A stretch of 42,892 nucleotides of DNA, taken from positions 1-42,892 of the forward strand of contig JALUWT010000113.1 of NCBI GenBank assembly GCA_027019325.1, given 5' to 3'. A program made the translations under genes and the position numbers. Below, piece by piece: positions 1 through 42,892 of the stretch; the first letter of the stretch is position 1; the number at the start of each line of letters is the position of its first letter. The notes below the pieces were generated by a model. It was not told the DNA's origin and did not search any database. It saw nothing but the letters and a program-made list of their open reading frames with translations. Source of the stretch: Sulfurimonas sp. Lineage in GTDB: Bacteria; Campylobacterota; Campylobacteria; Campylobacterales; Sulfurimonadaceae.

Positions 1-42
1 TCGAAAATTAAAGACGAAAACGTTACAACAACAGGTAACTAG
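1..42 (+). CDS. rplO: C-terminal end of ribosomal protein L15 (partial)
   Basis: The window opens inside a reading frame of 13 codons that ends in TAG, two bases before the GTG of secY. The 13 residues are too few to identify on their own. The call rests on bacterial synteny, where rplO directly precedes secY. The close spacing suggests translational coupling with secY. Confidence 0.6.
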   Translation, partial: SKIKDENVTTTGN

Positions 43-44
43 TT

Positions 45-1307
45 GTGAATAAAAATCTAGTAAATAAGATACTTATTACTATCGGGTTTTTATTTATCTA
101 CCGCCTTCTGGCTTATGTGCCAGTTCCAGGCGTAGATACTGCAGTTATTGCTTCTTTCTTCAACTCACATCAATCAGACGCATTAGGACTTATGAATATG
201 TTTAGCGGTAATGCTATTCAAAGATTATCTGTCATTTCACTTGGTATTATGCCTTATATCACGGCTTCCATTATTATGGAACTTCTTGCTGCAACTTTCC
301 CGACTTTGGGTCAGATGAAAAAAGAGCGTGACGGTATGACTAAGTATATGCAGATTATTCGTTATGCAACTATTGTTATTACGGTTATTCAAGCGATTGG
401 TGTAAGTGTTGGACTACAGAGCTTAACAGGACCGAGTGGAAACAGTGCTATTCTTGCAGATCATTCTACATTTATTATGCTTTCAGCTGTTTCAATGTTA
501 GCTGGTACGATGTTACTTATGTGGATTGGTGAGCAGATTACACAAAGCGGTATTGGTAACGGTATCTCATTAATTATCTTTGCGGGTATCGTTTCTGCGA
601 TTCCACGAGCCATCGGTCAGACAGTAGAGATGGTAAATACTGGTGCTATGAGTTTTATTACAGTTATTGCTATTATGGTACTTGTTTTAGCAACGGTGGG
701 CATCATTATCTACGTTGAACTTGGTGAGCGTCGTGTTCCTATTACCTATGCGAAAAAGACGATGATGCAAAACCAAAACAAACGTGTTATGAACTACATT
801 CCTATCAAAGTGAACCTTGCGGGTGTTATTCCTGTTATCTTTGCTTCGGCAATTTTAATGTTCCCTATGACAGTTTTAGGTAGTAGTACAAATCCTACAG
901 TTCAGGCCATTGCAGATTTCTTGCATCCTGGTGGATACTTTTTTAATTTTTTAACTTTTATATTTGTAATCTTCTTTGCATTCTTCTATGCGAGTATTAC
1001 ATTTAATGCAAAAGACATTGCTGACAACTTGAAACGTCAGGGTGGTTTCATTCCTGGTATTCGTACTGGTAATGCAACAAAAGAGTTTTTAAACACAACT
1101 GCGAGTAACTTGACTGTTACTGGTGCACTTTATCTTGGACTTGTGGCGACACTACCGTTTATGATCATTAAAGGGATGGGTGTTCCTTTCTTCTTTGGTG
1201 GTACTGCGGTTCTTATCGTTGTTCAGGTTGCACTCGATACAATGAGAAAAATTGAGGCTCAGATATATATGAGTAAATATGAAACTTTAAGTGCGGTTGG
1301 TCTATAG
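45..1307 (+). CDS. secY: Preprotein translocase subunit SecY
   Basis: Core channel of the Sec translocon in the inner membrane, which moves unfolded preproteins outward and inserts membrane proteins together with SecE and SecG. The 420-residue product has the family length and the usual ten hydrophobic segments. It begins with the typical SecY start (NKILITIGFLFIYRL, then VPVPGVD as the plug region begins). The cytoplasmic loop with GERRVPITYAKK (about residues 226-237) is the conserved C4 loop. The start is GTG, two bases after the preceding stop. It is followed by map after two bases, the normal spc-operon order. Confidence 0.97.
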   Translation: MNKNLVNKILITIGFLFIYRLLAYVPVPGVDTAVIASFFNSHQSDALGLMNMFSGNAIQRLSVISLGIMPYITASIIMELLAATFPTLGQMKKERDGMTKYMQIIRYATIVITVIQAIGVSVGLQSLTGPSGNSAILADHSTFIMLSAVSMLAGTMLLMWIGEQITQSGIGNGISLIIFAGIVSAIPRAIGQTVEMVNTGAMSFITVIAIMVLVLATVGIIIYVELGERRVPITYAKKTMMQNQNKRVMNYIPIKVNLAGVIPVIFASAILMFPMTVLGSSTNPTVQAIADFLHPGGYFFNFLTFIFVIFFAFFYASITFNAKDIADNLKRQGGFIPGIRTGNATKEFLNTTASNLTVTGALYLGLVATLPFMIIKGMGVPFFFGGTAVLIVVQVALDTMRKIEAQIYMSKYETLSAVGL

Positions 1308-1309
1308 CA

Positions 1310-2071
1310 ATGGCTATTGCACTTAGAAAACCTCAAGAGATTGAAAAACTTCGCGCTGCTAACAAGATTGTTGGCGGTGCACTAAACCTCCTCAAAGAAA
1401 ATACAAAAGTCGGTATGAGTTTAAAAGAGATGGACGCTATGGCAGAGGATTATATCCGTTCTCATGGTGCAAAACCCTCTTTTAAAGGGCTCTATGGCTT
1501 TCCTAATGCTGTTTGTACTTCCCTTAACGAAGTTATCATTCATGGTATTCCAAGTGATTACAAACTTCAAGAGGGTGATGTTATCGGTTACGATATCGGA
1601 ACAGAGCTTGAAGGTTGGTTTGGCGATGCTGCTATCAGCGTAGGTGTTGGGGAGATTACTCAAGAGGACAAAGATTTAATCGCATGTTCCAAAGATACAC
1701 TCTACTATGCGATTGAAAATATCAAACAGGGTATGCGTTTTAAAGAACTCTCTTATTTAATGGAGCAGTTTATTTTAGAACGTGGTTTTATACCGCTTCG
1801 TAACTTTTGTGGACACGGCATCGGGAAAAAACCGCATGAAGAACCGGAAATTCCAAACTATCTTGAAGGAAACAACCCAAAAGCGGGCCCGAAAATAAAA
1901 AATGGAATGGTTTTTTGTTTGGAACCGATGATATGTCAAAAGGAATCAAAGCCTGTTATCTTAGATAATGGCTGGGATGTTGTTAGTACCGACGGTTTAC
2001 GCGGTTCACATTATGAGCACACTGTCGCAGTTATTGACGGTAAAGCTGAAATTTTATCTTTAAAGGACTAA
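1310..2071 (+). CDS. map: Methionine aminopeptidase type I
   Basis: Cytoplasmic metalloprotease that removes the initiator methionine from nascent proteins. At 253 residues it has the type I length with no N-terminal zinc extension. The dinuclear metal ligands are all present: D95 (GYDIG), D106 (FGDAA), H169 (CGHGIG), E205 (CLEPM) and E236 (YEHTV). The substrate-contacting histidines H78 (IIHGIP) and H176 (KPHEEP) are also present. It lies two bases after secY and one base before infA, so the three genes form one transcription unit. Confidence 0.96.
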
Positions 2072-2072
2072 A

Positions 2073-2291
2073 ATGGCTAAAGCAGATGTTATTGAAGTTG
2101 ACGGCAAGATTATAGAGGCTTTGCCAAATGCAACTTTTCGTGTAGAATTAGAGAATGGACATATTATCTTATGTCATATCGCAGGTAAAATGCGTATGCA
2201 CTATATCAAAATACTTCCAGGAGACCGTGTTAAACTGGAGCTAACTCCATATTCACTTGACAAAGGTCGTATCACTTATAGATACAAATAA
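2073..2291 (+). CDS. infA: Translation initiation factor IF-1
   Basis: A 72-residue S1/OB-fold protein that binds the A-site of the 30S subunit and cooperates with IF-2 and IF-3 during initiation. Recognisable IF-1 signatures are the opening ([19 protein letters not shown]), FRVELENGH near residue 22 and the closing [10 protein letters not shown]. In most relatives rpmJ and rpsM follow directly. Here the operon stops at a hairpin and continues about 28 kb downstream at rpmJ. Confidence 0.97.
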
Positions 2292-2324
2292 TCTAAATAG
2301 GTGTAGTGATACACCTGTTTAGAT
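2291..2324 (+). terminator. Bidirectional hairpin terminator between infA and the chorismate mutase gene
   Basis: Fifteen-base arms (2291-2305 and 2310-2324) pair perfectly except for one T/G position that would be a U-G wobble in RNA. The four-base loop GTGA fits the GNRA tetraloop pattern. The hairpin overlaps the infA stop codon and ends one base before the stop of the convergent gene, so it can serve both. There is no long T-run on either side, so efficiency cannot be judged. Confidence 0.75.
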
Positions 2325-2325
2325 C

Positions 2326-2619
2326 TTAAAACTTCCCATCATTACGAAATTCGGATATTTCCGTTTCTACCATCTCATCAATCATAATAGTAAAAAGATC
2401 ACTTATCATATTTGGATTTATGTTTAATTCTATGGCACGTTTACGTACACGCTGCATGATATCATCAATTCTATCTTCCGCTTTTACTTCATCAACAGAG
2501 TTTTTAAAAGCCGCTGCCTGACGTATTAAGTGACTTCTCTCAGAGATTAAATCAACAAGCTTTGTGTCAATTTTGTCAATTTCGTCACGTACTTCTTGAA
2601 GTGTACTACATTTTTTCAT
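2326..2619 (-). CDS. Chorismate mutase type II (AroQ-like)
   Basis: Predicted to convert chorismate to prephenate, the entry step to phenylalanine and tyrosine. The 97-residue product is all-helical and shows the AroQ pattern: LQEVRDEIDKIDTKLVDLISER near the N-terminus (the first arginine of the active site is in this stretch), then AAAFK, then AEDRIDDIMQRVRKRA. It is a free-standing domain, not fused to prephenate dehydratase. Its neighbour upstream on the same strand is trpB, 230 bases away, so the two aromatic-pathway genes are close but probably separately transcribed. A related PchB-type isochorismate lyase is possible but less likely without siderophore genes. Confidence 0.78.
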   Translation of the reverse strand: MKKCSTLQEVRDEIDKIDTKLVDLISERSHLIRQAAAFKNSVDEVKAEDRIDDIMQRVRKRAIELNINPNMISDLFTIMIDEMVETEISEFRNDGKF

Positions 2620-2849
2620 ATCTATCCTTTGTTTATTAAAAGATTATTTTTTTCGTTAACACTTTTGTAACAATTAGCTACTATAATGATACCTACGATT
2701 CTCCTTGTATATCCTTAATTTGATTCATTAAGTTATACATACAAAATTTCAAAGCAACATTGAGAGATTCATCTCTCTCTATATCCTTATTTATCAAGCC
2801 TAATACCCAATTCCAACACTCGCCGCTTTTTGAATATTTTCATGCATGC
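2620..2849. other. Intergenic stretch with a possible broken short ORF
   Basis: Between trpB and the chorismate mutase gene. On the minus strand an ATG at about 2846 starts 15 codons (MHENIQKAASVGIGY), then stops. A neighbouring frame stays open from about 2838 to a TAG at 2693 and reads like protein (WVLGLINKDIERD, then LNVALKFCMYNLM). This could be a short gene broken by one frameshift, or chance. A minus-strand -10-like TATAGT near 2682 is a plausible promoter for the chorismate mutase gene. No family was recognised. Confidence 0.25.
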
Positions 2850-4064
2850 CTAAAACTTTGCGTGAGGTATAGGATGGTTCTCTACAACAAAATCTATATC
2901 TTTATCGCCTCTTCCACTGAGATTTACCAAAATCGTTTTCTCTTTACCGAGTGTTTTTGCAAGTTTCATAGCATAGGCAACTGCGTGAGCGGATTCGAGC
3001 GCAGGGATGATACCTTCTAGTTGAGAGAGTTTGTAAAAAGCATCGACTGCCTCTTTGTCATTACACAGGCCTACCTGCGTGCGTCCTATATCTTTTAAAT
3101 GGGCATGTTCGGGTCCGACAGAAGGGTAGTCAATCCCAGACCCTATAGAGTAGACAGGAGCGGGTTCCCCATTTTCATCTTTGAGCATTATGGAGTTAAA
3201 GCCATGCATCACACCCTCTTGGCCGTAAGTCAGTGTTGCGGCATGTTCCCCTATTTTATCACCTCTTCCCATCGGCTCAACACCATAAAGTTCCACATCA
3301 TCGTCTATAAAACCTGAAAAAATACCCATAGCATTCGACCCTCCGCCAATGCAAGCTACAACAGCAGAAGGAAGTGCATTCTCATGCTCCATAAACTGCT
3401 CCTTTGCTTCAAATCCAACAATGGACTGGAAATCTCGCACCATCATAGGAAAAGGATGGGGACCTACAACACTTCCAATGCAGTAAAGAGATTCATCATA
3501 CGTTTCGATATACTTTTCAAAGGCAGAATCTACAGCCTCTTTGAGTGTTTTTAATCCATGTGTGGCAGGGACGACTTTTGCTCCAAGTATTTTCATACGC
3601 ACTACATTTGGATGCTCTTTTTTAATATCTACTTCACCCATATGTATCTCACATTCAAGTCCAAAATATGCTGCAGCCGTAGCCAGTGCAACACCATGTT
3701 GCCCGGCACCGGTCTCGGCTATAACTTTTTTCTTGCCAAGATGTTTTGCAAGAATGACTTCTGCCATACAGTGGTTTAATTTATGTGCCCCGGAGTGGTT
3801 GAGATCTTCTCTTTTGAGGTATATCTTTGCTCCACCGCAATGCTCCGTCAGGTTTTTTGCAAAAGAGATAGGGGTAGGACGTCCTTGATAGTGTTTACGG
3901 ACATACTTTAACTCTTTTATAAATTCTGGAGAATTTTTCAACTCTTGGTATGCTTTTTGAATTTGGGCGAAAGGTTCTTCTAGCATCGGAGGGATAAATG
4001 AACCTCCATATTTACCGAAAAATCCATTTTCATCAGGGGTAGTGTCCAAATATGAGTCTGCCAT
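2850..4064 (-). CDS. trpB: Tryptophan synthase beta chain
   Basis: PLP enzyme joining indole and serine to make tryptophan, normally within an alpha2-beta2 complex. The 404-residue product has the full set of catalytic features: PLP lysine K95 in GAHKLNH, the active-site glutamate E117 in AETGAGQHG, the phosphate-binding loop GGGSN at 240-244, [12 protein letters not shown], and SGRGDKD near the C-terminus. The residues after the PLP lysine ([15 protein letters not shown]) differ from the common INNALGQ form, so it may be a secondary or divergent TrpB. No trpA or other trp gene lies in the window. It follows the 68-aa gene by 36 bases. Confidence 0.93.
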
Positions 4065-4100
4065 AATATTCCTTCTTGTTATCTAATTGAAATATTATAG

Positions 4101-4307
4101 TTAGTTTGGTTTGATTGTTTTCTTAAGTGCTTTAGGAAGATGGGCAAAAGAGATATTAAATTCCCCTAACTTTTCCCCGTTTTCATAGCGGATGACATCG
4201 AGCGTCATATTTTCAGGTTTGAAACGTATGAGTTTGTACGTTATATCATTCTCTGTAAACTCCAGCTTTTTTTGGGTCAGTTCAACTGCTTTTTTCTTTT
4301 TTGCCAT
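4101..4307 (-). CDS. Small conserved protein of unknown function
   Basis: A 68-residue soluble, lysine-rich protein that starts MAKKKKAVELTQ and ends KALKKTIKPN. No signal peptide, membrane segment or cysteine was seen. It starts three bases after the stop of the CvfB-like gene, so the two are almost certainly co-transcribed and may be functionally linked to RNA or translation. That link is inference from position only. The basic tail and basic head would suit nucleic-acid binding. Confidence 0.7.
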   Translation of the reverse strand: MAKKKKAVELTQKKLEFTENDITYKLIRFKPENMTLDVIRYENGEKLGEFNISFAHLPKALKKTIKPN

Positions 4308-4310
4308 CTG

Positions 4311-5165
4311 CTAATCCTTGAGATAGATACCTGTATCTTTGACTTCTATTGTACCATCGTCTTGCAGTTTTGTAAGCGAGCGTTTGAACTCTTTTTTGCT
4401 CAGTCCAAAAGCGTTCTTGATAAGCTCTGCATCACTTTTGTAGTTGTAGGGCATAATGCCGCCATTTTCTTTGAGCAGTTCTAAGACTTTATCCGCTGAA
4501 GAGGCACTCTGTTTTTTTCCTGCTGCTCTGAGATTCAAGTCGATGTTCCCATCTTTACGGATAGTTTTAACATAGGCTTTTCTTTTGTCCCCGAGGTTTA
4601 TGTTCTCAAAGATCTCATTATGATAAATGAGCCCTTCATATTTGTCATTGACGATGCATTTGTAACCAAGCGGCGTTCTTGCGATGACGAGGATATCGAC
4701 CTCTTTATGAGGTGAAAGTCCTTTTGGATGTTTGTCGAAAAAGTCACCGAGCTTTTCACTGCCGACCAAACGGTGTGTTCTCTCATCATAAATGACTTTT
4801 ATAAAGCGCTTTTCACCAACAACAAAAGGAGTTTTTTGCAGCTGTTTTGGCACGAGCAGGTCTTTAGGCAGTCCCCAGTCCATAAAAGCACCAAAAGGTG
4901 CTACATCGACGACCTCTAAAAGTGCAAACTCATCGAGCATTGCGTGAGGAGTCAGTGTTGTCGCGATGAGTCTGTCTTCGGAGTCTGTATAGAGAAAAAC
5001 ATCTACAAGAGAGTCTTCTACCATTGTCTCTATTGTGTAAGCCTGTGGAAGGAGGACATCATTGCCATCCTCTGCCATAATGAAAACACCGTGAGGTGTC
5101 TCTCTGTCGACGCGAAGTGTGTTTATTTTTCCCAGCTCTAAGTAGGGGCTGATTGTTTTGTTCAT
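4311..5165 (-). CDS. CvfB/YitL-type S1-domain RNA-binding protein
   Basis: Cytoplasmic protein of 284 residues built like CvfB: three tandem S1-like/OB segments followed by a C-terminal winged helix. Visible landmarks are the first OB strand set (GKINTLRVDRETPHGVFI), a second S1 repeat around residues 80-105 (FALLEVVDVAPFGAFMDWGL, then PKDLLVPKQ), a third around 150-215 (YKCIVNDKYEGLIYHNEIF), and a final wHTH-like stretch (FGLSKKEFKRSLTKLQDDG). In Gram-positive bacteria the family affects virulence-gene expression through RNA; its role here is unknown. It is the first gene of a likely unit with the 68-aa gene and perhaps trpB. Confidence 0.88.
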   Translation of the reverse strand: MNKTISPYLELGKINTLRVDRETPHGVFIMAEDGNDVLLPQAYTIETMVEDSLVDVFLYTDSEDRLIATTLTPHAMLDEFALLEVVDVAPFGAFMDWGLPKDLLVPKQLQKTPFVVGEKRFIKVIYDERTHRLVGSEKLGDFFDKHPKGLSPHKEVDILVIARTPLGYKCIVNDKYEGLIYHNEIFENINLGDKRKAYVKTIRKDGNIDLNLRAAGKKQSASSADKVLELLKENGGIMPYNYKSDAELIKNAFGLSKKEFKRSLTKLQDDGTIEVKDTGIYLKD

Positions 5166-5262
5166 TGGTAATTCCGTTTTTTAAAGTATGACATTATAGC
5201 AATATTTGGGTTAGTTAAGGAAGATAAGGGATATGATTTATAAAAACCATATCCACAGAATT

Positions 5263-5856
5263 TTAGAAATGGAAGTTTGTACCTATATAGAATTTTCTGC
5301 TTGTTTCAGTTATTGTAGCTGTTGTTGAGCCATTACTGATATCAGACCATCTTTTTGCTTGAAAATCAATTCCTGCAAGTACTTCAAACATATCTGTTAT
5401 TGAGTACATAAGACCAGCTCCCGCTTTTAAATTAAATTCTTTTAAAGAACTTGTATCATAGCCATCAACATTCATCCAACCATAGCCAAGACCTACTTGA
5501 ATAAATGGTGAAAATTTTGGTGTAATAGCAAAACCTTTTATAACATCAACACCAAGTTCATTGAGTCTGTCATGAGTATTATCAAAAAGTGGTTCGTCAT
5601 ATTTTTCACTTGAAAAATAACCTTGAAGTCTCCATCCACTTTCACTTACTGTACCAAATTTTAATTTAAGGTATTTACTGTCAATATCAATATCTCCAGA
5701 TGCTGAACCAGTGTCTACTGTAAAAGTATTGCTATTTTTACCTACATCGAGACCAACGTATAGGTCTGATTTTGAATTACCTGTTTCTGCTGCAGATAAC
5801 ATTACAGGAGAGAACATTAGTCCTGCTAATAAAGTACTTAGTACTATTTTTTTCAT
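5263..5856 (-). CDS. Outer-membrane beta-barrel protein (OmpA/OmpW-like fold)
   Basis: A 197-residue exported protein. The first 23 or so residues form a Sec signal peptide (MKKIVLSTLLAGLMFSPVML, then SAAE), with cleavage probably after SAA. The rest alternates hydrophobic and polar residues as in an eight-stranded barrel, with the strand WRLQGYFSSEKYD and a terminal aromatic (IGTNFHF) as recognised by the BAM machinery. It contains GLGYGWMNVDGYD, typical of small Campylobacterota outer-membrane proteins. Substrate or binding partner is not evident. It stands alone between the CvfB-like and ArsB genes. Confidence 0.8.
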   Translation of the reverse strand: MKKIVLSTLLAGLMFSPVMLSAAETGNSKSDLYVGLDVGKNSNTFTVDTGSASGDIDIDSKYLKLKFGTVSESGWRLQGYFSSEKYDEPLFDNTHDRLNELGVDVIKGFAITPKFSPFIQVGLGYGWMNVDGYDTSSLKEFNLKAGAGLMYSITDMFEVLAGIDFQAKRWSDISNGSTTATITETSRKFYIGTNFHF

Positions 5857-5909
5857 TTTATTTAAAAAAGTAGTATATCATAAATAGTCACAAAAATATA
5901 TATTTTAAT

Positions 5910-7169
5910 TTACATATAGCTAAGAGATAAAAGCACTATGAGTAATACCGGAGGTGTGATGATAAGTCCGAATTTTGAGTAGGACCAGAAAGAGATCTGT
6001 ACACCTTTTTTCTCTAAAGAGTGCAGCCAAAGCAGAGTGGCAAGTGAGCCAAACGGTGTCATTTTTGGTCCGAGGTTACAGCCGATGATGTTGGCATATA
6101 TCATCGATTGGTTTGAGATATCATGCAGGGAAATATCCATAATCATAATTGTCGGCATATTGTTCATGACGGCTGAGAGCCCTGCGGCAATAAAACCTGT
6201 GCCTACGATTGCGACAGTTTGACTCTGTGTGTTGAGGTACTCTAGGACTTGGGCTATTTCATCTGTCAGACCGGCATTTTTGAGTCCATACACAACGACA
6301 TACAGACCTAGTGAAAACCAGACAACCTGCCAAGGAGCTTCTTTGATGATTGTTTTTGCATGCACTGCTTTGAGGCGTGAAGCAATAAGTAAAAAGATGA
6401 TAGCTCCGCTTAAAGCAAAAACAGAGACGGGAATGTGGTAGATGTCACCAATGGCATAGCCTGCGAGTAAAAATGCAAGAAAAAACCAGGAAAATTTAAA
6501 AAGTCCATAATGTTTCAAAACAGATTTTGGGTCAGGTAGAAGTGTGATGTCAACTTTCTTTGGAATGTCTTTATGTAAAAGGAGAAACAAAAAGAACATG
6601 GAAGCAGCAACACTCACAAGATAAGGTAAAATCATATTTGAAAGAAAAGTGATAAAACCTATGCCAAAATAGTCCGCTGTCACAATATTTGTCAGATTTG
6701 AGAAGACAAAAGGAAGGGAAGCGGAGTCACTGATGAAGCCGCCTGCGAGTAAAAATGCTAAAATTGTTTTTGTATTGAGCTTGAGGATTTTCATCTTTGC
6801 GAGTAAAATTGGCGTGAGAATGAGAGCTGCGCCGTCATTTGCAAAAAGGGCTGCAACGACTGCACCAAGAATGATAGAGTAGAAAAACATTAATCTTCCG
6901 TTGCCATTTGAAAGCTTTGCCATTTTTAACGCCGCCCACTCGAAAAAACCTATTTCATCAAGTACCATAGAGAGGATGATGATGCCGACAAAAGCAAGCG
7001 TTGCATCCCAGATGATATTAAAAACGACGACAACATCGTCAAAGTTTACAACTCCGACAAGCAGTGCAACTATGGCCCCGATAATAGCAGCTGTCCCAAT
7101 CTGCAAGCCACGCGGCTGCCAGATAACGAAAACGAGGGTGATGAAAAATATGAGTGAAGCAGTAAGCAT
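5910..7169 (-). CDS. arsB: Arsenite efflux permease ArsB
   Basis: Inner-membrane arsenite/antimonite exporter of the ion-transporter superfamily. The 419-residue, roughly 12-helix product follows E. coli ArsB along its full length: VIWQPRGLQIG at the N-terminus, WDATLAFVGIIILS, DEIGFFEWAALKMAKLSNGN, ALFANDGAALILTPI, VVYGLKNAGLT, and NNMPTIMIMDISL, then NIIGCNLGPKMTPFGSLATLLWLH. No arsR, arsC or arsA lies nearby. Upstream is a perfect ArsR-type dyad overlapping a good promoter, so induction by an ArsR encoded elsewhere is likely. A purine-rich RBS (AAGGAT) precedes the ATG. Confidence 0.95.
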   Translation of the reverse strand: MLTASLIFFITLVFVIWQPRGLQIGTAAIIGAIVALLVGVVNFDDVVVVFNIIWDATLAFVGIIILSMVLDEIGFFEWAALKMAKLSNGNGRLMFFYSIILGAVVAALFANDGAALILTPILLAKMKILKLNTKTILAFLLAGGFISDSASLPFVFSNLTNIVTADYFGIGFITFLSNMILPYLVSVAASMFFLFLLLHKDIPKKVDITLLPDPKSVLKHYGLFKFSWFFLAFLLAGYAIGDIYHIPVSVFALSGAIIFLLIASRLKAVHAKTIIKEAPWQVVWFSLGLYVVVYGLKNAGLTDEIAQVLEYLNTQSQTVAIVGTGFIAAGLSAVMNNMPTIMIMDISLHDISNQSMIYANIIGCNLGPKMTPFGSLATLLWLHSLEKKGVQISFWSYSKFGLIITPPVLLIVLLSLSYM

Positions 7170-7208
7170 GGTAGAAATATCCTTTTTTATAATCCCAAAA
7201 TTTTCGAT

Positions 7209-7254
7209 AGTATAGCTAAATATTTATAATACATCAAGATATGTTGATGTATTA
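7209..7254 (-). promoter_or_regulatory. arsB promoter with ArsR-type operator
   Basis: An inverted repeat with 11-base perfect arms (7227-7237 and 7244-7254) and a six-base spacer contains ATCAA-N6-TTGAT, the half-site pattern I recall for ArsR-family operators. On the minus strand, -35 TTGATG (7237-7232) and -10 TATACT (7214-7209) are separated by 17 bases, and the dyad covers the -35. This fits repression of arsB. The divergent lipoprotein gene has its own TATAAT at 7278-7283, so it may also be affected. Confidence 0.75.
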
Positions 7255-7314
7255 ACAAACTGCTAACATTTTTGGGTTATAATAGGATAGTAAGAGTACT
7301 GCAAAGGAGTAGTT

Positions 7315-7752
7315 ATGAAAAAAATATTGGTAGCGTCATCATTAACGGCAATGTTGATTTTAACAGGGTGTGCGACAAATAGTGGGCCAGAGTATAGTGG
7401 AGATTCTTATCAGCAGATAAAAACCTATGAAATCGGAACAGTGCAAAGTATACGACCGGTTGTTATCAGCGATAACGGTACAGGAACATTTATAGGTGCT
7501 ATTGTCGGTACTGTTCTTGGTTCTATGGTTGGACAGGGAAGAGGAAGTACTCTTGCAACCTTAGCAGGTGGTTTGGGTGGTGCTTATGCAGGCAGTCAAG
7601 CTGCAAAAGCAAATGCTTCAGAACTTTCTGTGAAACTTGATGATGGCAGAGATGTCGTCGTAGTTGTTAAAGGGAAAAATTTTCTTGTCGGCGACAGAGT
7701 GAAAATCATCAAAGACGGCAACAGAGCAGATCAGGTTTATAGAATAAACTAA
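7315..7752 (+). CDS. Glycine-zipper outer-membrane lipoprotein (SlyB/Pcp-like)
   Basis: A 145-residue lipoprotein. The signal peptide ends in the lipobox LTGC, with C19 as the lipidated residue. A glycine-zipper 2TM segment follows around residues 62-100 (FIGAIVGTVLGSMVGQG, then LAGGLGGAYAGSQAAK). The C-terminal part (VGDRVKIIKDGNRADQVYRI) matches the end of SlyB-like proteins. Members stabilise the outer membrane under envelope stress; the role here is inferred. It has a TATAAT -10 at 7278-7283 and the RBS AAAGGAG. Its stop overlaps the convergent nnrS stop by four bases. Confidence 0.87.
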   Translation: MKKILVASSLTAMLILTGCATNSGPEYSGDSYQQIKTYEIGTVQSIRPVVISDNGTGTFIGAIVGTVLGSMVGQGRGSTLATLAGGLGGAYAGSQAAKANASELSVKLDDGRDVVVVVKGKNFLVGDRVKIIKDGNRADQVYRIN

Positions 7753-8927
7753 GCTCTTTTACCAAAAATGAGAATTTTCCCATAGCGTCCGCCCCAGAGT
7801 AAAAAGAGGAGCAACCAAGCTGTGAACGATATATCAAAGAGAAAGTTTGCTCCCCATCCAAAAGCGACGTTGATGCTAAAGAGTGCACGCAGCACTACAA
7901 CAAGCTGAATGAAGAAGAAGATGAAAGTTGCAAACTTGTCTGCTTGTGGCGGCATACCTGCGTGACCGAGTGTTACACGTGTTCCAAAACCGATGAGAAC
8001 TGTTGTCAAAAATCCAATGGCAAGCAGGTGGATATTTAAAAAGTAAAAAGAGGTATCAAAAACCAACTCGGCTGTAAGTGTAATAGCAGAGAGTGCAAAA
8101 GCGGTCGGCAGCCAAAAGAGTGAGAGATGCAGTACCCAGAGAATGGATGGTGAGCGCAATGGATGCAGATCCCAACGTAAAAACTCTTTGAGCATATAGC
8201 TTGCAAGAATGATGTCTATGACAATCTCTGGGATTTGAAAAGCTGCAGAGGCAAAAATACTCTTAAAGATAAAAAGCACAAAGATGATTTTGATGAAGTT
8301 TGGATTTTTCTCTGCCCATGAGTGAGAGAAAAAAGGAATCATCCGCTGTCCTACACTAAAAGCAAGAAAAATAAGGTAAAGATAAAAGGTGATATTGATC
8401 GCTGTCGGGATGATTACAAAAAGATTAAAAGCAATAGCTGTGATAAACAGCAGATGCCCGCCTATACCAAAATATTGTGCTGTCAAAATCCAAAAAGAGT
8501 CTGTTTTATCCGGTGCATGCCCCGTTAAAAAAATCTTTTGCAATTTTATAACGATGAAAAGCTGTGCAGTGAAAAGCAAAAGCATCGCAAAGATAACGAG
8601 GTAGAGATTCGTAAGTGCTCCGATAAGAAAAAGAAGCGAACCCAGAACATTGGTGTAAAAGATCTTTGTATAGTAAGATTTTTCGATGACATCGTTTTGG
8701 TTAAATCTTGGAAAGGTAGTAAATAAGAATCCTGTAAAAACATTGGTAAAAACTAAAAAGATAAGGCTGTAAACATGAAAAAATCTACTGTCAACTTCTA
8801 GTGGCACCACTCCTTTATATGCAAGCGCAAAGATAAGCATCATGACAATTGCATTGCTGATTCCCAGGAGGAAAAAGGGTTGATGTGGTTGTGATAAAAA
8901 ATAGTTTTGTTTTGTCTGGTTATTCAT
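7749..8927 (-). CDS. nnrS: NnrS family heme-copper membrane protein
   Basis: Polytopic inner-membrane protein of 392 residues with about 12 hydrophobic segments. NnrS proteins bind heme and copper and protect cells from nitric oxide. Landmarks are the N-terminal PHQPFFLLGI, the pattern FTGFLFTTFPRFNQND after the second helix, GQRMIPFFSHSWAEKN, and GTRVTLGHAGMPPQADK, which matches the conserved histidine-containing loop of the family. It follows the radical SAM gene by seven bases, and a Crp-family regulator lies farther upstream on the same strand. The association with NO metabolism is family knowledge; no nor or nir gene is next to it. Confidence 0.9.
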   Translation of the reverse strand: MNNQTKQNYFLSQPHQPFFLLGISNAIVMMLIFALAYKGVVPLEVDSRFFHVYSLIFLVFTNVFTGFLFTTFPRFNQNDVIEKSYYTKIFYTNVLGSLLFLIGALTNLYLVIFAMLLLFTAQLFIVIKLQKIFLTGHAPDKTDSFWILTAQYFGIGGHLLFITAIAFNLFVIIPTAINITFYLYLIFLAFSVGQRMIPFFSHSWAEKNPNFIKIIFVLFIFKSIFASAAFQIPEIVIDIILASYMLKEFLRWDLHPLRSPSILWVLHLSLFWLPTAFALSAITLTAELVFDTSFYFLNIHLLAIGFLTTVLIGFGTRVTLGHAGMPPQADKFATFIFFFIQLVVVLRALFSINVAFGWGANFLFDISFTAWLLLFLLWGGRYGKILIFGKRA

Positions 8928-8934
8928 AATATTC

Positions 8935-10194
8935 CTAAATTAAATAATCTTGCTCGATTTTTTTGCAGTACGCTGCGAGCATCGCATGTTCAAAATCATT
9001 GTTGGTAGCATATTGATATCCAAATGTTTTTGCCCAGAGTTCATGGGGTTCCATGCAGAGATAGAAAAAGACACTGTCTTCTTCTTGCTGCCAGGGTTTA
9101 AAACTCTCATACGCATGTTTGAACATTGCTATCTTTGTCGCTTCGGGGTACGATGTCTTTCCACTTGCATCTTCATGTGGAATCTGTGTGATTTTACTGC
9201 GAAACTCACGCTCACGCAACTGCTTAATGACAGGCTTTATAAAAGTCAATGTCCCAAAGCTGACAAGGGCTACCTCTGAAGGTTCGAATTGTAGTATAAG
9301 TTTTTCATATAGCGCTTGATATTCGTCAAGATAGCCGACATACTCTACAATAGGGTGAAAATGAAAACCCACTTTTACACCTTTATCTGCGAGTTTTCGT
9401 GCTGCTGCGATGCGTTTGTCCAATGAAGCTGTGAGGTGCTCTTCATTTTCGATAATGGTCGGGGTGTTGAGACTCCAGGTACAGAAAATATTTTTAGGGA
9501 CTGCATTTTCAAGCAGGTACTTGATATTCTCCGATTTAGTTTTAAACTCCAGTATAACATTTGGATTTTTACGGGCAAATTCAAAAAGTGCATCCAAAAT
9601 ACCTTCGCGATTGCCAAACATCAGCGAGTCACTTGCCTGACCTGTTCCTATATGGTAGGTTTTGTTTGGGTCGAGCTGAAGATTTAAGAGCTTTTGTGTA
9701 AAAGTGGCATCAAAGGTGATAGTGTTTTGATTGTAAAAGCTCTGAATGGAACAGTAGGAGCAGTCAAAGCCGCAGGACTCAACTGCATCGAGGGTGAGAA
9801 GATTACAGCAGCGCGTCTTTTCGCTTGCAACCGGACAGAGACCCAGACCAAAGCCCTCTTTAGCCTCTGTTTTAAACGTATACTTTTGCTCTTTTGGAAT
9901 GTTCTTGAGCTCAAAATCTTCATAGGAGTTGGGTGCATTGCGAATAGCTTCATATTTCTTTTTGAGTTTTGCAAAGGCAACCTTGCGTGAGGGATGGTCG
10001 GAAAAAATCTTACTTACAGGTGCTTCATTCCACATCTCTAAATCGCGGGCCATATTTATAATCTGTAAGAGCTCCTGATGGGAAAATCTCTGTTTGAATG
10101 CCAACTCCTCGATGAACTTCTGTTCATCTTGAGGAAGTTTTGAGTAGAATGTATTTGTAACGGTTTTGTTAAACTTGTCTCTATATGAATTCAT
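8935..10194 (-). CDS. Radical SAM protein of the spore-photoproduct-lyase-like family
   Basis: A 419-residue cytoplasmic radical SAM protein. The iron-sulfur motif is C141-x3-C145-x2-C148 (SCGFDCSYCS), in the SPL arrangement. Further cysteines lie just upstream at 120, 129 and 130 (GLCPVASEKTRCC). Other family-like stretches are HIGTGQASDSLM, ILEFKTKSEN and VGFHFHPIVEY. Spore photoproduct lyase repairs a UV lesion in Bacillus spores, but these bacteria do not sporulate, so the substrate is unknown; DNA repair or another radical reaction is possible. It sits between an exported Hsp20 gene (23 bases upstream) and nnrS (7 bases downstream). Confidence 0.85.
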   Translation of the reverse strand: MNSYRDKFNKTVTNTFYSKLPQDEQKFIEELAFKQRFSHQELLQIINMARDLEMWNEAPVSKIFSDHPSRKVAFAKLKKKYEAIRNAPNSYEDFELKNIPKEQKYTFKTEAKEGFGLGLCPVASEKTRCCNLLTLDAVESCGFDCSYCSIQSFYNQNTITFDATFTQKLLNLQLDPNKTYHIGTGQASDSLMFGNREGILDALFEFARKNPNVILEFKTKSENIKYLLENAVPKNIFCTWSLNTPTIIENEEHLTASLDKRIAAARKLADKGVKVGFHFHPIVEYVGYLDEYQALYEKLILQFEPSEVALVSFGTLTFIKPVIKQLREREFRSKITQIPHEDASGKTSYPEATKIAMFKHAYESFKPWQQEEDSVFFYLCMEPHELWAKTFGYQYATNNDFEHAMLAAYCKKIEQDYLI

Positions 10195-10217
10195 AATCGA
10201 ATTCTAGCAAAAAGTTC

Positions 10218-10712
10218 TTATTTTATAGGAATAACTTTTGCCTTTGGTTTTTTAATCTCAGTTTTTGGGATGCTGACTGTTAAAATTCCGTTTTCAAATT
10301 TTGTAGAGAGTTTGCTCTCATCAATGTTTTCAGGTAGTTGAATCGCTTTTTCAAAGCTGCCGTAAAAAATCTCTTTTTTGACATAATCTTTTGACTTATT
10401 TTCTTTGGATGCTGTCTTCTCACCTTTAAGTGTTAAAATTTTGTCATCACTGATAGAGAGTTTAATGTTCTCTTTATTCACCCCTGCTAGGTCAAATTTA
10501 ATTACTATTTCTTTTGTAGAGTCTGAGATATCCATTCTTGGGTATCCGATGTTGTTGAGTTTTGCACTTGTGAGGTGTGACTCTATTAAAGAGTTAAAGT
10601 ATTGGTTCATCTTTGTAAAATCTGCATCATAAGGGCTAGTAGCATTTGATGCTGCATTTGCTGCTGTGCCTAAAAGTGTTGCAAGAAGTAAACTTGTTAC
10701 GATTTTTTTCAT
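10218..10712 (-). CDS. Exported Hsp20/alpha-crystallin small heat-shock protein
   Basis: A 164-residue product with a clear Sec signal peptide (MKKIVTSLLLATLLGTAANA) and then an alpha-crystallin domain: PRMDISDSTKEIVIKFDLAG, IKLSISDDKILTLKGEK, FEKAIQLPENID, and the closing FENGILTVSIPK. The C-terminal KVIPIK provides an I-x-I/V-like tail motif used in oligomer contacts. I chose the ATG at 10712 over the upstream ATG at 10730 because AAGGA lies seven bases before it and the signal peptide begins there. A periplasmic location is unusual for this chaperone family, which is normally cytoplasmic. It is 75 bases downstream of the Crp-family gene. Confidence 0.85.
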   Translation of the reverse strand: MKKIVTSLLLATLLGTAANAASNATSPYDADFTKMNQYFNSLIESHLTSAKLNNIGYPRMDISDSTKEIVIKFDLAGVNKENIKLSISDDKILTLKGEKTASKENKSKDYVKKEIFYGSFEKAIQLPENIDESKLSTKFENGILTVSIPKTEIKKPKAKVIPIK

Positions 10713-10728
10713 TTTATAATCCTTCATC

Positions 10729-10747
10729 ATTTAATTTCAAATTAAAT
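10729..10747. promoter_or_regulatory. AT-rich perfect palindrome upstream of the exported Hsp20 gene
   Basis: The 19-base sequence ATTTAATTT-C-AAATTAAAT is a perfect dyad, 16 bases upstream of the chosen hsp20 start and just before its ribosome-binding site. A minus-strand TATAAA lies at about 10750-10755. It could be an operator for the Crp-family regulator encoded directly upstream or a weak mRNA hairpin next to the ribosome-binding site. The AT richness makes chance occurrence fairly likely. Confidence 0.45.
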
Positions 10748-10787
10748 TTTATAACTTTTATTTTAACATGGAGTAAATAGATTTTTA

Positions 10788-11471
10788 TTATTTAAGTAGT
10801 ATTTGAGAAGCTTTTTCCCGTAATTTTTTGAAATTGGTTATTTTGATGTTACGCCTGCTTGTCTCTATGAGATTGTCTGCTTTGAGCTGTTTGAGCGAGC
10901 GCTCGACTACATGGCGGACAGTGCCGAGAAGTTTTGCGATTTCAGAATTTGAGAGGTTTTGCAGGAGATTGTATCTAAAATGTTTGCCTGGGTTGAGATT
11001 GTCAAGCAGTAGGTTTACGAGTCTGTCTTTTGTATCGTAGAGTGCTAACTCCGTTGCAAGATCTTCAGTGTGCCGCATCTGTGCCGCGAGATAAGGAAAA
11101 AACTTTTGATTAAAGGCGCTGTCATTTTTTAGCCAGTACCGAGCTCTTTCTATGGGGAGCTGTAAAACTTTACAATCTTCTAAAACCTCATAAACGACAT
11201 CATGGGCTTGATGATCAAGCAGAGAGATGACATCAAACATGTCACCGCGTTTGTAAATAAAGATGGTCTGTTCTTTATTGGTTTGAAAGTTGATTTGATA
11301 GGTTTTTATTTTGCCGTCTACAACAACATAAAAATATTTGAGCAGGTCATCGGGATAAAACGGAGATGAGCCCTTTTTATACTCAAAAGGCTTGGCATAT
11401 TTGTAAAACTCATCTTCAAAAATTTTATTTGTATTATCTAAAAGCTTTAATTGTTTGGAATTGTTTTGCAT
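10788..11471 (-). CDS. Crp/Fnr family transcriptional regulator
   Basis: A 227-residue regulator with an N-terminal cyclic-nucleotide-binding-like beta-roll (about 1-125), a long dimer helix (about 130-160) and a C-terminal winged helix containing SNSEIAKLLGTVRHVVERSL. There is no N-terminal cysteine cluster, so it is not an FNR iron-sulfur sensor. The recognition helix carries R-H-...-R where CRP has R-E-...-R and FNR has E-...-S-R, so its target site should differ from TTGAT. The ATG at 11471 was chosen over TTG at 11477. No clear RBS is visible, so it may be nearly leaderless. It heads the run with hsp20, the SPL-like gene and nnrS, so a role in NO or envelope-stress control is plausible. 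Confidence 0.85.
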   Translation of the reverse strand: MQNNSKQLKLLDNTNKIFEDEFYKYAKPFEYKKGSSPFYPDDLLKYFYVVVDGKIKTYQINFQTNKEQTIFIYKRGDMFDVISLLDHQAHDVVYEVLEDCKVLQLPIERARYWLKNDSAFNQKFFPYLAAQMRHTEDLATELALYDTKDRLVNLLLDNLNPGKHFRYNLLQNLSNSEIAKLLGTVRHVVERSLKQLKADNLIETSRRNIKITNFKKLREKASQILLK

Positions 11472-11483
11472 AGACAAATTGTA

Positions 11484-11690
11484 TCATATTTTTGTTTTTT
11501 TCATAAATGAAAGTACCTCGTCTTCATTGCCTCGAAAGACAACCTCTAAAGAGATCTTTTGTCTCCGGTTGCATATGCCGTGAAAATGCTTTTTCAAAAA
11601 GTTCCGTGAGTTGTTTGTATAGTTGATTTCCTAAACGTTTTTGTATTCTATTAAGTCGAAGTTGAAAATAGTGGATTTCTATCTTGTTAA
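11484..11690 (-). pseudogene. Possible decayed gene fragment between the OYE gene and the Crp-family gene
   Basis: After the OYE stop the minus strand stays open in a frame reading INKIEIHYFQLRLNRIQKRL, then GNQLYKQLTELFEKAFSRHM, ending at 11524. A second frame overlapping its end reads RQKISLEVVFRGNEDEV, then LSFMKKTKI, to a stop at 11484. Both halves look protein-like, which suggests one small gene split by a frameshift and without a clear start. No family was recognised, and chance reading frames in AT-rich DNA cannot be excluded. Confidence 0.25.
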
Positions 11691-12655
11691 TTAAGTCGAT
11701 AGTCTGTATATCCAACTTCACTTTTACCATAAAATGTATCAAAATTAGGCTCATTTAGTTTTGCATTTGTTTTAAATCTTTCAACTAAATCTGGATTACA
11801 AATAAAAGGAATACCAAATGCAACAGCATCAGCAAGTCCTGATTTTATTGCTTTCTCGGCACTCTCTTTTGTAAACTTTTCGTTGGCAATAAATGTACCT
11901 TTAAACAACTTTCTTAATTTTGGTGAGAGACTATCTTCGCCTTGATATTCCCTTGTAAAGATAAAGGCAATATTTCTTGAATCAAGTTCTTTTACAACAT
12001 AGCTAAAAGTTTCCAGAGGATTTGAGTCTCCCATATCGCTCATATCACCTCTGGGTGATAAGTGAACACCAACACTATCTGCACCCCAAACGCTGATTGC
12101 AACATCAGTTACTTCTAACAGTAAGCGTGCTCTGTTCTCAATGCTTCCACCATCAAAACCTGCTTCTTTGGCATGCTGTGCTCCAGTCCTATAAGCTTCG
12201 ATGATCTCTTTTATTTCTTCAATGTTTAAGGCATGGGGTGTTTCATAGGGTGTAGTCGGATTCATAAGCGAAATATGACCAGCCGGTTTGATTGGTGAAG
12301 GAGCAACTGGAAGTTTCCCACCAAGATAACTTGAATGAGAAATTCTTCCAACATGCCAAAGTTGCATAACTATTTTTCCACCTTTCTCATGAACAGCTTG
12401 AGTGATTTTTTTCCAGCCTTTGACTTGCTCGCTAGACCAAATTCCTGGAGTGTCAGGATAACCTACACCCATAGGAGTGACGCATGTAGCTTCGGTGAGA
12501 ATAAGACCTGCACTTGCTCTTTGTGCATAATAAGTTGCCATCAAATCATTTGGTACTCTTCCTTTTACAGCTCGAGTTCGGGTCATTGGTGCCATAATGA
12601 TCCTATTTTTTATTTCTATACTCCCGATTTTTAATGGTGTAAAAAGTATACTCAT
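11687..12655 (-). CDS. Old Yellow Enzyme family alkene reductase with an internal in-frame deletion
   Basis: FMN-dependent NAD(P)H oxidoreductase of the NemA/OYE type, which normally reduces activated alkenes, nitroesters and quinones. The N-terminus (LFTPLKIGSIEIKNRIIMAP), MQLWHVGRISH (97-107) and the C-terminus (NPDLVERF and the GYTDY end) match full-length family members. At residues 169/170, GFDG runs straight into GSIENRARLLLEV. Family members have about 27 more residues here, including the H-x2-N/H pair that binds the substrate and the strand-helix around GYLxxQF. The product is 322 residues instead of roughly 350-365. It is probably inactive as an OYE or altered. It is the last gene of the ADH-nitroreductase operon, nine bases after the nitroreductase. 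Confidence 0.88.
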   Translation of the reverse strand: MSILFTPLKIGSIEIKNRIIMAPMTRTRAVKGRVPNDLMATYYAQRASAGLILTEATCVTPMGVGYPDTPGIWSSEQVKGWKKITQAVHEKGGKIVMQLWHVGRISHSSYLGGKLPVAPSPIKPAGHISLMNPTTPYETPHALNIEEIKEIIEAYRTGAQHAKEAGFDGGSIENRARLLLEVTDVAISVWGADSVGVHLSPRGDMSDMGDSNPLETFSYVVKELDSRNIAFIFTREYQGEDSLSPKLRKLFKGTFIANEKFTKESAEKAIKSGLADAVAFGIPFICNPDLVERFKTNAKLNEPNFDTFYGKSEVGYTDYRLN

Positions 12656-12664
12656 AATAAATCC

Positions 12665-13294
12665 TTATTTTATAAACTCTACTACTTCATCAAAAGGCAG
12701 TCTGATTTGTTCAGGCTGTGGATTGAGTCTGTAACCAAATGGCAAGACCATTGCAAGTTGAAATTTGCTTGTATCGAGTTCTAAAATCTCTTCAACTTTT
12801 TCTTTTTCAAAACCCTCAATAGGACATGAATCTATACCGATAAACGCAGCGCCAGTCATCATATTTGCAGCAGCAATGTAAGTCTGTTTTGCAGTCCAAC
12901 AGTAAATGTTTTCATCACTGCTGAGTGTATGAGCCAAATGTTTTGTGTAAAGTCCCATATACATCTCCAAAGACTCTTTAGGCATATCACGGCGGGCAAA
13001 GCGTTTTTCAACTTCGCCAGATTCTACTTTGACGCTATCAATTCCTGTAAGTACTATTACTAAGTGTGAGCATGAAGTGATTTGTTCTTGATCCCAGCAT
13101 GCTGGTCTGAGTTTGACTTTTAACTCTTCATTAGTAATGACTAAAAATTTCCAAGCTTCCATACCAAATGATGAGGGTGATTTTCTTCCGCATTCAAGTA
13201 TATAGTGCATCTCTTCATCAGATATTTTTTTTGTTTTGTCAAATACTTTGCATGCATGACGAAAATCCATTGCTTCCATAAATTTATTTTTCAT
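12665..13294 (-). CDS. NAD(P)H-dependent nitroreductase family protein
   Basis: A 209-residue FMN flavoprotein of the NfsB-like fold. Family features are FRHACKVFDKTKKIS (flavin-binding N-terminal arginine and helix), RKSPSSFGMEAWKFLVI (residues 32-48, the conserved SP-SS-xxxPW-like FMN loop), the central helix with AAANMMTGAAFIGIDSCPIEGF, and the end PEQIRLPFDEVVEFI. It likely reduces nitroaromatics, quinones or similar electrophiles. It lies between an iron-containing alcohol dehydrogenase and the OYE gene with gaps of 24 and 9 bases, so the three form one operon. Regulation is probably by the divergent HxlR protein. Confidence 0.9.
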   Translation of the reverse strand: MKNKFMEAMDFRHACKVFDKTKKISDEEMHYILECGRKSPSSFGMEAWKFLVITNEELKVKLRPACWDQEQITSCSHLVIVLTGIDSVKVESGEVEKRFARRDMPKESLEMYMGLYTKHLAHTLSSDENIYCWTAKQTYIAAANMMTGAAFIGIDSCPIEGFEKEKVEEILELDTSKFQLAMVLPFGYRLNPQPEQIRLPFDEVVEFIK

Positions 13295-13318
13295 TTTTTA
13301 ATCCTTTTAGTTTATTTA

Positions 13319-14464
13319 TTATGCTTTTTCAAGTATATCAGAAATAACATTTGCTGAATATATTTCACCTATACCCCAAACATTAGCCAGTGCATGTGCA
13401 TTTTGTGCAAGTTCTGGTATTGCTTTTGATGGGATATTAGCATCCTTAAGGCTCGTCGGTGCTCCAATTTTTTTAAACCATGCTTCAAGGTCGCTTATTC
13501 CCTCATCTGCATTCTCTACATTAAATATTTTTTTTGCAAATCTCTCAAATTGAGGTTTGTTTTGTTCTTTATACCATTTCATCCAAGCAGGAATTACTAT
13601 TGCTAAGCCAGCTCCGTGGGCTATATTAAATAAGGCAGAAAGTGAATGTTCTATCATATGATTTGGAAAACTTCCCCCAGCTGTACCGGCAGGTGTTAAG
13701 CCATTAAGTGCTTGTATCGCTACCCATGCAAATTCTGCTCTTGCATTATAGTCATCTGGATTTTTTATAAGAATTTCTGTTGTTTGAATGACAGTTTTAA
13801 CAATCGATTCTACAATTCTTGAATTAAATTTAGGATGATCTGTCGCTGTAAAATAGATCTCAATACTGTGAGCAATAATATCAACAGCCGAATACGCTAA
13901 ATACTCATTAGATACTGTTGCCATAAGCTGTGGATTGATGACAGAAACTTTTGGATTAAGCAGTACAGAAGATATAGAGTATTTTTGCTGCGTTTCATCA
14001 TTTAAAACAACTGAATTTCCATTCATTTCACTTGCTGTTGCTGAGAGCGTCATTACTGTAAATACTGGAAGTGCCTGTGTTATTTGTGCTTTATGGATGA
14101 AAAAGTCCCAAACATCTCCCTCATATAAAGCTCCTGCAGCGATTGCTTTCGCGCTGTCGACTACAGAACCACCACCCACGCCTAAAACAGCTTCTATACC
14201 AGATAGTTTGGTTATTTTTATACCGTCGTTTACTCTGCTAAGGAGTGGATTACTTACAACATTGTCAAGTTCTTCAAAAATAATGTCATGTTTATTGAGT
14301 GAATTTATAATCCTTTGATACAATCCACTTGCTTTGATACTGCCAGTACCATAAACAAGAAGAACTTTTTTAATACCAAATTGGCCTATATACTCACCAA
14401 TATTATGTTCTTTTTCTTTTCCAAACTCTATTTTTGTTGGATTATAATATGTAAAATCGTGCAT
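13319..14464 (-). CDS. Iron-containing alcohol dehydrogenase (YqhD/BDH-like)
   Basis: A 381-residue group III alcohol dehydrogenase, most like the NADPH-dependent aldehyde reductase and butanol dehydrogenase branch. The nucleotide-binding GVGGGSVVDSAKAIA is at about 96-110, and the metal-ligand set is visible in VDIIAHSIE (Asp and His) and in MIEHSLSALFNIAHGAGLAI (two His). The N-terminus (FTYYNPTKIEFGKE) is typical of YqhD-like proteins. It likely detoxifies short-chain aldehydes. It is the first gene of the operon and is preceded by AAGG six to seven bases before the ATG. The promoter shares the intergenic operator with hxlR. Confidence 0.92.
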   Translation of the reverse strand: MHDFTYYNPTKIEFGKEKEHNIGEYIGQFGIKKVLLVYGTGSIKASGLYQRIINSLNKHDIIFEELDNVVSNPLLSRVNDGIKITKLSGIEAVLGVGGGSVVDSAKAIAAGALYEGDVWDFFIHKAQITQALPVFTVMTLSATASEMNGNSVVLNDETQQKYSISSVLLNPKVSVINPQLMATVSNEYLAYSAVDIIAHSIEIYFTATDHPKFNSRIVESIVKTVIQTTEILIKNPDDYNARAEFAWVAIQALNGLTPAGTAGGSFPNHMIEHSLSALFNIAHGAGLAIVIPAWMKWYKEQNKPQFERFAKKIFNVENADEGISDLEAWFKKIGAPTSLKDANIPSKAIPELAQNAHALANVWGIGEIYSANVISDILEKA

Positions 14465-14494
14465 ACAGAACCTTTTTAGTAAATTTATAAAAGA

Positions 14495-14573
14495 AGTATA
14501 GCTTGGATAAACTTTAATATCCCTTACATTACTTTAGGTAAGTAATAGATATTAAAGGTAAATATGTTATAAT
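14495..14573. promoter_or_regulatory. Divergent promoters with YodB-like operator (ADH operon / hxlR)
   Basis: The centre holds TACT-N7-AGTA (14530-14544) within a perfect 7-base dyad (14528-14534 and 14540-14546). This is the pattern I recall for YodB, an HxlR-type repressor. A second, overlapping dyad has perfect 10-base arms (14512-14521 and 14548-14557). Minus-strand -10 TATACT (14500-14495) faces the ADH operon and plus-strand TATAAT (14568-14573) faces hxlR. A protein bound at the dyads would cover both -35 regions. Confidence 0.7.
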
Positions 14574-14595
14574 TTTACTAATACGAAGGATATAC

Positions 14596-14961
14596 ATGTA
14601 TTATATAAATGATAAAGAATATACCTGTCCGGTATCAGTAACATTGGATATTTTTAATGACAGATGGAAACTTGCAGTTATTTGGTATCTGCTTGAAGAT
14701 GATAAAAGGTTTAAAGAACTGAGTGAAAATATTAGTCAAATAAGTCAAAAAACACTGACCATTAAACTTAAAGAACTTGAAGAAAAAAATATAATTAATA
14801 GAGAGGTTTATGCACAAATACCTCCTAAAGTTGTCTATTCGCTCACGCCGATTGGAGAAAAACTTAAACCAATGCTAATGGATATGTATGAGTGGGGTAA
14901 AGAGTATGTTAGTGAAAATGGAAAAATAACACAAGATGAGACTTCTAAAATCTCCAGTTGA
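14596..14961 (+). CDS. HxlR family transcriptional regulator
   Basis: A 121-residue winged-helix regulator. It shows the HxlR signature: the N-terminal cysteine C11 (EYTCPVSVTLDIF), the segment DRWKLAVIWYLLEDDKRFKE, LSENISQISQKTLTIKLKEL as the recognition helix region, and VVYSLTPIGEKLKPML in the wing. In YodB and HypR the equivalent cysteine senses quinones, diamide or hypochlorite by thiol modification. It is transcribed away from the ADH-nitroreductase-OYE operon across 131 bases that contain a YodB-like dyad, so autoregulation and repression of the operon are the simplest model. The RBS GAAGGA is well placed. Confidence 0.92.
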   Translation: MYYINDKEYTCPVSVTLDIFNDRWKLAVIWYLLEDDKRFKELSENISQISQKTLTIKLKELEEKNIINREVYAQIPPKVVYSLTPIGEKLKPMLMDMYEWGKEYVSENGKITQDETSKISS

Positions 14962-15041
14962 AAATATGTCAAATAGCAATAAAATACTTCACTTCTTTTA
15001 AAAACTATTATAATTGAGCTAAAGAAGTTAGGAGAGAAATT

Positions 15042-15386
15042 ATGATATTGGGGAAATGCCCTTATTGTGAGGATGGTGAGATTGAGGTGCGTGACAAAGA
15101 GGTACGAGGGAAAAAAGTAAAACTTTATGCCTGCTCAAACGCACACTGGACAACAGAAGATGGTGAGATGTTTGAAGTGACACAGGAGTCTACATGTAAC
15201 TTTAGAATTTGGCAGAATTCTTTAGCAAAATATGGAAAATGGCTTTCCTATAAAGAGGTGCGTGAGCTGCTTAGCGAGCAGGGGTTAGAAGTTGAACTAC
15301 TGAGTAAAAAGTATGGTAAAAAAATCTACTACACCAAAACTATTATTTTAAATGAAGAGTATGGAGTAAGCGTACTTTGGGATTAG
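15042..15386 (+). CDS. Small zinc-ribbon protein of unknown function
   Basis: A 114-residue soluble protein. The N-terminus has a zinc-ribbon pattern similar to that of type IA topoisomerase tails: GKCPYCEDGEIEVRD with C5 and C8, then YACSNAHW and a later STCNFRIWQ. The C-terminal half (residues about 63-114, WLSYKEVRELLSEQG) resembles the topoisomerase C-terminal repeat-type segment that binds nucleic acid. It has its own TATAAT at 15009-15014 and a good RBS (TAGGAGAG). It is convergent with the metallophosphoesterase gene with a 10-base gap. Function unknown; nucleic-acid binding is an inference. Confidence 0.75.
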   Translation: MILGKCPYCEDGEIEVRDKEVRGKKVKLYACSNAHWTTEDGEMFEVTQESTCNFRIWQNSLAKYGKWLSYKEVRELLSEQGLEVELLSKKYGKKIYYTKTIILNEEYGVSVLWD

Positions 15387-15396
15387 AGAAGTCTAA

Positions 15397-16146
15397 TTAT
15401 GATAGTGTGAAAACAGGAATCTCACTGTTTGCTTTATATCGAAGACCAATCCCCCAATATCCTAGACCGTTTGTTACATAGAGGAGGGTTTTGTTCTTTT
15501 TATACAGACCGGAAAGATAGGGTTGAAACATCTTCACGAGATAAGTAAAAGGAAAAATTTGTCCGCCATGGGTATGACCACTGAGTTGTATGTCCACTCT
15601 TGCATCTTTGATATGTTCTATATCTTTTGGTTGGTGTGCGAGTAAAATGGTAAATACATTTTTATCTATTGTAGAGAAAAGTTCGTTAAGAGCTCTTTTG
15701 TGCCCTCTTAAAAAACTATATCTGTCACTTACTCCAATCAGTTGCAATAACTGACCTCGTATTTTTAAGTGAATGCGTCTATTATCTAAGCAAAGAATAT
15801 CATTTTCTTCTAGAATTTTTTGTAGTTTTTTTGTTCCATAAAATATATCGTGATTACCGGTAACATAGTAAGTAAGCGCATCTATGTTTTTAAAAATTTC
15901 CAGTTGTTTTTTAAGTTTGCTGGCATTACATTCAATGACATCCCCGGTAAAAACTACTAAATCAGGACACCTTGCATTAATTTGTGCTACAAGAGATTGT
16001 AGATAAGATAGAGAGACTCTTGGATGTAGATGTAGATCTGAGAGTTGAATTATCTTTATACCTTGAAGTGAATCATCAAGAGTTTGTGGGTGTAATGCAA
16101 TCGTTTTAAAAGGAAAATATTTGAAACCTCTCTGTATTTTGTCCAC
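15397..16146 (-). CDS. Calcineurin-like metallophosphoesterase (YkuE/YaeI-like)
   Basis: A 249-residue phosphoesterase with the complete dinuclear-metal motif series: QLSDLHLH (D-x-H), VVFTGDVIE (GD-x-x-E/D), VTGNHDIFYG (GNHD), LLAHQP and SGHTHGGQIFP (GHTHGG). The last motif plus the closing segment YVTNGLGYWGIGLRY is typical of the YkuE/YaeI subgroup, thought to act on UDP-diacylglucosamine or related lipids at the membrane. The usual N-terminal membrane segment of that subgroup is absent or very short here. Its start lies about 110 bases from the divergent response-regulator gene, and that intergenic space contains two regulator boxes. Confidence 0.9.
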   Translation of the reverse strand: MDKIQRGFKYFPFKTIALHPQTLDDSLQGIKIIQLSDLHLHPRVSLSYLQSLVAQINARCPDLVVFTGDVIECNASKLKKQLEIFKNIDALTYYVTGNHDIFYGTKKLQKILEENDILCLDNRRIHLKIRGQLLQLIGVSDRYSFLRGHKRALNELFSTIDKNVFTILLAHQPKDIEHIKDARVDIQLSGHTHGGQIFPFTYLVKMFQPYLSGLYKKNKTLLYVTNGLGYWGIGLRYKANSEIPVFTLS

Positions 16147-16159
16147 ACTGCACCCTTTT

Positions 16160-16233
16160 TCTTCATTGAATCTTCATTTTGATACTGTAGTATTTTAATA
16201 TGAAGATTTAATGAAGATTTTCAATGATATAAT
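16160..16233 (+). promoter_or_regulatory. Response-regulator box pair and promoter before the 11-gene locus
   Basis: Two 17-base boxes flank this region. TCTTCATTGAATCTTCA is on the plus strand at 16160-16176 and TCTTCATTAAATCTTCA is on the minus strand at 16201-16217. Each contains two TCTTCA half-sites with an 11-base period, the direct-repeat geometry used by OmpR/PhoB-type regulators. A TATAAT at 16228-16233 lies 10 bases after the second box. The same 17-mer occurs again at 20369-20385 before the ABC permease gene, so an autoregulated regulon is likely. Confidence 0.75.
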
Positions 16234-16257
16234 CAAAAATAATAAAATGAGAATACA

Positions 16258-16929
16258 ATGAATATACTTATAGTAGAAGATGATAAGGATAGTGCCACAT
16301 TTTTAGAAAAAACCCTTGTAGCTGAAAAGCAGAGCGTAGAGCTTGCGTATAGTTATAAAGAGGCAAAAGAATGTATTGAAGAGAATATCTATGCCCTTAT
16401 TTTACTCGATTGGAACTTGGGTGACGGTAGCGGATATAAGCTCTTGCAAGAGTGTCGAAAAGAGTTGGCTCCAGAAGTCTCAATTATTATGATAACAAGT
16501 GAAAATGACACGGAGGAAATGGCTGCTGCTCTTGATACCGGAGCAGATGATTATATTACAAAACCCTACTCCATGGTGGAACTCTTAGCGCGCATAAGAG
16601 CTGTTTCACGCAGAGAAGCCTCTCAAAAAAGCTCTGTGGTGGAAGTTGGCAGACTGCAACTCAATATGCTCAAATATGAAATTCTTTTAGACAATACTCC
16701 TTTGGACTTAACGACAACAGAGTATGACCTTTTAAAATTGCTACTGCAAAATAACAATGTTATTTTGACACGCTATCAGCTCAATGAATCGATTATGAAA
16801 GATTTTGCCTCTTTTGGTAATAGCAATCTTGTGGATGTGCATATTAAAAATATTCGTAAAAAACTTGGTGAATATAATATTATTCAAACGGTACGTGGAA
16901 TCGGTTATACTCTTAAAGTTGAAAAGTAG
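16258..16929 (+). CDS. OmpR/PhoB-type response regulator
   Basis: A 223-residue DNA-binding response regulator. The receiver domain (1-115) has the acidic pair near E7-D9, the phospho-acceptor D51 (LLDWNLGDGSG), the switch threonine in IMITSEND and the lysine in DYITKPYS. The winged-helix output domain (about 128-220) ends with VDVHIKNIRKKLGEYN and VRGIGYTLKVE. It is the first gene of a tight operon with an outer-membrane barrel, a PstS-like protein and a sensor kinase, its probable partner. Boxes resembling Pho boxes stand at its own promoter and at the downstream ABC permease gene, so it probably controls both. Confidence 0.93.
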   Translation: MNILIVEDDKDSATFLEKTLVAEKQSVELAYSYKEAKECIEENIYALILLDWNLGDGSGYKLLQECRKELAPEVSIIMITSENDTEEMAAALDTGADDYITKPYSMVELLARIRAVSRREASQKSSVVEVGRLQLNMLKYEILLDNTPLDLTTTEYDLLKLLLQNNNVILTRYQLNESIMKDFASFGNSNLVDVHIKNIRKKLGEYNIIQTVRGIGYTLKVEK

Positions 16930-16935
16930 CTCTTT

Positions 16936-17943
16936 ATGAAAAAAATATTTTTACTTTTCATCTGTTTGTTGACAATAGTTTCTGCCAAAGAGTATGAACT
17001 TGGTGAAGGCTATCAGCTTGGTGATACTCCTCTATATGTTGGAGGCTATTTTTCTCTCGATTATGCCAGTTACAGCAAAGGTGATTTGCAAAAAGTAAGT
17101 TTGAACGATATGGCATTGCTAAGTTATGGCAGCTATCATAAATTTTCTTATATGGCAGAGATGGAGTTTAAAAACTACTATGTAAAAACATATGACAATG
17201 GTAAAACAACCACGACCAAAGATACAAAACTCTATGCTGAACGACTCTATGCGGATTATACGGCAAATGAAAATTTTATGGCACGTTTTGGAAAATATAA
17301 TTCTAATGTAGGGTATTGGAATCTTACCCCCATTAATGTCCTGCGTGACACAACATCCTCTCCTGTTACCGCAAGGGTGGTATTTCCTAAATATACGACC
17401 GGTATAGACCTGCAATATCATCTCTTCACGCAATCAGAAGTGAGTGTAAATATTACTTTGCAAGATAATAATTCGCTAGATGAAGCGTATAATAATTTTT
17501 ACATTAAAAAACATTTTGGTCTAGGTTTGGAGTATAGCTATGACAATCTCAGCGTAAAACTCAATGGAGGCTATTTTCATAAAAAAAATCATACACAAGC
17601 TTATGTTGATAACTACTATGGATACCTGAGCTTTCTTTATGATAATGATACTATAAAAGTGATGGGTGGACTTGGCCATAGAGATGACAACAGAGAGGAC
17701 GCGGTAAAACTTTCAACTTATCTGCAAGCAACATACGAAATCGCTTCACACCATTATCCGGTGCTTCGACTTGAGCATTATAATGCACAAATAGATATTG
17801 AGAATGGCATCAAAAAAGACACGAGTGCTGTTTTTGGATATACATATAGACCAGTGTATCCTGTAGCGTTCAAAGTAGAATACCAAGTGCACAGTAATAA
17901 AGCATTGGATAAATTCCTTACTTCTTTCTCGGTTATGTTCTAA
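16936..17943 (+). CDS. Outer-membrane porin-like beta-barrel protein
   Basis: A 335-residue exported protein with a short signal peptide (MKKIFLLFICLLTIVSA, then KEYELG) and a long barrel region. Barrel-like features are PLYVGGYFSLDYASY, the strand ARFGKYNSNVGYWNL, RARVVFPKYTTG-type strands rich in Tyr, Asp and Asn, and a final aromatic residue (SFSVMF). In other bacteria such porins occur beside small PstS-like proteins and sensor kinases; the substrate here is unknown. It starts six bases after the regulator gene. Its stop codon overlaps the next start by one base (TAATG), so it is translationally coupled. Confidence 0.85.
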   Translation: MKKIFLLFICLLTIVSAKEYELGEGYQLGDTPLYVGGYFSLDYASYSKGDLQKVSLNDMALLSYGSYHKFSYMAEMEFKNYYVKTYDNGKTTTTKDTKLYAERLYADYTANENFMARFGKYNSNVGYWNLTPINVLRDTTSSPVTARVVFPKYTTGIDLQYHLFTQSEVSVNITLQDNNSLDEAYNNFYIKKHFGLGLEYSYDNLSVKLNGGYFHKKNHTQAYVDNYYGYLSFLYDNDTIKVMGGLGHRDDNREDAVKLSTYLQATYEIASHHYPVLRLEHYNAQIDIENGIKKDTSAVFGYTYRPVYPVAFKVEYQVHSNKALDKFLTSFSVMF

Positions 17944-18359
17944 TGAAAAGATTTTTTTTATTTCTAAGTTTTTCTGCATTACTGCTACAAGCTGACAGCT
18001 ATGTACTTATAGCAAATAAAGATCTGAAGCTGACAAATATTTCGCGTCTTTATCTCAAACAGATTTATCTCAAAAAGCATCGTTATTTTAGGGATGTGAA
18101 ATTAATTCCTGTAAATTTAGATGTACAAGATGCTGCTCGAAAATCTTTTGAAAAAGAGATATTAAAGATGTCAAGAAATCGTTTGAGAGAATTTTGGATA
18201 ATGCAGCACTACGAAGGTGTACGACCTCCGCTTGTGATGCACTCTTCTAAAAGTATGATAAAATTTGTGGCAAAGATCAAAGGGGCTTTGGGCTATATTC
18301 CCGAGAAAAACTTTTCATCTCAAGAAAATGTAAAAATCATATACAGGTGGAGTGATTAA
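17943..18359 (+). CDS. Small PstS-like periplasmic substrate-binding protein
   Basis: A 138-residue protein with a signal peptide (MKRFFLFLSFSALLLQA) followed by a single PBP-like domain: YVLIANKDLKLTNIS, then RLYLKQIYLKKHRYF, LIPVNLDVQDAARKSFEKE, LREFWIMQHYEG and GALGYIPE. This is the short family often annotated as a phosphate ABC transporter substrate-binding protein, much smaller than true PstS. No Pst permease genes lie nearby. Sandwiched between a porin and a sensor kinase with one-base TAATG overlaps on both sides, it is more likely a ligand-sensing partner of the kinase than a transport protein. Confidence 0.82.
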   Translation: MKRFFLFLSFSALLLQADSYVLIANKDLKLTNISRLYLKQIYLKKHRYFRDVKLIPVNLDVQDAARKSFEKEILKMSRNRLREFWIMQHYEGVRPPLVMHSSKSMIKFVAKIKGALGYIPEKNFSSQENVKIIYRWSD

Positions 18360-20368
18360 TGCAAAAAAAACTCCTTACTGCCTTCTTAATCGTAGGACTT
18401 GTTCCTTTTGCTATTGTTTATCTCTATCTTATTTTTTATGCGCATGATAAAATTACCCAAAATATTCTCTCAAGAGAGTTTGAAAATATTCAAAGTGTCA
18501 TCTCTACAGCACAAAACAGACTTCTGCGTGCTGATAAAGAACTACAGTTTCTTTCAAAATTAGATGTTGTTGATGATGTTGTCGTTGGTGATATTGATGA
18601 ACGACTTGCAAGACTGCTATTGCAAAAGAAAAAAGATATGCATGCTCAGTTGGAGTTTGTCGTTATAGATCCCTCTTTTAACTATGTCACATCTTCTGCA
18701 GAACATAATCTTCAAGGCCGCTACAAATATTTACATGCATTGCAAGCGGCAGTAAAAAAAAAGCAGAATTTTTTTATGCAAGGACATAATCTCATCTTTT
18801 ACACAAAGCTCTACGCCAGTTTCAATCACAAATTTTTGGGTTATATGCTTCTAGAATACAATCTGAATAATCTTGCAAATCTGACAGCCAAGGGGAAAAA
18901 TATTTATGGTTATTTCTTGAATGAAAAAAGTCATTATATTGTAGGAGAGCATAAGCAAAGTCATCTGCTGCTTCAAGGCCGAGAAGGCAGTCTGATAACA
19001 AAGAAAAACCTCATAGTCTATAAGCGGCTTCATTCACATTTTTTAAAGGGCTGGTACTATGTAAATGTTATTAAAAAAGAAAAAGCACTCGATTTTTTAT
19101 ATGATTTTATAAATTTTATGAGTTTAATGCTGCCCATCGCTGTTTTACTGATTGTCCTTGTCTCTTTTGTGAGTGCTAAAAAAATCATTCGACCATTGCA
19201 AAAGCTGACAGAGAGTGTCTTGGATATTACACACAAAAAAGATTATAAACATTCCATTCATTTGGATGTAAAAGATGAGATCGCAAAACTAAGCGATGCT
19301 TTTAATGAACTTCTAGCAACCACTGACACCGCTTTGGAAAAACTTGAAACAGAGAATAAACTGCGTCTAAAGCGTTTTATAGAGCTTATTAGTATTTTCA
19401 ATGCTATTATTCAGACAAAAAGTGAAACAGAGTGCATAGAACTTTCCATAGAAAAAATTCAAGATCTAACAGATGATAAGCCCATTTATTTTGAAAAGAA
19501 AAAGAGTGAAGGCGCACAGATATATGTAACAAATTTTGAGAAAAATACGAAAGAGTGTTATGGTACGCTTCTCTTTGACAAAGAAGATTTTAGTGAAAAT
19601 GAGTTGCGATTTTATACCTCCATTGCAACGATGATATCACTACAGCTTGAGAGAATTCGACTTATTAATGCAACCACACAGGCATCACGGGCGAAATCGG
19701 CATTTATCTCCAATATGAGTCATGAATTGCGTACACCGTTGAATGCTATTATTGGATTTACACAGTATCTTATTACTTATGAAAAGTTAAAACAGGAGCA
19801 GATGGAAATAATCGGCAATATTGAAAATTCGGCAAGCTATCTTTTAGAGATGATTAACGGTATTTTGGACATCGCCAAGATAGAAGCAGGGAAGATGGAA
19901 CTCCATTATGAAACGGTAGATATAAAAGAGCTTCTTTTTAATGTTGTAAGTATGCTCACGCCGCTGGCGGAACAGAAAAATCTCACAATTTCACTTGATA
20001 TGCAAAGATGTAAGGAAGAAAGCATCTTTACAGATCCCTATTTTGTGAAACAAATCATTATAAATCTTCTCTCAAATGCTATAAAATTTACAGAAAAAGG
20101 CGGAGTTGAAATTCGACTGGAAACATTGGATACAAAAGAGTTGCAACTGAGCATTAGTGACACAGGCATAGGTATTGAAGCAGAGGATGTAGAAAAACTG
20201 TTTCAAGATTTCGCACAGCTAGATCATAAAATACAAAAAAAGTACAAAGGAACAGGATTGGGACTCTCTCTTAGTAAAAAACTTGCCAAACTTTTACAGG
20301 GTGATTTGCTTATACAAAGTGAAGGAATAGAAAAAGGCAGCAGGGCAATTTTAATCCTTCCAATCTAA
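18359..20368 (+). CDS. Membrane sensor histidine kinase with periplasmic sensor domain
   Basis: A 669-residue kinase. TM1 covers about residues 6-27, a periplasmic Cache-like sensor about 28-250, TM2 about 252-272 and HAMP about 273-325. A GAF-like segment spans roughly 340-435, and the HisKA motif has H455 (ISNMSHELRTPLNAIIGF). The ATPase domain carries LLSNAIKFTEKG, SISDTGIGIEAEDV and GTGLGLSLSKKL. There is no fused receiver. It closes the four-gene unit with the OmpR-type regulator, porin and PstS-like protein, and its stop is followed at once by another copy of the regulator box. Its ligand may be presented by the PstS-like protein, which is inference. Confidence 0.93.
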   Translation: MQKKLLTAFLIVGLVPFAIVYLYLIFYAHDKITQNILSREFENIQSVISTAQNRLLRADKELQFLSKLDVVDDVVVGDIDERLARLLLQKKKDMHAQLEFVVIDPSFNYVTSSAEHNLQGRYKYLHALQAAVKKKQNFFMQGHNLIFYTKLYASFNHKFLGYMLLEYNLNNLANLTAKGKNIYGYFLNEKSHYIVGEHKQSHLLLQGREGSLITKKNLIVYKRLHSHFLKGWYYVNVIKKEKALDFLYDFINFMSLMLPIAVLLIVLVSFVSAKKIIRPLQKLTESVLDITHKKDYKHSIHLDVKDEIAKLSDAFNELLATTDTALEKLETENKLRLKRFIELISIFNAIIQTKSETECIELSIEKIQDLTDDKPIYFEKKKSEGAQIYVTNFEKNTKECYGTLLFDKEDFSENELRFYTSIATMISLQLERIRLINATTQASRAKSAFISNMSHELRTPLNAIIGFTQYLITYEKLKQEQMEIIGNIENSASYLLEMINGILDIAKIEAGKMELHYETVDIKELLFNVVSMLTPLAEQKNLTISLDMQRCKEESIFTDPYFVKQIIINLLSNAIKFTEKGGVEIRLETLDTKELQLSISDTGIGIEAEDVEKLFQDFAQLDHKIQKKYKGTGLGLSLSKKLAKLLQGDLLIQSEGIEKGSRAILILPI

Positions 20369-20402
20369 TCTTCATTAAATCTTCACAAAACTCTCTTATA
20401 CT
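20369..20402 (+). promoter_or_regulatory. Third response-regulator box and promoter before the ABC permease gene
   Basis: TCTTCATTAAATCTTCA (20369-20385) starts on the base after the kinase stop codon. It is an exact copy of the box at 16201-16217, in the opposite orientation relative to the downstream gene. The -10-like TATACT lies at 20397-20402, 11 bases after the box, so the second half-site falls near the -35 region. That is the layout of activated Pho-type promoters. The ABC permease ATG follows at 20426 with a GAGGAGGG ribosome-binding site. Confidence 0.75.
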
Positions 20403-20425
20403 TCAAACTCCAAAGAGGAGGGTGA

Positions 20426-21508
20426 ATGTTATTAGCGACTGTATTGAAGGCGATGCGGGCAAACAGAGTGAAGACTGCTTTGATTTATCTCAGTCTTGTT
20501 GTGACCATCAGTGCTATTTTTCTCATCAGTGCCATCTCTCATGGTGTTATCTCGATGTATTCCAATATTTTGCAAAGTAGCGGTGATATCATCGTGACAC
20601 AAAAAAATATTTCCGATACTTTTTTTAGTAATGTAGACACGCAATTGATGCCAAAGATTGAAAAAATCGCAGGGGTGAAGCGTGTTTCCGCGCTTATTGT
20701 CGGAGCAAGTCCTGTGGAGTCTCTGCCCATCGTTGCTGTTTATGGTGTTTCAAAAAATCTTTATTCAAGATATAAATTGGAATCTGGACATTATCCTAAA
20801 AAGGGTGAAGTGCTTGTCGGTACTTCCATTTACAAAGCATTGACAAACAAAAAAGAGCCGCATATTGCCAATAAAAGTTTTGTACTTAGCGGTGTTTTTC
20901 GTAGTGAAATCGGTTTTGAAAATGGTGGCGTGGTTATGAATTTAGAAGATGCCGCTGCAATTTTTAATAAGTCGGCTTCTATGCTCTATGTCAATATAAA
21001 TCTTGCACAAAATTCTCAGACGATTATGAAATATATTACACAACTCGATGCAGACATTGCCGTAAAATCAACGAAAGACTTTGTGAATCACTACAACCAG
21101 TTTAAAATTATCAACACTTCATCTTCGCTTGTTTCTCTCATTGCTTTTGTGATGGGGCTTATCGCTATTGGCTCAATTATGAGTATTACGGTACTGCAGA
21201 GAAAAGATGAGTTTGGCATTATGAAAGCGTTAGGCATCTCTTCTGCCAAAATTGCTTCACTCATTGTTTTAGAAGGAGTTGTCACAGGATTTTTTTCTTT
21301 TGTGAGTGCATATTTTGTCTCTGTTGTAGCTCTGGAATTTATAAAAAACATTGACAAATTCCAAGGTTATGTCAGTGGCAGCATCGATGTGCAGCTTGCG
21401 GTCTCTGTTTTTATCGCAACCGTAGTTATGACGGTTTTAGGCTCTTTAATTCCAGTGTATACAGCTCTTAAAGTCGATCCTGTTACGCTCATTCAAAGAG
21501 GAAATTAA
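20426..21508 (+). CDS. FtsX/MacB-type ABC transporter permease
   Basis: A 360-residue inner-membrane permease of the FtsX/LolC/MacB class. TM1 is near residues 19-40, followed by a large periplasmic domain (about 45-235). Three C-terminal helices lie in LVSLIAFVMGLIAIGSIMSI, VVTGFFSFVSAYFVSVV and VFIATVVMTVLGSLIPVY. The signature sequences RKDEFGIMKALGIS (coupling helix) and the final VDPVTLIQRGN are typical of the family. Such transporters handle lipoproteins, peptides or toxic compounds from the inner membrane by a mechanotransmission mechanism. It pairs with the ATPase two bases downstream. No MacA-like adaptor or TolC was seen. Confidence 0.9.
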   Translation: MLLATVLKAMRANRVKTALIYLSLVVTISAIFLISAISHGVISMYSNILQSSGDIIVTQKNISDTFFSNVDTQLMPKIEKIAGVKRVSALIVGASPVESLPIVAVYGVSKNLYSRYKLESGHYPKKGEVLVGTSIYKALTNKKEPHIANKSFVLSGVFRSEIGFENGGVVMNLEDAAAIFNKSASMLYVNINLAQNSQTIMKYITQLDADIAVKSTKDFVNHYNQFKIINTSSSLVSLIAFVMGLIAIGSIMSITVLQRKDEFGIMKALGISSAKIASLIVLEGVVTGFFSFVSAYFVSVVALEFIKNIDKFQGYVSGSIDVQLAVSVFIATVVMTVLGSLIPVYTALKVDPVTLIQRGN

Positions 21509-21509
21509 G

Positions 21510-22148
21510 ATGATGATAGAAGCAAAATCACTCACACACAGATATGGCAGTGATGAGGCTTTACATGCTGTTAATTTTTCGGTGCAAGAGGGAGAATTTG
21601 TAGCGATTGTAGGTGAAAGTGGTAGTGGAAAAACGACCCTGCTCTCTATTTTATCAACACTCTTAACACCTACACAGGGTAGTGTGGAGATTATAGGAAA
21701 TGACACAAAAAGAATAAAGAAAATAGACAACTTTAGAAGAAAAAATATCGGATTTATCTTTCAATTTCACTATCTCATCAACTATTTAACGGTGTATGAA
21801 AATATTACACTTGCCATAGATAAAAAAAACAGAGCCGGCGTACAAACGCTTTTAGAAGAACTCGGAATAGAATCACTGCGTGAGCGCTATCCGTATGAGA
21901 TTTCAGGTGGGCAGAGACAAAGAGTTGCCATTGCAAGGGCTTTGGCAAATCATCCAAAAGTAATTTTTGCGGATGAGCCTACAGGTAATTTAGACTCAAA
22001 AAACTCAAGGAACGTTTTTGCGCTTTTAAAGAAAATAGCAGAAAGAGACCACATAACAGTTGTCGTGGTGACACACGACTTGCAACAGGCGAAAAACGCC
22101 GATACTATTTACGAGATGAATGATGGACATATTTCAAACTACAATTAA
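21510..22148 (+). CDS. LolD/MacB-type ABC transporter ATP-binding protein
   Basis: A 212-residue ATPase with Walker A GESGSGKTT (about residues 36-44), the Q-loop in FIFQFHYLINYLTVYEN, signature motif EISGGQRQRVAIARAL, Walker B VIFADEPTGNLDS and the H-loop VVVTHD. It belongs to the LolD/MacB class that partners FtsX-like permeases. Only one permease gene is adjacent, so the transporter is probably a homodimer of the permease with two ATPase copies. Its end overlaps the start of the CcoN-like gene by 29 bases, which implies coupled translation. Confidence 0.93.
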   Translation: MMIEAKSLTHRYGSDEALHAVNFSVQEGEFVAIVGESGSGKTTLLSILSTLLTPTQGSVEIIGNDTKRIKKIDNFRRKNIGFIFQFHYLINYLTVYENITLAIDKKNRAGVQTLLEELGIESLRERYPYEISGGQRQRVAIARALANHPKVIFADEPTGNLDSKNSRNVFALLKKIAERDHITVVVVTHDLQQAKNADTIYEMNDGHISNYN

Positions 22149-23694
22149 AAAACATTTTTATATTTCACTGCTCTTTTTTATCATAGGGCTCTCTTTTGGA
22201 TTCCTTTATTCTTTGAACCTTTTAGGCATTACAATTAATTCACAGATGCTTAATCCTACAAATGTACGTGCCGTGCATCTCTCTTTGATGCTCTACGGTT
22301 TTATTCCTCTGATGCTTTCATATCTTCCATTTTTATTGTTGCACAAAGATTTGGGTATGAACAAAAAAGCACTCAAATATTTGGAAATCTATTCTCTGTT
22401 TTGGTATGTTTTTTTGAGCGTAATGACACTCAGCTTGCTAATGGGTGTGACACGCGGTTTGGCATTTTATGATTTTCATTACAGTCTCAATGGTATTTTG
22501 GCATTTGCAGGGCTGTTTTATATTTTAGGTCTGTACGAATACATCAAAGAGTATGCAAAAAAGCCCTTATGGGTTTCAATCAGTCTGAAAGTAGTTGTCG
22601 CAGCTCCTTTTGTCCTGCTTTTTTTGATGAACCCTGTTGTAGGTCAGGTGGGGTCAACCGTAAGCGGACCACATGGCGACAATACACTTGGTATGAGTTT
22701 GGCACTTATTCCTGTTTATTATCTCATTATAAAGTTACTCTCTACAAACAGATTTCGCGCAAGATGGCATATTTTTTGGATTATTCCGGCTCTTTTTTAT
22801 CTGCTTTCTGTGTTGCACAGACTTTTTATGGGACCTCTGACATATGGAGAAGAGTGGTTTTTTCAATGGCTGACATTTTTATATATTCCGCTCATGTATC
22901 GATGGTACAAAGATGCCGTAATACCAAAAGAGGCAAAATTTCTTCTACTTATATCGATAAGTGCTTTTTTATTTGTGGATGTTGAAGGCAATATCTTATT
23001 CATCGAGTCTATTCGATGGATTTTTCACAGAAACGATCTTGTAGTAGCGCACGCACATATCGCTATGGGTGTAGGTGTTTTGTTTATGGCACTGAGTATG
23101 TACACAGACATTATAAAAAAACTCTACACCTCTTTCTTTATAAAACAATATCTCTTTGGAATGCTGGGTATTTTTACTGCATTGACGCTTAACGGTTTTG
23201 TGGAAGCGGGCTATATTACATTTGATACTGTAACATTATGGACAATACGCAGCATAAGCGGACTCTTCATCATTTCTTCATGTTTCTATCTTATACTTTT
23301 GGACATAAAGTTATCAAACTTGCAAATCTACAATTTGATTGGGATTGCAAATGATGGCTTTGGCGGTCTTTTTCTTATTCTGTCGGCAAGTTATCTCTAC
23401 CCGCTATTGGGGTTTTATTTTGACGGCGTGTATGCGTATGTTGTCTTTGGATTTGTAATGTGTACAGGACTGTTGCATTATTTGGCAATGCGTTATACAG
23501 ATTCAGAGCAGATTTTAACCTTTGCGACGGCAATTATAAGATTTTTTATAGGTGGTATATTCTTATCGCTCTATCTTTCACATAAGCTTGGTTATGAAGC
23601 ACTTGTGATTTTTGGATTTGATTTTATGTATGCCTCTGTATTTATTATCTGGTTTTATAGACCAGAGTATGTTCAAAGGGCAAAAAATGTTTAG
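22120..23694 (+). CDS. Orphan CcoN-like heme-copper oxidase homologue with altered CuB site
   Basis: A 524-residue integral membrane protein with about 12-14 helices, aligned by eye to the catalytic subunit CcoN of cbb3 oxidases. The heme ligands are present: H53 in VRAVHLSLMLYGF (low-spin heme) and the HAH pair H311/H313 in VVAHAHIAMGVG (high-spin and low-spin heme). One CuB ligand is kept at H185 (GPHGDNTLG). The adjacent His-His pair of TM7 appears as H233-R234 (SVLHRLFMGP), so one CuB ligand is replaced by Arg. No ccoO, ccoP or other oxidase subunit lies nearby. It is therefore unlikely to be a normal terminal oxidase; sensing, NO chemistry or a heme-only role is possible. Confidence 0.75.
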   Translation: MMDIFQTTIKKHFYISLLFFIIGLSFGFLYSLNLLGITINSQMLNPTNVRAVHLSLMLYGFIPLMLSYLPFLLLHKDLGMNKKALKYLEIYSLFWYVFLSVMTLSLLMGVTRGLAFYDFHYSLNGILAFAGLFYILGLYEYIKEYAKKPLWVSISLKVVVAAPFVLLFLMNPVVGQVGSTVSGPHGDNTLGMSLALIPVYYLIIKLLSTNRFRARWHIFWIIPALFYLLSVLHRLFMGPLTYGEEWFFQWLTFLYIPLMYRWYKDAVIPKEAKFLLLISISAFLFVDVEGNILFIESIRWIFHRNDLVVAHAHIAMGVGVLFMALSMYTDIIKKLYTSFFIKQYLFGMLGIFTALTLNGFVEAGYITFDTVTLWTIRSISGLFIISSCFYLILLDIKLSNLQIYNLIGIANDGFGGLFLILSASYLYPLLGFYFDGVYAYVVFGFVMCTGLLHYLAMRYTDSEQILTFATAIIRFFIGGIFLSLYLSHKLGYEALVIFGFDFMYASVFIIWFYRPEYVQRAKNV

Positions 23695-24679
23695 TGTTTT
23701 TTTGATACTTTTTGTATTTGCAGAGCTCAGTTTTTATCTCCTTATCGCGCAGACTGGTGTGGTGGAAATATTTCATTCTGATATTTTTTCAATTATGTAT
23801 CTGCCTATAGGTGGCATAATAGGAACATATTTGAATGTATATATTCCTTTTAAAACAGACCATAAAGCCATCGTTTTACTCGCCCTACAAATGTTTACAA
23901 CATTTTTTTATCCAGATTTTAATGCTGTGACACTCTTTCTTCTTGGTTTGAGTGTCGGGGGCATTTCTCCTATTATTATTCAAACCTTGAAAAAGGCAAC
24001 ACTCATTGATTTAGGTGTTGCCCTTGGTCTTTCTTATACCTTTTCAACACTGTTTTTTAATACAAACCCCATGCACAGAGAAATACTCGGGCTTTTTTTG
24101 AGTGCTGTTGCCATGTTTGGGTATCTATTTTTGCAAAGAAAAAAAATTACTACAGAAGCTCTTTGTTTTAATAAATTTTATTCTTACCCTCTTTATTTAA
24201 TGGTGATTTGGGTATTTTTAGATTCATCACTCTTTGAGACACTCTCACGCGATGCAATGATGGCTATTTGGAGAGGTGGTTTTAGTACTGAAATTATTCT
24301 TTTTCACCTTTTAGGTGTTGTTGCTGCAATCAGTATAAGAGTAGAATATTCACTTAAAGCACTCTTTATTACTCTGCTTTTTGTAGTATCTTATCTCTCT
24401 TATTTTATGCATGAAGCACTTTTGCTCAGTGTTGTCTACCCCTTCGTTATATCTTATTATAATATTGTGATTCTGCAGAGTCTCATTAAAGTAAAGTCTT
24501 TGAAAAATATAGGATTTTTTATGGTTTTCATAGGTTGGATGGCTTCTGGTGCAGGACTTATGGTGGCATTACAGGGTTTCATTCAATACGTTCCGATTCT
24601 GATATTGACAATACTCTTCTTTGATATTGTTAAACAATTAAATTTTACAAAAGGAGTTCTCTTATGGTTAAGAGAATAA
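23687..24679 (+). CDS. Multi-pass membrane protein of unknown function
   Basis: A 330-residue protein with about 10 hydrophobic segments and few charged loops. I chose the ATG at 23687 because AAAGGG sits just upstream. The in-frame upstream start at 23612 would lie deep inside the previous gene. Recognisable stretches are MYLPIGGIIGTYLNVYIPFK, FLLGLSVGGISPIIIQ, and a final LTILFFDIVKQLNF. The helix pattern is loosely transporter-like, but no family was recognised. It overlaps the CcoN-like gene by eight bases and the YceI gene by 16 bases, so it is probably a structural partner of one of them. Confidence 0.75.
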   Translation: MFSVFLILFVFAELSFYLLIAQTGVVEIFHSDIFSIMYLPIGGIIGTYLNVYIPFKTDHKAIVLLALQMFTTFFYPDFNAVTLFLLGLSVGGISPIIIQTLKKATLIDLGVALGLSYTFSTLFFNTNPMHREILGLFLSAVAMFGYLFLQRKKITTEALCFNKFYSYPLYLMVIWVFLDSSLFETLSRDAMMAIWRGGFSTEIILFHLLGVVAAISIRVEYSLKALFITLLFVVSYLSYFMHEALLLSVVYPFVISYYNIVILQSLIKVKSLKNIGFFMVFIGWMASGAGLMVALQGFIQYVPILILTILFFDIVKQLNFTKGVLLWLRE

Positions 24680-25197
24680 TGTTTTTATTGGCACTGCCGT
24701 TAGCAGTTTTTGGAGGCAATTTAAGCCTGACAAATGGGCTTATTCAAGCACATACAAAAGTTTTTGGAGATGCATCCATTAATCCGTCTGTGAAAAATAT
24801 TCAAGCAGATGTATCGATGCAAAACAATGCTGTTGAGTCTTTAAAAGGAATTTTATCGTTTCCTATTATAGATTTTAAATCATCTGAGAGGGATAGAGAT
24901 GAACATATGCAAGAGATGTTTGCGATGAAAACATATCCAAATATCACTTTGCAAATCAATAAAGTTCGCGCAAAAAATAAGCACTATGTGATAGAAGGTG
25001 TTTTAAACATGCACGGGATTGAAAAGCCGATTGATATTAACAGCTCAATTGTACAAAATGGTGACAGTGTTGCAATCAATGCAAACTTTAGTGTCAATGT
25101 CAGTGATTATGGCATGGAACCCCCTTCACTCCTCTTTTTCACAGTAAGAGACAGAGTTGACATCAATGCCTCTATTACACTGAAAACGGAAGATTAA
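24664..25197 (+). CDS. YceI family periplasmic protein
   Basis: A 177-residue exported protein with a signal peptide (about residues 1-17, MVKRIMFLLALPLAVFG). A YceI lipocalin-like barrel follows: DASINPSVKNIQADVSM, LKGILSFPIIDFKSSERDRD, MFAMKTYPNITLQI and VLNMHGIEKPID. Family members bind polyprenyl chains such as quinone-like isoprenoids in the periplasm and are often found beside membrane cytochromes. The strong RBS AAAGGAG supports the ATG at 24664; another ATG at 24679 is possible. A quinone or isoprenoid link with the CcoN-like protein next door is inference. Confidence 0.87.
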   Translation: MVKRIMFLLALPLAVFGGNLSLTNGLIQAHTKVFGDASINPSVKNIQADVSMQNNAVESLKGILSFPIIDFKSSERDRDEHMQEMFAMKTYPNITLQINKVRAKNKHYVIEGVLNMHGIEKPIDINSSIVQNGDSVAINANFSVNVSDYGMEPPSLLFFTVRDRVDINASITLKTED

Positions 25198-25211
25198 ATA
25201 AAGGTTTTTGC

Positions 25212-25230
25212 TTAATTTCGCTAAAATTAA
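25212..25230 (+). promoter_or_regulatory. Short dyad and -10-like sequence before the PAS kinase gene
   Basis: TTAATTT-CGCTA-AAATTAA has perfect seven-base arms and lies four bases before the ATG of the kinase gene. A TAAAAT at 25222-25227 overlaps it. It could be an internal promoter with an operator or simply AT-rich sequence. The gap to the preceding YceI gene is 36 bases, so read-through is also possible. Confidence 0.3.
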
Positions 25231-25233
25231 TCT

Positions 25234-26448
25234 ATGTTACAACAGTATCAAGAAGCGATTGAAAACAGTAATATTGTCTCTAAAACCGATGTGAACGGCA
25301 TCATCACTTTTGTTAATGATGAGTTTTGCAAGATTTCGGGTTACACGCAAAAAGAACTCATCGGTAAAAACCACAATATAGTCCGTCATCCTGACGTTCC
25401 TGCTTCAAAATTCAGACTACTCTGGAAAACCATCAAAGCTAAAAAGATCTTCAAAGGAACTGTGAAGAATCTCGCAAAAGATGGCTCTACTTTTTATGTC
25501 AACACGACTGTGATTCCGATTTTGGATGAAAATGGGGAGATCGAAGAGTTCATCGCTATCCGATATGATGTGACAAAAGAGGTCTTTTACAGAGAGTCAC
25601 TCGAAAAAAAAGAGAAAGAGCTTGAAGAGCTCAATGAAGAGCTTGAAAAGAGAGTCGAAGCAAAAACAAAAGAACTCAAAGAACTCAATGCAACACTTGA
25701 GAAGCGCGTAAAAGAGGAGATTGCTAAGAACGAAGAGAAGCAAAAAGTGATGTTTTGGCAGTCCCGTTTTGCCTCTTTAGGTGAGATGCTTGCCAACATT
25801 GCCCATCAGTGGAGACAACCGCTTACGGAATTAAACCTAATCCTTTTCAGCCTCAAAAAAGCTGCCCTGCGTGAGGAGCCTGAAGCGGTAGAAACCCTCT
25901 ATGGAGAGAGTAAAGCCCTCATACAAAATATGTCCAATACCATAGAAGATTTTTCAAACTTTTTCAAACCGGACAAAGAAAAACACCACTTTATGCTGCG
26001 TGGGAGCATAGAAGAGGCACTGCACATTTTAAAGCGAGTCCTCAAACGCGATATGATTCAAGTCAAAACTAGCTATGAAGATGCGATGGTTTTAGGCATT
26101 AGTAATGAGTTCACACAGGTCATCGTCAATCTTTTAAAAAATTCCCGTGATGCTTTTGTAGAAAATGGTCTGTTGTTGCGTGAGATAAACATCAGCGTGA
26201 GCAAGAGTGAAGATTTTGCTTTTGTTGTTGTAGAAGATAATGCTGGAGGAATTAAAGAGAAGGAGCGGTATAAAATATTTGAGCCCTACTTTACGACAAA
26301 GCATACATCTCAGGGAACAGGACTTGGGCTTTTTATGTCTAAAATGATTTGTGAAAAAGGTTTTAATGGCTCTCTTGATGTGAGTTCAAAAAGAGGGCTG
26401 ACCCGCTTTAGCATTACAATTCCACTGGAAGTCAATAATGAAAAATAA
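25234..26448 (+). CDS. Soluble PAS-domain sensor histidine kinase
   Basis: A 404-residue cytoplasmic kinase with no membrane segment. The PAS domain (about 6-115) contains NIVRHPDVPASKFRLLWKT and AKDGSTFYVN. This matches the Aer-type PAS that binds FAD: R51, H52 and D54 correspond to residues important for flavin binding in Aer. A long charged coiled coil (about 118-170) leads to the H-box with H191 (ANIAHQWRQPLTELN), and the ATPase domain ends with VVEDNAGGIKEKERYKIFEP and GTGLGLFMSKMI. It overlaps the next response regulator by 11 bases. A redox-sensing role is inference from the PAS type. Confidence 0.88.
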   Translation: MLQQYQEAIENSNIVSKTDVNGIITFVNDEFCKISGYTQKELIGKNHNIVRHPDVPASKFRLLWKTIKAKKIFKGTVKNLAKDGSTFYVNTTVIPILDENGEIEEFIAIRYDVTKEVFYRESLEKKEKELEELNEELEKRVEAKTKELKELNATLEKRVKEEIAKNEEKQKVMFWQSRFASLGEMLANIAHQWRQPLTELNLILFSLKKAALREEPEAVETLYGESKALIQNMSNTIEDFSNFFKPDKEKHHFMLRGSIEEALHILKRVLKRDMIQVKTSYEDAMVLGISNEFTQVIVNLLKNSRDAFVENGLLLREINISVSKSEDFAFVVVEDNAGGIKEKERYKIFEPYFTTKHTSQGTGLGLFMSKMICEKGFNGSLDVSSKRGLTRFSITIPLEVNNEK

Positions 26449-27118
26449 GTTTTTAAAAACACTTCGGGTCTTGCTTGTTGAGGATGAGGTCAAGCTCTCC
26501 ACACTCCTTAAAAATGCTATAGGAGACAGTTTTTATAAATTTAGTGTTGCTAATGACGGCGAAGAGGGTTTAGCGCTTTTTAAAAAGCGCACCCCTGACA
26601 TTGTCATTACAGATATAATGATGCCTAAAAAAACAGGTCTGGAGATGGCAAAAGAGATAAAAGCCATAGATGCGAATGTGCCTATCATCATATTGAGTGC
26701 TTTCTCTGAGACAGAGAAGTTTTTAGATGCCATTGATGTGGGTGTTGTGAAGTATTTTATTAAGCCTTTTGACCCTGATGAGCTCTTGGAGTACATAGAA
26801 TCACTCGAAGCAGTTTTTCCAGAGCGTTCTATAGTATTGCAAGATGGCTTTACGTACAACAAGACAAAAAAAGCTCTTTATAAAAAAAACCGTTATATTA
26901 CACTGACAAAAAAAGAGAAAGATTTCTTAGCTCTGCTTATAGATAATTTTAGACAGGGCATGCTTATTGTAAGTGATGAAAAAATTAAAGAGTTGCTTTG
27001 GAAAGAGCAGGTAAGTGATGAACGGCTTCGAACTTTTGTGCGGCGTTTTAGAGATAAAACTTCAAAAGAGTTGATTAAAAATGTAAAAGGAGAAGGCTAT
27101 CAAATTATGATAGCCTAA
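26438..27118 (+). CDS. Response regulator with winged-helix output domain
   Basis: A 226-residue regulator. The receiver has VLLVEDEVKL, the phospho-acceptor D59 (DIVITDIMMPKKTG), LSAFSETEKF at the switch position and YFIKPFDPDEL. The C-terminal DNA-binding domain (about 140-224) ends with RLRTFVRRFRDK and VKGEGYQIMIA. It starts inside the PAS-kinase gene, so the two proteins form the obvious pair. It is the last gene of the co-directional locus. Its stop is followed at 27121-27140 by a palindrome with perfect eight-base arms (TATACAAA and TTTGTATA) around TTAT, which overlaps the end of the convergent peptide gene. Confidence 0.93.
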   Translation: MKNKFLKTLRVLLVEDEVKLSTLLKNAIGDSFYKFSVANDGEEGLALFKKRTPDIVITDIMMPKKTGLEMAKEIKAIDANVPIIILSAFSETEKFLDAIDVGVVKYFIKPFDPDELLEYIESLEAVFPERSIVLQDGFTYNKTKKALYKKNRYITLTKKEKDFLALLIDNFRQGMLIVSDEKIKELLWKEQVSDERLRTFVRRFRDKTSKELIKNVKGEGYQIMIA

Positions 27119-27128
27119 GATATACAAA

Positions 27129-27269
27129 TTATTTTGTATAAAGATCTGTACTTGGATGATACGGTTTAGTAATCGCCGGTTTTTTAACTGTTTTTGTGTC
27201 ATAGTGAACGATGTTTTCTGCCTGTGCAGCAACGAATGCGAAAGTAAGTGCAAATAAAATTTTTGTCAT
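27129..27269 (-). CDS. 46-residue exported small peptide
   Basis: An ORF not obvious at usual length cut-offs. The ATG at 27269 is preceded by AAAAGGA six to seven bases upstream, a strong RBS. The first 17 residues form a signal peptide (MTKILFALTFAFVAAQA). The mature chain of about 29 residues is basic and histidine-containing: it begins ENIVHYDTKTVKK and ends PSTDLYTK, with no cysteine. Length, RBS, signal peptide and a well-placed FNR-type promoter together make a real gene likely. Function unknown. It lies downstream of nrdG on the same strand but has its own promoter. Confidence 0.72.
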   Translation of the reverse strand: MTKILFALTFAFVAAQAENIVHYDTKTVKKPAITKPYHPSTDLYTK

Positions 27270-27344
27270 TTTTTTCCTTTTGAGTAATGATTATTTGTTA
27301 TATTTTTAAATAAGACAATTTTTGTCCGATTTAAAACTGACAGA

Positions 27345-27387
27345 ATAATATCAGGATATTTGCAAAGAAAACTTGATATATATCAAG
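27345..27387 (-). promoter_or_regulatory. Class II FNR-type promoter for the exported peptide gene
   Basis: CTTGATATATATCAAG (27372-27387) is a perfect palindrome containing TTGAT-N4-ATCAA, the full FNR consensus. On the minus strand the -10 TATTAT lies at 27350-27345, giving a start near 27338 and placing the box centre at -41.5. This is exactly the class II activator position. The leader would be about 69 bases. Activation under low oxygen is the expected behaviour. The Crp-family protein at 10.8 kb has a different recognition helix, so the cognate activator is probably elsewhere. Confidence 0.75.
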
Positions 27388-27390
27388 AAT

Positions 27391-27405
27391 TGATACTAAT
27401 TCTCA
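27391..27405. promoter_or_regulatory. Fur-box-like 7-1-7 dyad upstream of the FNR box
   Basis: TGATACTAATTCTCA differs at two symmetric positions from the 7-1-7 Fur motif TGATAAT-N-ATTATCA. It sits directly after the nrdG stop and five bases before the FNR palindrome. Iron control of the small peptide is possible, but AT-rich DNA produces such matches by chance. Confidence 0.3.
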
Positions 27406-27406
27406 T

Positions 27407-28108
27407 TTATCTCCAAACTATTTCTATTCCATCCAAAAGACACGACTTGTCAAAGCTGTTTTTTGGTTTTTTAAGATTGCTAATATTCTCGTCAGTGACT
27501 CTGAACTCCTGTATATAATAGGTTTTATTGTAACTCTTTTGTTCTAAATCTCTGATGATAGCATTGATATCATGTTCGTTTAAAAGGTCGGCATGCAGAG
27601 TTGTCCGCACTTCAAAATCAAAGTCTGCTTCTATTAAAAATGTGAGTGTTTCACCAAAAGCGTCATAGTTGCGTGAGTGGGTAATGGCTTGAAATTTTTC
27701 TTTTGGTGCTTTATAATCTAGGGCTATATAGTCAAGTAGCTCTAAGGCAATGAGTTGTTTTATGAGCTGAGGATTCGTCCCATTTGTGTCGAGCTTTATT
27801 GAAAAACCGAGTTTTTTAATGGATTTGCAAAAAGGGATGAGTTCCTGTAGGCTTGCTTCTCCGCCAGAGAGTACAACTCCATCTAAGAGAGATTGCCTCG
27901 TTTGTAAAAAAGCAAGCGCATCATTCAGTGAATAGGCACCGTTTTTTGCAAAGACTATATCTTTGTTATAACAGTAGTCACAGCGCATATTACATCCTGC
28001 AAACCATAAAATGCAGGCAAGATGCTCAGGATAGTCCAGATGTGTGAACTTGGTGATGTCATAGATGGGTTTAGCGTTCTTTGAATTGAACTCGCTGTCT
28101 GTGTTCAC
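27407..28108 (-). CDS. nrdG: Anaerobic ribonucleotide reductase activating enzyme
   Basis: A 233-residue radical SAM enzyme that generates the glycyl radical in NrdD. It carries the iron-sulfur motif C39-x3-C43-x2-C46 in WFAGCNMRCDYCYNKD, then GVVLSGGEASLQELIPF and IKLDTNGTNP, typical of the NrdG/pyruvate-formate-lyase-activase group. The GTG at 28108 is the best start, with AGGA upstream and the family core beginning at IYDITKFTHLDYP. It overlaps the 50-aa glycyl-radical gene by 38 bases. The order nrdD - small subunit - nrdG on the minus strand indicates one operon. Confidence 0.92.
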   Translation of the reverse strand: MNTDSEFNSKNAKPIYDITKFTHLDYPEHLACILWFAGCNMRCDYCYNKDIVFAKNGAYSLNDALAFLQTRQSLLDGVVLSGGEASLQELIPFCKSIKKLGFSIKLDTNGTNPQLIKQLIALELLDYIALDYKAPKEKFQAITHSRNYDAFGETLTFLIEADFDFEVRTTLHADLLNEHDINAIIRDLEQKSYNKTYYIQEFRVTDENISNLKKPKNSFDKSCLLDGIEIVWR

Positions 28109-28223
28109 CTGTTTTTCCTATGTTAAAGCTCTCAACAGGTCTGTGATATCCCATTACTCTTGTATAAACAGTACACTTTTGTCTTTTGCTCTCTAAAAGC
28201 ATTAAGATCTCTTCTTTACTCAT
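28071..28223 (-). CDS. Separate glycyl-radical tail of anaerobic ribonucleotide reductase (50 aa)
   Basis: A 50-residue ORF between nrdD and nrdG. It contains CTVYTRVMGYHRPVESFNIG, which matches the C-terminal radical loop of single-chain NrdD enzymes (RVxGYxRP...GK); G25 would carry the radical. C17 lies just before it. The large NrdD gene ends without this motif. The start is an ATGA overlap with the nrdD stop, and AAGGAG sits seven bases upstream, so it looks like a designed second subunit rather than a sequencing frameshift. It is needed to complete the active enzyme if the large chain works as usual. Confidence 0.85.
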   Translation of the reverse strand: MSKEEILMLLESKRQKCTVYTRVMGYHRPVESFNIGKTGEHRQRVQFKER

Positions 28224-30331
28224 GATACACTCCTTAAGTCTAGGTTTTCATATTTTGCGATGAGTTCTTCGTCACATTTTGGACAGAACTCATGCTCTCC
28301 TGTGATGTAGCCGTGTTTCGGGCAGACTGAGAAGAGCGGCGTGACAGTGATGTATGGCAGCTGAAAGTTGGATATAACATTTTTAACAAGTTTCCTGCAT
28401 GCCTCTGTAGAGCTGACTTTCTCTTGCATGTAAAGGTGCAGGACTGTTCCTCCTGTATATTTTTTCTGAAGTTCATCTTGAAGTTGGAGTGCTTCAAAAG
28501 GATCATCTGTATAGTCAACAGGAATCTGTGAGGAGTTGGTATAGTAAATATTTTCTCCTGCACCTGCCTGAATGATTTTATCGCCGAAGCGTTTTTTATC
28601 CTCTTTGGCAAATCTGTAGGTTGTGCCCTCCGCCGGTGTCGCTTCAAGATTGTAGAGGTTGCCGGTCTCCTCTTGAAAGGCAACCATTCTATCGCGCATA
28701 TGGTTGAGAATTTCTATGGCAAACTCCATTCCTTTTTCACTGGTGATATCTTCCCATTTGTCGGTAAAGTTCAAGATCATCTCGTTAATGCCGTTGACAC
28801 CGATAGTGGAGAAGTGGTTTTTAAAGCCTGGGAGATACCTCTTAGTGTAGGGAAAAAGCCCTCGGTCGTACATCTCCTGAATAAAAACACGTTTTTTCTC
28901 TAGAGTGGACTTTGCATTTTCCATAAGTCTGTCGAGTTTTGCAAAGAAGCCTTCTTTGTCACCTTTGTGCAAGAACCCAAGCCGCGCCATATTGATGGTG
29001 ACAACGCCTATGCTTCCCGTCATCTCTGCACTGCCAAACAGGCCACCGCCTCGTTTAAGAAGTTCTCTTAAATCAAGCTGTAGTCTGCAACACATACTTC
29101 TGACATGTCCGGGTTTGTATGCCTCTTCATTTTCTATTAAGTTACCGTTTGCATCGCGTTTATATTGGCTCCCTATGAAATTTTGAAAGTAGGAAGAGCC
29201 AATTTTTGCTGTATTTTCAAACAGCAGGTCTGTATTTTCACCGTACCAGTCAAAATCTTCAGTAATATTGACGGTAGGTATAGGAAATGTGAAGGGTTGG
29301 CCGGTTTTATCCCCCTCCGTCATAACCTCATAGTAAGCTTTGTTAATCATATTCATCTCTTGTTGAAAATGTTTGTATGTCATATCGGTGAGAGAGGAGA
29401 TTCCTCTCTCTTGTGCTTTGAATCTTAGATTGGCATCGGAAATGTCTTCAAAGAGATGTTTTTGCTTACTTGTTGGAATCTGATCCTTCAAATCATCAGG
29501 AACGTTCCAATCTATTGTGATGTTTGTAAAAGGTGATTGTCCCCATCGTGCAGGAACGTTAAGGTTATATATGAAACTACGAATACTTTTCTTTACCTCC
29601 TTATAGTCGAGTTGGTCTTTAAATAGATAGGGTGCTAAATAGGTGTCAAAAGAGGAAAAAGCTTGTGCTCCCGCCCACTCACTTTGCAAAATTCCTAAGA
29701 AATTTGCCATCTGTCCAAGAGCTTCTCTAAAATGTTTGGGCGCAGAGCTCTCGACTCTTCCTCTCACACCGTTAAATCCCTCATCCAGAAGAACTCGCAA
29801 ACTCCAACCGGCACAGTAGCCGGTCAAGCAGTCGAGGTCATGTATGTGATAGTCCCCATTTCTATGCGCATACCCTTCTTCTTTTGAGTAAATTTTATCT
29901 AGCCAGTAATTTGCAATCACTTTTCCCGCAGTATTGTTTACCAGTCCTGCATTGGAGTAGCCTGTGTTTGAATTTGCTTTGATTCTCCAGTCACTACCAT
30001 TTATATACTCCTCAACGGTTTGTGTAGAATTAATGTACGTTGTATCGTCATCGAGCAGATTGTCTCTCTGCATTTTATGCATATGACGATAGAGTATAAA
30101 AGAGCGCATGACATCAAAATGTCTCCCTTTGTATAACTCATACTCAATCAAATCTTGAACATCTTCAACAGCAACAGCACGTTTATGCTCAAGTTTTTCT
30201 AAAACGTTCATATAGATGGTCTCATCATAAGCAACATTCTCACTTGAAAATGCTTTTTTAATGGCATCTTCAATCTTATATGAGAGAAATTGTTTATATG
30301 TTCCATCGCGTTTTAAAATATACTCAACCAT
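28220..30331 (-). CDS. nrdD: Anaerobic ribonucleoside-triphosphate reductase large chain
   Basis: Reduces NTPs to dNTPs without oxygen. The 703-residue product has an N-terminal ATP-cone (about 1-90, YILKRDGTYKQFLSYKIEDA) and the class III barrel core with AHRNGDYHIHDLDCLTGYCA, SIGVVTINMARLGF and GVNGINEMILNF. It ends in a zinc-site-like segment, CPKHGYITGEHEFCPKC, with C670, H673, C683 and C686. The glycyl-radical motif that normally follows is missing and is instead in the overlapping 50-aa gene. Preceded by a hairpin covering its ribosome-binding site. Confidence 0.93.
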   Translation of the reverse strand: MVEYILKRDGTYKQFLSYKIEDAIKKAFSSENVAYDETIYMNVLEKLEHKRAVAVEDVQDLIEYELYKGRHFDVMRSFILYRHMHKMQRDNLLDDDTTYINSTQTVEEYINGSDWRIKANSNTGYSNAGLVNNTAGKVIANYWLDKIYSKEEGYAHRNGDYHIHDLDCLTGYCAGWSLRVLLDEGFNGVRGRVESSAPKHFREALGQMANFLGILQSEWAGAQAFSSFDTYLAPYLFKDQLDYKEVKKSIRSFIYNLNVPARWGQSPFTNITIDWNVPDDLKDQIPTSKQKHLFEDISDANLRFKAQERGISSLTDMTYKHFQQEMNMINKAYYEVMTEGDKTGQPFTFPIPTVNITEDFDWYGENTDLLFENTAKIGSSYFQNFIGSQYKRDANGNLIENEEAYKPGHVRSMCCRLQLDLRELLKRGGGLFGSAEMTGSIGVVTINMARLGFLHKGDKEGFFAKLDRLMENAKSTLEKKRVFIQEMYDRGLFPYTKRYLPGFKNHFSTIGVNGINEMILNFTDKWEDITSEKGMEFAIEILNHMRDRMVAFQEETGNLYNLEATPAEGTTYRFAKEDKKRFGDKIIQAGAGENIYYTNSSQIPVDYTDDPFEALQLQDELQKKYTGGTVLHLYMQEKVSSTEACRKLVKNVISNFQLPYITVTPLFSVCPKHGYITGEHEFCPKCDEELIAKYENLDLRSVS

Positions 30332-30332
30332 G

Positions 30333-30360
30333 AACTACTCCTAAAGTGATTCGAGTAGTT
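30333..30360 (-). promoter_or_regulatory. Hairpin overlapping the nrdD ribosome-binding site
   Basis: AACTACTC and GAGTAGTT (30333-30340 and 30353-30360) form a perfect eight-base stem with a 12-base loop. It ends one base before the nrdD start codon. In the mRNA the proximal arm includes most of the Shine-Dalgarno AGGAG, so the hairpin could mask ribosome access and control translation. A simple role in mRNA stability is the alternative. Confidence 0.5.
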
Positions 30361-30473
30361 TATAGCAAAAAGTGTTAAGCTCGCATAATATTTTTTGTCA
30401 CTTTTGTGTCATTTTAAAAGTTCTATTTGGGCTTTTAAAGGTTACCTTAATAAAAGTTTTACATTTCTTTTGG

Positions 30474-30610
30474 TATAATCCCAATCCGCTTTGCTGTTTT
30501 AACAAAGAAAAAGAGTATTTCTATCTTTATATATACTATATAACTGATAAAAGTATTGGCAAGGTAATATTGCCTAAAAACAGTAAGGACAACAAAGACA
30601 AGGACTTACG
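30474..30610 (+). promoter_or_regulatory. Promoter and long leader of the rpmJ-rplQ operon
   Basis: TATAAT at 30474-30479 is the best -10 for rpmJ, giving a leader of about 125 bases. The dyad AAGGT-T-ACCTT (30438-30448) lies 25 bases upstream of the -10. In the leader, GGCAA and TTGCC arms at about 30558-30574 can pair. A long structured leader before this operon is compatible with S4-type autogenous control as known in E. coli, but no fold could be verified here. The region also carries the divergent nrdD promoter. Confidence 0.5.
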
Positions 30611-30724
30611 ATGAAAGTAAGAGCTTCAGTAAAGAAGATGTGTGATGACTGTAAAGTTGTCAAAAGAAAAGGCATTGTAAGAGTAATCTGCAAAGTTAAA
30701 AAACATAAACAGAGACAAGGATAG
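30611..30724 (+). CDS. rpmJ: Ribosomal protein L36
   Basis: A 37-residue zinc-ribbon protein of the 50S subunit, too short for many ORF scans. It begins [20 protein letters not shown] and ends [11 protein letters not shown]11, C14 and C27 with the final His give the zinc-binding C+ form. It is two bases before rpsM. In most relatives it directly follows infA; here infA lies about 28 kb upstream. Confidence 0.95.
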
Positions 30725-30726
30725 GC

Positions 30727-31089
30727 ATGGCTCGTATTTCTGGTGTTGATTTACCGAAAAAAAAGAGAGTAGAGTACGGTTTAACGTATATCTATGGTAT
30801 TGGTCTTCATGCTTCACGTCAAATATTAGACGCGACAAGCATTGACTATAACAAAAGAGTTTTTGAATTAAATGAAGCTGATGTAGCAGCAATTACAAAA
30901 GAGATCCGTGAAAACCATATGGTTGAAGGTGATTTACGTAAAAAAGTTGCTATGGATATTAAAGCTCTTATGGACATTGGTTCATATAGAGGGATTCGTC
31001 ACCGTCGTGGTCTTCCATGCCGTGGTCAAAAAACTAAGACAAATGCGCGTACTCGTAAGGGTAAACGTAAAACTGTCGGCGCAGCATAA
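30727..31089 (+). CDS. rpsM: Ribosomal protein S13
   Basis: A 120-residue 30S head protein that contacts tRNA and bridges to the 50S subunit. The family start [20 protein letters not shown], the central TYIYGIG and [20 protein letters not shown], and the basic tail [13 protein letters not shown] are clear. It lies between rpmJ and rpsK in standard order, two and eleven bases from its neighbours. Confidence 0.97.
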
Positions 31090-31100
31090 GGGATTAAAGT

Positions 31101-31493
31101 ATGGCAAAAAGAAAAGCTGTTAGAAAAAAAGTAATAAAAAAGAATGTATCACGTGGTATCGTTCATATTGCAGCATCATTTAACAACACATTAGTAACTA
31201 TTACTGATGAAATGGGAAATATGATTGCATGGAGTTCTGCTGGTAGCCTTGGTTTTAAAGGTTCTAAAAAATCTACACCGTTTGCAGCACAAGCAGCAGT
31301 TGAAGATGCAGTAGAAAAAGCAAAAGTACATGGTATCAAAGAACTTGGTATTAAAGTACAAGGTCCTGGTTCTGGTCGTGAGACTGCAGTGAAAGCTGTT
31401 GGTGCTATCGAAGGAATCCGTGTTACATTTATGAAAGATGTTACACCATTACCACACAACGGTTGTCGCGCACCTAAGCGCCGTAGAGTTTAA
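31101..31493 (+). CDS. rpsK: Ribosomal protein S11
   Basis: A 130-residue 30S platform protein. It shows [40 protein letters not shown] and the strongly conserved end [15 protein letters not shown]. The basic N-terminal extension ([15 protein letters not shown]) is usual in this phylum. It lies 11 bases after rpsM and 11 bases before rpsD, so transcription is shared. Confidence 0.97.
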
Positions 31494-31504
31494 GGAGATT
31501 ACTG

Positions 31505-32131
31505 ATGGCAAGATATAGAGGTCCAGTAGAAAAAATCGAGAGAAGATTTGGAGTAAGCCTTAACTTAAAAGGTGAGCGTCGTTTAGCAGGAAAGTCTGCT
31601 TTAGAAAAACGTCCGTATGGTCCAGGTCAACATGGTCAGCGTCGTAAAAAAGTTTCTGAATATGGTTCACAACTTAACGAGAAACAAAAAGCAAAATTCA
31701 TGTATGGTATTTCTGAAAAGCAATTCCACGCACTATTTGTTGAAGCAAAACGCCGTGAAGGAAATACAGGTACAAACCTTGTTACTTTAATCGAGCAAAG
31801 ATTAGACAATGTTGTTTACAGAATGGGATTCGCATCTACTCGTAGATTTGCTCGCCAGCTTGTAACACATGGTCATATTCTTGTTGATGGTAAAAAACTT
31901 GATATTCCTTCTTACCGTGTTAAACCGGGTCAAAAAATAGAAGTGAAAGAAGCTAGTAAAGCTAACAATCAAGTTGTTCGCGCTATTGAGCTTACAAACC
32001 AAACTGGTCTTGCTCCATGGGTTGACATCGATGCTGAAAAAGTTTTTGGTATCTTTACTCGTCTTCCAGAGCGTGAAGAAGTTGTTATTCCAGTTGAAGA
32101 ACGTTTAATCGTTGAGCTTTACTCGAAATAA
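31505..32131 (+). CDS. rpsD: Ribosomal protein S4
   Basis: A 208-residue primary 16S rRNA-binding protein and, in E. coli, the autogenous repressor of this operon. It has [19 protein letters not shown] at the N-terminus and an S4 RNA-binding domain (about 98-160) with [20 protein letters not shown] and [19 protein letters not shown]. The N-terminal cysteine cluster of zinc-type S4 is absent (C-minus form). It sits between rpsK and rpoA with standard spacing. Confidence 0.97.
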
Positions 32132-32157
32132 TCATTTAATAAAAAGGGCGTAAAAGT

Positions 32158-33153
32158 ATGAAAAAAATTAAAACTACTCCACTTGCTCCTCAAGAGTTTG
32201 AGGTAGAACAAATTAGTGAGAATGAAGCTAATATTATGGCATACCCGTTTGAGACGGGTTATGCTATCTCTTTAGCTCATCCACTTCGCCGTTTTCTATT
32301 AAGCAGCTCTGTTGGTTATGCACCTATCGCTATTAAAATCGAAGGCGCAAAACATGAGTTTGATTCAGTTCGTGGTATGCTCGAAGATATTTCTGATCTT
32401 ATATTAAATCTTAAAGAGATTCGTTTTAAATTAAATAATGATGCAACTGAAGCAGAGATAAACTACAGCTTTGCAGGTCCATGTACTATTACTGGTGCTG
32501 ACCTTAGTAATGATGAAGTTGAAGTAGTAACTCCTGACGCTCCGCTTGCAACACTGAATGAAGATTCTACACTGAACTTTAGTATTAAGATTGCTCAAGG
32601 TATCGGGTATGTAGCGAGTGAAGATACATATGAAGAGTTAGAAGAGGGATACATTGCATTGGATGCTTATTTTACACCTGTAAGAAGTGCAACATATAAG
32701 ATAGAAAATGTACTTGTAGCAGACAATCCTAACTTTGAAAGAGTTGTTATGAACATCAGAACTGATGGTCAGATTTCTCCGATTGATGCATTTAGAAACT
32801 CATTAGAAGTTATGTATGCACAGTTAGCTGTATTTAATTCAGAGATTAGTATTAAAGCACCATCTACAATTGAGAGAGTTGAAGAGTCACCAGATCTTAA
32901 AAAACTAACTGCAAATATAGATGGTTTAGGATTAAGTGCTCGTAGTTTTAACTGTCTTGACCGTTCAAATGTTAAACTCATTGGTGAAATTGTACTTATG
33001 AGTACAAATGATCTTAAAAATGTAAAAAATCTTGGTAAAAAATCTTACGATGAAATCGTAGAGAAAGTTCAAGAATTTGGTTTTTCAGTAGGCGCTGATT
33101 TAGATGATGATGTAGTAACTGCACTAAAAAAGAAAATTGAAGTAGCTTCTTAA
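32158..33153 (+). CDS. rpoA: RNA polymerase alpha subunit
   Basis: A 331-residue alpha subunit. The N-terminal dimerisation domain (about 1-230) shows [40 protein letters not shown] and the loop [13 protein letters not shown]. The C-terminal DNA/activator-binding domain (about 250-320) contains [19 protein letters not shown] and [13 protein letters not shown], so contacts with UP elements and class II activators such as FNR are possible. It follows rpsD by 26 bases. Confidence 0.97.
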
Positions 33154-33180
33154 GAAGCACTAATTAAAGAGGAATAAGAT

Positions 33181-33531
33181 ATGAGACACCGTCATGGATA
33201 TCGTAAACTAGGTCGTACAAGTGCTCACCGTAAGGCACTTTTAGCAAACCTTAGTATTTCGTTAATTGAACATGGTAAAATTGAAACTACTGCTGTAAAA
33301 GCTAAAGAGCTTCGCTCTTATGTTGAGAAATTGATTACTACTGCTGGTAAGAATGACTCAAATGCACACAGAGCAGTATTCGCTGCGCTTCAAAGTAAAG
33401 AAGCAACAAAACAACTAGTAAATGAAATCGCTCCTAAGTACGTTGAGCGTACTGGTGGTTATACTAGAATTACTAGAACTCGTATTCGTCGTGGTGATGC
33501 AACACCAATGGCATTTATCGAATTAGTATAA
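33181..33531 (+). CDS. rplQ: Ribosomal protein L17
   Basis: A 116-residue 50S protein that lines part of the exit tunnel region. The start [20 protein letters not shown], the middle [17 protein letters not shown] and the end [20 protein letters not shown] are all typical. It is the last gene of the rpmJ operon and is followed by a perfect hairpin. Confidence 0.97.
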
Positions 33532-33544
33532 TTAAAAACTTTGT

Positions 33545-33569
33545 CGACAGTGAATTTTATTCACTGTCG
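33545..33569 (+). terminator. Hairpin after rplQ
   Basis: CGACAGTGAA and TTCACTGTCG form a perfect 10-base stem around the five-base loop TTTTA, 14 bases after the rplQ stop. No T-run follows, so it may stabilise the mRNA end or work with Rho. It separates the ribosomal operon from the aldo/keto reductase gene. Confidence 0.65.
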
Positions 33570-33626
33570 GTAACCCTTCTGAAATTTTCCCAATTCTAAA
33601 ATACTTTACAATTTAGGACTTACATT

Positions 33627-34844
33627 ATGAGTACTTTCGCATTTGGAACTTACCGAGTCAGTGATGAAAATCTTTTACATATTGAAGCGTTAAAAGAGGC
33701 CATAGAAAGTGGCATACGCTTGATTGACACTTCTACAAACTACAGTGACGGCGGAGCAGAGAGAGCTATTGCCAAAGCAATGGGCTTTTTTGAAGATGAA
33801 ATCAGAGATGAGATTAAAATTGTCTCTAAATTTGGCTATATTCAGGGCTCAAATCTCCAAGCACATAAAGAGAGCCCCTTTGAAGATGTAGTAGAGTACT
33901 CTGAGACATGTTTTCACTCTATCAGTAAATCATTTTTACACAGAGAACTGACACAATCTTTAGAGCGACTGCAACTCAACAGAATCGACTGTTATCTAAT
34001 TCATAATCCGGAATATTTTATCTTTGAAGCTCTGCAGGAAAAAATGCCTCGTGATGCAATGCTTGACACAATGTTTGCACGCATATATGAAGCTTTCGTG
34101 GGACTTGAAGAGGAAGTTAAAGAGGGTAGAATTGCATCTTATGGCATCAGTTCAAATGCTTTTTCAAAAGCCCACAATGCAGAGGATTTCTTACCTTATG
34201 AAGATTTGATAACACTCGCTCAAAATGCTGCTAAAGAGGCAGGAAATGTTCATCACAGCTTCTCTACAGTAGAATTGCCCGTCAATCTTTTAGAGCGTGA
34301 AGGTCTTGCATGTGCTGCGTGGGCAAAGAGTAATGGGCTCAGAGTTCTTGTAAACAGACCGCTCAATGCACAAAAAGAGTCATTAATGTACAGACTTGCA
34401 GAGTATACAGAGCCTCACGAGTATTATCATGCACTCAATGAACTCTTAGAAATTTGTGACAATGACCAACTACAGTCACTCTACAATTTAATAGAGCAGA
34501 TGGATATGAATAAGCATAAATTTGGCTGGATAGGGGATTATGACTCCTTTTTATATACACAGATATTGCCAAGTGTAAAAAAAATGATAGAGAGTGTTCA
34601 TGAGGATGTTCTAGAGATACTTTTGAAATATATTGAAACCTTTTTATCCGAGTATAAAAAGATGGTAGAATACGAGTGCTCAAAAGCTACAAAAATTCAG
34701 CTCAAAGAGTTCTTTGTTGCATGTGAGAGTGTGATGCAGGAGTGTGCATTACTGTTTTTAATGCGCCAAGACGATATTGACTATATACTTGTAGGGATGA
34801 GAAAACCCAGCTATATTCAAGAGATTATGGCTTTAAAAGAATAG
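33627..34844 (+). CDS. Aldo/keto reductase family protein with helical C-terminal extension
   Basis: A 405-residue soluble protein. The first 270 residues follow an AKR barrel: FGTYRVSDE, the catalytic Asp/Tyr region GIRLIDTSTNYSDGGAERAI, the Lys in IVSKFGYIQGS, and RIDCYLIHNPEYF with the catalytic His. IASYGISSNAF and VLVNRPLNAQKES follow. The final about 130 residues are mostly helical and end with DIDYILVGMRKPSYIQEI, which replaces the usual AKR C-terminal segment with an insertion before it. Substrate unknown. Its TAG stop is part of the terminal repeat of the element that follows. Confidence 0.83.
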   Translation: MSTFAFGTYRVSDENLLHIEALKEAIESGIRLIDTSTNYSDGGAERAIAKAMGFFEDEIRDEIKIVSKFGYIQGSNLQAHKESPFEDVVEYSETCFHSISKSFLHRELTQSLERLQLNRIDCYLIHNPEYFIFEALQEKMPRDAMLDTMFARIYEAFVGLEEEVKEGRIASYGISSNAFSKAHNAEDFLPYEDLITLAQNAAKEAGNVHHSFSTVELPVNLLEREGLACAAWAKSNGLRVLVNRPLNAQKESLMYRLAEYTEPHEYYHALNELLEICDNDQLQSLYNLIEQMDMNKHKFGWIGDYDSFLYTQILPSVKKMIESVHEDVLEILLKYIETFLSEYKKMVEYECSKATKIQLKEFFVACESVMQECALLFLMRQDDIDYILVGMRKPSYIQEIMALKE

Positions 34845-35111
34845 ACTTCTTGCCTAACTTAGATAAATCTCAGAGGGAAGAAAAAAAGATGAAATTGTGC
34901 AAAATCTTTTTTGAAGCGTAGCCGTAGCTACGGTGATGAAAAGTTTTGTGCAAGTTCGCTTTTTTTTATCCCTCCCTTTGGGCATTTTATAGAGAGCTTT
35001 ACTCTGCGTTAGATAACCTTCACCGTAACTTCGGTTACGCTGAAGAACATCTGCCTTGATTAAAACTCTCTATAAAATGCTGAGATATATTTAAGTTAGG
35101 CAAGAAGTCTA
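34842..35111. repeat. 270-bp Y-shaped palindromic element (MITE/BIME-like) or structured RNA
   Basis: The ends (34842-34873 and 35080-35111) are inverted repeats of 32 bases with two mismatches, the outermost 19 perfect. Inside, a first long hairpin arm spans about 34871-34980, tipped by the perfect palindrome CCGTAGCTACGG (34922-34933). A second arm spans 34982-35080, closed by perfect 15-base arms (34982-34996 and 35066-35080) and tipped by CGTAAC-TTCG-GTTACG. The two tips are diverged inverted copies of each other. The element therefore folds as a three-way junction. It contains no ORF and occupies the only gene-free stretch above 300 bases here. Confidence 0.75.
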
Positions 35112-35200
35112 GTAGGTAAAAATATTTTTTATGACTTGTTAAGCGATTTTGTCATATTTTATGATATAAATATAATTAAGTATTGAGAAGAAGGAAGAAA

Positions 35201-35476
35201 ATGATTCCATTTACTGATGAAGAGCTTATGGAGCCGGTCGAGCAAGTTATAGATAAAGTACGTCCCTCATTAGCACTTGATGGCGGAGATATTGAGTTTA
35301 TTACGGTTAAAAACGGAAATGTATATGTACAGTTAAAAGGTGCATGCATAGGATGTTCAAGCAGTGGTTCTACACTGAAGTATGGCGTTGAAAGACAACT
35401 GAGAATGGATATACATCCAAAAATCAGCGTAATAAATGTTCCTGTTGGAATGGAAAACGACATAGATAATTTATAA
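35201..35476 (+). CDS. NifU-like C-terminal domain protein (iron-sulfur scaffold)
   Basis: A 91-residue Nfu-type domain that assembles or carries an iron-sulfur cluster. It shows VIDKVRPSLALDGGDIEFIT and the cluster-binding C-x2-C in KGACIGCSSSGSTLKYGVE. The ATG at 35201 was chosen because AAGGA lies five bases upstream; a TTG at 35183 is a weaker alternative. It is followed by a TPR-like gene after nine bases and murE, an arrangement I associate with Campylobacterota genomes. Confidence 0.92.
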   Translation: MIPFTDEELMEPVEQVIDKVRPSLALDGGDIEFITVKNGNVYVQLKGACIGCSSSGSTLKYGVERQLRMDIHPKISVINVPVGMENDIDNL

Positions 35477-35485
35477 AAGAAGAAA

Positions 35486-36079
35486 ATGAGTACAATAAGT
35501 AAATATAAAATTTTATCACAAGCAAAAGAGAGTTTTACCAAAGCAGAGTATGAGAAAGCTATGGAAAAATTTGCAGAAGTTTTGCAAAGCTATCCCAACT
35601 CCAAAGAGGCCTATAATGGTGTTATCCTTTCAGAAATGGCGATGAGTGGTGAGACAGGTGCGGAAGCTCTTTTTGATTATTATGAGATACTTCAAGAAGA
35701 GGACAAAGAAGAAGCAGATGATGTTATGGAAGAGATACTGCAAAATATGGACGGTACGCTCGATAAACTGAGCGAAGCTTTCTCTCAGCCTCTGCGTGAG
35801 CGTGTAGAGTTCGAAGACGGTATTCTCTACAGTGATTTTAAAAAGCTGCTTGATGAAGGTGCTGATTTTAAAGAGACCTTTGAAAACATCATGTTCTCTA
35901 CGCGTGTAATCATTACAGAAAAAGAGGATTTCTTAGATTTTTTAGATAAGTTGATTGAGCATGGTTTCTCTGAGATGGCTTTGACATATCTTGAGAATGC
36001 GCTCAGTGTCTATCCGACGGACAAACTTCTGACAAAACTATTGAAAAAACTTGCCCAAGGTAAAAATATTGAAAATTGA
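35486..36079 (+). CDS. TPR-like helical protein of unknown function
   Basis: A 197-residue soluble acidic protein. The first 45 residues form a TPR-like pair (LSQAKESFTKAEYEKAMEKF, then AEVLQSYPNSKEAYNGVILS). A second repeat-like helix pair is near the end (MALTYLENALSVYPTDKLLT). The central part is helical and acidic. No signal peptide or catalytic motif was seen. It probably acts as a protein-binding scaffold. It overlaps the murE start by 11 bases, so the two are coupled. Confidence 0.8.
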   Translation: MSTISKYKILSQAKESFTKAEYEKAMEKFAEVLQSYPNSKEAYNGVILSEMAMSGETGAEALFDYYEILQEEDKEEADDVMEEILQNMDGTLDKLSEAFSQPLRERVEFEDGILYSDFKKLLDEGADFKETFENIMFSTRVIITEKEDFLDFLDKLIEHGFSEMALTYLENALSVYPTDKLLTKLLKKLAQGKNIEN

Positions 36080-37361
36080 ACTTCCAAATCAATCTTACAA
36101 ATATGTAACAGAAAATTCACAGGAGTGTGACAGTGAGACAGCATTTGTGCTGATAACACAAAATGAAAGATATTTAGATGATGCCAAAGCAAACGGTGCG
36201 CACTCCATCATAAAAATCCAAGAGATTGCGGAACTCTTCGGTGTGAATGATATTAAAATAGTAGGCATTACTGGCACAAACGGTAAAACAACAACAGCAA
36301 GTGCCATCTACTCTTTTTTACTTGACCTCGGTTATAAAGCAGCGATGCAGGGAACACGTGGGCTCTTTATGAATGACGAAGTAGTGGAGGGGAAGACACT
36401 TACAACTCCGTCTGTTTTAAATACATACAGACATATTTATCAGGCAGTTACCGCAGGGTGTGAATACTTCATTATGGAAGTAAGTTCTCACGCAATAGCG
36501 CAAAAAAGAGTCGAAGGACTGCCTTTTGAGCTTAAAATTCTTACTAACATTACACAGGACCACCTTGATTATCATAAGACCATAGAAGAGTATATCAATA
36601 TTAAAAACTCTTTTTTCCAAGATGAGGGTAAGAAGCTTATGAACAAAGATGAGCCAAAGGCAAAGTTTAATTTTAAAAATGCTTTTACCTATGGCATAGA
36701 AAATCCTGCGACATACAGATTGATGGCCTATTCATTAAATGAAGGCAGCAGCGGTATTATTCAGCATTTTCAAGAGATTGTCCCTTTTACTGCTTCACTG
36801 CACGGATTTTTTAATCTTTACAATCTTATGGCGGCGATTGCAGCTACAGATCTCATTACAGATAAAAGTTTAGAAGAGGTGGCAGATGTCGTCGATAATT
36901 TTGCCGGAGTAAGCGGGAGAATGGAGCAGGTGTGTGCCGCTCCAAATGTTATTGTTGACTTTGCTCACACGCCTGACGGAATGCAGCAGGTACTTAATGC
37001 CCTTAAAGAAAAAGAGCTTCTGGTTGTCTTTGGCGCAGGCGGAGACAGAGACAAAAGTAAACGTCCGTTAATGGGCAGAGTTGCCGCAAGTCTGGCAAAA
37101 AGAGTCTACATTACAAGTGATAATCCACGCCATGAAGACCCTGATACCATAGTCGATGATATCTTACAGGGCATAGAAGACAAAACAAATGTTATTGTTG
37201 AACTGAACCGCAAAAAAGCTATTGAGATGGCATTGGATGAACAGAGCAATGAAGAGGTTGTTGTCATTCTTGGAAAAGGCGATGAAAGTTATCAGCTTAT
37301 TTACGATGAGAAACTCCCTTTTGATGACAGGGAAGTTGTAAGAGAACTTCTCAAAATCTAA
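36069..37361 (+). CDS. murE: UDP-MurNAc-tripeptide synthetase MurE
   Basis: Adds meso-diaminopimelate to UDP-MurNAc-L-Ala-D-Glu in the cytoplasm. The ATP loop GITGTNGKTTTAS is at about residues 66-78, followed by EVSSHAIAQKRVEGLPFE, TNITQDHLDYHKTIEEYI with the carbamylated-lysine region, and DFAHTPDGMQQVL. The DAP-specifying motif DNPRHEDP is present. The N-terminal domain is shorter than in E. coli MurE (430 residues in total). I chose TTG at 36069, which has AAGG eight bases upstream; TTG at 36051 would add six residues. Confidence 0.93.
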   Translation: MKIELPNQSYKYVTENSQECDSETAFVLITQNERYLDDAKANGAHSIIKIQEIAELFGVNDIKIVGITGTNGKTTTASAIYSFLLDLGYKAAMQGTRGLFMNDEVVEGKTLTTPSVLNTYRHIYQAVTAGCEYFIMEVSSHAIAQKRVEGLPFELKILTNITQDHLDYHKTIEEYINIKNSFFQDEGKKLMNKDEPKAKFNFKNAFTYGIENPATYRLMAYSLNEGSSGIIQHFQEIVPFTASLHGFFNLYNLMAAIAATDLITDKSLEEVADVVDNFAGVSGRMEQVCAAPNVIVDFAHTPDGMQQVLNALKEKELLVVFGAGGDRDKSKRPLMGRVAASLAKRVYITSDNPRHEDPDTIVDDILQGIEDKTNVIVELNRKKAIEMALDEQSNEEVVVILGKGDESYQLIYDEKLPFDDREVVRELLKI

Positions 37362-37393
37362 TTCAAGAGCTGCTATGAAAATTCTCTTTTCTG

Positions 37394-37942
37394 CTAAAAT
37401 CTAAAATTGACTCCGATATAACCTGTATGTAGGCTGGATGAAGGGCTATACGTAAGGTTGCTATCAAGTTTTTGATACGAAACACTTTTATACTCATAGG
37501 CCATTTCAATATCAAAATGTTCATTGATGGGAATGAATATCCCAGTACCAAGATTGAAAGAGCCATAGGTAAGTGAACCGTTATTCACATCAGCGGGAGT
37601 ATTCAAATAGCCTGCACCAAATCCTGCTTTAAAGAAAGGATTGACATAAATACCAAAGTCAAACGCTTTTAAAAGTTCTACATTGAAGCCATATTTTTTA
37701 CCATCGTGTGAATCAAAGTAGGTGTTTTTTGTGTCTAGGTAATCGAGAGAAAACTCAACAGCATAAGCCGCTCTGTCTCCATACCCCACTTTTACTCTTG
37801 CACCATTGTTGTTTACTGATTTGTTGTATCCCTGATATGAAATATTTTCACTATTATATGTATAACCGGTACCGAAGTAAATTTTTGATTGGGCAACAAG
37901 AAGTGATGATATCATGAGCCATAGTAAGAGAATTTTTTTCAA
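37394..37942 (-). CDS. Outer-membrane beta-barrel protein (OmpW/OmpA-like)
   Basis: A 182-residue exported protein with a signal peptide of about 18 residues (MKKILLLWLMISSLLVAQ) and a barrel of amphipathic strands, such as IYFGTGYTYNSENIS, VKVGYGDRAAYAVEF and the final HTGYIGVNFRF with terminal phenylalanine. Size and spacing fit an eight-stranded barrel. Convergent with murE and divergent from the ferredoxin gene. Function unknown; it resembles the barrel protein at 5.3 kb in layout, not obviously in sequence. Confidence 0.8.
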   Translation of the reverse strand: MKKILLLWLMISSLLVAQSKIYFGTGYTYNSENISYQGYNKSVNNNGARVKVGYGDRAAYAVEFSLDYLDTKNTYFDSHDGKKYGFNVELLKAFDFGIYVNPFFKAGFGAGYLNTPADVNNGSLTYGSFNLGTGIFIPINEHFDIEMAYEYKSVSYQKLDSNLTYSPSSSLHTGYIGVNFRF

Positions 37943-38083
37943 GAGTTTCAGTCCTATAAATTTTTAATAAAATTATATCTAAAAAGTTGCATGCTAACTT
38001 AAAAAAGCAAACTTATTTTGCATCATTAGATTTCTACTTCAATATTTTGCTATAATTGCACAAAAATTTTAAGGACTATTTCT

Positions 38084-38458
38084 ATGGGAATTCCACAACC
38101 GGCATTTTATATCTTCAAGTGTGAGCAGTCAGCACCTCCAGGTATGCCAAAACCATCATGTGTTACACCACAAACGCAAGACCTTTTTCAATATCTTGCA
38201 CAAAGTTTAATGAAAGAAGGCATTATGGGAACGGTTCAGCCGATTCGTACTTCTTGTATGAATCGCTGTCAAATGGGTCCTGTAATGCTAGTTGAGCCAG
38301 GTCATACTATGTATGCAGGTTTAACTAAAGAAAAAATTGATAAAATTGTACAAGAGCATATCCTTGGTGGTAATGTCGTTGAAGAGTTTGTAATTGATTC
38401 TGAGATGTGGGATGCGCCAATTAGCCCTGCTGATATGAAAAAACAGATGGGAATGTAG
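38084..38458 (+). CDS. Thioredoxin-like [2Fe-2S] ferredoxin
   Basis: A 124-residue protein of the Aquifex-type thioredoxin-fold ferredoxin class, which carries electrons or delivers iron-sulfur clusters. The four cysteine ligands fit C13, C26, C58 and C62 ([27 protein letters not shown]). The rest follows the family pattern with [20 protein letters not shown]. It has a TATAAT at 38051-38056 and an AAGGA ribosome site. It is followed by panD after eight bases. Electron partner unknown. Confidence 0.87.
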
Positions 38459-38466
38459 GAAAAACA

Positions 38467-38832
38467 ATGACAATAGAGATGTTGTACAGCAAAATCCATC
38501 GCGCTACTGTAACAGATGCCAACCTAAATTATGTTGGCTCTATTACTATAGATGAAGAGCTTTTAGAAGCTTCGAAGATGCGTGTTGGACAAAAAGTAGA
38601 GATACTAAACATCAACAATGGTGAGCGTTTCTCTACATATATTATTTTAGGTGAACGTGGAAACCGTGATATCTGCCTTAATGGTGCAGCAGCACGCAAA
38701 GTTCACAAAGGCGATAAAATCATCATCGTTGCCTATGCAACATATGATGAAAAAGAGTTGGCAGATTATAAGCCAAAAGTTGTTCTTTTGAATGATGATA
38801 ACAATATAGACGCAATTCACGACGAGATCTGA
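38467..38832 (+). CDS. panD: Aspartate 1-decarboxylase
   Basis: Makes beta-alanine for pantothenate and CoA. The 121-residue proenzyme self-cleaves at G24-S25 (NYVGSITID), which leaves the pyruvoyl group on the new N-terminus. The catalytic arginine, threonine and tyrosine region is [20 protein letters not shown], with [20 protein letters not shown] behind it. It is co-transcribed with the ferredoxin gene upstream and probably with YbaB downstream. Confidence 0.97.
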
Positions 38833-38834
38833 CA

Positions 38835-38912
38835 ATGAATGTATATGAATTCTCACCGCTAGGTGTAGCTTTAGTGACTGAGCAGAGCTGTGGCTTTGCT
38901 ACAGGTCTGTGA
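38835..38912 (+). CDS. Possible 25-residue ORF between panD and YbaB
   Basis: An ATG two bases after the panD stop opens a short frame reading MNVYEFSPLGVALVTEQSCG, then FATGL, ending six bases before the YbaB start. Only a weak GAG precedes it. It may be a small coupling ORF, the remnant of a longer gene, or spacer DNA. No family was recognised. Confidence 0.25.
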   Translation: MNVYEFSPLGVALVTEQSCGFATGL

Positions 38913-38918
38913 GAGATA

Positions 38919-39215
38919 ATGATGTTTGAGAATATGGGTGATTTAAGTAAGATGCTTCAAGGGTTTGAAGAGAACGCTCAAAAACTCAAAGAGGACCTTG
39001 CAAACAAAACCTTTTCTGTTAAAACTGGCGGGGGTATGGTTGAGCTCACACTCAACGGTAATGGTGAAGTGATTGACTTGAACATCGACGATGAGCTGCT
39101 TGGAGACAAAGAGTCGCTGCAGATTCTTCTCATTGGTGCCATCAACGATGCAAACAAAATGGTGCAGCAAAACCAACAGCAGAGTGCTTTGGGTATGCTA
39201 GGTGGAGCAAAGTAG
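38919..39215 (+). CDS. YbaB/EbfC family nucleoid-associated protein
   Basis: A 98-residue helical DNA-binding dimer protein. It shows MGDLSKMLQGFEENAQKLKE, the YbaB core KTFSVKTGGGMVELTLNGNG and VIDLNIDDELL, and the tail MVQQNQQQSALGML. In other genomes it sits beside recR and dnaX; here it follows panD. Two in-frame ATGs (38919, 38922) are both usable. It is directly adjacent to the PDZ gene (TAG immediately before GTG). Confidence 0.9.
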   Translation: MMFENMGDLSKMLQGFEENAQKLKEDLANKTFSVKTGGGMVELTLNGNGEVIDLNIDDELLGDKESLQILLIGAINDANKMVQQNQQQSALGMLGGAK

Positions 39216-40199
39216 GTGTTTTTTCGCCTCTTTGTTCTTGCATCTTTTCTTTTTTTAAACCTCTATGCCTGCAAAAGCGGTTACGCTTCTTGTGTTGCAA
39301 AGGTTAATGACTCTCACGCCATACAAAAAAATGCACTTTTTATTCCGATATCTAAAAATAGACGCCTTGTTTATACTCAAAGCAAGCCTCACGCAAAGAT
39401 TTTAAAATATAATCCTTTTTTATCGCTCTATCTCATAGAAGACAAACACCCTTTTGCGTACCCTTTTGATATTAATATGCGTCTGCAGCTCGGGAGTGCA
39501 ATGGTGACAAAAAAAGCTGCAAGAGAGGGAAGATTTGTTCACAATCAAATTGGACTCAATACTTTAGCACAGTACAGTGAGCCACTTTTTTACCCTGCAC
39601 TGCTGAGTAGCTCATGCTGCTCTCTTGAGGGTGTCGTAACACAAAGGGGTATCATCCAAAAAGAGTATCTTAAACACTTTGCGACATCTAAAAATAGCGA
39701 ATATGGTGATATCGGTATTCGTGTTAAAAATGAAAAAGCTTTTGTCATAGTTACGGCAAGTGACCCCTTTATGAAAAACAATCGCTTTCAAACAGGGGAC
39801 TGTATTCTCGCATATGACGGGAAAAAAATAAAAGCAGCATCCATTTTAATGTGTACGATTCTTTTTGCAAAAGTGGGTTCAAAACACACGGTAAAGATTA
39901 AAAGAGGCAAGAAAATCAGCATACTCCATGTGACAACACACAAACGTTTCGGCGGTGGAGCATTGAGTGATACTTTTTTAGAACAAAAAGGGCTCTTTTT
40001 TGACAAACAACTGCATTTAAAAAATGTAGGCCCTGCATTTGCAAAGTATGGATTAAATATTGGCGATAAGCTTATTCAAGTCAATGGTGTAGAGCTAACA
40101 AATCAAAAAGAGTTGCGCAAATATTTAGAAAAAGAGAGAGATTACTCCTCTTTGCTTTTTGAGCGCAACGGCTTCCAGTTTTTTGTAAACATTAAGTAG
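39216..40199 (+). CDS. Exported PDZ-domain protein
   Basis: A 327-residue protein with a signal sequence (MFFRLFVLASFLFLNLYA, then C19). The LYAC could be a lipobox, or C19 and C26 may form a disulfide. The middle part resembles an inactive protease-like domain (about 90-180). The C-terminal half carries two PDZ-like segments: NNRFQTGDCILAYDGKKIKA (about 190-210) and YGLNIGDKLIQVNGVELTN (about 278-298). The GTG start follows the YbaB stop with no gap, and GGAG lies within the YbaB gene. Function unknown; envelope protein quality control is plausible. Confidence 0.78.
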   Translation: MFFRLFVLASFLFLNLYACKSGYASCVAKVNDSHAIQKNALFIPISKNRRLVYTQSKPHAKILKYNPFLSLYLIEDKHPFAYPFDINMRLQLGSAMVTKKAAREGRFVHNQIGLNTLAQYSEPLFYPALLSSSCCSLEGVVTQRGIIQKEYLKHFATSKNSEYGDIGIRVKNEKAFVIVTASDPFMKNNRFQTGDCILAYDGKKIKAASILMCTILFAKVGSKHTVKIKRGKKISILHVTTHKRFGGGALSDTFLEQKGLFFDKQLHLKNVGPAFAKYGLNIGDKLIQVNGVELTNQKELRKYLEKERDYSSLLFERNGFQFFVNIK

Positions 40200-40218
40200 A
40201 AAAAAAGTACAATTGCAA

Positions 40219-41070
40219 ATGCAAAATTTTGAGCAGTTTTTATTAGATAACCTACCACAATCACAAAGTATTCATCCTCATTACGAGAGTGCACTGCAAA
40301 ATATGCTTCAAGCGGGAGGCAAACGCTTCCGTCCCGCTCTTCTGCTCAGTGTTGTCAAAGCCTATAACCCTTTGATGCTGGATTCTGCTCGACATGGGGC
40401 ACTTGCAATTGAGCTGCTGCACACCTATTCACTTATTCATGATGATCTGCCTGCAATGGATGATTCACCGCTTCGTCGTGGAAATCCTACACTGCATGTT
40501 GTGTATGATGAAGTGACGGCAATACTTGTCGGTGATGCACTTAATACCTACGCTTTTGAAGTTTTAAGCAAGGCACCACTCTCTGATGAGGTAAAAATAA
40601 AACTCATTAGAGAGTTAGCACAAAATGGTGGTTTGAACGGTATGGTTTTAGGGCAGGCTATTGACTGCTATTTTGAAAACAGACCTCTGCAGCTTGAAGA
40701 TATTAAAACGCTTCATACAAACAAAACCGCCAAACTCATAGCAGCATCACTCAAAATGGGTGCCATCATTGCAGGTCATGAAGATGTAGCAGAGAAACTG
40801 TATGATTTTGGTATTCAACTCGGACTTCTTTTTCAGATTCAAGATGACATTTTGGATGTTACACAAAGTTCTGAAGAAGCGGGAAAACTGACAAACAATG
40901 ATGAAGATAAAAATAGTTTTGTAACTATTTTAGGACTTGATGAGGCACTGCGTGAGGCAAATGTTTTGGCAGATGCATTAACAGAGCAAATGTGTAGTTT
41001 TGATGAGAGCTTACAGCGTGAGTTGTCACCAATACTTACAAAATATATAAACAGACACAAAGGTAATTAA
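40219..41070 (+). CDS. ispA: Farnesyl/geranyl diphosphate synthase
   Basis: Condenses isopentenyl and allylic diphosphates for quinone and undecaprenyl chains. At 283 residues it has the substrate motif GGKRFRPALLL, the first aspartate-rich motif HDDLPAMDDSPLRRG (D75-D76 and D81-D82) and the second FQIQDDILDVT. The ATG at 40219 was chosen; a TTG at 40213 would add two residues. Transketolase follows without a gap, an order I recall from other Campylobacterota. Confidence 0.92.
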   Translation: MQNFEQFLLDNLPQSQSIHPHYESALQNMLQAGGKRFRPALLLSVVKAYNPLMLDSARHGALAIELLHTYSLIHDDLPAMDDSPLRRGNPTLHVVYDEVTAILVGDALNTYAFEVLSKAPLSDEVKIKLIRELAQNGGLNGMVLGQAIDCYFENRPLQLEDIKTLHTNKTAKLIAASLKMGAIIAGHEDVAEKLYDFGIQLGLLFQIQDDILDVTQSSEEAGKLTNNDEDKNSFVTILGLDEALREANVLADALTEQMCSFDESLQRELSPILTKYINRHKGN

Positions 41071-42892
41071 ATGTCAAATAATCAAATGCGCCAGAAAATG
41101 GCGAACAGTATAAGATTCTTAGCAGCAGATATGATTCAAAAAGCTTCTTCAGGACACCCTGGTGTAGCACTTGGACTTGCAGATGTCGCAGTGGTTCTCA
41201 GTGAGCACTTAAGACATAATCCTAAAAATCCTTCATGGTTAAACCGTGACAGACTTGTTTTTTCTGGCGGGCATGCGACAGGTCTTATCTATTCACTCTA
41301 TTATCTTTGGGGATATGGCTTGGAACTTGAAGATTTAAAAGAGTTCCGTCAATTAGATTCAAAAACACCTGGACACCCTGAATACGGGCATACAAAAGGT
41401 ATTGAAATAACTACAGGCCCACTTGGTCAAGGGGTGGCAAATGCCGTCGGTTTTTCAATGGCGAGCAAATTTATGGGTGCACAGGTAAACTCTGAAACGG
41501 CTAAGCTGATTGATCACACTGTCTACTGCCTTTGTGGTGATGGAGACTTGGAAGAGGGCATCAGCTATGAAGCGTGTTCTATTGCAGGCCATAACAAGCT
41601 TGATAATCTTGTTCTTATTTATGACTCTAACCGCATTACAATTGAAGGAAATGCTGACCTCTCTATCTCTGAAGATATCAGAGCGAGATTTGATTCTCAG
41701 GGCTGGGAAGTGTTAGAGTGTAACGGTCATGATTATGATGCAATTGACGCAACAATCATACAGGCGAAAAAAGCGGACCGTCCTGTACTTATTATTGCAA
41801 ATACTATTATCGCTAAAGGTGCCGGACCGTTAGAGGGTTCTCACCATTCTCATGGCGCACCGCTTGGTGAAGATGTAATCGCAGATGCGAAACGCGGAGC
41901 AGGATTTGACCCTGATAAAAAATTCTTTGTCCCTGATGATGTGATGGTACGCTTTCGATGTGCTATAGAAGCAGGTGATTTGGCAGAGCGTGAGTGGATC
42001 CATTCACTTAAAACTGCACCGTTAATGGAACAAAATGAAGCATTAGAGGCTCTACAGCAGCATGACTTTTCAAGAATTCAGTGGCCTGCGTTTGAAAAAG
42101 CGGATGCAACAAGAAACACAAACGGTAAAATCTTAAATGCGATTGCAAAAGCAGTACCTGGATTTATCGGTGGTTCTGCTGATTTGAGTCCGTCAAACAA
42201 AACACATCTCAATGACATGGGTATTTTTCCAAAAGGAAAAAATATCTACTTCGGAATTCGTGAACATGCAATGGCTGCAATTACAAATGCCATTGCTCTG
42301 TATGGTCCTTTGATGCCGTTTACCTCTACTTTCTTCGTTTTCTCAGATTACCTAAAACCTGCAGCGCGTATTGCAGCACTTTCAAATATCCAGCAGTTCT
42401 TTGTCTGGACTCATGACAGTATTGGTGTTGGAGAAGATGGCCCAACACATGAGCCGATTGAGCAACTTTCCCAATTCCGTGCACTGCCAAACTTTTATGT
42501 ATGGCGTCCGGCTGATGGTGCTGAAAATATAGAAGCATGGAAAGTGGCTTTAGAGATGAAAAACTCCCCATCTGCTTTTGTCTGTTCTCGTCAGAATCTC
42601 GCAGTTGTTCCTTCACCTGTAAAAGGAGAGATCGCACGTGGTGGTTATCTCCTAGCAAGTGATGAAGATGCAGTCATTACACTTATAGCATCAGGAAGTG
42701 AAGTAGAACTTGCTCTCAAAACAAAAGAGGCACTGAGTGAAAAAGGTGTTCCTGCAAATGTTGTCTCTGTCCCATGTTATGACCTCTTTATAGAACAAGA
42801 ACAGTCATACATCGACGAGATGATTATCCCGACAACGAAAAAAGTAGCTATTGAAGCGGCTCGCGGATTAGAGTGGTACCGTTTTGCTGATG
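41071..42892 (+). CDS. tkt: Transketolase (3' end outside the window)
   Basis: TPP-dependent enzyme of the pentose phosphate pathway. The 607 codons present cover most of the family length and stay open to the window edge. Landmarks are ASSGHPGVALGLADV, the TPP-magnesium region CLCGDGDLEEGISYEACSIA, GSHHSHGAPLG and EDGPTHEPIEQLSQFRALPN, the last being the transketolase motif around the catalytic histidine region. It starts immediately after the ispA stop, with AAGG upstream in the ispA end. Confidence 0.95.
   Translation, partial: MSNNQMRQKMANSIRFLAADMIQKASSGHPGVALGLADVAVVLSEHLRHNPKNPSWLNRDRLVFSGGHATGLIYSLYYLWGYGLELEDLKEFRQLDSKTPGHPEYGHTKGIEITTGPLGQGVANAVGFSMASKFMGAQVNSETAKLIDHTVYCLCGDGDLEEGISYEACSIAGHNKLDNLVLIYDSNRITIEGNADLSISEDIRARFDSQGWEVLECNGHDYDAIDATIIQAKKADRPVLIIANTIIAKGAGPLEGSHHSHGAPLGEDVIADAKRGAGFDPDKKFFVPDDVMVRFRCAIEAGDLAEREWIHSLKTAPLMEQNEALEALQQHDFSRIQWPAFEKADATRNTNGKILNAIAKAVPGFIGGSADLSPSNKTHLNDMGIFPKGKNIYFGIREHAMAAITNAIALYGPLMPFTSTFFVFSDYLKPAARIAALSNIQQFFVWTHDSIGVGEDGPTHEPIEQLSQFRALPNFYVWRPADGAENIEAWKVALEMKNSPSAFVCSRQNLAVVPSPVKGEIARGGYLLASDEDAVITLIASGSEVELALKTKEALSEKGVPANVVSVPCYDLFIEQEQSYIDEMIIPTTKKVAIEAARGLEWYRFAD

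Follow-up and report, generated by a model that had tools for sequence, protein, structure and literature searches.

Ubiquinone-8 is among the isoprenoids that YceI proteins bind, and in Burkholderia the YceI protein BcnA and the b561 cytochrome LcoA limit lipid peroxidation, LcoA having been proposed to re-reduce quinone (PMC9113575). A YceI gene is also present in the stretch of Sulfurimonas sp. DNA analyzed here (42,892 nucleotides, hereafter the window), where its neighbors encode a membrane protein related to COX1 and an ABC transporter. Gene order in relatives indicates that ten genes, from the phosphodiesterase MPP to YceI, were inserted as one block, a horizontally moving island of two modules. 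We read the whole island as an envelope-lipid redox system under two-component control, a reading to which we assign a probability of about 0.4.

The island (15387 to about 25215, 9.8 kb, no strand) was delimited by comparison with the empty site of L116, L117, L118, L119 and L121, in which gene 15042-15386 is followed, after 18 nt, by the PAS kinase PASHK and the response regulator RR2, and then by nrdG-nrdD. The window's flanks present the same gene order, but with 9.8 kb interposed between gene 15042-15386 and PASHK. The join preserves the stop codon, and at its right end the native 18-nt leader is retained, with TTTCGCTAAAATTAATCT ahead of the start of PASHK. The G+C content of the island is 35.3%, versus 37.5 and 38.3% in the flanks. 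In L003, another Sulfurimonas MAG, the order MPP-RR1-OMP-PstS-HK1-FtsX-ATPase-COX1 is repeated at a different site, with an rpsU-like sequence as upstream neighbor, and in the COX1-like tree the window, L003 and L004 group with family f7 (98/91), apart from other members of the same genus. The window's MAG is fragmented and rated 7.7% contaminated, as would suit an assembly artefact joining two genomes; such an artefact is nevertheless extremely unlikely, given that the native flanks on both sides are undamaged and correctly ordered, that the join preserves both the stop codon and the leader, and that an independent MAG shows the same island order. G009 (L114:8165-9329) carries a different insert, of 1.1 kb, in this position, again separating the 15042-type gene from PASHK, hence this site may be an insertion hot spot. 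Nearby, outside the island, the window encodes an HxlR-type regulator (14596-14961) resembling the redox-responsive RrpB of Campylobacter.

A preliminary description of this DNA had proposed a single locus of eleven co-directional genes, starting at position 16160 and bracketed by two two-component systems. The gene run itself is confirmed, as consecutive plus-strand ORFs occupy 16258-27118 with gaps of -29 to +57 bp when the polytopic membrane protein MP is started at ATG 23687, which is the start in its homologs, rather than at TTG 23612. Domain searches also bore out the OmpR-type response regulators, the FtsX/MacB_PCD permease, the ABC ATPase, COX1, YceI and the PAS kinase. The borders of that unit were misplaced: it omitted the divergent MPP gene, which belongs to the island, it included PASHK-RR2 (25234-27118), core genes unrelated to the rest, and what lies at 16160 is a regulatory repeat and no gene start. 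About 60 relatives have a PASHK ortholog (63-90% identity), and most of them lack the cassette; where such a relative carries both, PASHK and the cassette are on different contigs or far apart, never having been seen near each other. Given that cassette-free relatives have the pair 18 nt after the 15042-type gene, and that elsewhere it is unlinked to the cassette, this comparison identifies PASHK-RR2 as an ordinary Sulfurimonas core pair outside the island unit, which it merely adjoins in the window. The PAS domain of PASHK is Aer-like (4e-24 to the aerotaxis receptor), which fits the earlier suggestion of a flavin-PAS kinase; the suggested link of this kinase to the cassette did not hold.

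One module of the island comprises four plus-strand genes: the response regulator RR1 (16258-16929; Pfam Response_reg and Trans_reg_C), the porin OMP (16936-17943), a short PstS-like solute-binding protein (17943-18359) and the sensor kinase HK1 (18359-20368). RR1, with a receiver and a winged helix, and HK1, with two TM segments, HAMP, HisKA and HATPase, have the composition of an OmpR/PhoB-type two-component system. The barrel and PstS-like proteins have no match singly and are matched through relatives, which supported both earlier calls: 11-12 of 23 relatives match a Porin_O_P/BBP2-type porin, and the profile of the PstS-like protein matches PDB PstS at 5.5e-7. In each of the 20 loci examined, their genes occur together, as an obligate pair, with a kinase gene behind them. 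Most pairs are distant from the cassette, often accompanied by the multiheme MtrC-like cytochrome c74, and the pair adjoins the cassette, in varying orientation, in the window, L003, L004, G264 and G074. The set of porin, PstS-like protein, kinase and regulator is a module of its own that often adjoins the cassette. The c74 product is a lipoprotein encoded together with such modules (L060:3981-5753, L097, L100-L103, L111), and c74 carries the same promoter box as the cassette. An apparent HK-FtsX fusion in L003 was rejected because of a run of N at that position.

The other module is a five-gene cassette, all on the plus strand in the window: an FtsX/MacB_PCD-type permease (20426-21508), a LolD-like ABC ATPase (21510-22148), a COX1-like (CcoN/NOR-related) membrane protein (22120-23694), MP, which has no assigned family (23687-24679), and YceI, a periplasmic isoprenoid-binding lipocalin-like protein (24664-25197; Pfam YceI 5.2e-19, PDB YceI 2.4e-14). 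Of 298 Campylobacterota genomes, 35 gave a match to the COX1-like protein, a single one of these being weak and partial (7.9e-4). The MP profile matches exactly the other 34, each time adjoining the COX1-like gene, of which MP is a strict partner. Among 200 genomes of the window's family, 59 have the COX1-like gene. The earlier expectation that the CcoN-like, membrane protein and YceI genes travel together was upheld by neighborhood comparison across Campylobacterota: the FtsX-ATPase-COX1-like order is fixed in 36/36 loci, with MP in 35/36 and YceI in 34/36, counts inflated by common descent, the tree containing at least six separate cassette lineages. The co-linearity of the cassette genes is far beyond chance. 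Two orders exist, FtsX-ATPase-COX1-MP-YceI and MP-YceI-FtsX-ATPase-COX1. Beyond the phylum, the search for the COX1-like protein covered plasmids, with no match, and one pattern-based contig scan reaching close relatives only. Searches of the open-access literature turned up no account of the cassette, and this five-gene envelope machine is apparently undescribed. An in-frame MP-YceI ORF in L004 was rejected as a fusion because YceI retains its own start and signal peptide. In G056 (L048:7723-8617), the MP gene is interrupted by an insertion of about 895 bp.

The cassette's neighbors include MPP in 27 of the 36 loci and c7 in 19, together with frequent regulator and kinase genes. In the window MPP, a YaeI/LpxG-like calcineurin-type phosphodiesterase, is divergent (15397-16146, minus strand; Pfam Metallophos 6.8e-14) and scores 3.7e-32 against NCBIfam YaeI and 1.1e-26 against LpxG, both below cut-off. 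The nine loci without MPP carry c22, a NAPE-phospholipase D homolog (7e-40), and MPP and c22 occur together in none. The c7 product (L035:11777-12226 and homologs), absent from the window, is a Cys-less thioredoxin-like periplasmic protein with no family match and no match in a PDB profile search. In ten species (family f10; L047:5759-6445, homologs L048-L056), MPP is followed by a truncated kinase of about 225 aa with HAMP and HisKA, missing the ATPase domain and with no regulator adjoining.

The transporter genes admit another reading, in which FtsX/LolD and the kinase form a Bce/Mac-type detoxification or lipoprotein trafficking system whose transporter would release envelope-damaging compounds or lipoproteins, with YceI and the cytochrome as downstream envelope-stress proteins. 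The LolD- and MacB-like scores of ATPase and permease point in this direction, as do the two-component genes frequently adjoining the cassette. Yet the ATPase scores 206 bits against LolD, where the curated NCBIfam cut-off is 307.75, and the permease 40 of 362 bits against lolCE; this single short permease, in place of the two of LolC/E, is under every curated NCBIfam cut-off. There is no MacA or TolC partner, and the strict COX1-like/MP pairing would be left unexplained. We therefore consider this reading unlikely.

The Pfam COX1 score of the COX1-like protein (3.6e-8) is just below cut-off, and 21 of 23 relatives match, the best at 5.6e-12; PDB profile searches gave no match for either this protein or MP. 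HMM-HMM alignment against the true CcoN of relatives places RxxH53 at the low-spin heme histidine and H311/H313 at the HxH pair, with the EG and H..D motifs also retained. At the CuB site, in contrast, GHN of TM6 is replaced by GDN and HH of TM7 is absent, such that the three CuB/FeB histidines are missing in all 44 aligned rows, which represent 43 distinct loci, one genome being listed twice, as L004 and as L120. Invariant in the 44 rows are H53, H303, H311, H313, H453 and D187, and H185 is counted with H453 and H303 among the further invariant or nearly invariant histidines. The predicted structures of the COX1-like protein and MP reached a pLDDT of only 42-45 and were not used, so the CuB argument is a sequence alignment of distant homologs; on this alignment, loss of the CuB ligands is highly probable. 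Given that the heme histidines are kept and those of CuB are missing, the protein is most likely a diheme protein without a copper site, and probably no oxidase, which makes the earlier "heme-copper" label misleading.

Hence, although clear COX1/CcoN homology and the retention of all heme ligands and of the EG and H..D motifs would be expected of an active terminal oxidase or NO reductase, and of a respiratory or NO-detoxifying cassette, the missing CuB/FeB histidines make this a very doubtful alternative. The cassette also has no subunit II or cytochrome c gene, and a normal CcoN gene is present elsewhere in the same genome. Heme ligands retained without CuB, together with the additional histidines, would suit a heme-based sensor or a heme/quinone carrier scaffold as well, with the ABC transporter moving heme. 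This is improbable in our assessment, as the cassette includes neither a heme-binding periplasmic protein nor a TonB system, and its partner is the isoprenoid-binding YceI.

The regulatory evidence comes from a promoter box. Direct repeats placed at a fixed distance before a -10 element are typical of PhoB/OmpR-activated promoters, and the Campylobacter jejuni DccR box reads TTCAC-N6-TTCAC. In the MPP/RR1 intergenic region, TCTTCAT direct repeats with an 11-bp period occur as an inverted pair, which yields a box and -10 toward RR1 (TTCATTGAATCTTCAT-N10-TAGTAT, 16162-16193, plus strand) and another toward MPP (TTCATTAAATCTTCAT-N10-TACAGT, 16184-16215, minus strand). A third precedes the cassette (TTCATTAAATCTTCAC-N10-TATACT, 20371-20402, plus strand). 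The 2.0-Mb genome contains three exact copies of TCTTCAT-N4-TCTTCAT, all of them within the island; with one mismatch there are eight occurrences, the additional island match being the FtsX promoter, and those outside the island lie inside genes or have no gene after them. The full pattern TTCAT-N6-TTCAT-N10-TAnnnT occurs six times in the genome, four within the island and two outside (C43, C81), versus none for the reversed control. At 23266-23297 (plus strand), within the COX1-like gene, a box plus -10 is a weak candidate for an internal promoter of MP-YceI and may be a coincidence of codons; the box lies at the same codons in L003 and L004.

In most lineages this rigid element stands ahead of the cassette: TTCAT-N6-TTCAT, with no more than one change, is found before the first cassette gene in f7, f10, f11, most of f4, L004 and the window, and TAnnnT lies exactly 10 nt after the box in 35 of 39 boxes, versus a background of 3.4%. 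The cassette promoter is the sole genome match in G008 and G276, other genomes having one to several more, and the box is specific enough for predicting cassette control in several families. Most other-type Sulfurimonadaceae cassettes have no box. In G292, the genes preceding the cassette contain two more full promoter elements (L035:4202 and 4976), which may point to an extended regulon. We infer that RR1 is the box-binding protein, and say so with caution because some box-carrying lineages have no adjacent regulator, or one that shares only about 35% identity with RR1. As the DNA element is common to both modules, the sensor module probably controls the cassette. Fixed-geometry boxes upstream of RR1, MPP and FtsX make plausible the control of the ABC/heme module by the regulator, as the preliminary description had suggested; in its sensor-to-module model, the adjacency of the porin/PstS-like/kinase/regulator set to the ABC and heme/isoprenoid module also stands, and the linkage to the PAS kinase does not. 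Taken jointly, the cassette's conservation, the island borders and the box geometry are conclusions we hold with great confidence on these genome comparisons.

A b-type cytochrome beside YceI, an ABC transporter of lipid-handling type and interchangeable hydrolases resembling lipid phosphodiesterases together suggest an envelope lipid redox system, whose cargo, electron flow and physiological role we infer as follows. The porin would admit a solute to be bound by the short PstS-like protein; HK1 would read the bound solute and phosphorylate RR1, which would bind the TTCAT-N6-TTCAT boxes located 10 nt ahead of three -10 elements, those of its own operon, the phosphodiesterase and the cassette, co-activating all of them. 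The FtsX/LolD-type transporter would mechanically lift a lipid from the inner membrane and pass it to YceI in the periplasm; this cargo would most likely be an isoprenoid quinone or else a damaged lipid. Menaquinol would be the electron source, the CuB-less COX1-like cytochrome and MP delivering the electrons to the cargo lipid, and the phosphodiesterase would trim the lipid substrate. Oxidised envelope lipids would thereby be repaired or reduced, an outcome analogous to that of the LcoA-BcnA pair. Also weighing against this explanation, c7, although a partner in 19/36 loci, is absent here, and in the known system YceI pairs with b561, not with COX1 proteins. If true, the explanation would account for an operon that is conserved in a large bacterial phylum, with no description in the literature searched, provide a heme-copper oxidase relative with a role other than O2 or NO reduction, and offer a testable control circuit (regulator, box and three promoters) for an envelope lipid system. 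More tentatively, and with considerable doubt, a CuB-less branch of the heme-copper oxidase superfamily may have been recruited in Campylobacterota as a non-respiratory quinol:lipid electron carrier, working with an FtsX-type ABC extractor, MP and YceI in what would be a new, regulated envelope-lipid redox machine, carried from genome to genome as an island.

In comparison with LcoA-BcnA (PMC9113575), the island likewise encodes a YceI lipocalin beside a membrane b-type cytochrome, with re-reduction of the bound isoprenoid proposed for both, yet this cytochrome has a COX1 fold and matches COX1 only, with no adjacent b561, and the island adds an ABC transporter, MP, a phosphodiesterase and two-component control. 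With CcoN/NorB, the C-family heme-copper oxidoreductases, the COX1-like protein shares homology, the RxxH and HxH heme motifs, EG and H..D, but it is without the three CuB/FeB histidines and cytochrome c subunits, and has other partners. Like the type VII ABC systems LolCDE, MacB and FtsEX, the transporter combines an FtsX-domain permease with a LolD-like ATPase, whereas it has one permease, sub-cut-off NCBIfam scores and different operon partners. The island promoters resemble those of PhoB/OmpR type in their direct repeats with an 11-bp period, 10 nt before the -10 element. From the DccR box they differ in the half-site, which is TTCAT in the island, and in the target genes, with RR1 as the putative binding protein.

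Follow-up and report, generated by a model that had tools for sequence, protein, structure and literature searches.

The near-perfect palindrome at positions 34842-35111 of the window (the whole 42,892-nt stretch of Sulfurimonas sp. DNA analysed here) is a MITE that has inserted exactly in the stop codon of an aldo/keto reductase gene. It probably belongs to a MITE superfamily that extends across the order and is built on a conserved DNA-hairpin core; its members would be moved by whichever transposases fit their ends, and recombination between copies would have mixed them. The interior of a MITE is usually regarded, as in PMC10969869, as what is left of one decayed IS. A single structured core that carries the ends of different IS families over much of an order departs from this reading and, if true, means that the interior, and not the ends alone, contributes to the success of a MITE.

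As a single strand, the palindrome folds into a Y composed of an outer stem, hairpin 1, a linker and hairpin 2. The outer arms (34842-34873 and 35080-35111) are 32 nt long and 94% complementary, with two mismatches. The predicted fold of the + strand reaches -128.8 kcal/mol (z -14.3; shuffles -57.6 kcal/mol, 0/200 as good), and the - strand also gives the Y, at -124.3 kcal/mol (z -17.4; 0/200 shuffles as good). Arm comparison, fold and shuffles confirm the 270-bp three-way junction with 32-base, two-mismatch arms that a preliminary description of this DNA had reported. Its claim that the hairpin tips form a doublet of diverged inverted copies also holds: 34915-34936 and 35020-35041 are mutual inverted copies over 22 nt (86% complementary), and a covariance model of hairpin 2, applied to the sister copy L326, additionally picks up its hairpin 1 (1607-1704) on the opposite strand, at 29.8 bits. 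At the left end lies, as had been stated, the TAG stop codon of the aldo/keto reductase gene (PF00248), which at 34842-34844 provides the first three bases of the palindrome; to the right follow a gene for a NifU-domain protein (PF01106) and, further on, one for a Mur ligase.

To define the boundaries of the element, we compared orthologous reductase-nifU junctions, of which 15 of 30 loci were displayed. Three of the 15 are occupied (in the window genome G000, in G026 and in G013) and the other 12 are empty and read straight through, as in AAAGCTTAGGTAAAAATATT of G012; the empty sites of G052 and G018 are identical to each other. Comparison of occupied with empty sites reveals that a TA target was duplicated and that the element is 266 bp long. 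The palindrome is real over its full extent of 34842-35111; the outermost TA at either end belongs to the target, however, so the element proper (GACTTC...GAAGTC, + strand) is confined to 34844-35109, an assignment that the copies in its own genome share. The left duplication copy (34842-34843) also supplies the T and A with which the reductase stop codon begins, and the right copy lies at 35110-35111: insertion split the codon after TA, and the first G of the element restores TAG. The element is non-coding, with no internal ORF of at least 80 aa and no transposase gene. On the + strand it consists of a left terminal inverted repeat (34844-34873) with a kind-specific outer tip and an inner part ending in CTCAG; hairpin 1 (about 34874-34974), which repeat search, fold and models identify as a diverged inverted copy of hairpin 2; a CC(TTT)GG linker (34975-34981), evident in the fold and recurring in relatives with altered loop bases; hairpin 2 (about 34982-35080), delimited by repeat search, fold and covariance model; and a right terminal inverted repeat (35081-35109), recognized by arm comparison. 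The occupant of G013 (L216) sits in the same stop codon as those of G000 (L001) and G026 but resembles another G013 copy, L066; judging from these likenesses, it may have inserted separately at that TA or result from conversion after a common insertion.

Many copies, a TA duplication and empty orthologous sites bear out a non-autonomous mobile element, one of three identities that the preliminary description had proposed. The palindrome is clearly not a single-copy sequence without relatives: the window genome (a MAG of 218 contigs) holds seven full-length copies with the same kind of ends (kind A, 269-294 nt), plus pieces at contig ends, and 41 of 100 congeneric genomes contain a match to it (E <= 0.001). 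A pattern scan of genome contigs yielded 66 related stretches in Sulfurimonas MAGs and single-cell genomes, in S. indica NW8N and in 'Helicobacteraceae' MAGs, among them JALUFE01 with many near-identical copies. The window element gave nothing above chance against phages and plasmids, a pattern scan of viral contigs found no element, and an element with kind-F ends (L351) had no plasmid match. A kind-B-like element, L349, matches an unannotated stretch of the 395-kb Sulfurovum mangrovi plasmid NZ_CP087125.1 (95719-95919) at 80.8% identity over 52% of the query. Collapsed derivatives of 43-100 nt, which keep the ends and have mostly or wholly lost the core, also occur (L029 at G000:C156:18761-18803, L315, L318, L319, L199, L200, L321 and L322).

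The same core is found between several kinds of ends, to which we assign the letters A, B, E, F and G as labels of this analysis. Kind-A ends read GACTTCTTGCA; within G000, other terminal repeats around the core are AAGGGCACCTCTAAAAACC (contigs C65 and C21), AAGGACACCTC.. (C3 and C63) and CTGACCTTAYGCAC.. (C93 and C53). Five B or B' elements from G000 and G026 are only 33-40% identical to the window element in their tips, as against 86-96% in hairpin 1 and 53-92% in hairpin 2. In the B element L198, hairpin 1 is 95% and hairpin 2 only 55% identical, which indicates that the parts of an element vary independently. To follow the core beyond these genomes, we trained a covariance model (R1) on hairpin 2 from 26 sequences of the Sulfurimonas group, representing kinds A and B. 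R1 matches 58 of 397 genomes of the class, in 22 of 68 genera (a count made without a scrambled-model control), and among the matches listed all the genomes belong to the window's order. A second model, of hairpin 1 (R2), matches beside hairpin 2 in 24 of 33 loci tested (E <= 1.2e-6), and R1 itself matches hairpin 1 in several other loci (L014, L015, L347, L351 and L355). The 30 R1 loci that were read, with L329 and L348 left out of the assignment, add the end kinds TTACCGCACCA.. (E), TAAGTACCTAA.. (F) and TAGAACCTATCTCA.. (G), and L088 has yet another, near AGACCTCTATC... The tips of kinds A, B, G and L088 are somewhat alike, some of these likenesses being by eye, so that only B (IS5) and F (IS630) are shown to represent different families.

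Element size is nearly constant under these ends. Thirteen elements of other kinds were tried and 11 could be delimited (all but L339 and L354); each of the 11 measures 266-272 nt. Lengths of 262-273 nt are likewise found for 30 of 39 kind-A and 18 of 24 kind-B elements, the remainder having inserts or deletions. Two small inserts, one starting GTACCCCAAGGGCATTTCCTGCGGGC and one containing CATCGGCTTTGCCGA, recur at fixed places of hairpin 1 in several copies from different genomes (L005-L007, L070, L076 and L215). The G026 orthologue has in common with the window copy the TGCCTAACTTAG end variant and an identical right end (the 14-mer CTTGCCTAACTTAG was met in none of the other elements at the fetched loci), and its core includes two inserts present in other copies. 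We read this orthologue as a case of core conversion, since its ends go with the window copy while its core inserts match other copies. Homologous recombination or gene conversion that exchanged these parts (tips, hairpin 1, hairpin 2) among copies would place one core between different ends.

Two of the end kinds have matching IS partners. For kind B this is an IS in G054 with ends TTAAGGGCACCTCTTAAAAC / TTAAGGGCATCTCTAAAAAC and a 342-aa transposase (NCBIfam NF033581, IS5; PF01609 and PF05598); for kind F, in which element L347 starts TAAGTACCTAATCAAAAGTAACACCAA, it is an IS in G093 with ends TAAGTACCTAATCAAAAATAAAACCAA, a span of about 1126 bp and an IS630-family transposase (NF033545). A scan with kind-A end patterns (at most two mismatches) in 16 genomes and four more reached via named loci, with single hits inspected, found no autonomous partner for kind A, and searches for PF01609, PF13340 and PF13358 with end checks found no element with kind-A ends. 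Two genomes, G095 and G012, have PF01609 elements that were considered as kind-A partners and rejected, their ends being unrelated (AATTGAACCCTCTGAACAA). Because the IS ends match those of B and F and kind A has no partner in these searches, end identity supports movement in trans for these two kinds, and for kind A we only infer it. Each kind would then be cut and pasted in trans by a transposase that reads its ends. Under the definition in PMC10969869 the window element is a MITE, with the reserve of the missing kind-A partner.

These ends also bear on the REP-like identity suggested in the preliminary description. Taken as membership of the REP/REPIN class, it would mean a doublet that a Y1 (RAYT) transposase mobilizes in the form of single-stranded hairpins. 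The doublet of two inverted, diverged hairpins stands and resembles those of REP/REPIN as described in PMC3733652 and PMC3116915, and the tips are rich in GTAGC. Membership of the REP class, whose palindromes are tagged GTAG or CGTC, does not follow: the units in those descriptions are 20-40 bp long and RAYT-dependent, whereas here the size is 266 bp, TA is duplicated and the matching IS ends are of DDE type. Moreover, in 12 of the 27 carriers a search for the Y1/RAYT-type transposase domain PF01797 found nothing; G092, G112, G113, G397 and G289 are among these 12, some of which are complete or nearly complete genomes with many copies. We regard this route of movement as very improbable.

To further examine the level at which pairing is maintained, we analyzed changes in the stems. 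In a covariance analysis, as the preliminary description had proposed, hairpin 2 covaries strongly: of 20 pairs tested, 17 have changed on both sides, two-sided cells number 130 against 37.6 in shuffles (0/500 shuffles as high), and one-sided intermediates are rare in the stems. Between kind-A elements that are 92-95% identical, two-sided changes amount to 145, compared with 13.4 expected if the sides were independent. These changes fit arm-to-arm template switching, selection, or conversion from another copy alike. Template switching, by which one-step two-sided changes keep hairpin stems complementary, is treated in PMC8794818 as a mechanism and not as an element family; the likeness to the present case lies in the two-sided changes, and the mechanism leaves the conserved unpaired loops of this core unexplained.

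Departures from Watson-Crick pairing are informative about strand, since upkeep in a strand-specific RNA or in single-stranded DNA should favour G-U over A-C. Structures were predicted with Watson-Crick pairs only, for elements of 262-273 nt, with longer and shorter ones dropped. The resulting cells, which come from related sequences and are not independent events, number 32 G-U and 33 A-C in the 30 kind-A elements and 9 G-U and 24 A-C in the 18 kind-B elements; as a control, 23 tRNAs found at the fetched loci give 19 G-U to 1 A-C in their acceptor and T stems. Such a balance suggests that pairing is maintained in double-stranded DNA or via both strands, and it seems to be kept at the DNA level and not as one RNA strand. 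The stable RNA named in the preliminary description is therefore not supported as the cause of the conserved pairing, the two kinds of departure being about equal, unlike in tRNA stems. The arms would stay complementary by templated correction from arm to arm (template switching in a folded strand), by selection for a DNA hairpin or cruciform, or by both. For repeats of this sort, counting G-U against A-C is a simple way to tell whether a palindrome is maintained at the DNA level or as an RNA structure.

Genomic context leaves some room for an effect on transcripts. With mechanical ORF calling, and with one orthologous pair counted twice, none of the 85 occurrences falls within an ORF of at least 100 aa, and copies are found in divergent versus convergent gene contexts at 29 to 5. 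In tandem contexts they are co-oriented with the genes in 35 cases and oriented against them in 14 (p 0.004; 2 of the 85 undecided). For the 62 kind-A copies, 49 of 82 gene-start sides are at most 60 nt from the gene start, and at 12 of 39 gene-end sides of kind-A copies the element abuts or overlaps the stop codon. Of all the results, this 35:14 bias argues most against a reading at the DNA level alone, and it hints at such an effect. A structured RNA, or action within mRNA leaders or tails, could on this account be the reason for the conserved pairing: besides the co-orientation and the proximity to starts and stops, the fold is very stable, and an orientation-dependent effect on mRNA has been reported for ERIC (PMC2229807). 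Against it are the lack of strand preference in the stem departures and the outcome of an Rfam search, in which no family exceeded its threshold (only snoR125 appeared, at 25.7 bits against a gathering score of 100), and we consider it improbable. No conserved outward promoter was seen by eye.

The part of the core that arm-to-arm correction would be expected to erase is conserved. Hairpin 2 contains an unpaired motif with GTT on one side and GCCTTG..ATT on the other, invariant in 26 sequences and visible in other families too. In the window its 5' side is CGTTA at 35007-35011, in which GTT is the invariant part, and its 3' side is GCCTTGATT at 35053-35061 (both + strand), unchanged in the 26 sequences except for a one-base insertion in three. 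Because correction between arms should remove mismatched loops, the conservation of this motif speaks for a functional core, as does a length that stays nearly the same whether the ends are of IS5 or of IS630 type. Among specific readings by eye, an attC-like reading of the CGTTA motif was dropped, the paired partner box being missing, and K-turn and terminator readings of hairpin 1 were set aside.

The least certain steps of the mechanism that we favour concern this function: the core might act as a DNA-level fold that aids spread or tolerance whichever transposase is at work, and the unpaired CGTTA/GCCTTG motif might be a putative site read by a host factor. We tentatively extend this to a stronger form, possible but short of probable, in which the two-hairpin core of about 270 bp is a selected DNA-structure module, a 'universal passenger' that takes on the ends of unrelated IS (IS5 and IS630 among them) and exchanges both ends and hairpins between copies; a conserved host or transposition factor would recognize its CGTTA/GCCTTG loop, and its fixed size would reflect the geometry required by that factor. 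Alternatively, the core of the superfamily could be a neutral hitch-hiker, with homology and constant size due to common descent and frequent conversion and with ends that drifted along with their transposases. Palindrome upkeep through one-step two-sided changes requires no function, conversion between copies is visible and some tip kinds look related by eye, all of which suit neutrality; the invariance of the unpaired motif and its presence in other families, the match of B and F ends to unrelated IS families and the size held at 266-272 nt do not, and we judge a neutral core rather unlikely. If the picture of one structured core under ends of different IS families is true, the conserved loop is a handle for finding what the core recruits.

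The element has partial counterparts among known repeats. With MITEs in general, as defined in PMC10969869, it has in common small size, lack of coding capacity, terminal inverted repeats and a duplicated target, a location in AT-rich intergenic DNA, stable stem-loops and, in kinds B and F, ends common with an IS; it differs from usual MITEs in its one two-hairpin core, ends of different IS families, near-constant size and order-wide distribution. MITEs with IS630-matching ends are already known: RUP of Streptococcus pneumoniae (PMC2229807) has a TA target and IS630-like ends, as kind F does here, but is 107 bp long and in that account has one host species, with no core in common with other MITEs reported there. 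ERIC of enterobacteria, described in the same source, is also palindromic and intergenic, has terminal TA and an orientation that matters for neighbouring transcripts; at 127 bp and in other hosts, it is set apart from the present element by description and not by sequence. In the open-access journal literature covered, we found no account of such repeats in Sulfurimonas or its order, nor of one core in MITEs with ends of different IS families. The unusual part is the shared, size-constant hairpin core maintained at the DNA level.

Two further features of the window lie outside the element. The block TATGACTTGTTAAGCGATTTTGTCATATTTTATGATA at 35130-35166, upstream of nifU, is strongly conserved across the 15 displayed congeneric loci, and from this conservation it is probably a promoter or regulatory site. 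A second inverted repeat at 40210-40236 and 40385-40411 (27 nt, 78%, arms 148 nt apart) is possibly due to chance.
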